Source of the DNA: an uncultured Acidobacteriia bacterium
GTDB taxonomy: Bacteria; Acidobacteriota; Terriglobia; Bryobacterales; Bryobacteraceae
Reading direction: 5' to 3'
Length of the DNA: 64,000 bases
Assembly: GCA_903907865.1 (NCBI GenBank)
Contig: CAIVPR010000005.1
Coordinates: 1 to 64,000, forward strand
In this document: positions 1 through 64,000 of the stretch, piece by piece
Layout of the letters: each line of letters opens with the position of its first letter
Position numbering within the stretch: position 1 is the first letter of the stretch
Position numbers and translations under genes: made by a program
The notes under the pieces: generated by a model
The model's database searches: none
Seen by the model: the letters and a program-made list of their open reading frames with translations, nothing else
What the model was told of the DNA's origin: nothing

Positions 1-480
1 CCGCCCCAACCCCTCCCTTCTTTCGAAGGAAAGCATCGGTGCCTTGGACTGGCCTCGAAACTTGCGGCTCCCGGAAAAATCCAGCCACGACCCTCGCGGA
101 TAAACCACATCCGCAACGGGCCGTGGACTGCTTACATCGGCCTGCCGTCTAAACTTGTGTTCTAATATAAGAACTTATAAGGAAGGCTGTTAACCACTGG
201 CTGCCGCCCCTACTTCAGGCGACGCCGCTTGTTACCATTCCCGGACACTGTACCGCAGAACCACTGAAGCGATCATACCATGCTGTTTGTTGTTGCGCAA
301 GAGGCAAGAACCAGATGGCGGAGCAGCGGTTTGAAGTTCCGAACCGCTTTTCTCGGCGATGACCGCTGCCGGGTACTTCTGTAGATTAGCATTCGGACTG
401 GCGCTCCGCAACACTTTTGACACAAGTTTTTTGCGGCCTCCTTGCCGCCGGTCAAGTGGGCCGTTTAGAATCAATGGCTT
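1..480. other. Leading intergenic stretch without a recognisable gene
   Basis: No open frame here has a recognisable protein or a convincing start; frames that cross it are antisense to, or out of frame with, the esterase gene that follows. The only notable texture is an AT-rich island at 151-180 containing the inverted repeat GTTCT-AATATA-AGAAC (159-174), which could be part of a promoter or operator. The promoter proposed for the next gene is listed separately. Confidence 0.5.
442..471 (+). promoter_or_regulatory. Putative sigma-70-type promoter of the esterase gene
   Basis: A -35-like TTGCCG (442-447) is followed after 18 bases by a -10-like TAGAAT (466-471). The start codon at 481 is only 9 bases beyond the -10 box and there is no good Shine-Dalgarno sequence, so the transcript would be leaderless or nearly so. 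Confidence 0.4.
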
Positions 481-1107
481 ATGCGCTACATTTATTTTCA
501 TGGGTTCGCCTCCGGCCCTTCCTCCCGTAAGGCCCGTGCTTTCCGCGAGGCCTTCTCGAACCTTGGCATCGACTTGGAGATCCCCGATCTTGCCGGTTGC
601 GACTTTGAGCACCTCACCATTTCGGCCCAACTGGACCTCGCGGAGCGGCTCTTGGCGGGTGCCCCGTGCCGTATTCTAGGATCGTCGATGGGCGGCTACC
701 TTGCGGCTCTGTATGCGTCGCGCCACCCGGAGGTGGATCGAATGGTGCTCCTTGCCCCCGCATTCCGCTTCGAGGAGCGCTGGCCTGGGCTGCTGGGGCC
801 GCAACATTTCCTGGAATGGCGGCGGTCAGGCTGGTTGGAAGTGCACCACTATGCCACGGGAGTCCCCTCCCGTGTCCACTTCGGGCTTTTCGAGGATGCC
901 GGGCGCTGGCCGGGCACCCCGTCGTTCGTGCAACCGACGTTGGCGTTCCACGGGCTCCACGACAATGTGGTCCCCATTTCATGTTCCCGTGATGTTGCGT
1001 CGGCGCACCCGAGCTTCCAATTGGTGGAATTGGACTCCGACCATGAACTGACGGGGCCGCTGGATGCCATCGTCGCGGCGGCCTTGCCTTTCTTGACCGC
1101 GCCCTAA
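481..1107 (+). CDS. YqiA/YcfP-type alpha/beta-hydrolase (esterase)
   Basis: This 208-residue protein is a small cytoplasmic alpha/beta-hydrolase of the YqiA/UPF0227 kind, a family with esterase activity on short acyl esters. It opens with the typical YIYFHGFASGP oxyanion segment, carries the nucleophile elbow GSSMGG with Ser69, and has the acid Asp161 in GLHDNVVP and the base His188 in DSDHEL. Length is normal for the family (about 190-210). No signal peptide is present. It is the first of four plus-strand genes with short gaps (motA, a sigma-54 activator, a glycosyltransferase), although no functional link to them is evident. The physiological substrate cannot be told from sequence. Confidence 0.85.
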   Translation: MRYIYFHGFASGPSSRKARAFREAFSNLGIDLEIPDLAGCDFEHLTISAQLDLAERLLAGAPCRILGSSMGGYLAALYASRHPEVDRMVLLAPAFRFEERWPGLLGPQHFLEWRRSGWLEVHHYATGVPSRVHFGLFEDAGRWPGTPSFVQPTLAFHGLHDNVVPISCSRDVASAHPSFQLVELDSDHELTGPLDAIVAAALPFLTAP

Positions 1108-1150
1108 AGTTTTGCCGCGGTTCTGCCGACCAATAGGGTGGATGGTTCCG

Positions 1151-2038
1151 ATGTTCGGCATGCTCCTCGTTCTGATGTCGGTGGTTGGCGGCTATTCGCT
1201 TGAAGGTGGCGATCCGGCCGCGCTCGTGCGCCCGGAGGAATTGCTCATGATTGGAGGGGCTGGGGCAGGAATGGCCATTGCGTTCAACCGTCCGGAGCAC
1301 CTGGCCGCCCTGCTCCGCGCCCTGCGGGCTTCGTTCCGGCGGAGCGAGCCGACCAAGAGGTCCTATCTCGCGACGCTGATAACCCTGCTATCGGTGTTTG
1401 AGTTCGCCAGACGCGCCGGGCCGTCCCGCGTCGAGGCTGACCTGGACGCCCCGGATGGCGGTGCCGTGTTGGAACGTTGCAAGGCCAGCCTCGCTGTTGC
1501 GGGCACTCCCGAATTTGTGTGCGACTCCATCCGCATGGCGGCATTGGGGCGGGTGGCCCCGAGGGATTTGGAGGACATGCTCGAGTGTGATCTGGATGTG
1601 GGGCGCCAGGCTCGTGAGCGCCCGGCCGAGTCGGCACGCTCGCTCGCCGACGCCTTGCCCGGTTTCGGGATCGCCGCCGCCGTCCTCGGGGTTGTCATCA
1701 CGATGGGCTCGATGGACCGCCCTCCGGCCGAGATCGGTGCCAAGGTGGGAGCGGCGATGATGGGCACGTTCCTGGGAATCCTGCTATCGTACGGATTCGC
1801 CAGCCCGGTCGCGGAGCGGATGGCGGGAGTCGCAGACCGCGAGTCGCAGTATTTCGAGGTGATCCGAGCCGGTGTTGCCGGTTTTGCTAGGGGCATGCCC
1901 TCCGCAATCGCCGTCGAATTTGCCCGCCGGGAGATTCCGCCGGACTTGAGGCCCAGTTTCCAGAGCGTCGAAGAGGCGTGGCGAGCGGAGTTGGCGACCG
2001 CCGCCGCGATTCGCGCAGGTCCGATGAAGAAAGTTTGA
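1151..2038 (+). CDS. motA: Flagellar motor stator protein MotA
   Basis: MotA is the four-helix membrane subunit of the ion-driven flagellar stator. The start at 1151 gives the family-typical N-terminus with VVGGYSLEGG and places AGGGTGG 9 bases upstream; a start at 1142 is also possible. Visible landmarks are the cytoplasmic loop FEFARRAGPSRVEADL, which corresponds to the charged region that contacts FliG, and the most conserved block DALPGFGIAAAVLGVV with its functional proline. A second conserved proline lies in YGFASPVAE in the last membrane segment. About 295 residues is the usual size. The partner MotB, normally the next gene, is absent; a sigma-54 activator follows instead. MotB must be encoded elsewhere, or this stator uses a different partner. 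Confidence 0.9.
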   Translation: MFGMLLVLMSVVGGYSLEGGDPAALVRPEELLMIGGAGAGMAIAFNRPEHLAALLRALRASFRRSEPTKRSYLATLITLLSVFEFARRAGPSRVEADLDAPDGGAVLERCKASLAVAGTPEFVCDSIRMAALGRVAPRDLEDMLECDLDVGRQARERPAESARSLADALPGFGIAAAVLGVVITMGSMDRPPAEIGAKVGAAMMGTFLGILLSYGFASPVAERMAGVADRESQYFEVIRAGVAGFARGMPSAIAVEFARREIPPDLRPSFQSVEEAWRAELATAAAIRAGPMKKV

Positions 2039-2072
2039 GAAAATTCCCGTTTCGGAACACTACATCCGTGTG

Positions 2073-3080
2073 ATGAGAAATTCAGCAGAAGACTTGCCGA
2101 CCGGATTCGTCGGCCGGTCTCCACGGATCGTTCAAATCCGTGCTCGCATCGAGCAAATCGCACAGGGCAAGACCCCGGTGCTCATCCTTGGGGAGAGCGG
2201 CACCGGCAAGGAGGTTGCCGCCCGTTCGCTTTACAACGCCAATCCGAGGGGACAGTTCGTTCCTATCGATTGCGGCTCCCTTGTCGGGCCCTTGATGGAG
2301 AGCGAGTTGTTCGGCCACGCCCGGCACTCGTTCACCGGTGCCAACGAGGCAAAGAAAGGGCTCATGGAATTGGCCCACGGCGGCGTCGCATTCTTCGACG
2401 AGATCGGCGATCTGCCCCTGGAGCTCCAGGTCAAGCTTCTGCGCGTACTTCAGGAACACGAATTCCGGGCTGTGGGCTCACTCCAGCGCACGAGGGTTGA
2501 TGTCAGGGTAATCGCCGCGACCCACCGGAACCTGGAGAAGGAGGTCAAGGCTGGCCGGTTCCGCGAGGACCTGTTCCATCGGCTCAATGTGACCAGAGTC
2601 ACGCTGCCGCCACTTCGCGAACGCAAGGAGGATATCCCCTTGTTGGTCGAACGGTTCCTTGCCACCTACGGCCGCCGCTACATCCTTGCGCACGAGGCCA
2701 TGGACGCCATGATGGCCTATGATTGGCCAGGCAACATCCGGGAACTGAAGAACTGCCTCGACCGGATGGTCGATTCCGGCGACGGTCCCCTTCTTCCGTT
2801 CATGGAACTGCCCACCTCGATCATCAACTTCGCGCGCGCCGGACGCACCGCCATTGCCGCGACGGCCGCAGCCGCCCACGATCCGATGAATCCGTTTCCG
2901 CCCGGCCTTGCCGACGGTGCCTCCAAGGTCGTCCCGCTCTCCGAGCTCGAACGCCGGGCAATCGGCGAGGCGCTGCTTGAAACCAAGGGCGACCGCACCA
3001 TAGCAGCCCAACTGCTCGGCATCGGACGCACAACCCTCTACCGGAAACTCAAGGAGTACCAAATGGTCGTGGAGGTTTAG
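2073..3080 (+). CDS. Sigma-54-dependent transcriptional activator lacking a sensor domain
   Basis: The 335-residue protein consists of an AAA+ sigma-54-activation domain and a C-terminal Fis-type helix-turn-helix (about residues 290-330, with [20 protein letters not shown]). Walker A is GESGTGKE (40-47) and Walker B lies in [11 protein letters not shown] (103-113). There is no N-terminal receiver, GAF or PAS domain, so activity may be controlled by abundance or by a separate protein, as in PspF-like activators. The sigma-54 contact loop reads HSFTGA (85-90) instead of GAFTGA; the Phe, Thr and final Gly-Ala are kept. GTG at 2070 is an alternative start. It lies 31 bases after motA and 34 bases before a glycosyltransferase, which suggests co-transcription and perhaps a role in motility or surface polysaccharide control. 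Confidence 0.9.
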
Positions 3081-3114
3081 GCGACCCGATCAGGCAGCTT
3101 GCTACGCTCGGAGT

Positions 3115-4143
3115 TTGCGGATCGGACTGGACGCCACCTACAGCATCGACAAAGCGCCCACCGGCGTCGCGGTCTACTCCCAACAGATCCTCGCCGGTGT
3201 CGCGGCCAGCGGGTTCGCGGAACAATGCGACTGGTTCTACCGGTCTCGGAAATTCTGGCGGGCCCGGAAGCGCCCGCACCCCGCCAACGCCAGCCCCCGG
3301 TTTCTCCACGATTGGATCGGCGACCGCTCCGCCGACCTGTTCCACGGACTCAACCAACGTCTTCCGGCCCGCCGATTCCGCAAACAGATCGCAACCTTCC
3401 ACGATCTTTTCGTCCTCTCGGCCGAGTACAGCACCGCCGACTTCCGTGCCCGATTCGCCGAGCAGGCCCGCAATGCCGCAGCCGCAGCCGACCTCGTCAT
3501 CGCGGTTTCCGCTTTCACCGCCAGCCAGATCCAAGAATACCTCCACGTCCCGGCCTCGCGAATCCGGGTCGTGCACCACGGCGTCACTCCGCGAACTATC
3601 CCCGACGTCCCCCGCGAAAAGGTGGTTCTCTGCGTCGGGGCCATCCAGAAACGCAAAAACCAACCCAATCTGGTCCGAGCTTTTGAATCGATGCCAACCG
3701 ACTGGAGCTTGGTGCTTGCCGGATCGGCAGGTTTCGGCGCCACCGCGACCACCGACGCCGTGGCCAAAAGCCCCAGCCGCGACAGGATCCTAGTCACCGG
3801 CTACGTGACGGAACCGGAACTGAGCGAATGGTACGGCAAGGCCTCGATCTTCGCCTTTCCATCGTTCGACGAAGGCTTCGGCATCCCGATCCTGGAGGCA
3901 ATGGCCGCCGGAATACCCGTGGTCACCTCGGACCGCTCCGCATTGCCGGAAGTCGCGGGCACCGCCGCCCTGACTATCAACCCCTCGGACACGGACGAAC
4001 TCGCCGCCGCACTCAACGAGCTTGCGTCAAACGAGACCCGCCGCGCCCAGCTGCAACAACTCGGCCTCGAACGCGCCAAGCAGTTCACCTGGCAAAAAGC
4101 GGTCGAAGAAACACTGGCCGTCTACCGCGAACTCCTGACTTAA
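3115..4143 (+). CDS. Glycosyltransferase family 4 (GT-B fold)
   Basis: This 342-residue protein is a retaining GT4-type glycosyltransferase that would transfer a sugar from an NDP or lipid donor. The N-terminus MRIGLDATYS...PTGVAVYS is the family's donor/acceptor loop with the Gly-rich turn, and the C-terminal domain contains the hallmark E-x7-E segment in FDEGFGIPILEAMAAG. No membrane segment or signal peptide is seen. The N-terminal conservation forces a TTG start at 3115; no ATG fits, and GGAG lies too close to act as a normal ribosome site. It is probably the last gene of the run beginning with the esterase. Acceptor and sugar are unknown. Confidence 0.85.
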   Translation: MRIGLDATYSIDKAPTGVAVYSQQILAGVAASGFAEQCDWFYRSRKFWRARKRPHPANASPRFLHDWIGDRSADLFHGLNQRLPARRFRKQIATFHDLFVLSAEYSTADFRARFAEQARNAAAAADLVIAVSAFTASQIQEYLHVPASRIRVVHHGVTPRTIPDVPREKVVLCVGAIQKRKNQPNLVRAFESMPTDWSLVLAGSAGFGATATTDAVAKSPSRDRILVTGYVTEPELSEWYGKASIFAFPSFDEGFGIPILEAMAAGIPVVTSDRSALPEVAGTAALTINPSDTDELAAALNELASNETRRAQLQQLGLERAKQFTWQKAVEETLAVYRELLT

Positions 4144-4163
4144 CCTGCCCTAGCCAGAGAAGT

Positions 4164-4553
4164 TCAGGCGTCGTCGCGCTTCCCGTGCTCCGACCCGTGG
4201 CGCTCGGCGATGCCTTGATCGTCCCCGCCCGACCCTTCCGGATCCACCATGATCCGCAGCGCCTTCAAAAACCGCTTGTCCTGGGTCGTGAACCGTACTT
4301 TTCCGCCCGATGTCGACCTCGCCAACGGGGACCGGGGTGATTCGTACAACGCCTCGTCCGACAGGTCCTCGTAATCATCCTCCCGGAGTTCCTGGGACTT
4401 GTTGAAGCCGATGGTGGCCTCGAGCACAAGGAAGACATCGTAACCGGCGTGTTTGATCTCTCCGATGGCCTCGGCAATACGGTCGGAGTCGGACAGCGAC
4501 TCGTTGATAGCATTGCCCAGATCCTGCATCAAGCCCTTCAGACGTTCTTCCAT
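4164..4553 (-). CDS. Hypothetical acidic protein, 129 aa
   Basis: I do not recognise a named family. The start at 4553 is chosen because GGGCGGGA lies just upstream and because the longer open frame upstream of it looks non-coding (Arg/Pro/Cys-rich). The product is soluble and acidic: an amphipathic N-terminal half ([16 protein letters not shown]..., with [28 protein letters not shown]) is followed by an acidic patch ([13 protein letters not shown]) and a basic [17 protein letters not shown] segment. It converges on the glycosyltransferase gene with a 20-base gap and diverges from the small membrane-protein gene at 4703. Confidence 0.65.
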
Positions 4554-4702
4554 TCCCGCCCTTTCCGGTTTCGAGCCTGGCGCGGTATCGCGCACGGGCA
4601 GATGTCTTGATTGTACAGACCTATTGCCACAGGTACAACGCCATGTGCATCGGGGGAGAGGTCCGAATCGGGCCGTCCCCGGCGGATTGGTAGGATGGAA
4701 GA

Positions 4703-5053
4703 ATGAGCACGGCGGGACAAGTGGGACGGATGGCGGGCAAACTGGCGCGGCAGTGGATGCCGGTGGCCAAGAAGTCCGCGGACACCGCAAAGTCCTTCGC
4801 TCCAAGCGTAAAGCAGTCCAGCGCGTTCCTAAAACACGTCGTCCCGGCGGCGGCAAAACCGCTGCACTCCCTCTGGCACGAAATCCTAGGATTCACGTTC
4901 CTCGTCTTCGCGGCCATCGGAACGTTCAAAGTGCTACGCCACCCCGAGGCCATGAGCCCCGTGAAGCTTGCAATCATCTCCGTTTTCATCATCGTGATGG
5001 CCGTCTACGGTATTTCCTCGGTGATCAAATCGCGCAAGATCACCCGCTCCTAG
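4703..5053 (+). CDS. Small two-helix membrane protein of unknown function
   Basis: The 116-residue product has a basic, amphipathic N-terminal half (residues 1-58) followed by two predicted membrane helices, roughly [18 protein letters not shown] (65-82) and [20 protein letters not shown] (88-107), and a short basic tail. I do not recognise a family. GGAAGA directly precedes the ATG, and a TAGGAT box lies 6 bases upstream of the start, so the mRNA may have a very short leader. It precedes the methylmalonyl-CoA mutase gene by only 29 bases on the same strand and could be co-transcribed with it. Confidence 0.6.
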
Positions 5054-5082
5054 CAGAAAACAAAACAAACCCAGGGCGTCCG

Positions 5083-6588
5083 ATGGAATCCCCTCCCACC
5101 CCCGGCTCCTTCCCGTACACCCGCGGCATCCACCGGGAAATGTACCGCAACCGCCTCTGGACCATGCGGCAATACGCCGGTTTCGGGTCCGCCGAGGAGA
5201 CCAACGCCCGCTACCGATACCTCCTCGAACAGGGCACCACCGGCCTGTCGGTCGCTTTCGACCTTCCTACACAGATCGGCCTCGACCCCGACCACCCCCT
5301 CGCGGCGGGCGAGGTTGGGCGCACAGGCGTTTCCGTGGCGTCGCTCGCCGACATGCGCCGACTCTTCGACGGCATCGACCTCAACCGCGTGTCGACGTCG
5401 ATGACGATCAATTCCACGGCGTCGATCCTGCTGGCCCTCTTCGTCGTCGCCGCCCGCGAGTCCGGGGCCGACGTGCGCCGCCTCCAAGGCACCGTCCAGA
5501 ACGACATCCTGAAGGAGTACATCGCCCGCGGCACCTACATCTACCCGCCGCGCGCCTCGATGCGGATCATCACCGACATGTTCGCCTGGGCGGCCGCCGA
5601 GATCCCGGAGTGGAACACGATCTCCATCAGCGGCTACCACATTCGCGAAGCGGGCTCGACCGCGTCCCAGGAAATCGCGTTCACATTCGCCAACGCCATC
5701 GCCTACATCGAGGCCGCGATCGCAGCCGGACTTCCGGTTGACTCCTTCGCCCCCCGCCTCTCGTTTTTCTTCAACGCGCACTCGGATTTCCTCGAGGAAA
5801 TCGCCAAATTCCGCGCCGCGCGCCGCCTCTATGCCCACCTGATGCGCGATCGCTTCGGGGCCAAGGACCCGAAATCGTGGATGCTCCGCTTCCATACCCA
5901 GACAGCCGGATCCACCCTCACCGCCCAGCAGCCCGACGTCAACCTCGTCCGCACGGCGGTCGAGGCGATGGCGGCTGTACTCGGCGGCACCCAGTCCCTC
6001 CACACCAACTCGCGCGACGAGGCGCTCGGCCTGCCGACCGAGGAGTCCGCCCGCCTCGCCCTCCGCACCCAGCAGATCATCGCGCACGAAACCGGTGTCA
6101 CGAACATGGCGGACCCCCTCGGCGGGAGTATCGTGATTGAGGAACTGACGGACCGCGTGGAGGCCGACGCCAAACGCTACCTAAGCAAGATCGACGACAT
6201 GGGCGGCACGCTCCGGGCCATCGAAACAGGCTACATCCAGGGCGAGATCCAAAACGCGGCCTACGGCTATCAGCGGCGCGTCGAATCCGGCGAACAGGTG
6301 ATCGTCGGCGTCAACCGGTTCCGTATGGAGGAAAGCGCAGGCGTGCCGGTCTTCCGGATCGATCCGAACATCGAGCGCGCCCAAGTAGCTGCCATCAACC
6401 GAGTCCGGGCCGAACGCGACAACCAAATCTGCACGCAACGCCTGGCCGAACTGGAAGCGGCGGCCCGCGGCGACGAAAATCTAATGCCCCGAATCGTGGC
6501 CGCCGTGGAAGCCCTGGCGACGGTCGGCGAGATTTCAGACCGCCTCCGCGCCGTCTTCGGCGAATACCGGGATGGCGACTGGTCCTAA
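5083..6588 (+). CDS. Methylmalonyl-CoA mutase, large (catalytic) subunit
   Basis: This 501-residue protein is the TIM-barrel, acyl-CoA-binding part of a coenzyme-B12-dependent mutase that interconverts methylmalonyl-CoA and succinyl-CoA. The start at 5083 gives [24 protein letters not shown], typical of the family. Tyr in RQYAGF and Arg in [10 protein letters not shown] are the residues that select methylmalonyl-CoA; isobutyryl-CoA mutases have Phe in place of the Tyr. The substrate-site His is in SISGYH. The C-terminal B12-binding domain (DxHxxG) is absent, so this is the split, archaeal-like arrangement needing a separate small subunit, which is not in the window. It ends convergently with the DoxX gene, overlapping it by 4 bases. 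Confidence 0.92.
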
Positions 6589-6962
6589 GCCGACGCCAAC
6601 AGCATCAACGCCGCTCCCGCCAAAGACAAATCCTTGATGAAGTGCGCGTACTCACTGAGGTGCAAGTACGAATCCTTCTCATTCCAGAAGTGGTGGAGGA
6701 AAAACGGTGCCGGGAAAATGATCCCGAACAGCATCGCAGCCCCGATCCGGTGCCAGCCAAACAGGATCGCCATACCGCCGCCCACCATCATCACCACAGT
6801 CAACAGCGTTGCAGCCTTCGGCAGCGGCACGCCCTTCCTCTTGAGGAGCGCCGAATGCTCCGTGAAATTCCAAAGGTGGCTCGCCCCCATAAGAACGAAA
6901 TAGACCACGAACAACACCCGCCCCACGCTCGGCAGCCAGTTCGGCAAGTCAATCTGCGTCAT
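6585..6962 (-). CDS. DoxX-family membrane protein
   Basis: A 125-residue polytopic membrane protein with four hydrophobic segments, starting with [17 protein letters not shown] and including the DoxX-like SHLWNF and [11 protein letters not shown] stretches. DoxX-like proteins are small quinone-related or redox-linked membrane proteins whose exact role is usually unknown. Translation may start at ATG 6962 or at GTG 6965, with GGAGA upstream. The gene follows the desaturase gene on the same strand by 31 bases, so the two probably form an operon, and its 3' end overlaps the mutase gene on the other strand. Confidence 0.75.
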
Positions 6963-6993
6963 CACTTAAGCACCGTTCTCCAAATCGGGATTC

Positions 6994-7833
6994 TCAAAAC
7001 ACGATCTTGCGCTTCAACTCCGGCGCGGCATCATCCAGCCTCCGAGACAACTCGGAAAGGTGGCAGGTCGGAACCGCCGGAAACAAATGGTGCTCGATAT
7101 GCCGGAACATGTCGAACGTGATGGCGTTCTTCACCTGGCTCCGGAGCGTCCGGGCGAGGTAGTGGGTGCGGTCGCAGTGGTGGTGGACGGTCCAAACGGC
7201 GAAGAACGCGGTGAAACAATGCCCTACCGCCATCACAACCACCTGGTAGCGCAACACCGGGTTGTCCAACACGCGAAAAACCAAACAAACCCAGACGGCG
7301 TTCATCAAAAGCTCCCCGGCCACCTGCGCCCGCAACCGCCAGCTCCCCAGCCGCAGGGCCGTAACGTGTAACAACAGAGTAAACGCCGGGCCGAACAGCA
7401 GGGCGCGCCACCAAGCCATCTCCCCGCTCCGCCCTTCCACATCGCCCTCGCCCATCGCCAGCGCATGGTGCCGCATGTGGTTGAAGCGCACGGCGTGCAT
7501 CGACCCCAGCATCACCAGACTCATTGTCCAGAGCACCGCCTCGTCCCCCCAACGCGGCAGGCCGATCGCATGGTGGAACGCGTTGTGGACCAGCCGCAAG
7601 CCCGCAAGGAAAAACACAAAGGACAACGGCAGCGCGACCCACGCCCAGCCCCGACCCACTACGGCCCAGGACAATGCCAGCCACACGGCGGGCAGCATCA
7701 GCTCGGCAGCGACCTCTCGATCACGGACCGGCACAAGATCACGCCACCGTACGGAGCGAATTCGCGGATCCCGAAAAATCTCCGGACCTGCCGTCTGCTG
7801 CATGCGCCGAACGTGCAGCACGCCGTTTGCCAT
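6994..7833 (-). CDS. Membrane fatty-acid desaturase / hydroxylase-type di-iron enzyme
   Basis: This is an integral-membrane FA_desaturase-family protein of about 279 residues. Three histidine boxes expected to hold the di-iron site are visible: HNAFHH, HMRHH and HIEHH, with an additional HHHCDRTHY segment between the second and third. Hydrophobic helices flank the boxes (for example LPLSFVFFLAGL). The start is uncertain: ATG 7833 is used here, ATG 7803 is an alternative, and neither has a strong ribosome site. The upstream continuation of the frame looks non-coding. It is probably co-transcribed with the DoxX gene. Acyl-lipid, sterol or carotenoid substrates cannot be distinguished from sequence alone. 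Confidence 0.8.
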   Translation of the reverse strand: MANGVLHVRRMQQTAGPEIFRDPRIRSVRWRDLVPVRDREVAAELMLPAVWLALSWAVVGRGWAWVALPLSFVFFLAGLRLVHNAFHHAIGLPRWGDEAVLWTMSLVMLGSMHAVRFNHMRHHALAMGEGDVEGRSGEMAWWRALLFGPAFTLLLHVTALRLGSWRLRAQVAGELLMNAVWVCLVFRVLDNPVLRYQVVVMAVGHCFTAFFAVWTVHHHCDRTHYLARTLRSQVKNAITFDMFRHIEHHLFPAVPTCHLSELSRRLDDAAPELKRKIVF

Positions 7834-8045
7834 GAAAAGCACCGGGCACCCGCAGGATCTGGCGCAGAAGCTGAGGCTTGGGCCGTCGGGCTGCGTCGGA
7901 TGGCGCAACCAAAACAATCTTTTCCAGACCTGGCGGCGCGTGCAATCATGCTCGCCGCGTCTAGAACCCCCTTCAATGCAAGCATTTCCGAACCAAGGTG
8001 ACGTGCGCCGAAGGCCACCGCACCACCCCCGCAGACCCATTCCGT

Positions 8046-8062
8046 TTGGTGGTCAAAGTGCA
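8046..8062 (+). promoter_or_regulatory. Weak sigma-54-like -24/-12 element upstream of the hydrogenase locus
   Basis: TTGG at 8046-8049 and TGCA at 8059-8062 place GG and GC exactly 10 bases apart, the spacing required by sigma-54, about 65 bases before hypC. The intervening bases match the consensus poorly (TGGTCAAAG). The rest of the 290-base gap between the desaturase and hypC genes contains nothing else I recognise. Confidence 0.2.
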
Positions 8063-8126
8063 AATGGGAGCACGGCAACCAATGCCCTCGCACCGCGTTG
8101 CGAGAGAAGGGACCGGGACGTTCCAA

Positions 8127-8378
8127 ATGTGCCTCGCCGTACCAGGAAGGGTCGTGGATCTATTCGGGGATGACCCGGCCTTCCGCTCCGCCAACGTCGA
8201 TTTCTGCGGCATCCGCAAGAACGTCAATCTCGCCTTCACCCCCGAGGCCGAGCCCGGCGACTACGTCCTCGTCCATGTCGGCTTTGCCATCTCCCGCATC
8301 GACTCCGACGAGGCCCACCGCACCTTCCAGTACCTGAAATCCATCGGGGCCCTAAAAGAAGAGGGGTACGCGGTATGA
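8127..8378 (+). CDS. hypC: Hydrogenase maturation chaperone HypC
   Basis: HypC carries the Fe(CN)2CO unit with HypD and delivers it to the hydrogenase large-subunit precursor. The start at 8127 yields MCLAVPGRV, in which the second residue, Cys2, is the essential iron ligand; this fixes the start unambiguously. At 83 residues it has normal length. It is the first gene of the hyp/hydrogenase locus and its ATGA overlaps the hypD start, indicating translational coupling. Confidence 0.95.
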
Positions 8379-9463
8379 AATACGTAGACGAATACCGCGA
8401 CCCGGCAATCGCCATCGCCTTGGCCGGCCAAATCAACCACGCCTCCACCAAGCCGTGGGTCCTCATGGAAGTTTGCGGCGGGCAAACCCACACCCTGATG
8501 CGTTACGGCATCGGCGACCTGATCCCCGATTCCGTCGAACTTGTCCACGGCCCCGGATGCCCCGTCTGCGTCACGCCTCTGGAGATGATCGACCAGGCCA
8601 TCGTCCTCGCCGGCCGCCCCGACACCATCTTCACCTCCTACGGCGACATGCTCCGGGTCCCCGGCTCCCGCCGCGACCTCTTCCAGGCCCGGTCGGAAGG
8701 TGCCGACGTCCGTATCGTCTACTCCCCGATGGACGCCGTCCAGATCGCCCGCGCCAATCCCGCCAAGCAGGTGGTCTTTTTCGGTGTCGGCTTCGAAACC
8801 ACCGCCCCGGCCAACGCGATGGCGGTCTGGCAGGCGCGCAAGGAAGGCTTGCAGAATTTTTCGATGCTCGTTTCGCACGTCCTCGTGCCGCCCGCCATGC
8901 GCCTGATCCTCCAATCCCCCGGCAACCGCGTGCAGGGCTTCATCGCCCCGGGCCACGTTTGCGCCATCATGGGCTTCCGGGAATACGCGGACCTCGCCCG
9001 TGAATTCCACGTCCCCATCGTCGTCGGCGGGTTTGAGCCTGTCGACCTCCTCGAAGCCATTTCCATGCTGGTGGCCCAACTCGAAACCGGTCGCGCGGAA
9101 GTGGAAAACCAGTATTCCCGCTCGGTCGACTACCTCGGCAACCGCGCCGCCCAGAACATCATGCGCGAGGTCTTCACCGTGACCAACCGCAAATGGCGCG
9201 GCATCGGTGAAATCGGTTCGAGCGGCCTCCGGCTCAAAGACGAATTCGCAGCCTTCGACGCCGAGAAAGTCTTTGAGCTCCAATCGCTCCACGTCGAGGA
9301 ACCGCGCGAATGCGTCAGCGCCCTCGTTCTCCAAGGCCGCTGCAAGCCCGCGCAATGCCCCGCCTTCGGAACAACCTGCACGCCCATGCACCCCCTCGGA
9401 GCTCCCATGGTCTCGGCCGAAGGTGCCTGCGCCGCTTGGTATCAGTACAAACGCCATGACTGA
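8375..9463 (+). CDS. hypD: Hydrogenase maturation protein HypD
   Basis: HypD is the iron-sulfur scaffold on which the Fe(CN)2CO group of [NiFe]-hydrogenase is assembled. The 362-residue protein shows the family motifs CGGQTHT near residue 35, GPGCPVC near residue 62, and a cysteine-rich C-terminal region (about residues 315-340: [15 protein letters not shown]) that binds the [4Fe-4S] cluster. Length matches HypD. The start overlaps hypC by 4 bases and the end overlaps hypE by 8 bases, so hypC, hypD and hypE are tightly coupled. Confidence 0.96.
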
Positions 9464-10520
9464 AACGCTCACGATCAAACAACTCGCATTCACCTGCCCC
9501 CTCCCGGTTCCGGCGCACGACCGCATCGTCCTCGGCCACGGCAGCGGCGGGCGCCTCAGTGCCGACCTCCTGCGCGACGTCTTCCTCCAGCGCTTCTCCA
9601 ACCCGGTTCTGGACCGCCTTGACGACCAAGCCGTCTTCCCCATCGGCGGGGCTCACGTCGCGTTCACCACAGACTCCTTCGTGGTCCAGCCCCTCTTCTT
9701 TCCCGGCGGCGACATCGGTTCCCTGGCCGTCCACGGCACCGTCAACGACCTCGCAATGGCCGGTGCCACGCCGCTTTACATCAGCGCCGCCTTCATCGTG
9801 GAGGAAGGCCTGCCCATCGGAATGCTCCGCCGCGTGGCGGATTCGATGGCAAACGCGGCGGAAGCCGCAGGCGTCATGATCGTCACGGGCGACACCAAGG
9901 TGGTGGAACGGGGCAAGGGTGACGGCGTCTTTATCACGACCACGGGCATCGGCATCGTCCCGCCGGGCATCCGAATGTCCGCCAGCGAGGTTCAACCCGG
10001 CGACATCGTCATCCTCAGCGGCTACATCGGCGACCACGGCATCGCCATCCTCTCAAGCCGTGAGGGACTGCAGTTCGACACTACGATTCTCAGTGATTCG
10101 GCACCGCTACACGGACTGGTGGCCAGCATGCTCGCCGCTTCAACAGGCATCCGCTGCATGCGCGATCCCACCCGCGGCGGCTTGTCGAGCACTCTGAACG
10201 AAATCGCCACGGCTTCCGGCGTCGGTATCGAGGTCGTGGAGCACAAAATTCCGGTCCGCGACGAGGTCCGGGGTGCTTGCGAACTCCTCGGCTTGGACCC
10301 AATGTATGTCGCCAACGAAGGGAAACTGGTGGCGGTCGTAGCCCCCGAAGCGGCGGAAGCCGTGCTCGATGCAATGCGGAACCACCCGTTGGGTGCCGAC
10401 GCCGCCATGATCGGCATGGCCGTCCGCGACGATCCGGGCCTGGTGACGATGAAGACCGCCTTCGGCTCGACCCGCATCGTCGACCTGCTACCCGGAGACC
10501 AACTACCCCGCATCTGTTGA
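9456..10520 (+). CDS. hypE: Carbamoyl dehydratase HypE
   Basis: HypE accepts a carbamoyl group from HypF on its C-terminal cysteine and dehydrates it with ATP to give the thiocyanate that supplies the cyanide ligands. The start at 9456 lies inside hypD and gives a 354-residue protein of normal length. Family features are the N-terminal GHGSGGRLS nucleotide loop, the PurM-like TTDSFVV and [12 protein letters not shown] segments, and the exact C-terminal PRIC ending in the reactive cysteine. hypA follows after 13 bases. Confidence 0.96.
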
Positions 10521-10533
10521 ACGGAGTCCGCCA

Positions 10534-10857
10534 ATGCATGAGATGGGTATCGCCTGTTCCATTCTCGAAGCGGTTGAAAAGGAGCGGAAGCTCCATCCGG
10601 GATGCCGGCCCTACAAGGTAGCCGTCCGGATCGGTCAATTCGCAGGAGTCGACGGCGATTCCCTCCAGTTCTGCTTTGACGCCATGGTGAACGGATCCGC
10701 GCAGGCCCCGCTGGAACTGCAAGTGGAACCGGCGTTGGGCGACGAACTCGACATCGCGTGGTTGGAAATGGACGAGCCCGAACCGGAAGAACGCTCCCTC
10801 GCGAGCGTCGTTTCGTGTGGGCCCAACCGCCGAGGCAGCCAGGAGGCAACCAGATGA
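10534..10857 (+). CDS. hypA: HypA-like nickel metallochaperone lacking the zinc-finger segment
   Basis: HypA inserts nickel into the hydrogenase large subunit together with HypB. The N-terminus MHEMGIACSILE is canonical and retains His2 and Glu3 next to the nickel site; IGQFAGVDGDSLQFCFD also matches the family. Normal HypA proteins then have a roughly 30-residue zinc domain with two CxxC pairs. Here the chain goes directly from LELQVEPA (ends about residue 69) to LGDELDIAWLEMDE, which corresponds to the conserved last strand after the finger. No CxxC remains. The frame is open on both sides, so this looks like a clean in-frame loss. A tail of about 20 residues with one Cys follows. The gene overlaps hypB by 4 bases. 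Confidence 0.85.
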   Translation: MHEMGIACSILEAVEKERKLHPGCRPYKVAVRIGQFAGVDGDSLQFCFDAMVNGSAQAPLELQVEPALGDELDIAWLEMDEPEPEERSLASVVSCGPNRRGSQEATR

Positions 10858-11540
10858 TCCAAGTACCCATCGAACGCAAAGTCCTGAGTGAAAACGACCG
10901 CGTAGCCGCCGTCATTCGCTCACGCCTCGAAGCGATCGGGACTCTCACCCTGAACTTCATCGGCTCCCCCGGTGCAGGCAAAACCGCGTTCCTTGAACGG
11001 ACGCTCCAAATGCTTCCGCCCGGCACCAAGGCCGCAGTCCTGACAGGCGACATCCAAACGGAAAACGACGCCATCCGGCTCGCCCGCCATGGCTTTCCTG
11101 TGCAACAAATCACCACCGGCGGAGCCTGCCACCTCGACGCCCGCATGGTCGACAGCCATCTTTGGGAGTGGCGCTTCGAGGAATTCGACTATCTCTTCAT
11201 CGAGAATGTCGGCAATCTGGTCTGCCCCACAAGTTACGATCTCGGCGAGGACGGCAAGATCGTCGTACTTAGCGTGGCCGAGGGGGAAGACAAGCCCATG
11301 AAGTATCCGGGTATCTTCCGCAAGGCCGAACTCATGATCCTCAACAAGGTGGACCTTCTACCCTATGTCCCGTTTCAACCGGTTCTTGCCTGCGAGTACG
11401 CCCGCAACATCAAACCGGAGATAGATATCATCGAAACCTCGTCGCTCACCGGCGCGGGGTTCGGAGATTGGATGGCTTGGCTGGACCGGCGTAGGATCAC
11501 CAAGCACAACCTTTGCCTGAATAGTCCCGCGTTCGCCTAG
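10854..11540 (+). CDS. hypB: Hydrogenase nickel-incorporation GTPase HypB
   Basis: HypB is a SIMIBI-class GTPase that drives nickel transfer from HypA. The start at 10854 is preceded by AGGAGG (10841-10846) and overlaps the hypA stop. Visible are the P-loop GSPGAGKT, the metal-binding GGACHLDARM containing the Cys-His pair at the dimer interface, the switch segment LFIENVGNLVCP, and NKVDLLPY as the base-recognition motif. The N-terminal CxxCGC nickel motif and the His-rich stretch found in some HypB proteins are absent, so this version should have only the G-domain metal site. Length is 228 residues. Confidence 0.95.
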   Translation: MIQVPIERKVLSENDRVAAVIRSRLEAIGTLTLNFIGSPGAGKTAFLERTLQMLPPGTKAAVLTGDIQTENDAIRLARHGFPVQQITTGGACHLDARMVDSHLWEWRFEEFDYLFIENVGNLVCPTSYDLGEDGKIVVLSVAEGEDKPMKYPGIFRKAELMILNKVDLLPYVPFQPVLACEYARNIKPEIDIIETSSLTGAGFGDWMAWLDRRRITKHNLCLNSPAFA

Positions 11541-11549
11541 GAGGTTGCA

Positions 11550-12677
11550 ATGCTCGCACCCGACACCACTCTTGGCACGGCACTTACAAAACGAGGAGTC
11601 ACCCGTCGCCAACTTGTGAAATTCTGTAGCGCCATGTTAGGAACACTGGCGATGCCCGACCGATACCTTGCCCAAACCGTGGCCGCCATCACCAAGGCCC
11701 GAAAGCCCGTGCTTGTCTGGCTCCAGTTCCAAGACTGCACAGGCTGCTCGGAATCCATGCTCCGGTCAAGCCATCCTGATGTCGCCGATGTCGTCCTCGA
11801 CTTGCTCTCGTGGGAGTACCACGAAGTCGTCATGGCCGGTGCAGGCGACGCCGCCAACAAGGTCCTCGACCGGGTTGCCAAGGAAGAGAAAGGCAAGTAC
11901 ATCGTGGTCGTCGAAGGGGCCATCCCGACCGCCGAAAACGGCATGTACTGCACCATCGGCGGCCGGACCGCGCTCGACATCGCCACCCAGATGTGCACCA
12001 ATGCCGCAGCGACCGTCGCGGTGGGTGCCTGCGCCTTTGACGGCGGCCTCGTGCGGGCCAATCCGAATCCGACCGGCGCCCTCGGCGTCCATGAAGCCGT
12101 TCCGGGCATCAAGGTCATCAACATGTCCGGCTGCCCGCACAACCCGGTGAACACCGCCGCCGTGCTGGTCCACTACCTGACCTTCCACGACCTCCCCGAC
12201 CTCGACCAGTACAACCGCCCCCTCTTCGCCTACGGCCGCATCATCCACGACCAATGCGAGCGCCGCGCCCACTTTGACGCCGGCCGCTTCGTCACCGAGT
12301 GGGGAGACGACGGCCACAAGAAGGGCTGGTGCCTTTACAAGATGGGCTGCAAAGGTCCCCAGGCCAGCTTCAACTGCCCTATCGTCCAATGGAACGACCA
12401 CACCAGTTGGCCGATCCGCGCCGGACACGGCTGCATCGCCTGCGCCTCGCCACGCTTCTGGGACCACATGTCGCCGTTCTACGACCGGCTGCCGTCCGTC
12501 CCCGGGTTCGGCGTCGAAACTTCGGCCGGACAGATCGGCGTGGGCTTAGTTGGTGCCGCAGTGGCGGGCGTGACCGTCCATGGACTGGTCCGGACCATCT
12601 GGCCAGTCCCCTACCCCGCCAACGCCATCACCCCCGCAGCCCCCGACGCAGCCCCAACGGCAGGAAAGGAAAACTGA
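11550..12677 (+). CDS. hyaA: [NiFe]-hydrogenase small subunit, Tat-exported, membrane-anchored
   Basis: This 375-residue protein carries the three Fe-S clusters that relay electrons from the [NiFe] site. A Tat signal (VTRRQLVKFCSAML, twin Arg at 19-20) directs export and a C-terminal helix (QIGVGLVGAAVAGVTVHGLV) anchors it. Proximal-cluster ligands start in DCTGCSES (Cys63, Cys66). Position 65 is Gly, and GACAFDGG likewise lacks the second extra cysteine, so the six-Cys [4Fe-3S] cluster of oxygen-tolerant group 1d enzymes is not formed. The distal cluster uses IIHDQC and GWCLYKMGC; the medial [3Fe-4S] cluster uses NCP, GHGC and IAC. AGGAGG precedes the ATG. The large-subunit gene follows after one base. 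Confidence 0.95.
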   Translation: MLAPDTTLGTALTKRGVTRRQLVKFCSAMLGTLAMPDRYLAQTVAAITKARKPVLVWLQFQDCTGCSESMLRSSHPDVADVVLDLLSWEYHEVVMAGAGDAANKVLDRVAKEEKGKYIVVVEGAIPTAENGMYCTIGGRTALDIATQMCTNAAATVAVGACAFDGGLVRANPNPTGALGVHEAVPGIKVINMSGCPHNPVNTAAVLVHYLTFHDLPDLDQYNRPLFAYGRIIHDQCERRAHFDAGRFVTEWGDDGHKKGWCLYKMGCKGPQASFNCPIVQWNDHTSWPIRAGHGCIACASPRFWDHMSPFYDRLPSVPGFGVETSAGQIGVGLVGAAVAGVTVHGLVRTIWPVPYPANAITPAAPDAAPTAGKEN

Positions 12678-12678
12678 C

Positions 12679-14391
12679 ATGGCACGCATAGTTGTCGATC
12701 CCGTGAGCCGCATCGAAGGCCACCTGCGCATCGAGGCCAATCTCGAAGGCGGCAAGCTCAACGACGCGTGGAGTTCCGGAACCATGTTCCGCGGCATCGA
12801 AATGATCCTGAAAGGCCGCGACCCGCGCGAGGCGTGGATCTGGGCCCAGCGCATCTGCGGCGTCTGCACGATGGTGCATGCCATCGCCAGCGTGCGCGCG
12901 GTCGAGGACGCCTTGAAGATCGACGTGCCCGAAAACGCCAAGCTCGTCCGCAACCTGATCGCGGGCGCGCAGATGGTGCAGGACCACGTCGTCCACTTCT
13001 ACCACCTGCACGCCCTCGACTGGGTGGATGTGGCCGCCGCGCTGAAGGCGGATCCGGCCAAAACCTCGTCGCTGGCGCAGTCGATCTCGAACTGCGAAAA
13101 ATCCAGCACGACGTACTTCAAGGGCGTCCAAGCCCGCGTCAAGGCCGTCGTCGACAGCGGCCAGTTGAGCCTTTTCGCCAGCGGCTACTGGGGCCACCCG
13201 GCCTACACGCTGCCGCCCGAAGTCAATCTTATGGCCGTCGCCCACTACTTGGAGGCGCTCGCGTGGCAGAAGGACTTCATCCGCATCCACGCCGTTCTTG
13301 GCGGCAAGAATCCCCACCCGCAATCGTTCCTGGTGGGCGGCATGTCCACCGCGATGGACCCCGACGAGCCCGCCGCCGTCATCACCCCGGAGCGCATCAT
13401 CTTCATGCGCGACCTGGTGCGCGGCGCGCTCAAGTTCGTCAACGACTACTACATCCCCGACGTGCTCGCCATCGCCCCGCTCTACAAGGACTGGTTCACG
13501 CGCGGCGAGGGCCTCGGCAACTTTCTCGCCTACGGCGACTACTCCTTGGGCGACCAGAGCGACCCCAAGACCTTCCTCTTCCCCCGCGGCATCGTTATGG
13601 GACGCGACATCTCCCAAGTCTTCCCGGTGGACCCGCACAAGATCACCGAGTCCGTAGCGCACTCCTGGTACGAGTATTCCGACGGCAGCGCAGAAGGCCG
13701 TCATCCCGCCATCGGCGAGACGATCCCGAAGTACAGCGGCCCGAAAGCGCCCTTCGACCACCTCGACGTCGACGCCAAGTACTCCTGGCTCAAGGCCCCG
13801 AGATACGACGGCAAGCCGATGGAGGTAGGCCCGCTGGCCCGCATGGTCGTCGGCTATGCGTCGGGCAAGAAGGAAATCAAGGACTCCATTGACGGCGTCC
13901 TGAAAGCGCTGAATGCCCCGCCGACCGTGCTGTTTTCCACCTTGGGTCGGATCGCCGCCCGCGCGCTGGAATCGCAGTTGATGGCCAAACAGTTGGAGGG
14001 TTGGGTGAACCAACTCGACGACAACCTGAGCCACGGCAAGACGGCTATCTTCAATCCCGTCCGCTGGGACCCGTCCTCGTGGCCAAACTCGGCCGCAGGC
14101 GTGGGCTGGCACGAAGCACCCCGCGGCGCGCTGGGACACTGGGTCGAGATCGAGGGAAAGACGATCAAGAACTACCAAGCCGTAGTGCCGACCACATGGA
14201 ACGCCGGACCGCGCGACTCCAAGGGGCAACGCGGCGCCTACGAAGCGGCCCTACTGGGAACGCCCGTCGCCGACCCCAACCGCCCGCTGGAAATCCTGCG
14301 GACCATCCATTCCTTCGACCCCTGCATCGCATGCGCCGTGCACGTGATCGACGCCCAAGGCCGCGAATACACGATCCCGAGGATCTCGTAG
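12679..14391 (+). CDS. hyaB: [NiFe]-hydrogenase large (catalytic) subunit
   Basis: The 570-residue large subunit holds the Ni-Fe active site for H2 oxidation. The nickel ligands are seen as RICGVC (Cys60, Cys63) and DPCIACAVH (Cys549, Cys552); His555 marks the cleavage point after which a 15-residue C-terminal peptide should be removed by the maturation protease. The N-terminus MARIVVDPVSRIEGHLRIE is typical, and AGGAAAGGA lies just upstream of the start. The pair with a Tat-exported small subunit and a cytochrome b identifies a group 1 respiratory uptake enzyme on the outer face of the cytoplasmic membrane. The subgroup was not determined. Confidence 0.96.
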   Translation: MARIVVDPVSRIEGHLRIEANLEGGKLNDAWSSGTMFRGIEMILKGRDPREAWIWAQRICGVCTMVHAIASVRAVEDALKIDVPENAKLVRNLIAGAQMVQDHVVHFYHLHALDWVDVAAALKADPAKTSSLAQSISNCEKSSTTYFKGVQARVKAVVDSGQLSLFASGYWGHPAYTLPPEVNLMAVAHYLEALAWQKDFIRIHAVLGGKNPHPQSFLVGGMSTAMDPDEPAAVITPERIIFMRDLVRGALKFVNDYYIPDVLAIAPLYKDWFTRGEGLGNFLAYGDYSLGDQSDPKTFLFPRGIVMGRDISQVFPVDPHKITESVAHSWYEYSDGSAEGRHPAIGETIPKYSGPKAPFDHLDVDAKYSWLKAPRYDGKPMEVGPLARMVVGYASGKKEIKDSIDGVLKALNAPPTVLFSTLGRIAARALESQLMAKQLEGWVNQLDDNLSHGKTAIFNPVRWDPSSWPNSAAGVGWHEAPRGALGHWVEIEGKTIKNYQAVVPTTWNAGPRDSKGQRGAYEAALLGTPVADPNRPLEILRTIHSFDPCIACAVHVIDAQGREYTIPRIS

Positions 14392-14415
14392 CCAAGGAGA
14401 ACAAGGAGGCCCAAC

Positions 14416-15186
14416 ATGGACTCAACGAAACAAGGCATCCCTCGCGCCCGGCTGCAGAACCATCCGCGCCTGCGCGTCGGTCCGACCATTGCCGTCTACG
14501 TGTGGCAATACCCCTTGCGGTTGGCGCATTGGGGGCTGGTGCTCTGCATCGGCATCCTGTCGTTCACCGGCTACTACATCCACAACCCGTTCATCATCGG
14601 ACAATCCACCACCACCTTTCTAATGGGATGGATCCGGTTCATCCATGAAGTAGCGGCGATGCTCTTCATCGTCTTCCTGGTGATCCGCTTCTACCTCTTT
14701 TGGGGCGGCGACCGCTGGGTGCGAATCGGCGCCATGCTGCCGCTGAAGAAGAAACAGTGGGTGGAGATGGTGGAGATGGTCAAGTTCTACTTCCTGATCC
14801 GGCAGACGCCGGTCCCGAAAGTGGGGCATAACGCCATCGCGGCGGCATCGTACCTGATCACCTACGCGCTGATGGTAGTGGAAGTCATCACGGGCTTGGT
14901 GATGTTCAACTGGCTCTGGCACAGTCCGATCCTGACGCCGCTGGTCGGGTGGATTCCGCGTCTTGTTAATATTCAGGATCTCCGGCTCATCCACTTCCTG
15001 CTGATGTTCGTGTTCATCACCTTCGGAATCATCCACGTCCACATGTGCCTCACGGTTTCGGGCGTGGAGAAGCGCGGACTGATCGACAGCATTTTCACCG
15101 GGTACAAGAACATCCCGGTGGAGGAACTCGAGGAGGACGACCACGAGGCCATCGCGGCAGCTGGCGGCCTGAGAGTGCGCAAGTAA
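14416..15186 (+). CDS. hyaC: Hydrogenase b-type cytochrome subunit
   Basis: This 256-residue di-haem membrane protein takes electrons from the small subunit and reduces quinone. Four membrane helices are visible, with candidate haem-ligand histidines in LRLAHWGLV, RFIHEVAAM, LRLIHFLLM and GIIHVHMCL. The arrangement matches the HyaC/HupC family, whose members are about 210-260 residues long. A good ribosome site (GGAGG, within AAGGAGGCCC) precedes the ATG. The stop codon is immediately followed by the ATG of the maturation protease gene, so the two are likely translated together. Confidence 0.93.
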   Translation: MDSTKQGIPRARLQNHPRLRVGPTIAVYVWQYPLRLAHWGLVLCIGILSFTGYYIHNPFIIGQSTTTFLMGWIRFIHEVAAMLFIVFLVIRFYLFWGGDRWVRIGAMLPLKKKQWVEMVEMVKFYFLIRQTPVPKVGHNAIAAASYLITYALMVVEVITGLVMFNWLWHSPILTPLVGWIPRLVNIQDLRLIHFLLMFVFITFGIIHVHMCLTVSGVEKRGLIDSIFTGYKNIPVEELEEDDHEAIAAAGGLRVRK

Positions 15187-15663
15187 ATGTTGGAAGCTTA
15201 CTTGGAAGCCACGGTACTTGGGTTGGGGAACCTCGTCCACATGGACGACGGTGCGGGGGTCCATGCCATCTCCCTCCTTCAGATGGACCCCCGCGTTCCC
15301 CACGGCGTGGTGCTGCTAGACGGCGGCACGCAAGGCTTGGGGCTGCTACACCATATTTCGTCGGCCCGCCGCCTGCTGGTGGTGGATGCCGTGGACGTCG
15401 CCGAGCCCCCGGGCACGGTGGTGCGGTTTGAAGGGGCGGCGCTGCGCGGATTGCCGGGCAAGGCGTCGATCCACCAGTTGGGCTTCGCGGACCTGATGGT
15501 GGCTCTGGAACTGCTCGGGGAATCTCCGGGAGAGGTTGTGGTGTTGGGAGTGCAGCCGGAATCCACGGAATGGGGGGCGGATTTGACGCCCGCCGTGGCA
15601 GCCGCCATACCCAAGTTGGTGGACTGCGTGGTTGCGGAGCTGGAAGCCTGGCGGACGCAATGA
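15187..15663 (+). CDS. hyaD: Hydrogenase maturation endopeptidase (HyaD/HupD family)
   Basis: This 158-residue cytosolic endopeptidase recognises nickel in the large-subunit precursor and removes its C-terminal peptide. It contains the family N-terminus VLGLGNLVHMDDGAGVHA, an acidic nickel ligand in LLVVDAVDV, and the histidine ligand in SIHQLGFADLM. Length agrees with HupD/HyaD proteins. The gene begins directly after the cytochrome b stop codon with no spacer, and the large-subunit gene two positions upstream encodes the matching cleavable tail. Confidence 0.92.
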   Translation: MLEAYLEATVLGLGNLVHMDDGAGVHAISLLQMDPRVPHGVVLLDGGTQGLGLLHHISSARRLLVVDAVDVAEPPGTVVRFEGAALRGLPGKASIHQLGFADLMVALELLGESPGEVVVLGVQPESTEWGADLTPAVAAAIPKLVDCVVAELEAWRTQ

Positions 15664-15715
15664 GGCCCCGCACCAACCGGGCATGCCTTGAGTTCCAGGA
15701 ACTGCTCGCGTCCGT

Positions 15716-15831
15716 TGTGGGGCGGCCATTCCTGGCTGCGAGGTGGCTTTCAGCCGCCTCATGCGCCGCAAGGCGCAGGTTGCTTGCGGATCCCCGCTGG
15801 ATGCCGCCGGCAGGAACGGTCGTTTGGCCAC
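15716..15831. repeat. REP/MITE-like palindromic element, copy A (long hairpin)
   Basis: The segment starts with TGTGGGGCGGCCATTCCTGG and ends with an imperfect inverted copy. The reverse complement of the end reads GTGGCCAAACGACCGTTCCT, so CGGCCATTCCTGGCTGC pairs with CGACCGTTCCTGCCGGC. It occupies the gap between the protease gene and hypF and contains no credible gene. The layout, about 115 bases with imperfect terminal inverted repeats, resembles bacterial intergenic REP or MITE elements. Confidence 0.6.
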
Positions 15832-15874
15832 GGCGCAACTGTAACCGGCCACCATCTCATTGCACCACCACGAC

Positions 15875-15913
15875 TGTGGGGCGGCCAATATTGGCCGCGG
15901 CGGGCTTTGAGCC
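15875..15913. repeat. REP-like element, copy B (short form)
   Basis: This second copy repeats the opening of copy A: TGTGGGGCGGCCA, then (A)T-rich centre, TGGC-GC, and GGCTTTxAGCC. It contains the perfect 16-base palindrome CGGCCAATATTGGCCG (15881-15896 or within a base). It lies in direct orientation about 160 bases from copy A and 54 bases before the hypF start. Confidence 0.6.
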
Positions 15914-15967
15914 AACCGTAACCGAACAACAAATCGCGCCAGCACCACCCACAACCGGGCGGACTCC

Positions 15968-18226
15968 GTGACCATCCGTCGCCGAATCGAACTCCAAGGT
16001 GTGGTTCAAGGCGTCGGCTTCCGCCCCTTCGTCTACCGCACCGCCCTCCGCTACGGTATTAACGGTCGCGTCTGGAACTCATCCGAGGGCGTGTTCATCG
16101 AGGTGGAAGCCGCTACCAATCAGATCGACTGCTTTCTCCAGACCCTCCAGTCGGAACTCCCGCCGCTCGCCCGCATCGACCACCTCGCCGTTTCCGAACA
16201 ATCCCCAGTCGGTACCAGGAACTTCGAAATCGACACCAGCCAGACAATCCCAGGCCAATTCGCGCTAGTCCCCCCCGATATCGCCACCTGCCCCGAATGC
16301 CTCGCCGACTTCACCGACCCCGCCAACCGCCGCTTCCACTACCCCTTCACCAACTGCACCAACTGCGGTCCGCGCTATTCGATCATCCGCGACGTGCCCT
16401 ACGACCGGCCCTTCACCACCATGGCCGACTTCCCCATGTGCCCGGCCTGCGAGGCAGAATACACAGATCCGCTGAACCGCCGCTTCCATGCAGAGCCCAA
16501 CGCCTGCCCCGACTGCGGCCCGTCCCTGGAACTGGACGGGGAATCCACCGGCGATCTCCCGGCGCGCGCCCGCGAGCTGCTCCACGCGGGCAAGATCCTC
16601 GCGGTCAAAGGCCTCGGCGGCTTCCACCTCGCGTGCGACGCCACGAGCGAGGCCGCCGTCGCCCTCCTGCGCGAGCGCAAACGGCGCAGCGGCAAGGCCT
16701 TCGCCGTAATGGCGCGGTGCGCCGAGGTGGCGGACCGGCTCTGCCTTGTCGGCGACGCGGAGCGCCAGTTGCTCGAAGATCCCCGCCGCCCCGTCGTCCT
16801 GCTGCCCTCGCGCCCGGACAACGGTGTCGCCCCAAGCGTAGCTCCCGGACAAAACCGACTGGGCGTCATGCTGCCGTACACCCCGCTCCACCACCTACTT
16901 TTCGACGACTCCCTCACAACCCTCGTCATGACCAGCGGCAACATGGCCGAAGAGCCCATCGTCAGCCGCAACGACGAGGCCCGGCCCCGGCTGCATACCC
17001 TCGCCGACCACTTCCTGCTGCACAACCGCCCCATCCAGACCCGCGTCGACGATTCCGTCGTCCAACTATTCGAGGGCCGCCCATACCCTGTGCGAAGGTC
17101 GCGCGGCTATGCCCCGGAACCTATCGCGTTGCAACATCCGATGGCCGAAATCCTAGCCTGCGGCGGCGAACTGAAAAACACCTTCTGCCTCACCAAGGAC
17201 CGTTACGCGATCCTCAGCCAGCACATCGGCGACCTCGAAAATCTCGAAACCATGGCGTTCTTCCGAGAGACCCTCGCGCATCTGCAGCGGTTCTTCAGGG
17301 TGAAACCGGTGGCCGTGGCGCACGACCTGCACCCGAACTACCTCGGCACGCGATTCGCCCTCCAGGAATCGGGACTGCCCCCCATCGGCGTCCAGCACCA
17401 CCACGCGCACATCGCCAGTTGCATGGCCGACAACGGAATCGACGGCAACGTGATCGGCGTCGCGCTTGACGGCACGGGCTACGGAACCGACGGCAACATC
17501 TGGGGCGGCGAGTTCCTCGTGTGCGATTTCCTGGAGTTTGAGCGCGCCGGGCACCTCGCCTGCATGCCGCTCGCGGGCGGCGATTCGGCGGTCCGTCAAC
17601 CTTGGCGCAGCGCCATGGCATATCTGCGGGCGACCTTCGGCAGCGTCGCCCCGATTCCCGGGCTGCCCGTCTTCCGCGACGTGCCCGCCAAGCAAATCCA
17701 GGTGGTCGGGACGATGCTGGAAAAGGGCCTCAACACCATCCCAACCTCCTCCTGCGGACGCCTCTTCGACGCCGTCGCATCTCTGCTCGGCCTCCGGCAC
17801 GAAACCACATATGAAGGTCAAGCCGCGATTGAGCTGGAGATGATGACTTCTAACGCCTCGGGAACCTACGACTTCGACATCGTCGGGCGCGATCCGTTCC
17901 AGATAGATATGCGCCCGACGATTGCGGGCATCGTCCGCGAAATGCGCATGGGGGTACCGCCCGGCGACATTTCGGCAAGATTCCACTCCACCGTGGCGCA
18001 CGTGGCGGCTGAAGGCTGCAAGCATATCCGCGAGGCTCATGGCTTGAACCGCGTTTGCCTCAGCGGCGGCACATTCCAGAACCTGAGGCTGCTGGGCCAA
18101 ACGTCCGAACTGCTTCGCCACGCGGACTTTGAACTATTCACTCACCTCCGGGTGCCGACAAACGACGGCGGACTCGCACTCGGCCAAGCCGTCATCGCCA
18201 GCCACCGGCTCCGCAATACCGGGTAG
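15968..18226 (+). CDS. hypF: Carbamoyltransferase HypF
   Basis: HypF activates carbamoyl phosphate with ATP and passes the carbamoyl group to the C-terminal Cys of HypE, the first step in making the CN ligands. The 752-residue protein has all four expected parts. There is an acylphosphatase-like domain (GVVQGVGFRPFV), then paired zinc fingers (CPEC...CTNC and CPAC...CPDC). A YrdC-like domain (KILAVKGLGGFHLACDA) and a Kae1-like domain (HDLHPNYLGT, VQHHHAHIASC, LDGTGYGTDG, LSGGTFQN) follow. The start is GTG at 15968. It is separated from the protease gene by 304 bases holding two repeat copies, so it may need its own promoter. Confidence 0.95.
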   Translation: MTIRRRIELQGVVQGVGFRPFVYRTALRYGINGRVWNSSEGVFIEVEAATNQIDCFLQTLQSELPPLARIDHLAVSEQSPVGTRNFEIDTSQTIPGQFALVPPDIATCPECLADFTDPANRRFHYPFTNCTNCGPRYSIIRDVPYDRPFTTMADFPMCPACEAEYTDPLNRRFHAEPNACPDCGPSLELDGESTGDLPARARELLHAGKILAVKGLGGFHLACDATSEAAVALLRERKRRSGKAFAVMARCAEVADRLCLVGDAERQLLEDPRRPVVLLPSRPDNGVAPSVAPGQNRLGVMLPYTPLHHLLFDDSLTTLVMTSGNMAEEPIVSRNDEARPRLHTLADHFLLHNRPIQTRVDDSVVQLFEGRPYPVRRSRGYAPEPIALQHPMAEILACGGELKNTFCLTKDRYAILSQHIGDLENLETMAFFRETLAHLQRFFRVKPVAVAHDLHPNYLGTRFALQESGLPPIGVQHHHAHIASCMADNGIDGNVIGVALDGTGYGTDGNIWGGEFLVCDFLEFERAGHLACMPLAGGDSAVRQPWRSAMAYLRATFGSVAPIPGLPVFRDVPAKQIQVVGTMLEKGLNTIPTSSCGRLFDAVASLLGLRHETTYEGQAAIELEMMTSNASGTYDFDIVGRDPFQIDMRPTIAGIVREMRMGVPPGDISARFHSTVAHVAAEGCKHIREAHGLNRVCLSGGTFQNLRLLGQTSELLRHADFELFTHLRVPTNDGGLALGQAVIASHRLRNTG

Positions 18227-18255
18227 CAACCGAGGCATACCGAGACGGCAAAGGA

Positions 18256-18269
18256 GTGCCCAAGGGCAC
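18256..18269. terminator. Small inverted repeat between convergent genes
   Basis: GTGCCC-AA-GGGCAC is a perfect 6-base-pair inverted repeat in the 60-base gap between the ends of hypF (plus) and the carboxylesterase gene (minus). It could terminate transcription from either side, but a T run is weak on both strands. Confidence 0.3.
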
Positions 18270-18286
18270 GTCGGCCATGCGACGAG

Positions 18287-19882
18287 CTATAGCCCGTTGC
18301 CGGATGGATGCCTTGATACAATCGCCAGTTCGTCCTGGTCCGGCTGTTCGACGGCCTCGCATTTCGTGCCGTCCACTATCATCGTCGCGCGTTTGGCAAC
18401 GGTGTAGGCTGGCCACTGCAACCTCGCGGAACTCGGATTACCGGTCCGCGCGAAGGCCGCCCAAGCGCCGCTGATGCGCTTCGAGAGTTCCTCGGATTCC
18501 GCATGCTCCACAACCCGCATCACCAACGGCAACTCGGCCGTGTGGAACGCGCGCAGCCTGCCCGCGCCGTTGGGGGTGTTCCAGACGAACTGGTAGAGGT
18601 AAACGTTGGCCCCGCCCTGATCCAACTTAAGCGAGGCTTGGATATTGACGTTGTGGCGCGCTCCCCGGTCGCTCGAGATCCGAAAGTACGTGTCCGTCGG
18701 GGTGTCGGCCGGGTGGTCGCGCCGGTAATGGCCTAACAGGGCGTCGACTTCCGTAACCGGGATCCCGGCTTGGATCACCGCGCCCCGCAGACTTGTCGCA
18801 TCGAGATGGAAAAGTGCCTTCCCGGCGGGCGTGCGAGGCGTGAACAGGGTCGACTCGTCCTTGCAATTCCCGATGATCATCGGAATGCCAGCCGATTCCG
18901 AAGGCGCCTTCGGATCCCAGGTCTGATGCGGCAGCGTTTGGCCGTCGACAACCGGGCCCAACCCGCTGCCATTGCCCGCCGCCCAGAGCTTCTCCATTGG
19001 CAGCTTTGCGAAGTCGTCGACCTGGCTTTCCGCCATCCCGGCCTTCTTCAGCACGGCCCGCGCAACCGCGGTCCCGGCCTCCGGCGTGGCCGCTTTCAGC
19101 ATGGAACCGCTCTCGACGATGGCCTTGTGGAACAGCCCGCGAGCCTTGGGCATCGCCATCAGGGCATTGACCTTGCCCCCACCGCCCGATTCGCCCCAGA
19201 TCGTGACGTTGCCCGGATCGCCGCCAAACCGCGAGATGTTGTCGCGGATCCACTCCAGCGCCAGCACCAAGTCGAGATGCCCAACATTGCCGACTTGGTA
19301 CTTCGGGCTCAGACCGCCGACATAGAGATACCCGAAAACGTTGATCCGGTGGTTGACTCCAACCAGAACGACGTCTTGCTCCCGCACCAGCCCGTCGCCG
19401 AACAGCGAGAGCATGCTGCATCCGCCGGTAAACCCGCCGCCGTGCAGGTAACACATCACGGGGCGCTTGCCGCGCGTCCCCGCAGTGAGCACGTTCAGGG
19501 TGAGGCAGTTTTCGCCTTCCTTCTCCAAGGCAAGCTCCGGACGCTCCTTGCCACCCTTGAAGTAACCGCCAATCGTCGGGTTGCTGAACAGGGACGCACC
19601 GTTCTGAAAGCACTTCGGGCCTGGTGCGACGCATTCACGCACGCCGGTCCACTTGGCGGGGTGTCCGGGAGGCAGGAACCTCGAACCGGCGTCGACCGGA
19701 CGCCCGTACGGAATGCCCCGGAAAATCTGGACACCGCGGACGCTGACTCCGCGCACCTTTCCGTGCCTCGTCGCCACGGTCGGCGAGCTACTGTCAGCCC
19801 CGTAGACCGGCGGCAAGCTCAACCCCAATGCCGTGGCCGCACCCGCGCGCCCTAGAAACTCCCTGCGATGAAAGTTGTCCAT
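18287..19882 (-). CDS. Type-B carboxylesterase, Tat-exported
   Basis: This 531-residue alpha/beta-hydrolase belongs to the COesterase (type B) family and would hydrolyse carboxylic esters outside the cytoplasm. A Tat-type leader (FHRREFLGRAGAATALGLSL) begins the protein. The catalytic triad is visible: Ser in GESGGGGKV (the usual GESAGG with Ala replaced by Gly), Glu in NCKDESTLF, and His in RAFHTAELPL. The oxyanion segment is YLHGGGFTGG. It shares its strand with the upstream monohaem cytochrome gene (39 bases apart) but has its own promoter-like sequence. The natural substrate is unknown. Confidence 0.9.
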   Translation of the reverse strand: MDNFHRREFLGRAGAATALGLSLPPVYGADSSSPTVATRHGKVRGVSVRGVQIFRGIPYGRPVDAGSRFLPPGHPAKWTGVRECVAPGPKCFQNGASLFSNPTIGGYFKGGKERPELALEKEGENCLTLNVLTAGTRGKRPVMCYLHGGGFTGGCSMLSLFGDGLVREQDVVLVGVNHRINVFGYLYVGGLSPKYQVGNVGHLDLVLALEWIRDNISRFGGDPGNVTIWGESGGGGKVNALMAMPKARGLFHKAIVESGSMLKAATPEAGTAVARAVLKKAGMAESQVDDFAKLPMEKLWAAGNGSGLGPVVDGQTLPHQTWDPKAPSESAGIPMIIGNCKDESTLFTPRTPAGKALFHLDATSLRGAVIQAGIPVTEVDALLGHYRRDHPADTPTDTYFRISSDRGARHNVNIQASLKLDQGGANVYLYQFVWNTPNGAGRLRAFHTAELPLVMRVVEHAESEELSKRISGAWAAFARTGNPSSARLQWPAYTVAKRATMIVDGTKCEAVEQPDQDELAIVSRHPSGNGL

Positions 19883-19896
19883 ACAGCTTCACAGGG

Positions 19897-19924
19897 AGTA
19901 TATCGCTACACGCGCCGCGTTCAA
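19897..19924 (-). promoter_or_regulatory. Sigma-70-type promoter of the carboxylesterase gene
   Basis: On the minus strand TTGAAC (19924-19919) is followed after 16 bases by TATACT (19902-19897); each matches the consensus at five of six positions. The start codon at 19882 is 14 bases downstream of the -10 box, giving a leader of only about 8 bases. The -35 box overlaps the last codons of the cytochrome gene. Confidence 0.5.
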
Positions 19925-20445
19925 AAGAGTTCGTCGGACGAAACCTCTTTCGCCTTGCCCGTGGCAACGAACTTCAGGTAGCCAATGATGTCGGCCAACT
20001 CCTCGGGCGCATACTTGGCGACGGTCGGTGGATGGCACCATTCGGAACTGGAACGGACCACGACCGTATCGGCGGGCTTAAGTTTCAACAGCACAGCCGG
20101 TATCCTGCTCAGATCGAAGATCTCCCAGGTGTCAGCAGTCTTCTGCTTCTCAATGCCGGGGAAGGTCCGCCCGTTGGGCAGCTTGAAGTCCTGCACATAG
20201 GCGGTCGCCGTCATCAGGATCGTAGTCGCCAAGCCGCGCGGCCCAACGACCGCCGCCAGTTTCGTGATGTCCGGCCCGACCGCGATTCCCTGCCCTTCCA
20301 ACGAGTGGCAGGTCGCGCAGGCAATCCCCTTCTTCGAATGGAGAAATACCTGACGTCCGCGCTCGACCTGGGCCAAGGCGGCGTCGCCCTCCGCCCTCAA
20401 GAGCGTGGCCCCGGATAGGAGCATGCAGATCAAAGTACGTTTCAT
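19921..20445 (-). CDS. Exported monohaem c-type cytochrome
   Basis: A 174-residue protein with a Sec signal peptide (MKRTLICMLLSGATLLRA) and one haem-c motif CATCH (Cys43-His47) preceded by RGRQVFLHSKKGIA. This type resembles the haem domain attached to, or accompanying, PVC/acidobacterial dehydrogenase-like proteins. The start at 20445 is supported by GAGGAGG just upstream. A C-terminal YAPEELADIIGYLKF helix is typical of class I cytochromes. It is divergent from the acetoacetyl-CoA synthetase gene across a 293-base gap. Its electron partner is not evident. Confidence 0.85.
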   Translation of the reverse strand: MKRTLICMLLSGATLLRAEGDAALAQVERGRQVFLHSKKGIACATCHSLEGQGIAVGPDITKLAAVVGPRGLATTILMTATAYVQDFKLPNGRTFPGIEKQKTADTWEIFDLSRIPAVLLKLKPADTVVVRSSSEWCHPPTVAKYAPEELADIIGYLKFVATGKAKEVSSDELF

Positions 20446-20561
20446 GGGAACCTCCTCGAACGGGGTAGTGCGACGCACGACCTTGGCCAAACCTGCAACC
20501 GCCTATTTCTCAACGATTTCCGGGACGACTCCCACCCAGACCGGTGCGCGCCCTTCACCCG

Positions 20562-20581
20562 ATTGCGCGGGTTCGCGCAAT
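20562..20581. promoter_or_regulatory. Inverted repeat in the divergent cytochrome/aacS gap
   Basis: ATTGCGCG-GGTT-CGCGCAAT is a perfect 8-base-pair inverted repeat with a 4-base centre, about 117 bases before the cytochrome start and 157 bases before the aacS start. It has the shape of a dimeric-regulator site. The rest of the 293-base gap shows nothing else recognisable, apart from a TAGAGT box 7 bases before the aacS GTG. Confidence 0.35.
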
Positions 20582-20738
20582 TAGCGCAGTTGATGAGGTC
20601 ATCGTCGCCAGCCGCCGTGTTCGTCGCACTCGACCCGAACGTCCGGATACCCTCATCCTCTTGGGGTCTATGGACATCGGTTCGGGCACGTACCCGGGAT
20701 TCAAGGCCGCCACCAAACAACGGCGATAGAGTGGTGGT

Positions 20739-22679
20739 GTGCCGGATCACCCCATTTGGTCGCCCAACCCCGCCCGCATCGCAGCCAGCAACCTCAAGGC
20801 CTTCGCCGACACCAACGGGACATTCGGGGACTACCCCGCCCTCCATCAATGGTCGATCAAGCATCCAGACATCTTCTGGTTGGGGCTTTGGGAGTTCTGC
20901 GGTGTAGTCGGCGAGCCAGGAAACACGGTACTCGCCGACGGCGACAAGATGCCCGGCGCGCGCTGGTTCCCGGATGCGCGACTGAACTTCGCTGAAAATC
21001 TCCTGCGGCGACGCGACGACGCCGACGCCGTCGTCTTCCGGGGCGAGGACCGGGTCCAACGGCGGCTCTCGCACGCGGAACTCTACGATGAAGTGGCACG
21101 CATGGCCGCAGCCTTCACCGGGGCCGGAGTTGAAATCGGTGACCGGATCGCGGCATGGCTGCCGAACATGCCCGAAGCATTGATTGGCATGCTGGCCGCG
21201 GCGAGCATCGGGGCCATTTTCTCGTCCTGTTCGCCGGATTTCGGAGTCGAGGGCGTCGTGGACCGTTTCGGCCAGATCCAGCCCAAGATCCTGATCGCCG
21301 CCGACGGCTACTTCTACAACGGAAAGACCGTCCCCCTCCTCCAGAAACTCGGGCAGATTGTGGAACGGCTGCCAACACTGGAGAAGGTCTTGGTCGTACC
21401 CTACGCAGGTCAACTGGACGGACTCGGCGAGATCCCCAAAGCGCAATGGATCGCCGACTTCCTCCGGCCCCACTCCGACACCACCGAAATCACCTTCCGC
21501 AGGCTGCCGTTCGACCACCCGCTCTACATCCTCTACTCGTCGGGCACCACCGGCATCCCCAAGTGCCTCGTCCACGGTGCCGGCGGTACCCTGCTGCAGC
21601 ATCTCAAGGAGCATCAGCTCCACGGAGACATCAAGCCTGGCGACCGTCTGTTCTATTTCACGACCTGCGGCTGGATGATGTGGAATTGGCTCGTAACCGG
21701 ACTCGCTTCGGGTGCAGCCTTGATGCTCTACGACGGATCTCCGTTCCTGCATGACGGCCGCGTCCTCTTCGATTTCGCCGAGCAGGAGCGCTTTACCCAC
21801 TTCGGCACTTCGCCCAAGTTCCTCGCCGCCTGCGCCAAGGCCGGATTGAGTCCAGTCGACACCCACCAGTTCCCCGCCCTGCGCACGGTCTTTTCCACCG
21901 GGAGCCCCCTCACCCCCGAAGGTTTCGACTACGTCTACGAGGCAATCAAACACGACGTACACCTCGCCTCGATCTCCGGCGGCACCGACATCGTGGCCGC
22001 CTTCGTCGGCGGCTCCCTGATCGACCCGGTTTGGCGCGGTGAGATCCAACGCCCCAACCTCGGCATGGCCGTCGACGTCTTCGACGAGCACGGGCATCCG
22101 CTCCCAACCGGGCGCGGCGAATTGGTCTGCACCAAGCCCTTCCCGTCCATGCCGCTCGGCTTTCTCAACGACCCCCACGGTACGCGCTACCGGGCGGCCT
22201 ACTTCGACCGCTTTCCTGGAGTCTGGGCCCACGGGGACTTCGCCGAGTTCACCGAACACGGCGGCATACTGATCCACGGACGGTCCGATGCCGTCCTGAA
22301 TCCCGGCGGCGTCCGGATCGGCACCGCCGAAATCTATCGGCAAGTCGAACGCTTGCCCGAAATCCTCGAGTCCATCGCCATCGGGCAGCAATGGGACGGC
22401 GACGTGCGCGTCGTGCTGTTCGTCCGGCTGCGTGATGGGGCTGCGTTGGACGAAAACCTGCGGACGCGAATCAGGACCGCTGTCCGCGAGGGGACCACGC
22501 CACGCCACGTTCCAGCCAAGATCGTCGCGGTGGCGGACATCCCCCGCACCAAGTCGGGCAAGCTCGTGGAACTGGCGGTGCGCGACATTGTGCACGGGCG
22601 TCCGGTCGGCAACCGCGAAGCGATGGCCAATCCAGAAGCACTGGACCTCTACCAAAACTTGGACGAACTTCAGCACTGA
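20739..22679 (+). CDS. aacS: Acetoacetate-CoA ligase (acetoacetyl-CoA synthetase)
   Basis: This 646-residue ANL-superfamily enzyme makes acetoacetyl-CoA from acetoacetate, ATP and CoA, allowing use of ketone bodies or polyhydroxybutyrate breakdown products. The N-terminus [20 protein letters not shown] and the [14 protein letters not shown] block are diagnostic for acetoacetyl-CoA synthetase as opposed to acetyl-CoA synthetase. The ATP-binding motif is [12 protein letters not shown], and RTKSGKLVE near the C-terminus carries the catalytic lysine. The length fits the family (about 650). Translation starts at GTG 20739. No neighbouring gene is obviously linked to ketone metabolism. Confidence 0.92.
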
Positions 22680-22686
22680 CGCGTCC

Positions 22687-23700
22687 CTACAACCCCGCCG
22701 CCGCAACCTGTTGGCGCAGGGAACGCGACCGGTTCAACGCAAAGTCGTTCAACCTGCTCGAAACGTCGTCTGGATTGCTGAACGTCGCCAGCGGAAACAG
22801 ATTCCACGTGGGAGAGGCTGGAACCATCACCTCCCGATCGCGCACGGTAATCGCGTGCTCTATCCGCGCTCCGGCGATGCGGGCAATCTCCGCCGCAATG
22901 TGCGCCTCGTGGGTTTCCCGCTCCATCAATATGAGGAGGCAGGGCCCGCGCCATCGGAACAACTGGTCGCCGGGCTGGAGATACTGGCCGATCTGCTGGC
23001 TTAGCAGCAGCAACAAGTCGTCCCCGGCCTTGAAGCCGAAGCGCAGGTTGATTGTTTCCATGCGGTCCAACGCGAAAGCGGCCACGTAGCAATTGCTCCG
23101 CCTCTTCCAACGCGAGGAAATCACACCCATTGCATACGTAGCGTCCGGAAGGCCGGTCACATGGTCGCTTTCAATGTCCGGGTAGGTCGGTGTCCGACCG
23201 CCCCGTGCCTTGTCTGAAAACACGGTTTCCTTCTTCATGTCGGCCACGCACGCCGACAGGCGGAATCGCGCCGCCGCAATCTCCTCGACACGCGTCGCCG
23301 CCGCGATGTCGCGCTCGATCTCCTTGACCCTCAGCATCATGCCGGGCTTGGCACCCGACATCTCCAACAACGATTCCGACAGCAGGCCGATCACCGACTC
23401 GACCTCGTTCTGCCGGGCCTTCAGTTGCAAGTGGACGCCGTCGTGGTGCTCTTCCAGCAACCGGATCGCGGAAATGGCGGTCAGCATCGCGCTGTCCTCG
23501 TCGTCGGCACGGTCAAACTCCGCTCGTAGCTTGCGGATGCCGTCCTGGAAAGAATTGAAGGCTACGGGGTCGTACTCGAAACCATGCAACGAAATTCCCT
23601 GCAGCAATACCGACACGATGCGGCCCAACGCCTCGGCCTGCTTTTCCCCTTGGGTATTGCGTCCGCGCTGCGACCATTGAAACGGCGACAAAGTCTTCAT
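22687..23700 (-). CDS. Protein with a degenerate GGDEF-like C-terminal domain
   Basis: A 337-residue cytoplasmic protein. The N-terminal half (1-170) is helical and charged and not recognised. Residues 179-260 follow the GGDEF fold: DHVTGLPDA matches the usual DxLTGLxN opening, and VAAFALDRMETINLRFGFKAGDDLLLLLSQ matches the metal/helix region. Where the GG(D/E)EF active loop should be, the sequence is RGPCL (251-255), so diguanylate cyclase activity is very unlikely. It may bind GTP or c-di-GMP or act as a scaffold. It ends 7 bases from aacS (convergent) and diverges from the radical SAM gene. Confidence 0.7.
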   Translation of the reverse strand: MKTLSPFQWSQRGRNTQGEKQAEALGRIVSVLLQGISLHGFEYDPVAFNSFQDGIRKLRAEFDRADDEDSAMLTAISAIRLLEEHHDGVHLQLKARQNEVESVIGLLSESLLEMSGAKPGMMLRVKEIERDIAAATRVEEIAAARFRLSACVADMKKETVFSDKARGGRTPTYPDIESDHVTGLPDATYAMGVISSRWKRRSNCYVAAFALDRMETINLRFGFKAGDDLLLLLSQQIGQYLQPGDQLFRWRGPCLLILMERETHEAHIAAEIARIAGARIEHAITVRDREVMVPASPTWNLFPLATFSNPDDVSSRLNDFALNRSRSLRQQVAAAGL

Positions 23701-23871
23701 GACCCGCTTGCGGCCCTTCCTGCCGCTGGTTAAATGATCGGCGGAAGGCACGGAAAACTTTAGGGGCAAGACATAATTTCCGGGCGGAATCGCACCTGCC
23801 GACCCGCACAAAGCCTCGTCCCCGCCGCTGGCTCCGTTTTGCCCATATGGTCTAATGAAAGATTGTCCTCC

Positions 23872-24912
23872 ATGCCAACTCTTGGGACTAGCCTCCGGAG
23901 AAACGCCCTCGACGCGTCCCGCCGTCTGCGGGAATGGGGCATGGTCGCGAGCGGCATCGTCGACACCAGCCATCCGGTCCTCGCCCATATCATTCCCACC
24001 CGCCGCTGCAACCTTTCGTGCACCTACTGCAACGAGTACGACGATTTTTCCAAGCCCGTCCCCACCGATGAGTTGCTCCGCCGCATCGGCCACCTCGGTC
24101 GCCTCGGCACCAGCGTCATCGCCTTCAGCGGCGGCGAACCCCTGCTGCACCCCGATCTCGACGACCTCATCGTCGCCATCCGCAAGACCGGTGCAATCGC
24201 CGGCATGATCACCAACGGCTATCTGCTCAATGCCGACCGCATCAAGCGCCTCAACAAGGCCGGCCTCGACCACATGCAGATCTCCATCGACAACGTCACC
24301 CCCGACGACGTTTCGAAGAAGAGCCTCAAAACCCTCGACCTCCGCCTCCAGTGGCTCGCCGAGCATGCCGACTTCCACGTCAACATCAACTCGGTCGTCG
24401 GCGGCGGCATCCACAACCCCCACGACGCCGTAGTCGTCGCCAAGCGCGCCGTGGAACTCGGTTTCACCTCCACCGTCGGCATCATCCATGACTCCGACGG
24501 CCAACTCCAACCCCTCTCGGAAACCGAACAAAACATCTTCCTGCAAGTCCGCGACATGGGCAAGAAGAACTACGCCCGCCTGAACTACTTCCAGGACAAC
24601 ATCGCGCACGGCAAGGAAAACGACTGGAAGTGCCGCGCGGGTGCGCGCTACCTCTACGTTTGCGAGAACGGCCTCGTACATTACTGTTCGCAGCAGCGAG
24701 GCTATCCGGGCGTGCCCTTGGCCAGCTACACCAAGGCCGACATCGACCGCGAATTCATCACCCAAAAAAGCTGCGCCCCCCGCTGCACCGTCGCCTGCGT
24801 CCACTATACGTCGCACATGGACTTCTGGCGCGCCCCGCAGACCCTGCCCCCGGTCCCGCCCCCCGGCCAAGCCTCGGGCAACGACAAACTGGTCCAACTC
24901 CAAGTCCGCTGA
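23872..24912 (+). CDS. Radical SAM protein with C-terminal cysteine cluster
   Basis: The 346-residue protein has the canonical CxxxCxxC motif in RRCNLSCTYCNEYDD that binds the SAM-cleaving [4Fe-4S] cluster, and the GGEP motif in AFSGGEPLLHPDL. The C-terminal part contains further cysteines (WKCRAGARYLYVCENGLVHYC and KSCAPRCTVACVHY) arranged like a SPASM/twitch auxiliary-cluster domain. Such proteins often modify peptides or catalyse dehydrogenation, but no peptide substrate is recognisable nearby. ATG 23872 is preferred over an upstream TTG at 23839. The gene is divergent from the GGDEF-like gene, with 171 bases between them. Confidence 0.8.
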   Translation: MPTLGTSLRRNALDASRRLREWGMVASGIVDTSHPVLAHIIPTRRCNLSCTYCNEYDDFSKPVPTDELLRRIGHLGRLGTSVIAFSGGEPLLHPDLDDLIVAIRKTGAIAGMITNGYLLNADRIKRLNKAGLDHMQISIDNVTPDDVSKKSLKTLDLRLQWLAEHADFHVNINSVVGGGIHNPHDAVVVAKRAVELGFTSTVGIIHDSDGQLQPLSETEQNIFLQVRDMGKKNYARLNYFQDNIAHGKENDWKCRAGARYLYVCENGLVHYCSQQRGYPGVPLASYTKADIDREFITQKSCAPRCTVACVHYTSHMDFWRAPQTLPPVPPPGQASGNDKLVQLQVR

Positions 24913-24936
24913 CCTTCGCCCGGTCCGCACTGCGAA

Positions 24937-24967
24937 CTCTGCGTGCAGTTCCTCTGCGTACTCTGCG
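24937..24967. repeat. Short CTCTGCG intergenic repeats
   Basis: The heptamer CTCTGCG occurs at 24937, 24952 and 24961, and a partial copy (CTGCG) near 24930, in the 190-base gap between the radical SAM gene and the KSTGP gene. Similar CTCTGCGT-type degenerate repeats occur between genes of several phyla. No hairpin or gene is evident here. Confidence 0.4.
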
Positions 24968-25074
24968 AGAACCTCATTTCGCAAATCCGCCCCCGTCCGC
25001 ACCTCTCGGTCACAAGAATTTTTCCGAATCGAATCAATAACTTAACTCCCCTTCTGCTTGGAATCCACCGGGTG

Positions 25075-25094
25075 CCGTGTTAAACCAGACACGG
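25075..25094 (+). promoter_or_regulatory. Hairpin just upstream of the KSTGP gene start
   Basis: CCGTGT-TAAACCAG-ACACGG can form a 6-base-pair stem, extendable by GTG/CAC with a small bulge. Its 3' arm overlaps CGGAG, the only ribosome-site-like sequence before the ATG at 25104, so folding could mask the site. Confidence 0.3.
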
Positions 25095-25103
25095 AGCACG
25101 CCC

Positions 25104-25820
25104 ATGTCCACACCCAAGCAAATCGCCGCCAACCGCACCAACGCCACCAAATCCACCGGCCCGCGCACGACCGCCGGGAAACAGAAGGTAGCCGTCAACG
25201 CACTCCGCCACGGCCTAACCGGGCGCACCGTCGTCCTACCCGCCGACGACCTCGAACTCTACCGCACCCACGTCAAGACCCTAACCGCCTCCCTCAAGCC
25301 CGAAACTCCCGAGGAAATCCAACTCGCGGCCCTCATCGCCGACAACTACTGGCGCCTCCAGCGCGTCCAGTCGATCGAGGATGGCATCTTCGCCCTCCAA
25401 TACGCCGAGGACGAAACCCTCGCCACCAACCCCCAAGCCAACGCCACGCTGAACCAGGCGAAGGCCTACCTGGCCCACTCGAAGGAAATCGAACGCCTGA
25501 CCCTCTACGAGTCCCGCATCCACCGAGCCATCAAATCCGCCACCGCCCGCCTCGACAAACTCCAATCCGACCGCCGAACCGCCCGCGCCGCAGCCCTCGA
25601 GCAGGCCGTCCTCCTAGCCCGCCTCAATGCCGGGCCGCAGCCGCTGGATTCCGCAGTCGCATCGCCGGACTTATCCCAGCACTCACCGCAGACCGATCCC
25701 CCCGGCCAAGGCTTTGAATTTTCACCCGCCGAAATCGCCCAAGCCATCCAACTCGAAGACGCCCGCGCCGCCGCCCGCCACATCCCCAAACTAGCCCCAA
25801 TACTCGCGAAAGCCGCCTGA
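25104..25820 (+). CDS. Acidobacterial KSTGP-motif protein of unknown function
   Basis: A soluble 238-residue protein that begins MSTPKQIAANRTNATKSTG and continues with PRTTAGKQKVAVNALRHGL. This N-terminal block is a recurring signature of an unnamed protein family that I associate with Acidobacteria and some Planctomycetes. The rest is largely helical and rich in Ala, Glu, Arg and Gln (for example ERLTLYESRIHRAIKSATARL), consistent with a coiled or helical-bundle structure. Pro/Gln-rich linker sequence lies near residues 185-210. There is no signal peptide or membrane segment. Function is unknown; a relation to mobile or defence-associated genes is not demonstrated here. Confidence 0.75.
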   Translation: MSTPKQIAANRTNATKSTGPRTTAGKQKVAVNALRHGLTGRTVVLPADDLELYRTHVKTLTASLKPETPEEIQLAALIADNYWRLQRVQSIEDGIFALQYAEDETLATNPQANATLNQAKAYLAHSKEIERLTLYESRIHRAIKSATARLDKLQSDRRTARAAALEQAVLLARLNAGPQPLDSAVASPDLSQHSPQTDPPGQGFEFSPAEIAQAIQLEDARAAARHIPKLAPILAKAA

Positions 25821-25849
25821 CCCACGCCAGCGGTAGAATAAAAACGACC

Positions 25850-28282
25850 ATGCGCACCCCGCTCCTGCCCGCGCTCCTCCTTCTGGCCCCCGGCCTTCAC
25901 GCCCAACCCGCGCCCAAAATCGACTTCGTCCGCCAGATCCAGCCCATCCTCCAGCAGCGCTGCGTCAGTTGCCACGGCCCCAAGCTCCAATCGGCCAATC
26001 TGCGCCTCGATCTCCACGATTCCGCCAAGCGCGTCATCCTCCCCGGTCACGCCAAAACCAGCCGCATTATCGCCATGGTTCGCGGTTCCGAAGGCGAAAC
26101 CATGCCGCCGGTCGGCGACAAGCTGGCCGAAGCCCAGATCGCCCTCATCGAAAAGTGGATCGACCAGGGTGCCGACTGGCCCGCCTCCGCCAACACCACC
26201 AAACACTGGGCCTGGGAACCCATCCGCCGCCCGGCTACCCCCGTCACCAAGCTTTCGGCTTGGCCCCAAAACGACGTTGACCGCTTCATCCTGTCCCGCC
26301 TCGAAAAGGAAGGCATCTCCCCCTCCCCCGACGCCGACAAGGCCACCCTCCTCCGCCGCGCCGCCCTCGACATCACCGGCCTCCCCCCCACCCCCCAGGA
26401 AACCGCCGAATTCCTCGCCGACTCCCGTCCCGACGCCTACGCGCGCCAAGTCGACCGCCTCCTCGCGAGCCCCCACTACGGCGAAAAATGGGCCCGTCCA
26501 TGGCTCGACATGGCCCACTACGCCGATAGCGACGGTTTCGAGAAGGACCTCGTCCGCCCCTGGTCCTGGCGTTACCGCGACTGGGTCATCAACGCGTACA
26601 ACCGCGACCTCCCCTACGACAAGTTCGTCACCCTCCAAATCGCCGGCGACGAACTCCCCAACACCACTGTCGACGACCGCATCGCAACCGGCTTCTACCG
26701 CAACACCATGACCAACCGCGAAGCCGGCGTCGACCGCAAGGAGGCCCGCTTCGACCAACTCGTCGACCGCACCGGCACCACCGCCACGGCCTTCCTCGGC
26801 CTGACCATGCGCTGCTCCCAGTGCCACGACCATAAGTACGACCCCGTCACCCAGAAGGACTACTACCGCCTCATGTCCTATTTCGCCGCCTCCGACGAAA
26901 TCGACATCGACGCCCCCCTCGGAGGTGAACTGGGTTCCTACTTGCGCGCCAAGCCCGACTACGAAAAGAAGCGCGCCGACCTCATGGCCGAGTACGACGT
27001 CCCCACCCTCCAGAAGCAATGGGAACAGGACATGCGCGACAACATGGAGCACCCCGGCCGCTTCCTCGATTGGGACTTCCAAGTTACCGAAATCCGCGCC
27101 GGTTTCGACCACTCCGAACGCGTCCTGCGCACACCGCCCGATAAGCGCTCCGTCTACGACGCCCGCCGCCTCACCTACCGCTTCATCCGCTCCCCCGGAC
27201 CGCGTCTTGGAGCCGACAAGGCCATCACAGCCAAGTACAAGGAACTAAAGGACAAGCTGGACGCCCTCGACAAGGAGTTCCCCTCCATGAGCATGGCCTA
27301 CACCATGGAGGACCGCCCGGAATACCCCGCCAACCACGTCGCTATCCGCGGCGATTGGAAGAATTCCGGCGACGAGGTCCAACCCGGCCCACCGGCCTTC
27401 CTTACCACCAACCAGCCCAAGGGCAAATCGCGCCTCGATCTCGCCCAGTGGATTTTGGCCCCCGAAAATCCCCTAGCCGCCCGCGTCGCAGCCAACCGCG
27501 TCTGGCAGGAACTCTTCGGACGAGGCATCGTCTCCACCTCGGACGACTTCGGCACCCAGGGCGACCGTCCCTCGCACCCCGAACTCCTCGACTACCTCGC
27601 CACCGAGTACCGTCGCCTCGAATGGAGCCAGAAGGCGCTTATCCGGGAGATCGTGCTCTCGCGCACCTACCGCCAGACCTCCAAATCACGCCCCGAATTG
27701 GACGACCGGGATCCCGAGAACGTTCTGCTCGCCCGCCAATCGCGCATCCGGATGCCCGCCGAGCTGATCCGCGACAACGCCTTGGCCACCAGCGGCCTGC
27801 TCGACCCCGACATTGGCGGTCCCAGCATCCGCCCCTTCCAGCCAGTGGGAGTGGCCGAGCTTGGCTACTCCGTCAAGAAATGGACGGAAAGCCCCGGTCG
27901 CGAGAAGTACCGCCGCGGCCTGTACATCCACTACCAAAGGACGACGCCCTACCCGTTCCTGGTCAACTTCGACGCGCCGGACTCGACCCTCGCCTGCACC
28001 CGCCGCCGCAATTCGGACACGGCCCTGCAGTCGCTGAACCTGCTCAACGACCCGGCTTTCTACGAAGCGGCCCAAGCCCTCGCCGCCCGGTTGGAACTCG
28101 AATCCCCGTCCGAATTCCGCCCGCGCCTGGAACACGCCTTCAAACTGGTGGTCAACCGGGCCCCGACCGAGCGCGAAACCACCCGCCTCGCCGCCTACTA
28201 CGACTCGCAGTCGAAGGACCAGCCCTGGGTCGGCATCTGCCGCATCCTCCTGAACCTCGACGAATTCATTACCCGCGAATGA
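25850..28282 (+). CDS. Planctomycete-type cytochrome c protein, PSCyt1-DUF1549-DUF1553
   Basis: This 810-residue exported protein has a signal peptide (MRTPLLPALLLLAPGLHA) and an N-terminal haem motif CVSCH (Cys38-His42) in the RQIQPILQQRCVSCHGP context of PSCyt1. A central DUF1549 region has a second haem-like motif CSQCH in MRCSQCHDHKYDP, and a C-terminal DUF1553 region contains LFGRGIVSTSDDFG and PELLDYLA. Such proteins usually pair with a DUF1501 partner; here the next gene is ThuA-like instead. A TAGAAT box lies 10 bases before the ATG, suggesting a very short leader. Biochemical function is not established for the family. Confidence 0.88.
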   Translation: MRTPLLPALLLLAPGLHAQPAPKIDFVRQIQPILQQRCVSCHGPKLQSANLRLDLHDSAKRVILPGHAKTSRIIAMVRGSEGETMPPVGDKLAEAQIALIEKWIDQGADWPASANTTKHWAWEPIRRPATPVTKLSAWPQNDVDRFILSRLEKEGISPSPDADKATLLRRAALDITGLPPTPQETAEFLADSRPDAYARQVDRLLASPHYGEKWARPWLDMAHYADSDGFEKDLVRPWSWRYRDWVINAYNRDLPYDKFVTLQIAGDELPNTTVDDRIATGFYRNTMTNREAGVDRKEARFDQLVDRTGTTATAFLGLTMRCSQCHDHKYDPVTQKDYYRLMSYFAASDEIDIDAPLGGELGSYLRAKPDYEKKRADLMAEYDVPTLQKQWEQDMRDNMEHPGRFLDWDFQVTEIRAGFDHSERVLRTPPDKRSVYDARRLTYRFIRSPGPRLGADKAITAKYKELKDKLDALDKEFPSMSMAYTMEDRPEYPANHVAIRGDWKNSGDEVQPGPPAFLTTNQPKGKSRLDLAQWILAPENPLAARVAANRVWQELFGRGIVSTSDDFGTQGDRPSHPELLDYLATEYRRLEWSQKALIREIVLSRTYRQTSKSRPELDDRDPENVLLARQSRIRMPAELIRDNALATSGLLDPDIGGPSIRPFQPVGVAELGYSVKKWTESPGREKYRRGLYIHYQRTTPYPFLVNFDAPDSTLACTRRRNSDTALQSLNLLNDPAFYEAAQALAARLELESPSEFRPRLEHAFKLVVNRAPTERETTRLAAYYDSQSKDQPWVGICRILLNLDEFITRE

Positions 28283-28312
28283 GCCTGGAACCAAATGCGA
28301 CATAATCAAACA

Positions 28313-29236
28313 ATGAAATTTGCCCCCGTCATCGCAGCAGCCCTCGCCGCCACCGCCCTGGCCCAGACTCCGCCCCCGCCCAGCGCCCCGCCCGGTGGTC
28401 GCGGACCCGGTCGCAACGGCCTCGGCGGAGCCGCCGCCGGTTTCGTCCAGAATCCCACCCTCGACAAGGAGCCGCCCCAAATTCCCGCCGACCTCAAGTC
28501 CGGCGGCGTCCTGATCTACTCCAAGACCACCGGCTTCCGCGACGAGTCCTCCATTCAGGCCTCCAACACCGCCCTCGCGGCAATCGCCCACGAGCACCAC
28601 TGGCCGTTCTTCGTCACCGAAAACGGGGCCGTCATGAACTCCGAACAGCTCTCCAAGTTCAAGCTCGTCGTCTGGAGCAACACCGCCGGCGACACCCTCA
28701 CCGACGACCAGAAGGCTGCCTTCAAATCCTGGGTCGAAAACGGCGGCTCCTATTTCGGCATCCACGGTGCGGGAGGCGATCCCGTCGACAACCACCAGCA
28801 CACCTCGCTGGCAGATTGGAAGTGGTACGTCGACACCCTCGTCGGGGCCCAGTTCATCGTCCACTCCAGCATCCAGCCGGGCGACATCCACATCGAGGAC
28901 CGCAATTCCCCCATCACCAAGGGTCTGCCCGCCGTCTGGCACCGGGCCGAGGAGTGGTATTCCTTCGACGCCAGCCCCCGCAACAAGCCCGGCTTCCACA
29001 TCCTGGCGACGGTCGATGAGAAGTCGTACAACCCGGGCCGGGCGACCATGACCTTCGGCAAGCCGGAGGCCGACCACACCCTCGTCTGGTGGCATTGCGT
29101 CGGCAAAGGCAGCGCGATCTATTCCGCGCTGGGCCACGGCGGCAACATGTACTCCGAGGACCTGATGATCCAGCTCCTCGACAACGCCATGTCCTGGGGA
29201 CTCGAACACAGCGGCAAAGGCTGCCCGGCGAAGTAG
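28313..29236 (+). CDS. Exported ThuA-like domain protein
   Basis: A 307-residue protein with a signal peptide (MKFAPVIAAALAATALAQ) and a Pro/Gly-rich linker, followed by a ThuA-like (class-I glutamine-amidotransferase-fold) domain. Recognisable segments are LIYSKTTGFRDESSI, KFKLVVWSNTAGDTLTDDQ and GSYFGIHGAGGDPVDNH, with WHCVGKGSAIYSALGHGG near the end. ThuA domains occur in sugar-utilisation and PVC-type surface proteins; enzymatic activity is not established. CATAAT ends 6 bases before the ATG and no ribosome site is visible, so the transcript may be leaderless. It lies 30 bases after the DUF1549/1553 gene and converges on the subtilase gene. Confidence 0.85.
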   Translation: MKFAPVIAAALAATALAQTPPPPSAPPGGRGPGRNGLGGAAAGFVQNPTLDKEPPQIPADLKSGGVLIYSKTTGFRDESSIQASNTALAAIAHEHHWPFFVTENGAVMNSEQLSKFKLVVWSNTAGDTLTDDQKAAFKSWVENGGSYFGIHGAGGDPVDNHQHTSLADWKWYVDTLVGAQFIVHSSIQPGDIHIEDRNSPITKGLPAVWHRAEEWYSFDASPRNKPGFHILATVDEKSYNPGRATMTFGKPEADHTLVWWHCVGKGSAIYSALGHGGNMYSEDLMIQLLDNAMSWGLEHSGKGCPAK

Positions 29237-29258
29237 GCCTCCGCCTTAGGGGCCTTGC

Positions 29259-32200
29259 CTACTGCACCACAATCTGCGAAGTCTTCCCCGCCACCCCGCC
29301 AATCGACACAGTGATCGGCTGCAGCCCGGTCGGCGCGTTTGCGGGCACAGTCACATTGATCTGGTACAGACCGACAGTCTGCGGCGTCATGCCACTAAAC
29401 AGCACCGGCGCGTTCAGGCCGCCGATGGTGACCGTCGGCAGGGTCGTCGTCCGCGACAGCACCGTGAGCGGCGTCGGCCCCCCGGTCGGCGGCGTGTCGT
29501 TGACCGGGCCGAGGCCGTTGGCATACAGTGTGATCACCTTTCCGCGCGCCGCCTTGTTCGAGGCCCCGATGAGGTTGTAGTTGAGATCCTGCGCCACCAC
29601 CGACAACTGCCCGTTGCCGGCGTCGGTGTACTCGAAGTACGCGGGGGACGCCGCGGCCAAGGGCAATGTCACCAGGGGCCCGGCAATCCCGTGGTAGTTC
29701 ACCTTGACCTGTGCCGACGACTGTCCCGCCATCTCCCACGGGATCTGAATGTTGATCTGGTTGAAACTCGCGTACGACAGCGGTGCCGGCACGCTGATTC
29801 CGCCCGCGTCGAAGCTGACGTTGACCTCGCCCAGCGAGATCGGCAACTGCGCCGAGGAAGGTACCTGCGGAACCGACGCGAAGTCCACGCCCGCGATTGT
29901 GGCGTACGAGCCCGGGGCCAAGCTCCCCGATTGCTGCGTGGCGGCGTTCAGGATCCCGGCCGAAATGTTCGGGACGTAGTTGACGATGTGCGTGAAGTCC
30001 CAGCCGTAGCCGCCCGGGGTCAGGCCTTCGAACGTGTTGAAACCAGGAGTTGATCCCTCTTGGATGTACGCGGCGGCAATCCCGTAGCCGTCGGTCGCGT
30101 TGTCGGCGTAACGCAGGTCCACCGCGCCTGAATTGATCGCGGACCACTGGACCGGCAGGCTGATTACAGGCGCCCCGAACTGGTCGGTCACCCTGAAAGC
30201 GACCAACGCCGGGTACTCGGTCACCACGCCGAAATAGTTGTCCCCGTAGATGGGGAACGAGTTCGCCGGAATGCCCTCGGCCACGATGTAGCTGTAGGGG
30301 ATGTGCAGCGGCACCGCGCCGCCCGAGATATTGATCTGCCCCTCGTAAGTGCCGCGGGTGGGGGCCTTGCCGGTCATCGAGACAGTGACCGACTGGCTCT
30401 GCCCCGGCTGCAACGTGACGCTGGTCGGGCTGACGGAAACCGTAGCGTTCCCGTCGCGGTCCCGCGCCGCGACCGACAACGAAAGCGTCGCTGCCGTGCT
30501 TCCGGTGTTCGTGATCGAAACAGGCACCGCCTTGGCCAACGCAGACAACTGCCCGAATGACACAACCGCCGGGTTGGCGGTCACGGTCGAAGTGACCGCG
30601 CCGTTGGCGTCGAGCTTGCCCGCCCCGACCGCCGTAGTCCGGGCAATCGCGCCGAAGTCGTCGAGGATCAGACCCGCCGTCGCCGTGTTCACCACCGCGC
30701 TCTTCAGTTGCGCCGGGGTGTAGCCCGGATGCGCCTGTTTCACCAACGCGGCGGCACCCGCCACCATGGCGGCCGCATAGCTGGTGCCGTCCACGTTGTT
30801 GTACCGGCTGATGTCGAAGGTGTCGCCGTTGGGGTCGAAGTTCTGCGTCGCCGTGTAGATGCCCGAGCCCACCGCCACTAGTTCCGGCTTCAACAACGCG
30901 GTGCCGATGGCGGGGCCGCGCGAGGAATCATAGGCAATCGCGTCATAGGTGGCAGACGACTCGGACAGCGCCGGATCGAGCGTTACCGCCAGCCCCGGAG
31001 TCGCGGCAACGGCGGCCTTGATCGCTTTCCCCGCTGTCACCCCGATGAACTCGAGCGGAATCGACGTCTCGTTCAGTAGGTAGGTGGGCTGGAAGATGCT
31101 GTCGCTCTGCGTGTCGTACATGAGCACCGCCAAGGCCCCTGCTGTGCTCGCGGTGTCCACCTTGGTGAAGAAATTGCAGGTCCCGCGCGTCACAAGCGCG
31201 ATGGACCCGTTCAGAGATCCCGCAGGCAGCGCGACGCAGGCGTTGCCATCGTTGCCCAGCGCCGTCACATCGACCACAGGCGCTTTCAACCTCGACAGCA
31301 GGTGCGGACCGTTGCCTGTGATTCCGGCGTAGGACTGGCTGTTGACCTTCACCGTATTGAAGACGATGTGGGAGTTCAGCGTCGATCCCACTGTGATGGC
31401 CGAGGGCGAGGTTCCCGGCGAATCGATCGTACCGAGGGTCGGGCAGTTCAGGCCGGAGCAACCGTCGTTGCCAGCCGCCACCACCACCGTGAGTCCGGCC
31501 TGCACGGCGTGCTCCACCGCGAAGGCGTTCACGTCGCAGGCCGTGGCCGAAATGTAGGAGCGGATCTGCGTCGGCTGGCAGGATGACGACTGGTCCAAAG
31601 CCGCATAGAGCGCCGGAGCGCCGAGGGCGACTACCGCGATGTCCATGCCGTCGTTGTACGCGTCCTCCAGCGCGAGGATCAGGGCCGAGGTGGAGGTGGT
31701 GTCGTTCACGCCCGGCGAGCCGAAGATCTTGTAGTTGCCGAGGAAGGCCTTCGGTGCGACGCCGGTGATCGACGCCAGCGGGGCGTTGACCGTGTTGCCC
31801 GCCGCGATCATCGCCAGCGCCGTGCCGTGGCCGACGCGGTCGCGGGGCGACCAGTCGTCGGGGGTGGAGTACGTCGCGTTTGAGGTCGAAAGCTGCCCCA
31901 CGTAGCTGCGGGCCACGATCACCTTGGAGTTGGTGTAGTTGCCGTCGCCATAGGGATAGCCTGCCGGAGCCTTCAGGGTCGGGTCCACGAAAGCCGGGTG
32001 CGTCTGATCGATGCCTGTATCGATGATGCCGATCTTGACACCGGCCCCAGCTTTCAACTGGCCACCAATCTGGGCATTGTTCCATGCCTGCCGCACGTTC
32101 TGGAGGTCGAGGGCCTTGTTCAGCATCCGCCGCATGCGGGGCGCGAGGGTGAACGTGGCGACGCCCGGAATTGTCGAAAGCTCCGACATCCGGTCCATCG

Positions 32201-32471
32201 GGGCGGAGACAAAGACGGCATTCACGAACGTGTCCGCCGCCCCGGTGACTGTCAGCTTCTTTTCCGCCAAGCTTTTCTTGACCGACGCCTGGGATTCGCG
32301 GACCTTGGCGCGGAACGACTGCGCCTCCATTCCGTTGCGGACTTCGCGTCCGAACTTCGCGGCCACCGGAGGGCCGTCCAGGATCAGGGCGAACTCTCGC
32401 GCCGGGGACGCCGCGAAGGCGGCGGAGGCGCATGCGGTCAGAATCGCGATGTTGCGGAGGCGTCGGAGCAT
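29259..32471 (-). CDS. Secreted subtilisin-like (S8) protease with PA and Solibacter C-terminal domains
   Basis: The 1070-residue protein begins with a signal peptide and an inhibitor_I9-like propeptide (to about residue 120). The S8 catalytic domain follows, with Asp151 in GIIDTGID, His215 in GHGTA and Ser564 in GTSYAAAM. A protease-associated domain is inserted between His and Ser (about 390-490). Ig-like domains come next, and the last about 215 residues match the Solibacter-type TIGR03437 domain (GILNAATQQSGSLAPGSYATI, FNQINIQIPWEM, and LYQINVTVPANAPTGLQ). This suggests an exported protease, perhaps surface-attached. TATAAG lies 8 bases before the start, again with no clear ribosome site. 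Confidence 0.92.
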   Translation of the reverse strand: MLRRLRNIAILTACASAAFAASPAREFALILDGPPVAAKFGREVRNGMEAQSFRAKVRESQASVKKSLAEKKLTVTGAADTFVNAVFVSAPMDRMSELSTIPGVATFTLAPRMRRMLNKALDLQNVRQAWNNAQIGGQLKAGAGVKIGIIDTGIDQTHPAFVDPTLKAPAGYPYGDGNYTNSKVIVARSYVGQLSTSNATYSTPDDWSPRDRVGHGTALAMIAAGNTVNAPLASITGVAPKAFLGNYKIFGSPGVNDTTSTSALILALEDAYNDGMDIAVVALGAPALYAALDQSSSCQPTQIRSYISATACDVNAFAVEHAVQAGLTVVVAAGNDGCSGLNCPTLGTIDSPGTSPSAITVGSTLNSHIVFNTVKVNSQSYAGITGNGPHLLSRLKAPVVDVTALGNDGNACVALPAGSLNGSIALVTRGTCNFFTKVDTASTAGALAVLMYDTQSDSIFQPTYLLNETSIPLEFIGVTAGKAIKAAVAATPGLAVTLDPALSESSATYDAIAYDSSRGPAIGTALLKPELVAVGSGIYTATQNFDPNGDTFDISRYNNVDGTSYAAAMVAGAAALVKQAHPGYTPAQLKSAVVNTATAGLILDDFGAIARTTAVGAGKLDANGAVTSTVTANPAVVSFGQLSALAKAVPVSITNTGSTAATLSLSVAARDRDGNATVSVSPTSVTLQPGQSQSVTVSMTGKAPTRGTYEGQINISGGAVPLHIPYSYIVAEGIPANSFPIYGDNYFGVVTEYPALVAFRVTDQFGAPVISLPVQWSAINSGAVDLRYADNATDGYGIAAAYIQEGSTPGFNTFEGLTPGGYGWDFTHIVNYVPNISAGILNAATQQSGSLAPGSYATIAGVDFASVPQVPSSAQLPISLGEVNVSFDAGGISVPAPLSYASFNQINIQIPWEMAGQSSAQVKVNYHGIAGPLVTLPLAAASPAYFEYTDAGNGQLSVVAQDLNYNLIGASNKAARGKVITLYANGLGPVNDTPPTGGPTPLTVLSRTTTLPTVTIGGLNAPVLFSGMTPQTVGLYQINVTVPANAPTGLQPITVSIGGVAGKTSQIVVQ

Positions 32472-32525
32472 ACGTTTCTCTTATACCCCGACGCCACGCG
32501 CCACCGCCCGGTTTCGTACTCCCGC

Positions 32526-33275
32526 TTACAGGGAGGCCAAGCCGCCGTCGACGAATAGTTCAGTGCCTGTCACGTACGAGGAGTCGTCAGAGCCGAAGAA
32601 CAGCGCCACCTTGGCTATTTCTTCCGGCTGTCCGAAGCGCTTCAGCGCCACTCCCTGCGCCATACCCGCCGCGAACTGGTCGAGGACTTCCTTGGGCATT
32701 CCAAGCTTGTCGTAGATCGGCGTCGCGATCGGGCCGGGGCTGATCGTGTTCACTCGGATGCCGCGCGGGGCCAGCTCCGTCGCCAACGTCCGGCCAAACG
32801 AGCGCACTGCAGCCTTCGTCGCGGCATAGACCGAGGTGGTGGCCATCCCCTTGACCGACACGATGGAGGCGTTGAGAATCACCGAGCCGCCCTTGGAAAT
32901 CAGCGGCAGCAGCTTTTGCACTGTGAAGAAGAGTCCCTTGACGTTGGTATTGAACTGGTTGTCGTAGAACGCCTCCGTCACTGCCTCGACGGGCGCGAAC
33001 TGGGCGATCCCGGCGTTGGCGAAGAGGATGTCGATGCGCCCGAACTTCTCTTGGAGGAACTCGGACAGGGAGTGCAAGTCGTCGAGGCTTGTGGTATCCG
33101 AGGCGACCACGGTTACGTTTGGCCCCAGAGCCGCCCGTGCGGATTCAAGGGTGACGGGGTTGCGACCGGTGACGACAACGGTCGCGCCTTCCTGTTGGTA
33201 GTGTTGCGCGGTTGCGAGTCCGATGCCCGTGGTGCCGCCGGTGATGACTGCGATCTTCCCTGTCAGCTTGCTCAT
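32526..33275 (-). CDS. SDR-family NAD(P)-dependent oxidoreductase
   Basis: A classical 249-residue short-chain dehydrogenase. The Rossmann motif TGGTTGIG (12-19), the NAG motif in ILFANAGIAQF, the catalytic Ser region LNASIVSVKG and the active-site YAATK are all present. The GRN after the second strand suggests NADP(H) preference, but this is an inference. It is preceded by the TetR gene on the same strand, with a 34-base palindrome in between that overlaps its AGGAAGG ribosome site, so it is almost certainly a target of that regulator. The natural substrate is unknown; TetR/SDR pairs often handle xenobiotic or carbonyl stress. Confidence 0.9.
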   Translation of the reverse strand: MSKLTGKIAVITGGTTGIGLATAQHYQQEGATVVVTGRNPVTLESARAALGPNVTVVASDTTSLDDLHSLSEFLQEKFGRIDILFANAGIAQFAPVEAVTEAFYDNQFNTNVKGLFFTVQKLLPLISKGGSVILNASIVSVKGMATTSVYAATKAAVRSFGRTLATELAPRGIRVNTISPGPIATPIYDKLGMPKEVLDQFAAGMAQGVALKRFGQPEEIAKVALFFGSDDSSYVTGTELFVDGGLASL

Positions 33276-33282
33276 GGTGCCT

Positions 33283-33316
33283 TCCTATTTCTGGAATGTT
33301 CGTTCCAGAAATAGGA
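33283..33316. promoter_or_regulatory. Palindromic operator between the TetR and SDR genes
   Basis: A perfect inverted repeat with 14-base arms, TCCTATTTCTGGAA and TTCCAGAAATAGGA, surrounds TGTTCG. The core GGAA-N6-TTCC is a common TetR-family half-site arrangement. It ends 8 bases before the SDR start codon and overlaps the SDR ribosome site. It is not followed by a T run on the minus strand, so an operator is more likely than a terminator. Confidence 0.7.
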
Positions 33317-33346
33317 CTCTGCGCTGCGCTGATTGGATTCGGAGTT

Positions 33347-33922
33347 TTATCGCAGGATCGAAAGGTTTGTTTGGACGATGTCGTCCAGCTGTTCGCGGGT
33401 CGGCTTCATCTTGGCGACGACCCTGAGCCCCAGCAAGGAGTTTGTCAGGAATCGGGCTATGGCGGGACTGGCCTTGTCCGGGTCGATCTCGCGGGCAGCT
33501 GCTGCCAAGTCGAGGCAGGATTGGAAGAACCGCTCCAATCCCCGGCGGGAGGCCTCGCCGATCTCGGCCATCCAAGGTTCGCGGGAGCTTAGCTCCGTTG
33601 CCGCATTGGCGACCATGCAACCGCGGCAGTCGTTGAGCGTGCTCTCGGCTGCCTGGTGGAAGACGGACCGGATCTTGTCGACACCGCCAGCCTGACTCGC
33701 AGCCGTTGTCTGGAAGCTCGCGAAGCTGCGCTCCTCGAAGTGGGCGAGCGCTTTGCGGAAAAGCTGCTCCTTGTCGCCAAAGGCCCCGTAGAGGCTACCC
33801 CGGCTCAGGCCCGTGGCGTCGACGAGGTCCTGTACGGAGGTGGCTTCATAGCCCTTGGTCCAGAAGACGTCGGTCGCCGATGCCACCACTTGCGATTCTT
33901 CGAACTCCCGGTTGCGCGCCAT
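33347..33922 (-). CDS. TetR/AcrR-family transcriptional repressor
   Basis: This 191-residue protein has an N-terminal TetR-type helix-turn-helix (residues about 8-55, with FWTKGYEATSVQDLVDATGLSRGSLYGAF spread over helices 1-4) and a helical ligand-binding C-terminal domain containing DCRGCMVANAATELS. AGGAAGT precedes the ATG. The gene sits 32 bases after the fused transporter/synthase gene and 71 bases before the SDR gene, all on the minus strand. The palindrome in front of the SDR gene is its most likely binding site. The inducing ligand is unknown. Confidence 0.88.
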   Translation of the reverse strand: MARNREFEESQVVASATDVFWTKGYEATSVQDLVDATGLSRGSLYGAFGDKEQLFRKALAHFEERSFASFQTTAASQAGGVDKIRSVFHQAAESTLNDCRGCMVANAATELSSREPWMAEIGEASRRGLERFFQSCLDLAAAAREIDPDKASPAIARFLTNSLLGLRVVAKMKPTREQLDDIVQTNLSILR

Positions 33923-33954
33923 GACTACTTCCTACATCATGATGCGCTGCATGC

Positions 33955-36402
33955 TTATTTCGGCGCATCCCCCAGAACCGCCATCAGCGCCGCCACCTTG
34001 ACCGGCGACCCCGTGAAGAGGTCCTTCGGAGTATTCCGGTACCGCAGCATCTGCCGGTATAGCACGTCCTCAAGGCTCGAATTGATGCCCCAACCGGCGA
34101 GGTAGCTTAGCTTCAAGTCGCCGTCGCTGTTGATTGCGGCATCCTTCACGTACGGGGCGAGGTCCTTCGCACTGGCCGTATAGGTCGAGAAGAGGTCGAA
34201 CAGATTGTTGATCTCGATATCGCGCAGCGATTGCCGAACCGTCTCGTGCTCTGGAAGATCGTAGCGTCTTTGGACGGCGTCCAAGTCGATCTTGAGCGGA
34301 TCGCGTTGCCCGAAGAACACCATGTCGTACCCCTGGCCGTCGCGCAGGTTGGCCCAGACGCTGCCTTGCGGGAAGGCCTCGAAGAAGGTCTTCAGCTCGC
34401 TCTGGATGGTCGGCACATCGGTTTCGTACAGGGGCACGTACAGGGAGAACATGCCGCCGGGGTTGAGGTGGGCCTTCACGGCGTCGAAGTACTCCTTCGA
34501 GTACAAGGCCGCCGTCCCCTTGACGAACACGTCCAGCGGGTCGGACGCGATGATGTCGTACATGTCGCGCGTCGTCATCAAGTAGTGGCGGGCGTCGTCG
34601 AACACGATGCGGGTTTTTGGATTCAGTGCCACGCGATAGTCCTGGTCGCCGAAGAAGCGCGTCGAGGCGGGCGGAATCACCGGCTCGATCTCGCAGACGG
34701 TGATGTGCTCGATCCCCGGGTAGCGGGTGAACGTTCCGGCCGAAACGCCCGCGCCGAAGCCCAGGCCCAGCACCGATTTCGGATTCGGATGCAGCAGCGC
34801 GGGCAGGTGGCCCACCATGCGCTGCAGCTTCATGTCGAAGATTTCCGTGGTCGCCTCGACGTGCCCGTTGACGTTCACGTAGATGGTGCCGTTGTTCCAC
34901 TTCGAGATCGCGACCGACGAGTTCCGGCCTTCCTTCGTGTACAAGATCTCCGACTGGCCGGTGTTCATGGCCATGCGGCGACCGTAGGCGATGAGTTCGC
35001 CGGGAATCGGGTCGATGTTCCATGCCAGCCACGCCGTTAGGGGGAGGCAGAGGGCGACCGCAATGATCGACAGCGCCGATCTCTTCATGGCCGGAATGAT
35101 CGCCACGAGGCCGCTGGCGACCGCCGTGTACAGCATCACCTTTTCGGTGTTCTGCGACCCGATGGCCGGAATCATCCACAGGCTCACCACCAGCGCTCCG
35201 ACGATGCCGCCCAGCGTGTTGGCGGCGTAGACGGCTCCGGCGGAACGGCCCGAGTCGGTGCCGGGCTTGGCCACGGCGGCGCAGGCGAACGGGAAGCTGG
35301 CACCCCAGAACAGCGTCGGGGGCAGGATCGCCCAGATGCAGCGCTTCAGGTCGAGCGCGTACATGTGCCAGGGATCGGGCGTCAGCAGGACATCGTCCTG
35401 CCAGTACGGCAGTCCGTGGATGATCTGGTAGGCTGTCCAGACCATGCCGATGGCGAGCAGTATTTGCGACCAGCCCAGCGCCGACTGTGGTTTCACGCGC
35501 CGCAGCAACGCGGACCCGGCGGCGGAACCGATCGCGAGGCCGGTCAGGAACACCGCCAGAATCACCGAGAAGACGTAAACCGTCGCCAGCAGCAGCATTC
35601 CGAGCAAGCGTGTCCAGACGACTTCGGCCCCGAGGGCGGTGGCACCGGAAAGCGCGATGGTCAGGTAGACGGGCCAGTTGGAGGAAAACTCCGACGCCGT
35701 CGAAGGGGCGGTGTCGGCGGACGGCGCGTTGTCCGCCACAGGAATCGAATCCGCCAGGAAATAGCTCAGCGCGGCGACCAGCAGGTTCAAGCCCGCCGCC
35801 ACGAACGCCGCCGTGTTCATGTTGAACACCCGCAACAGGTAGAAGCCCGCCGTCAGGCAACCGACGACGGCACCGAGAGTGTTGGCACCGTAGAGGAAGC
35901 CCCACCAATCGACGCCTTGGCCGCGTTCACCGGTCTTGACGACGCGCACGATGGAGGGCAGCGACGCGCCCATCAGCATCGTGGGGACGAACATGCAAAT
36001 TGCGGCGAGCAGGCCGCGCAACAGCATGCCGCCCAAGCCGGTCGCGGCTCCGACGTAGTAAACGCGGCTCAGGGACGGGATCAGGAGTTGGACGAGGATC
36101 GCGAAAACCGCGATGCCAGCCTCAAGGCCGGCGTAGACCTTCAGCGGATGCGTCGCCCAGTTGCGGCGTGGCAACCAGAGGCTGCCGACGCACAGGCCGC
36201 CCATGTAGGTAGCCAAAAGGATGCCGAGCGAAACCGACGTCGAGCCGATCGCGAGTTGCAGGCTCTGGTACCAAACGACCTCATAAATAAGGGCGGAACA
36301 GCCGCTGGCGGCGAAAAGGAAGAGCAGTGCCGGGAGGTACGACGGCGTCTTCGAGGGTAGGGATTCTGCGGTCTGGGGGATAGCCTGGGGGGCGGAACTC
36401 AA
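33955..36402 (-). CDS. Fused MFS-like transporter / spermidine-synthase-like protein
   Basis: An 815-residue protein. The N-terminal two-thirds has about 12-14 membrane helices typical of 'fused MFS/spermidine synthase' proteins (LFAASGCSALIYEVVWYQ is the signature start, repeated later as GATALGAEVVWTRLLG). The C-terminal part is a Rossmann methyltransferase-like domain with GLGFGAGVSAGTF, CEIEPVI and FDDARHYL, resembling polyamine aminopropyltransferases. Whether it makes or moves a polyamine is unknown. Translation begins at TTG 36402, six bases after GGAGA. It lies upstream of the TetR and SDR genes on the same strand. Confidence 0.85.
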   Translation of the reverse strand: MSSAPQAIPQTAESLPSKTPSYLPALLFLFAASGCSALIYEVVWYQSLQLAIGSTSVSLGILLATYMGGLCVGSLWLPRRNWATHPLKVYAGLEAGIAVFAILVQLLIPSLSRVYYVGAATGLGGMLLRGLLAAICMFVPTMLMGASLPSIVRVVKTGERGQGVDWWGFLYGANTLGAVVGCLTAGFYLLRVFNMNTAAFVAAGLNLLVAALSYFLADSIPVADNAPSADTAPSTASEFSSNWPVYLTIALSGATALGAEVVWTRLLGMLLLATVYVFSVILAVFLTGLAIGSAAGSALLRRVKPQSALGWSQILLAIGMVWTAYQIIHGLPYWQDDVLLTPDPWHMYALDLKRCIWAILPPTLFWGASFPFACAAVAKPGTDSGRSAGAVYAANTLGGIVGALVVSLWMIPAIGSQNTEKVMLYTAVASGLVAIIPAMKRSALSIIAVALCLPLTAWLAWNIDPIPGELIAYGRRMAMNTGQSEILYTKEGRNSSVAISKWNNGTIYVNVNGHVEATTEIFDMKLQRMVGHLPALLHPNPKSVLGLGFGAGVSAGTFTRYPGIEHITVCEIEPVIPPASTRFFGDQDYRVALNPKTRIVFDDARHYLMTTRDMYDIIASDPLDVFVKGTAALYSKEYFDAVKAHLNPGGMFSLYVPLYETDVPTIQSELKTFFEAFPQGSVWANLRDGQGYDMVFFGQRDPLKIDLDAVQRRYDLPEHETVRQSLRDIEINNLFDLFSTYTASAKDLAPYVKDAAINSDGDLKLSYLAGWGINSSLEDVLYRQMLRYRNTPKDLFTGSPVKVAALMAVLGDAPK

Positions 36403-36466
36403 TTGGGTCTCCGAACCGTGTAGAGTATCACGCGGTCGGGCCAGCGCGCTGTAAACAATCGTGATC

Positions 36467-36487
36467 GGGGCGGAGAAGCTCCGCCCC
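36467..36487 (-). terminator. Hairpin terminator-like structure after the monohaem cytochrome gene
   Basis: GGGGCGGAG-AAG-CTCCGCCCC forms a perfect 9-base-pair stem with a 3-base loop, 14 bases beyond the stop codon of the minus-strand cytochrome gene at 36502. The sequence after the stem on that strand is moderately T-rich (GATTGTTT) but not a clean T run. Confidence 0.5.
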
Positions 36488-36501
36488 GGGCGTCTTGAAC
36501 G

Positions 36502-36939
36502 CTATTTTTCCTGGATCTTTTCGATGTATTCGCGCAGGTTGCGCACCCGCAAATCCACCACTTCCGGGCTCTGGCTGACCGACCGGAAGATGTCGCCCCA
36601 CATGGGCATATCTCGCGATCCGTGCGCGGCGGGGGCAGTGTCACCCCTGATGAACGCTTGGATTTCGAGCAGCGGAAACTTGCCGTGGTTCTTCTTGGTG
36701 AGCAGCGTGAGGTCCGCCGGGGCCTTTTTGAGGGCCGATGCCGCCGGACCGGTGCCTTTCGCGTCGTTGCCGTGGCACGGTGCGCAGTAGGCTTTGAACA
36801 TCTCCTGTCCCGAGCCTGGGTTGGTGTATTCGATCGAGACCTTCTTGATTTTGGTTTGTCCCTCTTGGCTGTAACAGACGGCCGAGAGGGTTAGCAGCGC
36901 CGTGGTTGGTAGCAACAACTTTGCGAGTTGAATCCGCAT
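36502..36939 (-). CDS. Exported monohaem c-type cytochrome (class I)
   Basis: A 145-residue protein with a signal peptide (MRIQLAKLLLPTTALLTLSA) and one haem motif CAPCH in FKAYCAPCHGNDAKGTGPAA, followed by a candidate axial Met in DMPMWGDIFR. AAGGAG upstream fixes the start at 36939. This is a small periplasmic electron carrier. It lies 55 bases after the haem protein gene at 36995, and both run away from the multihaem cytochrome locus, so these genes may serve the same electron-transfer chain. The partner oxidase or dehydrogenase is not in sight. Confidence 0.85.
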   Translation of the reverse strand: MRIQLAKLLLPTTALLTLSAVCYSQEGQTKIKKVSIEYTNPGSGQEMFKAYCAPCHGNDAKGTGPAASALKKAPADLTLLTKKNHGKFPLLEIQAFIRGDTAPAAHGSRDMPMWGDIFRSVSQSPEVVDLRVRNLREYIEKIQEK

Positions 36940-36994
36940 GTGGCGAAGCTCCTTTCGAGCGGGACCGAGGGCAATCGGGATGCCAGCCCGCAGC

Positions 36995-38191
36995 CTACGG
37001 GCGGAAATAGGCGGGAAGTCCCGGTTTCGTCGCCGCGAGGATCTCCAGAATCGCGCGCCGGTCGTCCGCCGAAAGCCTCCCATAGCCTGCCAACGGCCCG
37101 GTAACGTTCAGAATCTCCCAAATCCGCCGGTAGACGGCCTGTTTCGGCTCGTCCGGCAGGGCGTCGAACGACTCGGAATAGATCAGGTACGAGCACGGAT
37201 ACCGGAAGAGCCGGTGGTCAAGGTCCATCTGGCGCAACGACCGTCCGCGCCCGTCGGCGGGGCCCCGTGCCTCAAATTCTGCGCGAAATGGCGACGTCCC
37301 TGCAACGGGATAGCGCAACTGCGCCTCGTCCGCGAAGAGCATGTAGCGGACGACGGACTCGACGGTGTCCTTCCATTCGGTCCGCCCGAGCCGGAATTCG
37401 TACCCGAGCCGGGTGATCAGGTTGTGCAGTTGAACTTGGTGGTTGAGGACGAGGAGGGCAACGAGGTCGCTGGATGGCACGGGATACTGGGCTGCGTTGA
37501 CCCGCCCCTTGAGGTCGACAACGTTGGCGCCCCGTTCGACATCGACTTTGCCGGACCCGTTGGCGAAGACGTTGCCAAGGTGGCGCTCGGCGCCGTGGGT
37601 TCCGGTCACGTACCAGCCTCCCCACCTCTGGACGATTGGGCTGTGGTGGTCGGTCAGGTATGACCCGGATTCCACCATCGGCTCGCCCGCCGCGTTGGCA
37701 TGGACGGACCTTGTGAGGAAGCCCGGCACGTACGAGGTGTTGACCGTGAAGTGGCAGTTCAAGCACTCGGCATTGCGGCGGAGAAGCCTTGGCTGCGCGG
37801 CCTTCTTCTGTTCCAGGGTGTAGAAGACCGCCCCCAGAGTCGGGTCGACCGCAGCCAATTCGATCAGGCCGCCCCGCACCATGGCGACATAGACATCGTC
37901 GGCAAAGTAGATGGCGCGTGGATGTTCGGGGGAAATCTTCGCCACCTGGAGGCTGGTCTTGGAGAAGACCAGCGCCTGCGATGACACGGGCACCTTGAGT
38001 TCGCGGAGAACCGACTCAAGGTAGCCCCACTTCTCACCGAATTCGAGCTTCGCGGTACCGTCCGCAAGGCGTCGGTCGAGGTCCGCGACGAGGTCACGGG
38101 GCGCGGCCTCGTAGTAGCGGATTCGCGGATCGTCCAAGCGCGGGACGAAGGTCGGGACCGCCAGGAGAAGTAGGGCCGCCGCAGTTCTCAT
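36995..38191 (-). CDS. Exported haem-c-motif protein of unknown family
   Basis: The 398-residue protein has a short hydrophobic leader (MRTAAALLLLAVPTFV) and one haem motif CLNCH in RNAECLNCHFTVNTSY around residue 145. The remaining sequence (for example SGSYLTDHHSPIVQRWGGWYVTGTHG) does not match a family I can name, though its style is that of acidobacterial exported cytochromes. It contains no membrane helix beyond the leader. It is transcribed away from the nonahaem cytochrome gene across a 151-base gap and is followed closely by a monohaem cytochrome gene. Confidence 0.75.
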   Translation of the reverse strand: MRTAAALLLLAVPTFVPRLDDPRIRYYEAAPRDLVADLDRRLADGTAKLEFGEKWGYLESVLRELKVPVSSQALVFSKTSLQVAKISPEHPRAIYFADDVYVAMVRGGLIELAAVDPTLGAVFYTLEQKKAAQPRLLRRNAECLNCHFTVNTSYVPGFLTRSVHANAAGEPMVESGSYLTDHHSPIVQRWGGWYVTGTHGAERHLGNVFANGSGKVDVERGANVVDLKGRVNAAQYPVPSSDLVALLVLNHQVQLHNLITRLGYEFRLGRTEWKDTVESVVRYMLFADEAQLRYPVAGTSPFRAEFEARGPADGRGRSLRQMDLDHRLFRYPCSYLIYSESFDALPDEPKQAVYRRIWEILNVTGPLAGYGRLSADDRRAILEILAATKPGLPAYFRP

Positions 38192-38342
38192 ACTTCCAGT
38201 AAAACCGCAAGGCAGGTACCATTCCAGTGCGAGGCTGGAGGCTGGCCCGTGCGAGGGCTGGAGGCTGGGCGGGATTCGAGGGAAACCGAGCCCGTGAATG
38301 GCACGTCACTTGCCCATAGATTTCTCGCGAAACATTTCCAAC

Positions 38343-39968
38343 ATGATGACTAAGAACGTGTTTTCAGCCCGTGGATTCATGGCCGCTTCAGCATTCTTGC
38401 TGTGCGCCGCGCAACTCCCGGCCGCCACCAGTTGGACCGTGCTTGGCTGGACCGAGTACGGGGTCAATCCGATGGAGCGGGGCTATTCCGTCTTCGCCAT
38501 CTATCCGCCTTCGGTGACGCTACACGCCCAGGTGATCGACGCGACCGGCAAGCTGGTCAAGTCGGGCAGCGGCATCCAAGTGACCTACGAGGCCTTGGCG
38601 GATCCCTCGGGCAGCACGAATTCCACCTCCGTCGGGAAGACCGATTTCTGGTCCTTCGCGTCGCTATTCGGAGGCACGAAAACGCCGGACACCGGGCTGA
38701 CGGGAAATCCGATGCCCGGCACGACGCCGCGCCAGATGCAGTTCGACGGGGCCATGAACCGGTTCACCGCGGACGCGGTGCCGCTGACCCCGTACGACGA
38801 CAAGTGGAACCTCAACTACTACCCCTTGTTCCGGATCGTGGCGCGGGACTCGACCGGCGCTGTCGTCGGCAGTTCACGGGTGGCGGTTCCGGTTTCCAAC
38901 GAAGTGGAATGCCGGGGCTGCCATGCCTCCGGCGCGAATGACGCCGCGCAGCCGACCATCGGCTGGGCCAACGATCCCGACCCCAACCGCGACTTCAAGC
39001 TCAACATCCTCGCCGTGCACGACGTGAAGAACCGGCGCAATCCGGCGATGGCCGGCATGCTGGCCGCCGTCAACTATTCGGCGGACGGGCTGCTCGCGAC
39101 AGTGCAGGGCGGGACTCCGATCCGATGCGATGTCTGCCATGCCTCGAACCGCCTCGGTTCGGCAGGGCAGCCGGGCGCGGTCCAGTTGACGACGGCCATG
39201 CACGGGCACCATGCGCCGTTGACGGATCCCAAGACGAACGACACGCTCGACAATTCCACCAACCGGACGGCCTGCTACAACTGCCATCCAGGCAGCGCAA
39301 CGCATGGGCTGCGCGGCGCGATGGGGCATTCGGTCGACGTCGGCGGCTCGGTCCAGATCCAATGCCAGAACTGCCACGGGAACTTGAGCGCGTTGGCGAA
39401 TCCGGCCCGCCAGGGATATCAGGATCTGCCGAACTGCCAAGCCTGCCATACGACCGCGGCTCCCTACCGCCAGACGTCGGCGTTGGACGCCTCGGGAAAC
39501 CTGCGGAGCGCTTCCGACAGGACGTTTGCCACGTCGACCGGCCTGTTCAGCGCCTCGATCGGCCACGGCGGGTTGCAGTGCTCGGCCTGCCACGGACCCA
39601 CCCATGGCGAGAATCCCAGCCTGATCGCCAATGAAAACCTGCAGAGCGCGGACGTTCAAGGGGCTTCGGGCGTGATTGGAGACTGCACGGCATGCCATAA
39701 GAGCGGCGTGAGTTCGACCAATGGCGGCCCGCACGGGATGCACACGGTGGGGACGAATTGGGTGTCCCAGCATCAAAGTGTGGCCCGGAATTCCACACCT
39801 TGCCAGACCTGCCATAGCGGCACCTACCAGGGCTCGGTGCTTTCACGCGCCACGGTTAGCCGCAGTCTGAGCACGGAAGTCGGGAACGTCGCGATGTTCC
39901 CCGGGTTTGTGGTGGGCTGCTATACCTGCCACCAAGGTCCGGGGGGGGAACGGCAGGTCGGCCTCTAG
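38343..39968 (+). CDS. Nine-haem c-type cytochrome, frameshifted at a G8 run
   Basis: A 541-residue exported protein with a signal peptide (MMTKNVFSARGFMAASAFLL) and nine CxxCH motifs: CRGCH, CDVCH, CYNCH, CQNCH, CQACH, CSACH, CTACH, CQTCH and CYTCH. It is therefore a multihaem electron-transfer protein. The N-terminal 150 residues are non-haem and probably beta-rich. The reading frame stops at 39968, immediately after the last haem motif and a run of eight G (39941-39948). With one G fewer the frame continues through an Ig-like domain and a Solibacter C-terminal domain, so the intact gene should extend to 40938. Start 38343 or 38346; ribosome site weak. Confidence 0.85.
   Translation: MMTKNVFSARGFMAASAFLLCAAQLPAATSWTVLGWTEYGVNPMERGYSVFAIYPPSVTLHAQVIDATGKLVKSGSGIQVTYEALADPSGSTNSTSVGKTDFWSFASLFGGTKTPDTGLTGNPMPGTTPRQMQFDGAMNRFTADAVPLTPYDDKWNLNYYPLFRIVARDSTGAVVGSSRVAVPVSNEVECRGCHASGANDAAQPTIGWANDPDPNRDFKLNILAVHDVKNRRNPAMAGMLAAVNYSADGLLATVQGGTPIRCDVCHASNRLGSAGQPGAVQLTTAMHGHHAPLTDPKTNDTLDNSTNRTACYNCHPGSATHGLRGAMGHSVDVGGSVQIQCQNCHGNLSALANPARQGYQDLPNCQACHTTAAPYRQTSALDASGNLRSASDRTFATSTGLFSASIGHGGLQCSACHGPTHGENPSLIANENLQSADVQGASGVIGDCTACHKSGVSSTNGGPHGMHTVGTNWVSQHQSVARNSTPCQTCHSGTYQGSVLSRATVSRSLSTEVGNVAMFPGFVVGCYTCHQGPGGERQVGL
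39941..39948 (+). other. Run of eight G at the frameshift
   Basis: GGTCC-G8-AACGG is the point where the nonahaem cytochrome frame and the downstream domain frame part. Seven G would join them. The run could be a sequencing error, a phase-variable tract or a true inactivating mutation. Confidence 0.9.
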
Positions 39969-39975
39969 CGCGACG

Positions 39976-40938
39976 ATGTCAAACCTGAATTCCAACGCGA
40001 CCACCGGTCAATCGGCCACGATCCCGATCAGCGTCCCGAGCGGTTCCACGCTGCGGGTGGTGCGGCAGCCGGTCAACGGCTCCGTACACGTGTCCGGGAA
40101 CAGCTTGGTTTACCAGTCCGATCCGACCTTTGAAGGCACCGACCAAGTGACCTTCGCGGCCATGAGCAACGCGGCAAAGGATTCGACGTCAGCTGTAGCG
40201 TCCGTACGGGTGACCTCGCCGACGCGGCCTTCGCTGACTACGGCAGGCGTCACGAGCGCGGCAACCTACCAAGCCCCGTTGGCACCGGGGACCATCGCGG
40301 TGCTCCAAGGCAAGGGCTTGGGGCCGTCGCCGCTCAAGACGTTCGAGTTGAACTCGGGCGGCTTCATCGAGAAGTCGACCGGGTCGGCGCGGGTGCTGTT
40401 CGACGGGGTTCCGGCGCCCGTGATCTACGCTTCCGACGCCGCCACGGCCGCCATCGTGCCGTACGGCGTCGCGGGACAAACCTCGACCAACGTGGTCGTC
40501 CAGTACAACGGCATTTCCTCCACGGCTGTGCAGGTGCCTCTGGCTGCGACGGCTCCGGGCGTTTTCACGGCGGATTCGTCGGGCACGGGCAATGCGGCGG
40601 CTGTCAACCAGGACGGAACGTTGAATTCGGCGTCGAACCCGGTCCCGCGCGGCAGCATTGTGACCCTGTTCTTGACCGGCGATGGTGTCGAATCGCCCAT
40701 TCCGCCGGACGGCAAGCTCAGTACGGCCCCGTACCCGGCGACGATGGCGCGCGTCACGGTGACGATCGGCGGTAAGACGGCGGCGGTGGCCTACGCGGGC
40801 TCTGCGCCGACTGCGGTGGCGGGCCTAATGCAGGTGAATGTGACCGTGCCTGCGGATGCCCCGACGGGCGCGGTGCCCGTGGTGGTTTCGTGCGACGGCG
40901 CTCCGAGCCAGGGTGGAATCGTGATCCAGGTGAAGTAG
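39976..40938 (+). pseudogene. Displaced C-terminal half of the nonahaem cytochrome
   Basis: This segment encodes an Ig-like/cadherin-like domain (MSNLNSNATTGQSATIPISV onward) and then the roughly 215-residue Solibacter C-terminal domain (GVTSAATYQAPLAPGTIAVL, VTLFLTGDGVESPIPPDGKL, and AGLMQVNVTVPADAPTGAVP). It has no signal peptide and no ribosome site, so it is not a plausible independent protein although an ATG exists at 39976. The open frame begins before the G8 run and overlaps the cytochrome frame. It is best read as the rest of the upstream gene. The last codons lie 69 bases before the NHL gene. Confidence 0.75.
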
Positions 40939-40993
40939 GCAGCAGGCAACGCGCCCACTGCAATCTAAAATTTCAGTTGCGCGCCGTTGGATG

Positions 40994-40999
40994 TATAAT
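40994..40999 (+). promoter_or_regulatory. Perfect -10 box before the NHL gene
   Basis: TATAAT ends 8 bases before the ATG at 41008. The AAGGAG-like sequence abuts the start codon with no spacing, so initiation on a leaderless mRNA is plausible. A clear -35 box is not visible. Confidence 0.4.
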
Positions 41000-41007
41000 C
41001 CAAGGAG

Positions 41008-41871
41008 ATGAAGCACCTCCGCATCCCCTGCCTGCTCCTTGCCACCGCCTCATTGTCCGCCGCCGCCCCCGGCGCGCCGTGGACGTCCGCCGGATTCCTC
41101 AACATCCCGGCATCCGCGGAGGTGGGCGCGATGTCATCGGTCGCCGTGGACCGCGCGCACGGCTTCATCTACGTCCTGCACCGGGGCGGCACGCCGCTGC
41201 TGCAGTTCGACGCCAAGGGGAAATATCTGAACGGGTGGGGCCAAGGGCTGTTCAAGGTTCCGCACGGCATGCGCGTCGACAAGGCGGGCGACCTCTGGAT
41301 CACCGACAACGGGGCGCATACCGTGACCAAGTATTCGCCATCGGGCAAAGTGCTGATCGCCCTTACCGAGGAAAACGGAACCCCGCTGCGCGCCCCCGAC
41401 GACTTGGTCATTGCCTCCAACGGCGACCTCTACATCGCCGACAGCGGCAACGGGCGCATCGTCCACACCAGCGCCCAAGGCAAATTCATCGCCCAGTTTG
41501 GAGCCAAGGGCAAGGGCAAAGGGGAGTTCACCCTTCCCCACGGACTCGCCATCGACCCGCAGGACCGCATCTATGTCGCCGACCGGGGCAACAACCGCGT
41601 CGAATCCTTTTCGCCCGCCGGTGAATTCCTCGCCGAGTGGAACGGCTTCGGCAACCCGTTCGGCCTGCTGGCATGGAAGGGCGAGATCTTTGTTTCCGAG
41701 GGCGAGAAGCACCAGATCATCGAATTGAGTTCCAAGGGCGAAATCCTGCGCACCTGGGGTACGCCGGAACTGCTGAAGCTCCCGCATCTGATGGACTACG
41801 GCAGCGACGGCACGTTCTACGTCACCGAAGTGGACGGCAAACGGGTCCAAATGTTCCGGGAGGGGAAGTAG
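41008..41871 (+). CDS. Exported NHL-repeat beta-propeller protein
   Basis: A 287-residue protein with a signal peptide (MKHLRIPCLLLATASLSAAA) and five to six NHL-type repeats, seen as recurring RAHGFIYVLHRGGTPLLQFD, GDLWITDNGAHTVTKYSPSG, GDLYIADSGNGRIVHTSAQG and DRIYVADRGNNRVESFSPAG blocks. These fold as a six-bladed beta-propeller, usually a binding scaffold, less often a lyase; catalytic residues are not recognisable. The stop is followed two bases later by the DUF1549/1553 gene, with GAGGGGAAG serving as its ribosome site, so the two are almost certainly co-translated. It is the first gene of the surface-protein operon. Confidence 0.88.
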   Translation: MKHLRIPCLLLATASLSAAAPGAPWTSAGFLNIPASAEVGAMSSVAVDRAHGFIYVLHRGGTPLLQFDAKGKYLNGWGQGLFKVPHGMRVDKAGDLWITDNGAHTVTKYSPSGKVLIALTEENGTPLRAPDDLVIASNGDLYIADSGNGRIVHTSAQGKFIAQFGAKGKGKGEFTLPHGLAIDPQDRIYVADRGNNRVESFSPAGEFLAEWNGFGNPFGLLAWKGEIFVSEGEKHQIIELSSKGEILRTWGTPELLKLPHLMDYGSDGTFYVTEVDGKRVQMFREGK

Positions 41872-41873
41872 CG

Positions 41874-43697
41874 ATGCGGGGGCTGCTGCTTGTATTCATC
41901 GCCTCGGCCTGCCTCGCGCAGGACCCGACCCAGCAGTTGGACGACATCGAAAAGGCCCACTTGCCGCTGTTGCAGCCCAAGACGTCGAAGTCGGCCCAGA
42001 CGGGCGGCGTGACGGCGGAGTTGGTATCGCAACTCCCCAAGCGCGGCAGCATGGCGGGCGCGGTGCCGGTGCGGAACTACATCGACCAGTTTGTCTTCGC
42101 ACGCATGCAGCGCGACAAGGTGCCACACGCCGACCTCGCGTCGGACGAGGAATTTGTCCGCCGCGCCTATTTGGACGCCACGGGGCGGATTCCGACGGCG
42201 GACGATGTGCAGTCGTTCCTCGCCAGCGCCTCGCCCGACAAACGGGAAAAGCTGATCGACAGGCTCACCGAGAGCGACGCCTTCGTGGACAAGTGGACCT
42301 TCTATTTCGAGGATCTGTTCCGGGCCGGGGGGCGCATGGGCTCGGGGCTGAACTTGTTCCACTATTGGATCCGCGAGTGGCTGAAGCTGGACCGTCCGTA
42401 CAACGAGGTGGTGACCGACTTGCTGACCGGTGCCGGGAAGACCAGCTTCTCCGTGCCCGGCGGCCTCTACTACGCACGGGATTTCGTCAAGGCGAAGGAT
42501 GATCCCACCGAGCCCGACGCCCACGACCTGGTGGACCAGAACGACACCGTGGACGAGTTCACCATCACCTACAGCAAGGTCTTCCTCGGGCTGAACCTCG
42601 CCTGTGTATCCTGCCACGACGGCGCGCGGCACCTCGAGAAGGTCAACCTCTATCTGGCGGGGAAGAAGCGCGCCGATTTCTTCAACCAGTCCGCCTTCTA
42701 CGGCAAGACGCGCCAGATCATGAACTGGGAATTTGGCTACCAGGCCAACACGGAATACACCGTGGACGACCTCGGGCCAGGCTACGACGCGAAGGCCGTC
42801 AGCATCGTGCGTGTCCTCCGGCGCGGTGCCGAAACCGCGTCTCCCCGCTTCTTCCTCACCGGCGAGGCCCCGAAATCGAATGCCAACTACCGCGACGAAC
42901 TGGCCCGCATGATTACCGGGGACATCCAGTTCAGCCGCGCGCTGACGAATCGGGTCTGGGCGGAACTGATGGGATTCGGCATTGTGGAACCGGCCGACGA
43001 GTTCGACCTCGCGCGCTTCAATCCAAAGGCCCCGCCTCCGGCCCCGTGGACCATCCAGCCCTCCAACCCCGAGCTGCTGGAAGCCATGGCGAAGGATTTC
43101 CAGAACGGCAACTACAGTTTCCGCAGCGTGGTCCGGACCATCATGAAGTCGAGCGCCTACCAGCTCTCGTCGAACTTCCCCGGCGAGTGGAAGCCGGAAT
43201 ACACCACCTACTACGCGCGGAAGTATGTCCGAATGCTGTCGGCACCGGAACTGCACGACGCCATCACACTGGCGACGGCCAAGCCGGATGCCGGGGTATC
43301 CAAAGGACAATCGGGCGGCATGGTGATGCAAATGCCGGATCCGGGCACCGCCGGTGCCGAAACCAAGGGGTTCCTGCGCACGTTCGGACAGAGCAACCGC
43401 GACGACATGCCGAAGAAGACGCCGCAATCGTCGCTCCAGGCAATGCTGCTGATGCAATCGAAACTGGTGACGGAACGGGTGGCGGCCAAGGACGGCAGCC
43501 GCGTGGAGCAGTTGCTCAAGGACACGTCGGACGACCGGTCCCTGGTGGAAAAGCTGTATCTGGTCACGCTGTCTCGCAAGCCGGGTGACGCGGAACTGGC
43601 CACGGCCCTGAAGGCGCTGTCCTCCGACCGCAAGCGCGGTGCGGAAAATCTCCAGTGGGCGCTGATCAACAGCCCGGAATTCATTTTCAACTACTAA
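41874..43697 (+). CDS. DUF1549/DUF1553 exported haem protein
   Basis: A 607-residue protein with a signal peptide (MRGLLLVFIASACLA). The DUF1549 region holds RNYIDQFVFARMQRDKVPHA and the haem-type motif CVSCH in LNLACVSCHDGARHLEKV. DUF1553 follows, with ALTNRVWAELMGFGIVEPAD and LVTLSRKPGDAELATALKAL near the end. Unlike the 25.9-kb relative, it has no N-terminal PSCyt1 domain and so only one CxxCH. It is paired directly with the DUF1501 gene, the standard arrangement of this family. The molecular role of the pair is not established. Confidence 0.88.
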   Translation: MRGLLLVFIASACLAQDPTQQLDDIEKAHLPLLQPKTSKSAQTGGVTAELVSQLPKRGSMAGAVPVRNYIDQFVFARMQRDKVPHADLASDEEFVRRAYLDATGRIPTADDVQSFLASASPDKREKLIDRLTESDAFVDKWTFYFEDLFRAGGRMGSGLNLFHYWIREWLKLDRPYNEVVTDLLTGAGKTSFSVPGGLYYARDFVKAKDDPTEPDAHDLVDQNDTVDEFTITYSKVFLGLNLACVSCHDGARHLEKVNLYLAGKKRADFFNQSAFYGKTRQIMNWEFGYQANTEYTVDDLGPGYDAKAVSIVRVLRRGAETASPRFFLTGEAPKSNANYRDELARMITGDIQFSRALTNRVWAELMGFGIVEPADEFDLARFNPKAPPPAPWTIQPSNPELLEAMAKDFQNGNYSFRSVVRTIMKSSAYQLSSNFPGEWKPEYTTYYARKYVRMLSAPELHDAITLATAKPDAGVSKGQSGGMVMQMPDPGTAGAETKGFLRTFGQSNRDDMPKKTPQSSLQAMLLMQSKLVTERVAAKDGSRVEQLLKDTSDDRSLVEKLYLVTLSRKPGDAELATALKALSSDRKRGAENLQWALINSPEFIFNY

Positions 43698-43711
43698 AAG
43701 GAGGCCACGCC

Positions 43712-45112
43712 GTGAACAAAACTGTAGCCGACTTTCTCCCCGCCCGCCGCGACCTGTTGAAACTGGGCGGCTACGGGCTGCTCGGAGCTTTCGCCGACCA
43801 AGCATTCTGGCCGGTGCAGGCGCGCGCCGCGGGTCGGTCCAATCCGCGCGGCACCGCCCGTTACGCCATCGTCATCGAATTGGCGGGTGCCCTGAGCCAC
43901 ATCGACTCCTTCGATTTCAAGGAAGGCGAGGGCACGCCGAAGGACCTGGACGTCCGCGAGGTCCGCAACGGGCTCTACATTTCGCACAAGCTCTTCCCGG
44001 AACTCTCAAAGGAAATGGACAAGATCACCGTCGTGCGCTCGCTGAAGAGCCACGAAGTGGTGCACTTCCGGGGTCAATATTACACGCAGGCGGGGCGGCC
44101 GTTGAATCCGGCGCAGGCGTCGGAGATTCCGTCGATCGGGTCGGTGGTGGCCTACGAGTCGGAGAAGCTGCGGCGGGAGTCGGACACGTTCCCGACGTAC
44201 ATCGGATGCGGGCTGGATACGTCGGGCTGCGGGGCGCTGTCGACCGGATTCCTCCCGCCTCGGCACTCGGTGCTGGACATCAATCTGAAGACGGGCGGCG
44301 GGGCGACGGCGGTGGAAGGCGAGGCGCTGCAGTTGCTGCAGGAACGCTACAGGCTGCTGAGTGAACTCGACAGGACGATGTCGCCGGGTCGGCAGGGGCG
44401 CGACGGCAAGTTCACCGGCTTCCGCAGTTTTCAAGAGAGCGCCTACCAGATCCTGGGCGACCATCGCTGGCCCGGCGTCTTCCAGATGACGGACGCCGAG
44501 AAGGCCCGCTACGGCGACAACCAGGTCGGGTTGAGCTGCCTGTTCGCGAGGAATTTGGTGCAGGCGGACGCGGGAACGCGCTACGTCCATATCGTCCACC
44601 CCGACTGGGACCACCACAAGGCGATTTTCGACCACAGCGCCAAATCCAACCACTACATCCGCTGCAACGAGTTCGACCAGGGGATGGCGAACCTGCTCCG
44701 CGACTTGGCGGCCACGAAATCGCCGCGCGAGATCGGCAAGACGCTGCTCGATGAAACGATGGTCGTGATGGTGACCGAGTTCGGGCGCGTGCCCGGCGCG
44801 CTGAACGGCATCGCGGGACGCCACCACTACAACGAGGCGTATCTGGCGCTGTTCGCGGGCGGCGGGGTGAAGGGCGGGCGGATCATCGGTAACACGGACG
44901 CGGCGGGCGAAAAGGTCGTCGAGACCGGTTGGAAGTACCGCAAGATCCAGCCGCGGACGGAGAACATCTACGCGTCGGTCTATTCGGCTCTGGGCATCGA
45001 CTGGCGCAAGGAGATGACGAACACGCCGTCCAAGCGGGCCTACCGCTATGTGGACGTGCTGGGCGCAACCGAGTTCGTGTCGGACGACGAGATCGCGGAC
45101 CTGTTCGTGTGA
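43712..45112 (+). CDS. DUF1501 protein with Tat-like leader
   Basis: The 466-residue protein has an alkaline-phosphatase/sulfatase-like DUF1501 fold. The leader carries twin arginines (LPARRDLLKLGGYGLLGAF). Family segments include YAIVIELAGALSHIDSFDFK, SHEVVHFRGQYYTQAGRP and VMVTEFGRVPGALNGIAGRHHYN. AAAGGAGG is placed 8 bases before a GTG start at 43712, and 14 bases separate it from the DUF1549/1553 stop. Its 3' end overlaps the next ATG by one base. The activity is unproven; the His and Asp residues in the last segment could bind metals. Confidence 0.88.
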   Translation: MNKTVADFLPARRDLLKLGGYGLLGAFADQAFWPVQARAAGRSNPRGTARYAIVIELAGALSHIDSFDFKEGEGTPKDLDVREVRNGLYISHKLFPELSKEMDKITVVRSLKSHEVVHFRGQYYTQAGRPLNPAQASEIPSIGSVVAYESEKLRRESDTFPTYIGCGLDTSGCGALSTGFLPPRHSVLDINLKTGGGATAVEGEALQLLQERYRLLSELDRTMSPGRQGRDGKFTGFRSFQESAYQILGDHRWPGVFQMTDAEKARYGDNQVGLSCLFARNLVQADAGTRYVHIVHPDWDHHKAIFDHSAKSNHYIRCNEFDQGMANLLRDLAATKSPREIGKTLLDETMVVMVTEFGRVPGALNGIAGRHHYNEAYLALFAGGGVKGGRIIGNTDAAGEKVVETGWKYRKIQPRTENIYASVYSALGIDWRKEMTNTPSKRAYRYVDVLGATEFVSDDEIADLFV

Positions 45113-45861
45113 TGCGGAAAACGGCTTTGTTTTTTCTCGCGGCGGGCATGGCGGGCGGGTTGGACGCAAGCGACATGGTGTCGATTCCGGCGGGCGAATT
45201 CACCATGGGCCGGCCCAAGCTGACGTCCGACGACAAGACCAACATGCGGCCCCACGTGCTGCTGGACGACCGCCCGACGCGCAAGGTTTTTGTCAGCGCG
45301 TTCCAACTGGAGGCCAAGGAGGTCACGCAGGCCGAGTACGCGAAGTTTGCAGCGGCCACCAAGCGGCGGGTTCCGTACCACTGGCAGGGCGGCAAGGTTC
45401 CGGCGGGTGCGGCGGATTTCCCGGTGTACAACGTCGATTGGTCCGATGCCCGCGACTATTGCGCTTGGAAAGGCGCACGGCTGCCGACCGAGGCGGAGTG
45501 GGAGAAGGCGGCGCGCGGCGGCCTCGATTCGATGGACTACCCGACCGGCGACAAGCTGGACGCCAAGATGGCGCTGTTCAACGTCCAGACCGGTCCGGGG
45601 CCGGTGGGGACGTTTCCGCCGAACGCGTTCGGGCTTTATGACATGGCAGGTGGCGTTTCAGAGTGGATCGCGGACTGGTTCGGCGGGGACTACTACAGCC
45701 GGGGTGAAGACAAGGATCCGAAGGGGCCAGGAACCGGGGATTACAAGGTGATCCGGGGCGGCGCGTGGTCGGACAACGCGAAACGGGCGACGGTTTTCTT
45801 CCGAAACTGGGTGCGGCCGACGCAACGTACGCCGAACATTGGCTTCCGCTGCGCGCAGTGA
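45112..45861 (+). CDS. Sulfatase-modifying-factor (FGE-fold) domain protein
   Basis: A 249-residue exported protein (leader [19 protein letters not shown]) with the FGE-sulfatase/C-type-lectin-like fold: [40 protein letters not shown] and VSEWIADW, ending [11 protein letters not shown]. True formylglycine-generating enzymes have two active-site cysteines in the RGGS...C...C region; here [20 protein letters not shown] has none. It is therefore more likely a structural or binding member of the family. It begins on the stop codon of the DUF1501 gene (TGATG), so it belongs to the same operon. Confidence 0.85.
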
Positions 45862-45901
45862 TATTATTGTGGTTCTGAATCGACCAGCAGCCTTGGACCA
45901 C

Positions 45902-48900
45902 ATGCGCACCAGTAAACGTTATCTTAGACCGCGACTTCTAGTTGTCCTGGGCCTCCTTCTGGCGCTCGGGATCGCGCTGCTGGCACCTGCGGCCGCCCCG
46001 CCGCCATCGCCCCACGACGCGGCGTTCGACAGCATGGTGAAGCCGTTCTTCAAGCAGAACTGCATGCAGTGCCATGACACGGACCACGCCATGGCCGGGG
46101 TCCGGGTGGACCAGCTCGACACGTCGTTCGACGACCGCCAAGTGAAGGTTTGGGACGCGGTCCGCGCCCGCGTGGCCGGTGGCAGCATGCCCCCCAAAGG
46201 CACGCACCAGCCGACGGCGGAAGAGCGGAAGCAGGTGGTCGAGTGGATCAAGGCCGGGGTCGAAGTGGCGCGGTTGCGGCCCTCCCCCAAGAACGGATTG
46301 GTGCGCCGCCTGACCGTCGCGCAATACCGGAACACGTTGCGCGAACTGCTCCGTCTAGAGGACGACCTGACGACGGGCCTGCCGCCGGACGCCGTTTCGA
46401 AGGACGGCTTCGTCAACAACCAAGAGACGCTGCACCTTTCGCCGCTGCTGCTCGAATCGTATTTCGAAATCGCCGAGGAGGCGCTGAAACGCGCCATCGT
46501 CGACCCGGCCAAGAAACCGTGGGTGCAGGATTTCAAGATGGAGCTGGGCCGGAAAGTCAATCCGCAGCCGTTCCCGGAGGGGTTGGTCCTCGGGGCGGGC
46601 AGTGCGCTGCTCGACAACCCGGACGTGCTGATCACCCAGCCGGTCCCCACCAAGCCGTTCGCGTTCGAGCCGCATCCGATGAAGGTCGACTACCGGTTCA
46701 TCGAGGGCTACCAGGGCAATGACACCGTGCGCGGCTGGCGCGAGTACCACAGCATCTACCACGTGGTGTTTGCCGACACACGGGGAAGCGGCGGCTATCC
46801 CAAGGGACAGGCGTTTACGACCGTGCCCCAAGGGCTGTTGCTGCGTCCGGCGATTCCGAACGACGAATTGTTCGGCGCGGACGGCACCTACGGCCCCAAG
46901 GCCAACTTCAAGATTTCGACGCGCGAACTGCCGGACGAAGGGCGCTTCCGCATTACCGTCACGGCGGCCAAGTACAACGACGGGCTGCTGGTCGACAAGG
47001 CCGAAAAAGACAAGGGGAACAAAAAGGAGGACGGCGAGGCCAAGCCGGTTGTCGGCGCCGTCACCGTGCAGCCCGGCAAGACCCTAACCGTGACCATACC
47101 CAAGGCTGGCGTCTACCAGGTGGACGCTCACATTGTGGCTCCGAATTCGAATCCACCGGCACCCGATTCATCCAAGCTTTCCGAAGGGTTGGCTGTAGGC
47201 TGGCCGCTGGCCAAGGTGGGAGCCAAGGCACAGACCGAGTCGCCGTTCGGCAAGGCCCTCACCATCAAGGGCGACGCCGACGTCGTCCCGCTGGATGGAC
47301 CCGATGCCGTGGATGTAGGCCAAGGCGACTTCACCGTGGCCGCTTGGATCAAGCCGACTGGCATGCGCCGAGAAGGCATCATTGCGAGGGGCGGCGGCAC
47401 CGTTTCGAAGAGCGGCCTCCAAGGTTGGGGGTTGGAAATCGACAACCGGGGCGCGCTACGGCTCGAAACCTACGGGCCCAAGGACCTCCCGAACGGCACC
47501 ATTTCCGGGTCGCGCGGTGGCGTGAAGGCTGGCGAGTGGCAACACGTGGCGGCTGTGGTGCGCCGCGGCGAGAACAATCTCTCAAAGATTTATGTGAATG
47601 GCGTTGCGGTGGGCAAGGGCGAGATCGGGACATCGAACCTCGACAACCCGGACGTGAAGCTCTACATCGGGCGCATGGCGGAAGGCGCGCAATACCGGGG
47701 CGACATCGCCGAGGTCCGCATCTACAAGCGCGCTCTGGGCGAGGCCGAACTGCAGGCGCTGGTGCAGCCGGGCAAGCAGTTCGTCAAGGCACCGGAGGGC
47801 GAAAAGCCGATGGAGTTGACCATCAACCTGGGCGACCGCGAGTTTGTCGGCACGCTGCAGCAACCCGCGTTCGTCGCGGTGCGGCTGCCTGCCGGTCCGC
47901 TGGCGGTGTCTGCGAAGTACGCGGGCATGTCGGAGGTCGACGAGTTGGTCTTCACGCCGCTCGCCGCGGACAGCGACCTTTCCAAGAAGTTCCTTGCCTT
48001 CGAGAAGCGCGCGCCGAAGCTCGGCGTGCACTTGGGCTTCCGCCGCGATTGCGGCAGCACGTTCGCCCAGGTCGGGAACCCGCAGGTGGTGGCGGGGACG
48101 AATCTGGCCAAGTACGTGTTCGAGGGCGCGATCCGCAACTTCCCGGCGACCGAGGTCGAAAAGGACAACGTGAACTACCTTGCGGGCATGCGGGAAATCG
48201 CCGTGCGCAGCGAGTTTACGGACGGTCGTGAAATGCCGCGCCTGTTGGTGCGGTCGATTGAATTCGAGGGCCCGTTCTACGACCAGTGGCCTCCGGTTTC
48301 GCACAAGAACATTTTTATCGACTCGCCCCGGAAGGCCGACCAGAAGCTTTACGCGCGGGAAATCCTGCAGTCTTTCGCGACGAAGGCCTACCGGCGTCCG
48401 GCGTCGGCGGCGGAAGTGGCGTCGCTGATGGACATCTACTCGAAGTCCGAGGCGTCGGGCCGTGGCTTCCAGGACAGCGTCAAGGACACGCTGCAGGTGC
48501 TGCTGACGTCGCCGCAGTTCCTGTTCCTGGTGGAGAAAAGCAACACGCCCGAGGGCGAGCCGCTGGAGGCGTACGAACTGGCGTCGAAGCTTTCATACTT
48601 CCTGTGGAACGGTCCGCCGGACCGTACGACGCTGGGCTTGGCGGCGGCGGGCACGTTGCGGGCCAACCTGGATGCGGAAGTCGAGCGGATGGCGAAGGAT
48701 CCGAAGTTCTCGCAGTTCACCAAGGAGTTCGCCTCGCAGTGGTTGAACCTGGAGAAGTTCGCGGTGCTGGAGCCGGACAAGAAGCGCTACCCGCAACTCA
48801 CGGCGCACGTGCGCGTGCAGCTCAAGCAGGAGCCGATCCAGTATGTGGACTACCTGCTGCGCCACAACATGCCGGTGAAGAATTTGATCCAGTCGAACTT

Positions 48901-49546
48901 CATCATGGCCAACGAGGCGGTGGCCGGCTATTACGGCATGGCGGACAAGACCGACAGCGGGTTCCAGTTTGTGCCGATCGAGCACGAGCGTCCCGAACTC
49001 GGCGGCGTGCTGACGGAAGCGGCGATCATGGCCGGGCTTTCCGACGGCCGCGAATCGAATCCGGTGAAGCGGGGTGCATGGCTGGCTCGGAAGATTATCT
49101 CGGAGCCGCCCGCCGATCCTCCGCCAAACGTTCCGACGTTGAAGGAAAATCCCAATCTGACCCTGCGACAGCGGATCGAGCAGCACCGCAACCAGCCGGG
49201 CTGTCAGCAGTGCCACGCGAAGATCGACCCGTGGGGCGTCGCGTTCGAGGAATTCGACGCGGGCGGCAGGTTGAAGCAGCAGTCGGTGGATTCGCGTTCC
49301 ACCCTTCCCGACAAGACCGAGATTTCGGGTGCCAACGACCTGAAGCGGTATTTGGCGGAAGACCGGATTGACCAGGTGGCCTACAGCGTGCTCAAGCACT
49401 TGGCGACCTACGCATGCGGCCGGACGTTGTCGTACAGCGAACTGGACTTCCTCAAGCGGGACCAGTTGAAGCTCAAGGCCGACGGGTACCGGATGAAAGA
49501 CATGATCCACTACGTGGTCAGCAGCAAGATGTTCCTCGAGAAATAA
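45902..49546 (+). CDS. Large exported cytochrome, PSCyt1 / DUF1587-1595-1592-1588-1585 with LamG insert
   Basis: A 1214-residue membrane-anchored protein. A hydrophobic segment ([18 protein letters not shown]) is followed by a haem motif CMQCH. DUF1587 ([20 protein letters not shown]) comes next, then an insert with a concanavalin/LamG-like domain ([20 protein letters not shown] ... [18 protein letters not shown]). DUF1595 ([20 protein letters not shown]), DUF1592 ([16 protein letters not shown]), DUF1588 with a second haem motif CQQCH, and DUF1585 close the protein. The start at 45902 has a weak ribosome site; a TATTAT box lies about 30 bases upstream. It is followed after 28 bases by its usual DUF1552 partner. 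Confidence 0.87.
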
Positions 49547-49574
49547 GTAGTAGAATTTAGAACAGGATCGACAC

Positions 49575-50924
<1,350 letters not shown>

Positions 50925-50946
50925 CGGGTGCGCCGCGTGCCGACAA

Positions 50947-51369
50947 ATGCCGCGCATCGTTATCGACACGTGCGTCCTTGTGGCCGCGCTCCGGTCGCGG
51001 CGTGGAGCCTCATTCCGTCTGCTGCAATTGGTCGAAGACCCGCGTTGGGAATTGAATCTGTCCGTTGCGCTGGTGTTGGAGTATGAAGCGATCGGCAAAC
51101 GGGAAGCTGGAAGGATAGGCATTCCGTTGGCGGTGATCGACGACATCGTGGACAGGCTTTGTTGCCTGGCAAGGTGTCACGCGATCCCCTTTCGATTGCG
51201 ACCCGAGTTACGAGACGCAAACGACGAGTTCATATTGGAATTGGCCTTCGTCGGCAGGTGCGACTATATTGTCACGCACAACGTCAGGGATTTTCTCGCG
51301 GCACGACGGTTCGGCATTCGGGTCGTGACGCCGGGCGATTTTCTAGGGATAATGGGAGTCAAGCCATGA
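50947..51369 (+). CDS. PIN-domain toxin-like protein (putative toxin-antitoxin family)
   Basis: A 140-residue PIN-domain ribonuclease-like protein. The N-terminal RIVIDTCVLVAALRSRRGA carries the first catalytic Asp (residue 7); further acidic residues expected at the metal site are Glu in LVLEYEAIG, Asp in LRDANDEFILELA and Asp in THNVRDFLAA. This matches the 'putative toxin-antitoxin system, PIN domain' group (TIGR00305-like). The stop overlaps the start of a small acidic-tailed gene (ATGA), which is the usual toxin-before-antitoxin arrangement in this subgroup. RNA target unknown. Confidence 0.85.
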   Translation: MPRIVIDTCVLVAALRSRRGASFRLLQLVEDPRWELNLSVALVLEYEAIGKREAGRIGIPLAVIDDIVDRLCCLARCHAIPFRLRPELRDANDEFILELAFVGRCDYIVTHNVRDFLAARRFGIRVVTPGDFLGIMGVKP

Positions 51370-51590
51370 GCCGCACGATATCGCTTCCAGATGAGCTGGT
51401 CACCCAAGCGGAGCACTGGGCGGCCATCGAACGCATCCCTGTTGAACAATTCGTTTCCGATCGCCTTTCGGAGCAGTTCGCCGGTCTAACCTATCTACGG
51501 GAACGGGCGCAGCGGGCCAGCAGCGAGAGATTCCACGCGGCGCTCAGCTACGTGCCGGACGTGGAGCCTGAAGATTACGATCAGTTGTGA
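51366..51590 (+). CDS. Antitoxin partner of the PIN protein
   Basis: A 74-residue protein whose start overlaps the PIN gene by 4 bases. The N-terminus MSRTISLPDELVTQAEHWA resembles a ribbon-helix-helix DNA-binding arm, and the acidic tail (VPDVEPEDYDQL) is of the kind that occupies the toxin's active site. Such antitoxins usually repress their own operon. It is too short for certain family assignment, but position, size and charge fit. Confidence 0.7.
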   Translation: MSRTISLPDELVTQAEHWAAIERIPVEQFVSDRLSEQFAGLTYLRERAQRASSERFHAALSYVPDVEPEDYDQL

Positions 51591-51817
51591 TTTCAGCCCG
51601 ACCGGCTGGCTCAGTAGAATTGTTCGGGCCAGTCGGACCCCAAACGACCGCCAAGCCGCACCAACCAGCATCTCGTTCACGCAACCTGAGGGCTGCAACG
51701 TTAGTCCCACACCGCCAGGCTCGACGTCGGCAAACTCCAACACCCCCGTCGGGCACCGCGAGGCTCTCGGGTGGCAGAGGTACAGCCACGATTCCAAGTC
51801 GTTGATTCCAAACACAA

Positions 51818-51840
51818 TTACACCGTGATACACGGTGTAA
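51818..51840. promoter_or_regulatory. Perfect palindrome upstream of the TonB receptor gene
   Basis: TTACACCGTG-ATA-CACGGTGTAA has 10-base arms around a 3-base centre and ends 4 bases before the proposed -35 box. It looks like a site for a dimeric regulator, either an activator or a repressor. The first 230 bases of the 380-base gap (51591-51817) show nothing I recognise. Confidence 0.55.
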
Positions 51841-51844
51841 CCCG

Positions 51845-51873
51845 TTGTCACGATACGATGAACGCGATAGATT
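51845..51873 (+). promoter_or_regulatory. Putative sigma-70-type promoter of the TonB receptor gene
   Basis: TTGTCA (51845-51850) and TAGATT (51868-51873) are 17 bases apart. The transcript would have a leader of roughly 90 bases before the ATG at 51971, unlike the very short leaders seen elsewhere here. Confidence 0.4.
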
Positions 51874-51970
51874 CCACCTAGTCCTAGGGTCCAGGGCCCA
51901 AGACCAGTCTAGTCACGCATTGCCGCATCCCCCATGTCGGGGCCCATGCGGAAGAAGAGGAGCGATACCC

Positions 51971-54900
51971 ATGAATCGGTTTCTGACACTCGTCACAGCC
52001 GCTCTTATATTCAGTTCGTCTGCGTTCTGCCAGAACGCGACAGGCACCATCGACGGCCGGGTCACCGACGCTTCCGGCGCCGCTGTCCCAGGTGCCGCCG
52101 TAACGGTCGAGAACCAGTCGACCAACGTCAAACTCAACCAGCAAACCAACTCCGAGGGCAGGTTCTACCAGCGTTACCTGGCCACCGGAAAGTACAACGT
52201 CACGGTCCAGAAGGCCGGCTTCCAAAAATACGTCCAGACGAACATCCAATTGGACGTCGAACAGACCATTTCCCTCGTTGTCCCGATGAAGGTCGGCGAA
52301 GTCACCACGACGGTCGAGGTGCAGGCCAGCGCCGCGCAGCTCTCGACCGAGTCGGCGACGGTTTCCACGGCCATCGGCACCAAGCAGATCCTCGACCTGC
52401 CGCTCGGCGGCAACCGCAATGTCCTTTCACTGGCCTCGTTGGTTCCCGGCGTCATCAGCGGCGGCGGTTCCACACCGTGGATCAGCGGCGGACGCAACGA
52501 CTACAACGACGTCACCATTGACGGCACCTCCGTCATCGTTCCCGAAAACAACGTGAGCCACCTTCAGGTCGGCTACACGCCGCTCGAGGACAGCGTTGCC
52601 GAATTCTCGGTCGTGACCAACTCGCTAGCGCCCGAATACGGTCGCACCGGCGGCGGCAGCATCAACATCGCCACCCGCACCGGGGCCAACAAGATCAACC
52701 TCGACCTGTTCGAGTTCTTCCGCAACAATGTCCTGAACGCCAACAGTTGGAGCAACATCCGCAACGGCCTGCCTCGCGGCATCGTCCGCTACAACCAGTT
52801 CGGCGGCACCGTGGGCGGCCCGGTTGTGATCCCGCACGTGTACAACGGCAAGAACAAGACGTTCTTCTTTGTCAGCGAGCAGAGTGTCCGCACCCCGAGC
52901 GCCACCGCCCCGACCGCCAGCGTGCCCTTGGACAAATGGCGTGCCGGCGATTTCAGCGGCTTCACCAACGGTGCCAGCGGCGGCGTCGGTGCCGCGGTCA
53001 CAATCTACGATCCGCTGACAGCTGCAACCAACTCGGCCTGCCCGGCCACGCAGCCTTCGTGCTTCCGGTCGGCGTTCCCCAACAACACGATCCCGTCCAG
53101 CCGCATCGACCCGGTGGCGAAGAAGCTCCTTACCTACTGGCCCTCGCCCAACAACCCGGGCGGTGTCACCAACCAAGCGCTCCAGACCAACAACTGGCGC
53201 ACCCAGGGCGTGGCGAACAACCCCGTCGACCAAATTGATGCCCGCATCGACCACAACTTCTCAGAGAAGCTGCGAGTCTTCGCCCGCGGTTCCAACCAGA
53301 CCGGCGTCAATACGGATTTCAACGCGTTCGGCAACCCCGGCACCCCCAGCGGATCGGGCCCGAATAACTACTACAACCGCAACATCACGGCCAACGCTAT
53401 CTACACCCTGACGCCGACCACGATCCTGAACTTCAACTATGGTTTCGCCCGCGCCGTCGCGCTGCGCTATCCGTTCTCGGAAGGCACCAAGCCGTCCGAC
53501 ATCGGCCTGCCTTCCAGCCTGAACGGCCTCGTGGACAACTTCGAGTTCCCGCAGATCAGCATCAGCGGCAACAACACCGGGTATAGCCTCGGCCAAGCAT
53601 CGTTTACCACCCTCCTGAACCGCCCGATGTCGCACGTCGTGCGCGGCGATGTCACCAAAATCATGGGCAAGCATACCCTGAAGGCCGGTTTCACATGGGA
53701 AAAACTGCTGGTGAACTTCACGCAGCTAGGCTCGCCGGATGGCCAGTTCAGCTTCGGCAGCGGCTACACCCAGCAGAACGCCTCGTCGGGCAGTTCAACC
53801 ACCCAAGGCCTCGGCATGGCGACCTTCCTGCTCGGCCTGCCCAGCAATAACGGCAATGACATCCAGTTCACCTACTCGGCGGCCACCTCGAGCGCCTATA
53901 TGGGCGGATACATGCAGGACGACTTCAAGGTGACGTCGAAGCTGACGCTGAACCTGGGAGTCCGCTGGGACGTCGACATCCCGCGCACCGAGCGTTACAA
54001 CCGCTTGAGTTACTTCGACCTGAACGCGCCTTCGCCACTGCAAGGCAAGGTCAAGGCCAGCGCGACCTGCCCGAACTGCGGGAATCTGGTCGGCGCGATG
54101 CGTTTCGTGGGGCAGTCCGACTCGCAATACGGTCGCCACCAAGTGCCCACCAACTGGAACGACTGGGCACCGCGCATCGGCTTCGCATGGAACGTCATGC
54201 CGAAGATGGTGATCCGCGGCGCTTACGGCATCCTGTACGCCCCGTCGGTCTTCCAGGCGGCCGGCACGTCCGGCACTTCCGGCACGGAAGGCTTCACCGG
54301 CGGCACAGCGCTCAACACCTCTATCGACAACGGTTCCACCTTCATCGCCAGCCTAAGCAACCCGTTCCCGAGCGGCATCGTGAAACCCTTGGGAGCTTCC
54401 AACGGCCCGATCAGCGGTACGTTGACCGATATCGGCGGCGGGGTCCAAGACAGCTTCTTCAACGACACCCACAACCCGATCATCCAGCAGTGGAACTTCA
54501 CCGTCCAACACCAAGTCAAGGGCGGGTGGATCATCCAGGCCGGCTATATCGGCAGCAAGGGCCAGCACCTGCCGGACGGCGAAAGCAGCATCACGTACAA
54601 CCAGTTGCCCACGTCGTTCTTCTCGCTGGGCTCGGCATTGAACGCCAATGTTGCCAACCCGTTCTATGGCATCATCCAGAACCCGACCTCGATCTACGCG
54701 CAACCGACGATCGCGGCCAGTCGGTTGCTGGACGCATATCCCCAGTATTCCGGTGTCAGTTCCTTCCGCAAGCCGGGCGCGAACTCCAACTACCACGCCG
54801 CCATCATCTCGGCCGAGCACCGGTTCAGCCACGGCCTTTCGACCTTGGTCAGCTTCACCGGCGGCAAGCTGCTGGATGACGCCTCCCAGGTCGTGACGTT

Positions 54901-55525
54901 CGTCGGCCAAGCCGGTTCGAAGCAGGACTACTACTGCCGCAAGTGCGAAAAGTCGGTCTCGTCGCAGGACGTTCCGCGTCGGTTGGTGGCCAACGCCAAC
55001 TGGGAACTGCCGTTCGGGAAGAACCGGATGTTCTTCGGCTCGGTCCCGAAGGCTGCGGACTTCATCATTGGCGGCTGGCAGATCAATGGCATCACCACCT
55101 TCCAGCGCGGCATCCCGATCGCCATTTCCAACGGCGGCAACAGCTCCGGCCTCAACAGCCCCGGCATCCGCGCCACCGACAACGGCACGAATCCGCAAAA
55201 CACGGGATCGATTGCCAACCGTCTGAACAACTACTTCAACCAGGCCGCCTTCTCGCAGACGCCGAACTTCGCGTTCGGCAACGTGGGCCGGTTCCTTCCG
55301 AATGTCCGCGGTCCGGGCAGCCACAACGTCGACTTCTCGCTGTTCAAGAACTTCCATCCCGTGGAAAAGGTGATGGTCCAGTTCCGCGCCGAGATGTTCA
55401 ACGCCACCAACTCGATCACTTGGGGCGGTCCGGGAACGACGGTCAACTCGCCGTCGACCTTCGGCATCGTCACCAGCGCCAGCGGCAACAGGACCATGCA
55501 ACTCGGCCTGAAGCTCTACTATTAA
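51971..55525 (+). CDS. TonB-dependent receptor with N-terminal carboxypeptidase-regulatory-like domain
   Basis: A 1184-residue outer-membrane protein of the Oar/Solibacter type. The start at 51971 follows GAGGAG and gives a signal peptide (FLTLVTAALIFSSSAFC). Residues about 22-110 form a CarboxypepD_reg-like domain (ATGTIDGRVTDASGAAVPGA). A TonB plug follows (about 120-260; LDLPLGGNRNVLSLASLVPG, GTSVIVPENN), then a beta-barrel to the C-terminus, which ends in RTMQLGLKLYY with a terminal aromatic residue. Acidobacteria carry many such receptors for large polymers or chelates; the substrate is unknown. The gene has its own palindrome, promoter and a strong terminator, so it is a single transcription unit. 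Confidence 0.92.
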   Translation: MNRFLTLVTAALIFSSSAFCQNATGTIDGRVTDASGAAVPGAAVTVENQSTNVKLNQQTNSEGRFYQRYLATGKYNVTVQKAGFQKYVQTNIQLDVEQTISLVVPMKVGEVTTTVEVQASAAQLSTESATVSTAIGTKQILDLPLGGNRNVLSLASLVPGVISGGGSTPWISGGRNDYNDVTIDGTSVIVPENNVSHLQVGYTPLEDSVAEFSVVTNSLAPEYGRTGGGSINIATRTGANKINLDLFEFFRNNVLNANSWSNIRNGLPRGIVRYNQFGGTVGGPVVIPHVYNGKNKTFFFVSEQSVRTPSATAPTASVPLDKWRAGDFSGFTNGASGGVGAAVTIYDPLTAATNSACPATQPSCFRSAFPNNTIPSSRIDPVAKKLLTYWPSPNNPGGVTNQALQTNNWRTQGVANNPVDQIDARIDHNFSEKLRVFARGSNQTGVNTDFNAFGNPGTPSGSGPNNYYNRNITANAIYTLTPTTILNFNYGFARAVALRYPFSEGTKPSDIGLPSSLNGLVDNFEFPQISISGNNTGYSLGQASFTTLLNRPMSHVVRGDVTKIMGKHTLKAGFTWEKLLVNFTQLGSPDGQFSFGSGYTQQNASSGSSTTQGLGMATFLLGLPSNNGNDIQFTYSAATSSAYMGGYMQDDFKVTSKLTLNLGVRWDVDIPRTERYNRLSYFDLNAPSPLQGKVKASATCPNCGNLVGAMRFVGQSDSQYGRHQVPTNWNDWAPRIGFAWNVMPKMVIRGAYGILYAPSVFQAAGTSGTSGTEGFTGGTALNTSIDNGSTFIASLSNPFPSGIVKPLGASNGPISGTLTDIGGGVQDSFFNDTHNPIIQQWNFTVQHQVKGGWIIQAGYIGSKGQHLPDGESSITYNQLPTSFFSLGSALNANVANPFYGIIQNPTSIYAQPTIAASRLLDAYPQYSGVSSFRKPGANSNYHAAIISAEHRFSHGLSTLVSFTGGKLLDDASQVVTFVGQAGSKQDYYCRKCEKSVSSQDVPRRLVANANWELPFGKNRMFFGSVPKAADFIIGGWQINGITTFQRGIPIAISNGGNSSGLNSPGIRATDNGTNPQNTGSIANRLNNYFNQAAFSQTPNFAFGNVGRFLPNVRGPGSHNVDFSLFKNFHPVEKVMVQFRAEMFNATNSITWGGPGTTVNSPSTFGIVTSASGNRTMQLGLKLYY

Positions 55526-55553
55526 CCCCCGGCAAGCCAACGGCCCGCCCAAG

Positions 55554-55584
55554 AACCGCTACCCTGACCGGGGTAGCGGTTTTT
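55554..55584 (+). terminator. Rho-independent terminator of the TonB receptor gene
   Basis: AACCGCTACCC-TGACCG-GGGTAGCGGTT makes a perfect 11-base-pair stem with a 6-base loop and runs into TTTTTGTTTT. It begins 28 bases after the receptor stop codon. Confidence 0.85.
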
Positions 55585-55631
55585 GTTTTGTGGGCGGCCT
55601 CAACCCGGTGGGGGAGTCCCCAACATGGGTT

Positions 55632-57407
55632 ATGATGAACGGAACCGTGGTCTACCGTCCGCCAGTTAGAATCGATTCCGCCGGGTCGGAGCCACCTGCT
55701 TGGATGGGCTATGCGCTAGCCTCCGGGGCCAGCGTCGGGGGGTGGTTGCTCTTCTTGGCGTCGCGCGCGGTCCTACCGAAAGAGGATGCCTTCACGCCGT
55801 TCGTGCCGGGTTTCGCCGCACTCGTCGTCAGCGCACTTTGGACCGGACGGGGACCGAACCTGCTGGCGGCGATTCTCACCACCGTCTGGTGCGTGATTGA
55901 GACCCATGCATCCCGCAAATTCGGCTTGCGGGGAGAAATACTTCGCGACGTTGTCTTCGTTTTCGCAGGGATCCTCCTGTGTGTGGTCAGCGCCAGACTG
56001 CGGCGCACCGTAGTGGATCTGTCCAGCAGCGAAGACTGGCACCGGCGGTTGGTGGAGACATCGGCTGAAGGCATCTGGGTGGTGGACGCCGAACGCCGAA
56101 TCGTCTATGCCAACCCGCGAATTGCCGAACTATTGGGCTGCGCGGTCGAAGCGATCATCGGGTCCAGGATCGAAGACTATTTCTTCGCTGACGACCAACC
56201 GGTCGAACGCATCCGGTTCCAGAACCGTCGTGCCGGAATGCGCGACCAGTTTGACCGCCGCCTCCGCCGGTCGGATGGCCGCGAACTGTGGGTGCTGCAC
56301 TCGTCCAACCCTTTTTTTGATCAGGCTGGCCAGTTGCTGGGCATACTCTCGATGATGACCGACATCACCGAGCGGAAGCTGGCCGAACAGGCGCTCAGAA
56401 GGTCCGAGGCGAAGTTCCGGGGACTGTTTGAGAACGTGCTCGAAGGAGTCTACCAGAGCACGCCCGAGGGCCGGGTGATCGCCGCCAACCCGATGCTCTT
56501 GCGGATGTTGGGATTGCGGGACCAGTCGGAATTGAACGCGGTCAGCGTTGCCACCGACCTGTACCCTGACCCTGCGGTCCGAACCAGGCTTCTGGAACAA
56601 CTCGGGAACGAAGGCTACTTACAGAATGTGGAGTACCAGCTCCGCCGGGTTGACGGAAGAATCATTACGGTCCGGGAGAACGCGCGAACGGTGCGGGACG
56701 ACGATGGCCGGATCCTCTACTACGAAGGAACATTGACGGACGTGACCGAAACGCTGCGGATGGAGGCGCAACTCCGGCATGCCCAGGCAGGGTCCGGTGC
56801 GCACGTCGCAGCGGGCTTGGCACAGGACGTCAACAATGCCGTGAAGGTCATCTCGGGCTACGCCCAACGGCTGCTTGCCGATATTCCCGGCAACCACCCG
56901 GCTCGCGAGAATGCCCTGAAGATCGCCCAGCTTGCCGAAAGCGCCGAGGGGCTGACGCGACGGTTGGCGTCCTTGGGCGGCGAGGATGCGGGTGAAACGC
57001 GATCCAGGTCGCGCGGCGAATCAATCCTGGTGGTCGACCCGGATCCTTTGTTCCGGGAATTGAGCCGGGACATGCTGGAACGCCAAGGCTACAGTGTCAC
57101 GTCTTTGGAGAGTTGGGGCGGGCATGGCGGCCAAGCGGGAATAGACTCGCGGTTTGACGTCCTGATTGCGGGCGAGAATGAAGGTGGCGACTTGGCACGC
57201 AGCCTGCGACATCGCCAACCGGACTTGAAGGTCTTGCTCATTTCGGGTTACAATGGGAAGAGTGGCATGGGTCCGTTTGGGCCATCCATGCCCCGGCAAG
57301 ACGACGGGCTCGGGCAAGACGAGAGCCCTCTCGAGGCCCGGTTGCAAAAGCCCTTTTCCGCCGATGTGCTCGGAAGGACGATCCGCCAGATGTTGGACCG
57401 TTCGTGA
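55632..57407 (+). CDS. Degenerate hybrid sensor kinase: membrane sensor, two PAS, pseudo-HisKA, pseudo-receiver
   Basis: The 591-residue protein has four N-terminal membrane helices (about 27-120, DUF4118-like) and two PAS domains (about 137-255 and 260-385; both end in typical MMTDITERK / GTLTDVTET). A stub of a HisKA domain follows, in which the usual GVAHDFNN phospho-acceptor segment reads GLAQDVNNAVKVISGYA, so the histidine is Gln. No HATPase domain is present. The C-terminal receiver (ILVVDPDPLFRELSRDMLER ... LISGYN ... QKPF) has AGENE where the phosphorylated Asp should be. Both phosphorylation sites are therefore gone. It may sense a ligand and act by protein contacts. The start is ATG 55632 or 55635. 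Confidence 0.8.
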   Translation: MMNGTVVYRPPVRIDSAGSEPPAWMGYALASGASVGGWLLFLASRAVLPKEDAFTPFVPGFAALVVSALWTGRGPNLLAAILTTVWCVIETHASRKFGLRGEILRDVVFVFAGILLCVVSARLRRTVVDLSSSEDWHRRLVETSAEGIWVVDAERRIVYANPRIAELLGCAVEAIIGSRIEDYFFADDQPVERIRFQNRRAGMRDQFDRRLRRSDGRELWVLHSSNPFFDQAGQLLGILSMMTDITERKLAEQALRRSEAKFRGLFENVLEGVYQSTPEGRVIAANPMLLRMLGLRDQSELNAVSVATDLYPDPAVRTRLLEQLGNEGYLQNVEYQLRRVDGRIITVRENARTVRDDDGRILYYEGTLTDVTETLRMEAQLRHAQAGSGAHVAAGLAQDVNNAVKVISGYAQRLLADIPGNHPARENALKIAQLAESAEGLTRRLASLGGEDAGETRSRSRGESILVVDPDPLFRELSRDMLERQGYSVTSLESWGGHGGQAGIDSRFDVLIAGENEGGDLARSLRHRQPDLKVLLISGYNGKSGMGPFGPSMPRQDDGLGQDESPLEARLQKPFSADVLGRTIRQMLDRS

Positions 57408-57490
57408 GTGGTCCGCATTGGCCCGCAGTGTTCCATCCTGCGGTGTGTTATCCTGAGAAATCATTCCTGGTAAGAGGTATCGAGAAGTAG

Positions 57491-57769
57491 ATGGCAAATC
57501 ACGTATCCGCCCTGAAGCGCGTCCGGCAAACTGAGCGGCGGACATTTTTCAACAGAATCGCCACCACCCGGCTGCGCCACCAGATTCGCTCGATGCGAAG
57601 GGCCTTGGCGGCAAAAGTCCCTGGAGATCTGCAGACGACCCTGTCGGAAACGTTCGCGTTGCTCGACAAGGCTGCGCGGAAGGGCTACATCAAGCAGGGC
57701 ACGGCTGCCCGTTACAAGAGCCGCCTTCACCTTCGCGTCAAGGCTGCCTTGGGCCAGAAGCAAGCCTAG
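57491..57769 (+). CDS. rpsT: 30S ribosomal protein S20
   Basis: A 92-residue basic helical protein that binds 16S rRNA early in small-subunit assembly. [21 protein letters not shown]-type helix residues and the C-terminal [17 protein letters not shown] block are diagnostic of bacterial S20. A normal leader is present, with GAGAAG before the ATG. It is monocistronic and followed by a strong terminator, as usual for rpsT. Confidence 0.96.
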
Positions 57770-57816
57770 TCCAACAAATGGCCGCCCGTTCCGGGCCGCC
57801 GAGCAATTGCCTTTTG

Positions 57817-57855
57817 GCGCGGGCTGCGGAGTTAATCCGCGGCCCGCGCTTTTTT
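57817..57855 (+). terminator. Rho-independent terminator of rpsT
   Basis: GCGCGGGCTGCGGA-GTTAA-TCCGCGGCCCGCGC forms a near-perfect 14-base-pair stem (one mismatch) followed by TTTTTT. It begins 48 bases after the rpsT stop. Confidence 0.9.
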
Positions 57856-57897
57856 CTGTCGCCCCCATTTTGTGGCCCCAGAGTAAGCTGGTGATGA

Positions 57898-58824
57898 ATG
57901 AATATTGAAGTCCTGTTGACCGAATCCGAGATTGCGGGCGAATTCGCGGAGTCCATCGAGGCCCGCGACCTGCCGGAGAAGTTCTTCTACTGGTCGGCCC
58001 AATCGGTGTCGGCATGGCAGCGGATGGCCAAGCGCGCGGATGATTCGTTGTTCGCGACTTGGGAGTCTTTGGCCACCAAGGCCCCGGATCTGACCCGGGC
58101 ATTCGGGAAACGCGTGCCGGTGATCAGTTTTGGCGCAGGAACGGGCCTCAAGGACCGCTTCATCCTGAAGTCACTGGCCCAAGCTGGCCGCGAGGTCAAG
58201 TACTTCCCGGTCGACGCCAGCCAGTCGCTACTGGAAACGGCCTGTGCGGGTGCCGAGGACGAGGATTGCGAGGCACTGGGAATCAAGGCCGACATTTCCA
58301 GCCCGATGCACCTGATGCTGGCAGCCGACGTGAGCGAGGCGCCCCGGTTGTTCCTGATGGCGGGCAACACTCTCGGCGGCTTCGACCCGCTCGACCAGAT
58401 CAAGCATGTGGCCGAAGTCATCCAGAAGGGCGACATCCTGATTCTGGATGCGCGGCTCCACGAAGGGGACGACGTCCGTTACGATCCGTCGCCGGAGGAA
58501 CGCGAGTTCGTATTCGCGCCCTTGGCCGACGCCGGCCTGAGTCTGGAAGACGGCACGATGGAGTTCGTGGAACGCAAAGATCCGAGGCTGGACGGACTAT
58601 TGATGCTGACCCGGCGCTTCCATGCCACCAGCGATTTGAGGTTGCGGGTGGCCGGCGGCGAGTTTCCCGTGGCCCGCAGCGAACGCATCCTGCTGAATTT
58701 CCGGTATCGCTTCACCGCGGAGTCGTTCCGCTGGCTGCTTACCGAGCATGCGGGCCTGCGCGTGGTGGTGGAATTGCCGTCTGCGGACGGCCGCTACGTC
58801 ACGGCCGTCTGCATCAAAGCCTAG
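57898..58824 (+). CDS. EgtD-like SAM-dependent methyltransferase (Methyltransf_33 type)
   Basis: This 308-residue protein resembles the EgtD / Methyltransf_33 family. The SAM-binding loop is SFGAGTGLKDRFILKSL, the acidic strand end is VKYFPVDASQSLLETA, and the family's FLMAGNTLGGFDPLDQI and GDILILDARLHEGDD segments are present. EgtD methylates the histidine amino group in ergothioneine synthesis. No EgtB, EgtC or EgtE gene is nearby, and the sequence is only moderately similar, so another amino-acid or peptide substrate is possible. It converges with a small Cys-rich gene 20 bases away. Confidence 0.7.
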   Translation: MNIEVLLTESEIAGEFAESIEARDLPEKFFYWSAQSVSAWQRMAKRADDSLFATWESLATKAPDLTRAFGKRVPVISFGAGTGLKDRFILKSLAQAGREVKYFPVDASQSLLETACAGAEDEDCEALGIKADISSPMHLMLAADVSEAPRLFLMAGNTLGGFDPLDQIKHVAEVIQKGDILILDARLHEGDDVRYDPSPEEREFVFAPLADAGLSLEDGTMEFVERKDPRLDGLLMLTRRFHATSDLRLRVAGGEFPVARSERILLNFRYRFTAESFRWLLTEHAGLRVVVELPSADGRYVTAVCIKA

Positions 58825-58843
58825 TTGGCAGGCAGGGGTGGAC

Positions 58844-59122
58844 CTACATCTTGCCGTTGGTGGCGCAGCCGCCCTTGCCCTTGCAGGAGTTCTTGCCCTT
58901 GCAGCCGTTGTCGCCGCTAGCGCAGCCACCCTTGCCTTTGCATGAGTTCTGCCCCTTGCAGCCGTGCTTTTCCTTCTTGGCGTTGGTGCCGACCGAGTCG
59001 GACAACTGTCCGGCCTTGATTGACCGCGACGGGGTTGACGAGGCTGCGGCCCGCGTGATGGTTCCCTGCATGAGTCCGGCGAGGGCGGCCGCGATGGCAA
59101 GAGAGTGTTTCGGCGATTTCAT
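58844..59122 (-). CDS. Small exported protein with periodic Cys-Lys-Gly repeats (bufferin-like)
   Basis: A 92-residue protein with a Sec-type leader (HSLAIAAALAGLMQGTITRA), a Ser/Thr/Lys linker, and a C-terminal tandem repeat: GCKGQNSCKGKGGCASGDN followed by GCKGKNSCKGKGGCATNGK. Six cysteines lie at 55, 61, 67, 74, 80 and 86, a nearly perfect 6-residue period. This resembles the CKGxNxCKG style of BufA/bufferin-type copper-binding peptides, but the MNIO (bufB) and bufC partner genes are absent from the window. The start at 59122 follows GGAAG, with a TATGAT box 9 bases upstream. Function inferred only. Confidence 0.65.
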   Translation of the reverse strand: MKSPKHSLAIAAALAGLMQGTITRAAASSTPSRSIKAGQLSDSVGTNAKKEKHGCKGQNSCKGKGGCASGDNGCKGKNSCKGKGGCATNGKM

Positions 59123-59223
59123 GACGCTTCCATCATACCGGAACGGACCCGGCACGGGCTGCCGGGCTTGTGTAGTCAACGGGTTACGGAGAGTCCTTGC
59201 GTTTGCCGCCCGGCGGTATCAGA

Positions 59224-60597
59224 ATGGTCAGCAGCGCCCATGCGCAATCAGAACCAGGGGATAGTGGATCCGTGATCAAAACGGTCGCGCAAGCCGACGA
59301 CAGCCAAGTTGTTCCGTCCCACGGCGGACCGACTCCCGACGAGATCCGGTGCCAGTTGCGCTTGGTCCTGTCGAGCCCGGTATTTCACGGAAGCCGCCGT
59401 TGCCAGCAGTTCCTGGAGTATGTCTGCGACCGCCAACTCTCCGGCGAATCCGGCGGGCTGAAGGAACGGTCCATTGCGATCGAGGTGTTTGGGCGCAGCC
59501 CCCAAGGCGAAGACACCATCGTTCGGGTGGGCGCACGCGAGGTTCGAAAGCGGCTCGCCCAGTTTTACATGACGCCGGAGGGCTCGTCGTCGCTCGTCTT
59601 GATCGAGCTTCCGTCCGGCTCGTACGTTCCCGAGTTCCGCTACGTGTCGCCGCAATCGCTGGCCTCAGTGATGCCGGTTCTGGAACCGAGTGTGATCGCA
59701 GGCTCAGACCGCGTAGAGGCAGTATCCCCGAATACTCGGCGCATCAACCGGGCGTGGGTGCTTGCCGCCGCGCTGGTCGGTGTGGTCGCGATCATCTCCG
59801 CCGCGTATCTGGGCTCGGTCGGTGACGCGCGCGAGCGAGCATTTCAAGCTTTCTGGGCCCCCGTCATGCGCTCGACGGAACCCTTGCTGATCGGCGTCGG
59901 CCATCCGATTGTTTACCAACCGTCCCTGAGGGCCTCCTCGCTGGACGCCGAGCGGGCAGCAACCCGCGGCGGTCCGAAGGCTCCATACCCACAGCAGCTG
60001 CCACTTTCGCTGCCGCCCGAGGATCTCGACGGCTCCGACATGGTTCCGATCTCCAACCAGTACGTCGGTTTCGGCGACATGGTGGCTGCCAACGAAGTAT
60101 CGCAAATGCTGGCGCGGAGGTCCAGGCGGGTGAGGCTCCGGCTGGCCAACAGCATTCCCTTCGCAGACCTTCGACACTCGCAGACTTACCTGATCGGCTC
60201 ACTCAGCAACCACTGGACAATGGAGCTCGGCCAGACGTGGCGATTCCAGTTCCGCTGGACCAAGGACCATGTGGCCGCTTTCGTCGACACCCAGGCAGGT
60301 TCCTACCGCGAGTGGACGGTTCCGGCGAGCGACGACGGATCGATCGCCGAGGACTACAGCCTGATCGCGCGGGTTCCAAACTCTCCCACGGGCGGCCTCG
60401 TGATCGTGTCGGCCGGGATCAAGCAGTTTGGGACGGAGGCAGCCGGGCGGTTGTTGGCGGAACCAACGGACCTCGGGGCGATCCTCAACAAACTGCCGAA
60501 GGGCTGGGAAGACCGCAATCTGCAGATCATCCTCCACATGCGCGTCATCGGCAACACTCCGGCCCAGCCCGAGGTGGTCGCATCCCACGTCTGGTAG
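59224..60597 (+). CDS. Membrane-anchored regulator with acidobacterial winged-helix-like N-terminal domain
   Basis: A 457-residue protein. The N-terminal region (about 40-145: LRLVLSSPVFHGSRRCQQFL, LKERSIAIEVFGR, DTIVRVGAREVRKRLAQFY, LIELPSGSYVPEF) matches a DNA-binding-like domain common in Acidobacteria and often joined to TolB-like or tetratricopeptide sensors. One membrane helix (AWVLAAALVGVVAIISAAYL) follows, and then about 250 residues of extracytoplasmic sequence that I do not recognise. This is the layout of ToxR/CadC-type one-component regulators. The signal sensed is unknown. ATG 59224 was chosen over a TTG at 59197. Confidence 0.7.
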   Translation: MVSSAHAQSEPGDSGSVIKTVAQADDSQVVPSHGGPTPDEIRCQLRLVLSSPVFHGSRRCQQFLEYVCDRQLSGESGGLKERSIAIEVFGRSPQGEDTIVRVGAREVRKRLAQFYMTPEGSSSLVLIELPSGSYVPEFRYVSPQSLASVMPVLEPSVIAGSDRVEAVSPNTRRINRAWVLAAALVGVVAIISAAYLGSVGDARERAFQAFWAPVMRSTEPLLIGVGHPIVYQPSLRASSLDAERAATRGGPKAPYPQQLPLSLPPEDLDGSDMVPISNQYVGFGDMVAANEVSQMLARRSRRVRLRLANSIPFADLRHSQTYLIGSLSNHWTMELGQTWRFQFRWTKDHVAAFVDTQAGSYREWTVPASDDGSIAEDYSLIARVPNSPTGGLVIVSAGIKQFGTEAAGRLLAEPTDLGAILNKLPKGWEDRNLQIILHMRVIGNTPAQPEVVASHVW

Positions 60598-60617
60598 CTG
60601 CAGTCAATTGGCGCTGA

Positions 60618-61673
60618 TCATTCCGCCTCCGTGTCTGGATACTGGAGCCTGACCGACTCGAAGGCCGCGTCCGGCGTCGCTAGCAGTGCGTCGATTACAT
60701 CCGGGTCGAATTGGGTGCCGCTGGACGCTACAATCTCCGCGCGGGCGAAATCGAAGGTCGCCGCAGGACGGTAGCAGCGGTCCGAGGTGATGGCATCAAA
60801 CGCGTCGGCGACTGCAAAGATCCGTGCTGCCAAAGGGATCTGCATTCCAGCCAGCCTTCGTGGATACCCGCGTCCGTCAAAGCGCTCATGGTGGGTGTAG
60901 ACGACCTGCGCTTCCAACTCCATACCCCGAATCCCGCTGAGCATGTCGTAGCCGAGTTGGGCATGCATACGCATGATCCGGACTTCCTCGTCGGTCAGCG
61001 CGCCGGGCTTGCAGAGAATGTTGAGCGGTATGGCCGCCTTGCCGATGTCGTGCAGCAACGAGCCGATTTCGAGGACGTCCAAGGCATGCCGGTGCAGCCC
61101 CATGGCCTCGCCCAACAGGACCGCATAGCCCGAGACGCGCAGGGAGTGGCGCATGGTCTCCACCCTCTTGAGGCCTAGAAGGTCGAAGATCGGCAACAAT
61201 TCGGAGGCGCTCTGTCCGCCGGAGAGGCTGCGCAAGCCGAGGAACGCGGCCAAAGCCCCTTTTGCGCTGCGGAGTCGGTCCCGAATGCCGGACTGCAAGT
61301 GCTTCGAGATGAGAGCAAGCACAACTTCGGGGCGTGCCGGTTTAACGAGATAGTCGGTTGCACCGGCCTTCAACGCCCGCATCATCAGGGGCTCGTCGCA
61401 GTGTCCGGAAAACATGATGAAAGGCACGTCGGGCGAAACTGCCCGTACCTTCTCCAGCAACTCGAGGCCATCCATGCCCGGCATGTCGATGTCGCACAGG
61501 AGCATGCTGGAGAGTTCCATCGCGCCCGAGAGCCATCCCAACGCCGTGGAAGCGCTCTCGAAGGTTTCGTATTGGTAGCCCGCGTCCGACAACACCGCTC
61601 CCAGGTATCGCCTGATACCCGGATCGTCGTCGACCACAACCACCCGCTGACTGGCCGGAAGTTCCATCCACAT
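60618..61673 (-). CDS. Response regulator with HD-GYP phosphodiesterase domain
   Basis: The 351-residue protein has an N-terminal receiver (VVVVDDDPGIRRYL; phospho-acceptor Asp in LLCDIDMPGMDG; Lys in YLVKPARP) and a C-terminal HD-GYP domain with LLHDIGK and HHERFDGRGYP. HD-GYP proteins degrade cyclic-di-GMP; all canonical metal-binding motifs appear intact. Between the domains is a helical linker (about 130-170). Its cognate kinase is not adjacent; the degenerate hybrid sensor 4 kb away lacks phosphotransfer residues and cannot be it. It is divergent from hisS with a 49-base gap. Confidence 0.9.
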   Translation of the reverse strand: MWMELPASQRVVVVDDDPGIRRYLGAVLSDAGYQYETFESASTALGWLSGAMELSSMLLCDIDMPGMDGLELLEKVRAVSPDVPFIMFSGHCDEPLMMRALKAGATDYLVKPARPEVVLALISKHLQSGIRDRLRSAKGALAAFLGLRSLSGGQSASELLPIFDLLGLKRVETMRHSLRVSGYAVLLGEAMGLHRHALDVLEIGSLLHDIGKAAIPLNILCKPGALTDEEVRIMRMHAQLGYDMLSGIRGMELEAQVVYTHHERFDGRGYPRRLAGMQIPLAARIFAVADAFDAITSDRCYRPAATFDFARAEIVASSGTQFDPDVIDALLATPDAAFESVRLQYPDTEAE

Positions 61674-61722
61674 GTCTATCGGCTGGTCCGCGCCGGAACT
61701 TTAGCGTCCATCGGGTGGTAGC

Positions 61723-62973
61723 ATGAAAAATCCCACAAAAATGATTCGAGCAGTCAAAGGGACACGGGACCTCCTCCCGCCCGACACCTCCGTCTGGAAC
61801 CGCGTCGAAACAATCGCCCGCGAGGTTTTCCGCACCTACAACTACCAGGAGATCCGCACGCCGATCCTCGAGGAGACGCAGCTTTTCGCCCGCGGCGTCG
61901 GCACCGAGACCGACATCGTCTCGAAGGAAATGTACACCTTCGACGACCACGGCACCTCACTCACCCTCCGCCCCGAGAACACCGCCTCCGTCATCCGCGC
62001 GTACATCGAGCACCGCCTCGACCAGAAACCCGGCGTGCAGAAGCTCTACTACATCGGGCCGATGTTCCGCCGCGAGCGCCCGCAGAAGGGACGCTATCGT
62101 CAATTCTTCCAGATCGGTGCCGAGGCCATCGGGTCTGACTCCCCGTTTATCGACGCAGAAGTCATCGAAATGGTCTGCGAGATGCTGACCCGCACGGGAC
62201 TGTCGGGCTTCCACCTACTGATCAACTCCGTCGGCTGTCCCGAATGCCGCCCCAAGTTCGTCGAAGCGCTGCGCGCAGCCCTGAAACCAGTGGCCGCCGG
62301 ACTGTGCGGCGACTGCCAGCGCCGCGCGGAGACCAATCCGCTCCGCGTGCTGGATTGCAAGATTCCAGAGGACCAGGCCGCCATCAATGCCCTGCCCTCG
62401 ATCCTCGACCACCTCTGCGGGGTCTGCGCCCCGCACTTCGCCGCCGTCCAGACCTATTTGAACGACCGCGGCATCGAATTCGAGGTCAAGCCCCGGCTGG
62501 TCCGCGGCCTCGATTACTACATGCGCACCACCTTCGAGGTGACGCACGGCAATTTGGGATCGCAGAACTCGGTCCTAGGAGGCGGTCGGTACGACGGCCT
62601 CGCGGAATCGATCGGCTCCAACGTGCATTCGCCCGGCATCGGCTTCTCGATCGGCGAGGACCGGCTGGTAATGACCGTCGACCAAGGCGAAACGGAGGCA
62701 CTGGACGTCTTCATGGCACCACTCGGCGACGCCGCCCTGCGCCACGCTGGCGAACTGGCACGCGAACTGCGCCGCAACGGCCTTTCGGTGGAGGTTCTCG
62801 ACAAGGGCAAACTGAAGCGCGCCATGGAACTGGCCAACAAGCTGGGCGCGAGATATGCGCTCATCCTGGGCGACGACGAGATCGCGGCGGGCGAGTATTC
62901 GCTGAAGGACATGAAGTCCGGCGAACAACGACGCGTCACGCGGGACGGGCTAGTCGAAGCTTTGATCGGCTGA
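61723..62973 (+). CDS. hisS: Histidine-tRNA ligase
   Basis: A class II aminoacyl-tRNA synthetase of 416 residues. Diagnostic sequences are IRAVKGTRDLLPP at the N-terminus, motif 2 in FYIGPMFRRERPQKGRYRQF (written here in part), the histidine-binding RGLDYYMRTTFE and GGGRYDGL, and a C-terminal anticodon-binding domain. The length is normal. ATG 61723 or 61741 (giving MIRAVKG) could be the start; GGTGG lies before the first. aspS follows after 107 bases on the same strand, a common hisS-aspS order. Confidence 0.95.
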   Translation: MKNPTKMIRAVKGTRDLLPPDTSVWNRVETIAREVFRTYNYQEIRTPILEETQLFARGVGTETDIVSKEMYTFDDHGTSLTLRPENTASVIRAYIEHRLDQKPGVQKLYYIGPMFRRERPQKGRYRQFFQIGAEAIGSDSPFIDAEVIEMVCEMLTRTGLSGFHLLINSVGCPECRPKFVEALRAALKPVAAGLCGDCQRRAETNPLRVLDCKIPEDQAAINALPSILDHLCGVCAPHFAAVQTYLNDRGIEFEVKPRLVRGLDYYMRTTFEVTHGNLGSQNSVLGGGRYDGLAESIGSNVHSPGIGFSIGEDRLVMTVDQGETEALDVFMAPLGDAALRHAGELARELRRNGLSVEVLDKGKLKRAMELANKLGARYALILGDDEIAAGEYSLKDMKSGEQRRVTRDGLVEALIG

Positions 62974-63080
62974 TTGGACCGCTCCCTCGCGGTCGCGGCT
63001 CGGTAAGAGCAATCGGTCCGGCGGGGTTTCCGTGCCCGCGATCAGCCCTGCATAACTGATAGATACAATAGAAGATTCTG

Positions 63081-64000
63081 GTGGAAACAGTGCACAAGTA
63101 CCGAACTCACAATTGCGGCCAACTCAGGCTCTCCGACGCCGGCTCCGTCGTCCGGCTCTCAGGATGGCTGCGTAATCGCCGCGACCACGGTGGGGTCTAC
63201 TTCATCGATTTGGCCGACCATTACGGCATCACCCAGCTCGTCGTCGAGCCCGGAACCGAGGTTTATGACCGGATTTCGAGCCTCCCCAAGGAGACCGTGA
63301 TCCGCATCGACGGCAAGGTCGTCACGCGCGACGAAGGCGCGGTCAACCCCGCGATGGTCACCGGCGAGATTGAGGTCCGGATCAGCGACGCCGAAGTGCT
63401 GGGCAACACCGAGCCGCTGCCGTTCTCGGTCTTCCCCGAACTGCAGGTACCCGAGGAACTGCGCCTCACCTACCGATTCCTCGACCTGCGCAAGTCCAAG
63501 ATGCACGCCAACATCGTGCGCCGCTCCCAGATCATCTCCGCGATCCGCCGCCGCATGGTGGACCTTGGTTTCGTCGAATACCAGACGCCGACCCTGACCG
63601 CGTCCAGCCCCGAGGGCGCGCGCGACTTCCTCGTGCCCGCACGCCGCCACCCCGGCAAGTTCTACGCGCTCCCGCAGGCCCCCCAGATGTTCAAGCAGAT
63701 CATCATGGTGTCGGGCTTCGACCGCTACTTCCAGATCGCCCCCTGCTACCGCGACGAGGACGCCCGCCACGACCGTTCGCCGGGCGAGTTCTACCAACTC
63801 GACATCGAGATGAGCTTCGTCACGCAGAACGACGTCTTCGCGGCCCTCGAAACCCTGATGACCGGGCTGTTCGGCGAGTTCTCGACGCGCACCATCACCC
63901 AGGCCCCGTTCCCGCGCATCACCTACGCGGACGCGATGCTGAAGTACGGCTCGGACAAGCCGGACCTGCGCAACCCGCTCCTCATCGTCGACTTGAGCGA
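63081..64000 (+). CDS. aspS: Aspartate-tRNA ligase (5' part; runs off the window)
   Basis: The reading frame is open from GTG 63081 to the window end, 306 codons, without a stop. Evidence for bacterial-type AspRS is [20 protein letters not shown], the OB-fold anticodon domain, [35 protein letters not shown], and [20 protein letters not shown] with [20 protein letters not shown]. Residues that align with E. coli Leu30 and Lys81 are His36 (NRRDHGG) and Gly86 (DEGAVN). In Pseudomonas aeruginosa these positions are also His and Gly in a nondiscriminating enzyme, so this protein may charge tRNA-Asn too. A GTG at 63090 is an alternative start. A TACAAT box lies 11 bases upstream. Confidence 0.93.

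Follow-up and report, generated by a model that had tools for sequence, protein, structure and literature searches.

The locus described here raises the question of whether a HypA protein that lacks the zinc-binding module can still serve as a nickel chaperone for a [NiFe] hydrogenase, or whether its shortened gene is the remnant of a lost function. In the cited passages of a nickel-chaperone review, the zinc site is described as present in all HypA proteins (PMC7055735), and no description of a HypA without the zinc domain was found in the titles or abstract openings of the open literature searched. The hypA gene of the window, by which we mean the whole stretch of 64,000 nucleotides analysed, is an open reading frame at 10534..10857 of the plus strand, on which all features given below also lie, and encodes 107 amino acids. 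Its translation began with the Met-His-Glu nickel-binding N-terminus (10534..10542) and contained the last β-strand (ELDIAWLEMDE), with no CxxC pair anywhere, and 30-33 or so residues were absent in comparison with the relatives, all as the original prediction had described for a CxxC-bearing segment of about 30 residues. The junction was placed by the strands of the predicted model and by alignment at 10735..10746, where four residues link the last two strands and where the relatives carry the zinc ribbon.

The protein scored 44.5 bits against PF01155 (cut-off 28.9), with the match restricted to the first 65 of 112 positions, and 35.5 bits against TIGR00100, below the cut-off of 88.1, which the zinc-bearing relative L082 also failed to reach (68.2 bits). 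With the known HypA/HybF family (PF01155, TIGR00100; structures 3a43 and 5aun of T. kodakarensis, 6g81 and 2kdx of H. pylori) it shared the nickel fold, the Met-His-Glu start, the last β-strand and the adjacency to hypB, whereas the zinc-free class to which it belongs is only 81-107 amino acids long and has no ribbon, compared with 117 (6g81) and 139 (3a43) residues in solved HypA proteins. As it has the nickel domain, the fold and the genomic context of HypA but lacks the two CxxC pairs by which a zinc ribbon was recognised, the protein is best called a zinc-free HypA.

No replacement of the missing module was found in the C-terminal tail, in the operon or as a second HypA in the genome. The original prediction had drawn attention to an added C-terminal tail, and the tail does exist as 63 extra in-frame bases (10779..10841), but it lies outside the shared feature, since L069 and L072, its two closest relatives, lack these bases; for the same reason the tail was rejected as a replacement of the zinc ribbon. 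Among the open reading frames of less than 400 amino acids on both strands of positions 7901-18300, two CxxC pairs occurred solely in the hydrogenase small subunit, and no separate zinc ribbon was found in the operon. PF01155 matched the window's own genome, a 98% complete draft, only once, at the window hypA itself, and no second HypA was found there. Four single Cys residues (8, 24, 47, and 95) occur in the window protein, which may therefore carry some other metal site.

Structure prediction indicated that the nickel domain is intact. The AlphaFold2 model, made with 51 aligned sequences, resembled solved HypA and had a mean pLDDT of 87, with blocks of 94-97 across residues 1-80 and low confidence in the tail; strands were predicted at residues 61-67 and 72-80, with the four-residue link as a tight turn where the relatives have the ribbon. 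All of the model's 14 best structure matches in the PDB came from HypA entries, headed by 3a43_B (TM 0.67 by query length), and two of the 14 reached E 0.001 or better. The nickel ligands of H. pylori HypA are Met1 and His2 and probably also Glu3 and Asp40, according to the cited part of PMC5557546. His-Glu followed the start in all 25 zinc-free proteins of the class found beside HypB, here called class A (three with a GTG start; one, L068, incomplete). The codon at 10651..10653 aligned with Asp40 of H. pylori HypA in the alignment to 6g81 and 2kdx, and Asp was kept at this position in 23 of the 25 proteins, the two without it being L044 and L182. Twenty of the 25 contained no more than two Cys residues. 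The archaeal His98 was also considered as a lost ligand and rejected, as residues 87-102 of T. kodakarensis HypA did not align to the class A profile, and for this reason the His98 segment appears to be absent from the zinc-bearing class A relatives as well.

The partner gene hypB (10854..11540) shares its first 4 bases with the end of hypA, and its product scored 250.8 bits against TIGR00073 (cut-off 121.2). The GTPase domain with its Cys-His and Cys metal site was present, with C92, H93, and C124 kept, which presumably correspond to C166, H167, and C198 of E. coli HypB by the offset of the TIGR00073 match if no gap is assumed. By the same offset, assuming no gap between, the hydrophobic N-terminal pair V4 and I6 maps to L78 and V80 of E. 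coli HypB, which are needed for HypA binding according to the cited text of PMC3287977. HypB over the cut-off was found in all 22 genomes tested of the 24 that have a complete class A zinc-free HypA, and in the remaining two, G107 and G136, hypB adjoins hypA. The original prediction was correct that the window HypB has neither the CxxCGC nor the His-rich N-terminal segment, but this state is ordinary in these bacteria, being shared by 149 of the 161 HypBs beside HypA (125 with zinc-bearing and 24 with zinc-free HypA), and the plain N-terminus was therefore rejected as part of the zinc-loss story. The 12 HypBs that do have CxxCGC and a His-rich N-terminus all came from Chlorobiaceae loci (L148, L149, L154, L164, L166, L168, L170, L171, L172, L176, L178, and L179), whereas the CxxCGC site is called unique to E. 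coli in the review passages cited above (PMC7055735). Compensating positions were also sought in HypB, and several columns differed with the zinc state of HypA, most strongly residues 151 and 184 after trimming, but the three well-supported independent pairs available did not demonstrate a compensating change.

The hydrogenase locus around hypA and hypB was otherwise complete, as had been predicted, with every gene on the plus strand. Upstream lie hypC (8139..8378; PF01455), hypD (8375..9463; PF01924), and an open reading frame at 9468..10520 (PF00586, PF02769) that we take to be hypE from its place and fold. Downstream lie the small subunit (11550..12677; PF14720, PF01058) and the large subunit (12673..14391; PF00374) of the [NiFe] hydrogenase, a cytochrome b subunit (14416..15186; PF01292), a hydrogenase maturation protease of the HyaD/HycI type (15187..15663; PF01750, TIGR00072), and hypF (15968..18226), which contains the HypF finger, HypF_C, YrdC, and acylphosphatase domains. 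The large subunit contained both CxxC ligand motifs, and its match to the closest solved chain in the PDB search, 3myr, stopped 15 residues short of the C-terminus, so that the removable C-terminal peptide seems to be present. The maturation protease is specific for the nickel-loaded precursor, as stated in the cited part of PMC12134894, so the locus looks built for nickel insertion.

The missing segment was not peculiar to the window. The alignment of relatives that had been proposed at the outset showed the same internal 30-33 or so residues to be absent in the other zinc-free genomes of the genus and family. In all, 24 complete zinc-free HypA proteins beside HypB were found; the window's family contributed 23 of them (five from its genus), and the remaining one came from a different family of the same phylum. 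In the genus, HypA was found in 10 of 19 genomes, of which five matched the model over its full length and the other five no further than its first 64-67 positions, and zinc-bearing orthologues were thus present in the genus itself. Three of these (L079, L080, and L082) were 46-53% identical to the window protein over the aligned proteins and had related HypBs, but they keep the two CxxC pairs that the window protein lacks; the operons of L079 and L080 are complete. In the family, 111 of 200 genomes had a HypA match, and reading of the sequences identified class A zinc-free HypA in 22 of the 200, 21 complete and one (G034) cut by the contig end; adding G006 and G013, which came from the survey of the genus, to the 21 gives the 23 complete family proteins. 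Of the 24 genomes that hold a complete class A zinc-free protein, 22 showed no other HypA match, and 20 of these 22 were at least 90% complete.

In a wider sample of the phylum, 204 of 396 genomes had a HypA match at E 0.001 or better (182 over the cut-off), and three genomes outside the family (G280, G513, and G581) were conspicuous by their best E-value. The sample was judged on this value, with second matches listed in part and 22 matches below the cut-off left unread, so rare zinc-free cases may have been missed. The zinc-free HypA of G513 adjoins HypB and was grouped with class A, though its HypB falls outside the main clade. Other phyla were sampled solely through a scan of named genomes, in which nine short HypAs were seen among the best 80 of 337 relatives, and all nine were copies of family genomes already met (labelled Acidobacteriia, Acidobacteria, Bryobacterales, or Bryobacteraceae).

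A few irregular genes were met during the survey. At L074:8468-9127 (G166), the first ~38 residues of a class A HypA continue in frame into the hydrogenase maturation protease; the intervening genes look deleted, through true decay or through misassembly. The HypA-like genes at L234:2751-3740 (G203) and L235:1566-2036 (G183) had weak HypA scores and a first zinc motif altered to C-x-C, and no HypB was found beside them within the fetched stretch. At L223:3111-3497 (G113), the second CxxC region of HypA was apparently out of frame, which appears to be a sequencing error or recent damage.

Phylogenetic analysis showed that the zinc module of HypA was lost several times independently in one acidobacterial family. 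A HypB tree of 155 rows, 24 of them zinc-free, gave nine parsimony changes in the zinc state, a count that leaves regain of the ribbon possible, and at least four changes were forced by well-supported branches. A single shared origin of the zinc-free rows was rejected on this tree (AU p 5.2e-5), in which ten long-branch rows including the zinc-free L182 were unsurely placed and the bootstrap had not settled. Duplicates, HypAs without a HypB within 600 bases, HypBs shorter than 170 amino acids and the frameshifted L223 had been left out of it. In a separate tree of the 75-row HypAB clade with 23 zinc-free rows, six changes were obtained, at least three of them forced, and a single origin was again rejected (p 5.3e-4). 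The closest contrast was found in the sister HypB lineages L051 and L198 (support 100/97), which accompany a zinc-free HypA of 82 amino acids and a zinc-bearing one of 115 amino acids, respectively; the two HypAs differ by 33 residues, and in the protein alignment similarity was found on both flanks of the gap. The genome from the different Acidobacteriota family, G513 (L182/L236), had zinc-free HypA and HypB in a complete operon, and its zinc-free state is possibly a separate loss, because its HypB lies on a long branch beside a Calditrichota sequence (97/93).

Of seven zinc-free pairs compared across 66 nickel-domain codons, six showed purifying selection on the shortened gene, with dN/dS at 0.12-0.16, and the seventh (L044/L048) gave 0.49; the seven are non-independent, as three of them involve the window and its two sisters. 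Nine zinc-bearing pairs gave 0.04-0.18 over 66 codons, with seven at 0.10 or less and two with saturated dS, and the mixed pair L051/L198 gave 0.24 over the same number of codons.

On these comparisons, we consider it probable that the product of the window gene is a functional nickel chaperone pared down to the nickel domain of HypA, and that the zinc module is dispensable in this HypAB lineage. This reading is drawn from conservation, namely the 24 short forms beside HypB, the purifying selection, the retained His-Glu, and the complete operons wherever contigs suffice. The hydrophobic N-terminal segment of HypB would bind the nickel domain of HypA, and nickel would be held on the Met-His-Glu end, possibly together with Asp40; upon GTP hydrolysis by HypB, nickel would pass to the large subunit, and the C-terminal peptide would then be cut. 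The zinc module, which elsewhere serves in structure, in pH or nickel sensing, or as an extra ligand, would have become dispensable in the HypAB lineage before it was lost. Dispensability is spoken against by the H. pylori zinc-site Cys-to-Ala mutants, which retained 9-36% of hydrogenase activity, three of the four being at the level of the hypA knock-out (12%), in the cited results of PMC5557546. The two situations differ in that the zinc site was disabled there by a point change, with variable defects, while the gene described here has been retained after losing the entire module.

The strongest challenge to a working chaperone is that hypA might be a slowly decaying remnant whose product no longer matters, nickel insertion being achieved through mass action or by HypB unaided. 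High nickel bypasses HypAB in the laboratory, so HypA is not always essential, as stated in the cited part of PMC12134894; one zinc-free pair stood at a dN/dS of 0.49, the other zinc-free pairs were somewhat above most zinc-bearing pairs, and the fused gene of G166 looks like a true remnant. Against decay stand the His-Glu retained in 25 of 25 proteins, the intact frame, the position next to hypB maintained over long branches, and purifying selection in all but one of the seven pairs; we regard decay as unlikely. The original prediction of a reduced but working pathway is thus favoured by the comparisons, with nickel delivery itself inferred. That the absence comes from assembly collapse or misread bases has a practically negligible chance: the window comes from a draft genome in 186 contigs, yet the same in-frame absence recurs, together with purifying selection, in many assemblies made separately under different project labels, so the class is not an artefact. 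Neither of the two objections raised at the outset, a collapsed assembly and a second hypA elsewhere, was borne out, given this recurrence and the single HypA match in the genome.

Two further explanations concern why the module was lost. Zinc-free paralogues of ribosomal proteins are a precedent for zinc sparing, and loss of the HypA zinc site could likewise save zinc in zinc-poor habitats; the removal of a zinc site and the recurrence of the loss within one family agree with this, and as the explanation of the locus it seems quite improbable, though it is compatible with the working chaperone, as its cause. The zinc-free form could also be tied to one type of hydrogenase whose large subunit can dock without a zinc domain, as the large subunits of six further zinc-free loci were 76-94% identical to that of the window. 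Against this, zinc-free HypA also accompanied the large subunit of L052 and L054, a different type with 56% identity to that of the window (the copy of the L052 subunit in L107 had Salmonella hydrogenase-1, 4c3o, as the closest solved chain), and a third type in L236 (58% identical to the window's, 64% to that of L052). Since zinc-free HypA spans three enzyme types and the L052 enzyme shares 75-76% identity with its counterparts in L079 and L080, two loci with a zinc-bearing HypA, the zinc state of HypA does not track enzyme type, and an enzyme-bound explanation is very unlikely.

A second zinc-free class, class B, was found in hydrogenase loci, mostly of genomes without a HypB over the cut-off. 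These HypAs are 82-89 amino acids long, have no CxxC, and were read in ten family loci (L050, L053, L055, L057, L058, L061, L062, L064, L065, and L067; 10 of 200 family genomes) and in two loci outside the family, in G280 and G581 (L181/L237 and L183/L238). Their neighbours, where the contig was long enough, were hypF, hypC, hypD, and hypE. Large subunits were seen in seven of the ten family loci, and all ten open reading frames contained both CxxC ligand motifs. The two large subunits of L062 matched best to 7t2r and to sulfhydrogenase 1, and we take them to be group 3-like; a neighbour in L237 resembled the group 1 subunits of the window (566 bits). HypB over the cut-off was found in none of the ten genomes in which class B is the sole HypA over the cut-off, although five of these genomes show sub-threshold relatives from the GTPase superfamily, and G131 is only 81% complete. 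In G053 and G060, class B occurs alongside zinc-bearing HypA and HypB. The class B profile gave one strong match among 297 genomes of the phylum, in G280 (1.1e-26), the other matches being at 4.4e-15 or worse and nearly all confined to the nickel domain, as expected of any HypA; a scan of viral contigs found no class B relatives. Judging from sequence, we suggest tentatively that nickel insertion into [NiFe] hydrogenases may use a zinc-free single-domain HypA and, in class B, no HypB, which would make it a one-protein minimal chaperone for group 1-like and group 3-like enzymes.

The natural zinc-free HypAs contrast with the universal zinc site of the cited review passages (PMC7055735) and with the defective Cys mutants of H. 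pylori in the cited results (PMC5557546). Zinc-free and zinc-bearing orthologues can be paired within one genus, and L051 with L198 offers such a pair in sister HypB lineages; the repeated natural loss of the module beside intact operons makes the role of the zinc domain of HypA directly testable in this family.
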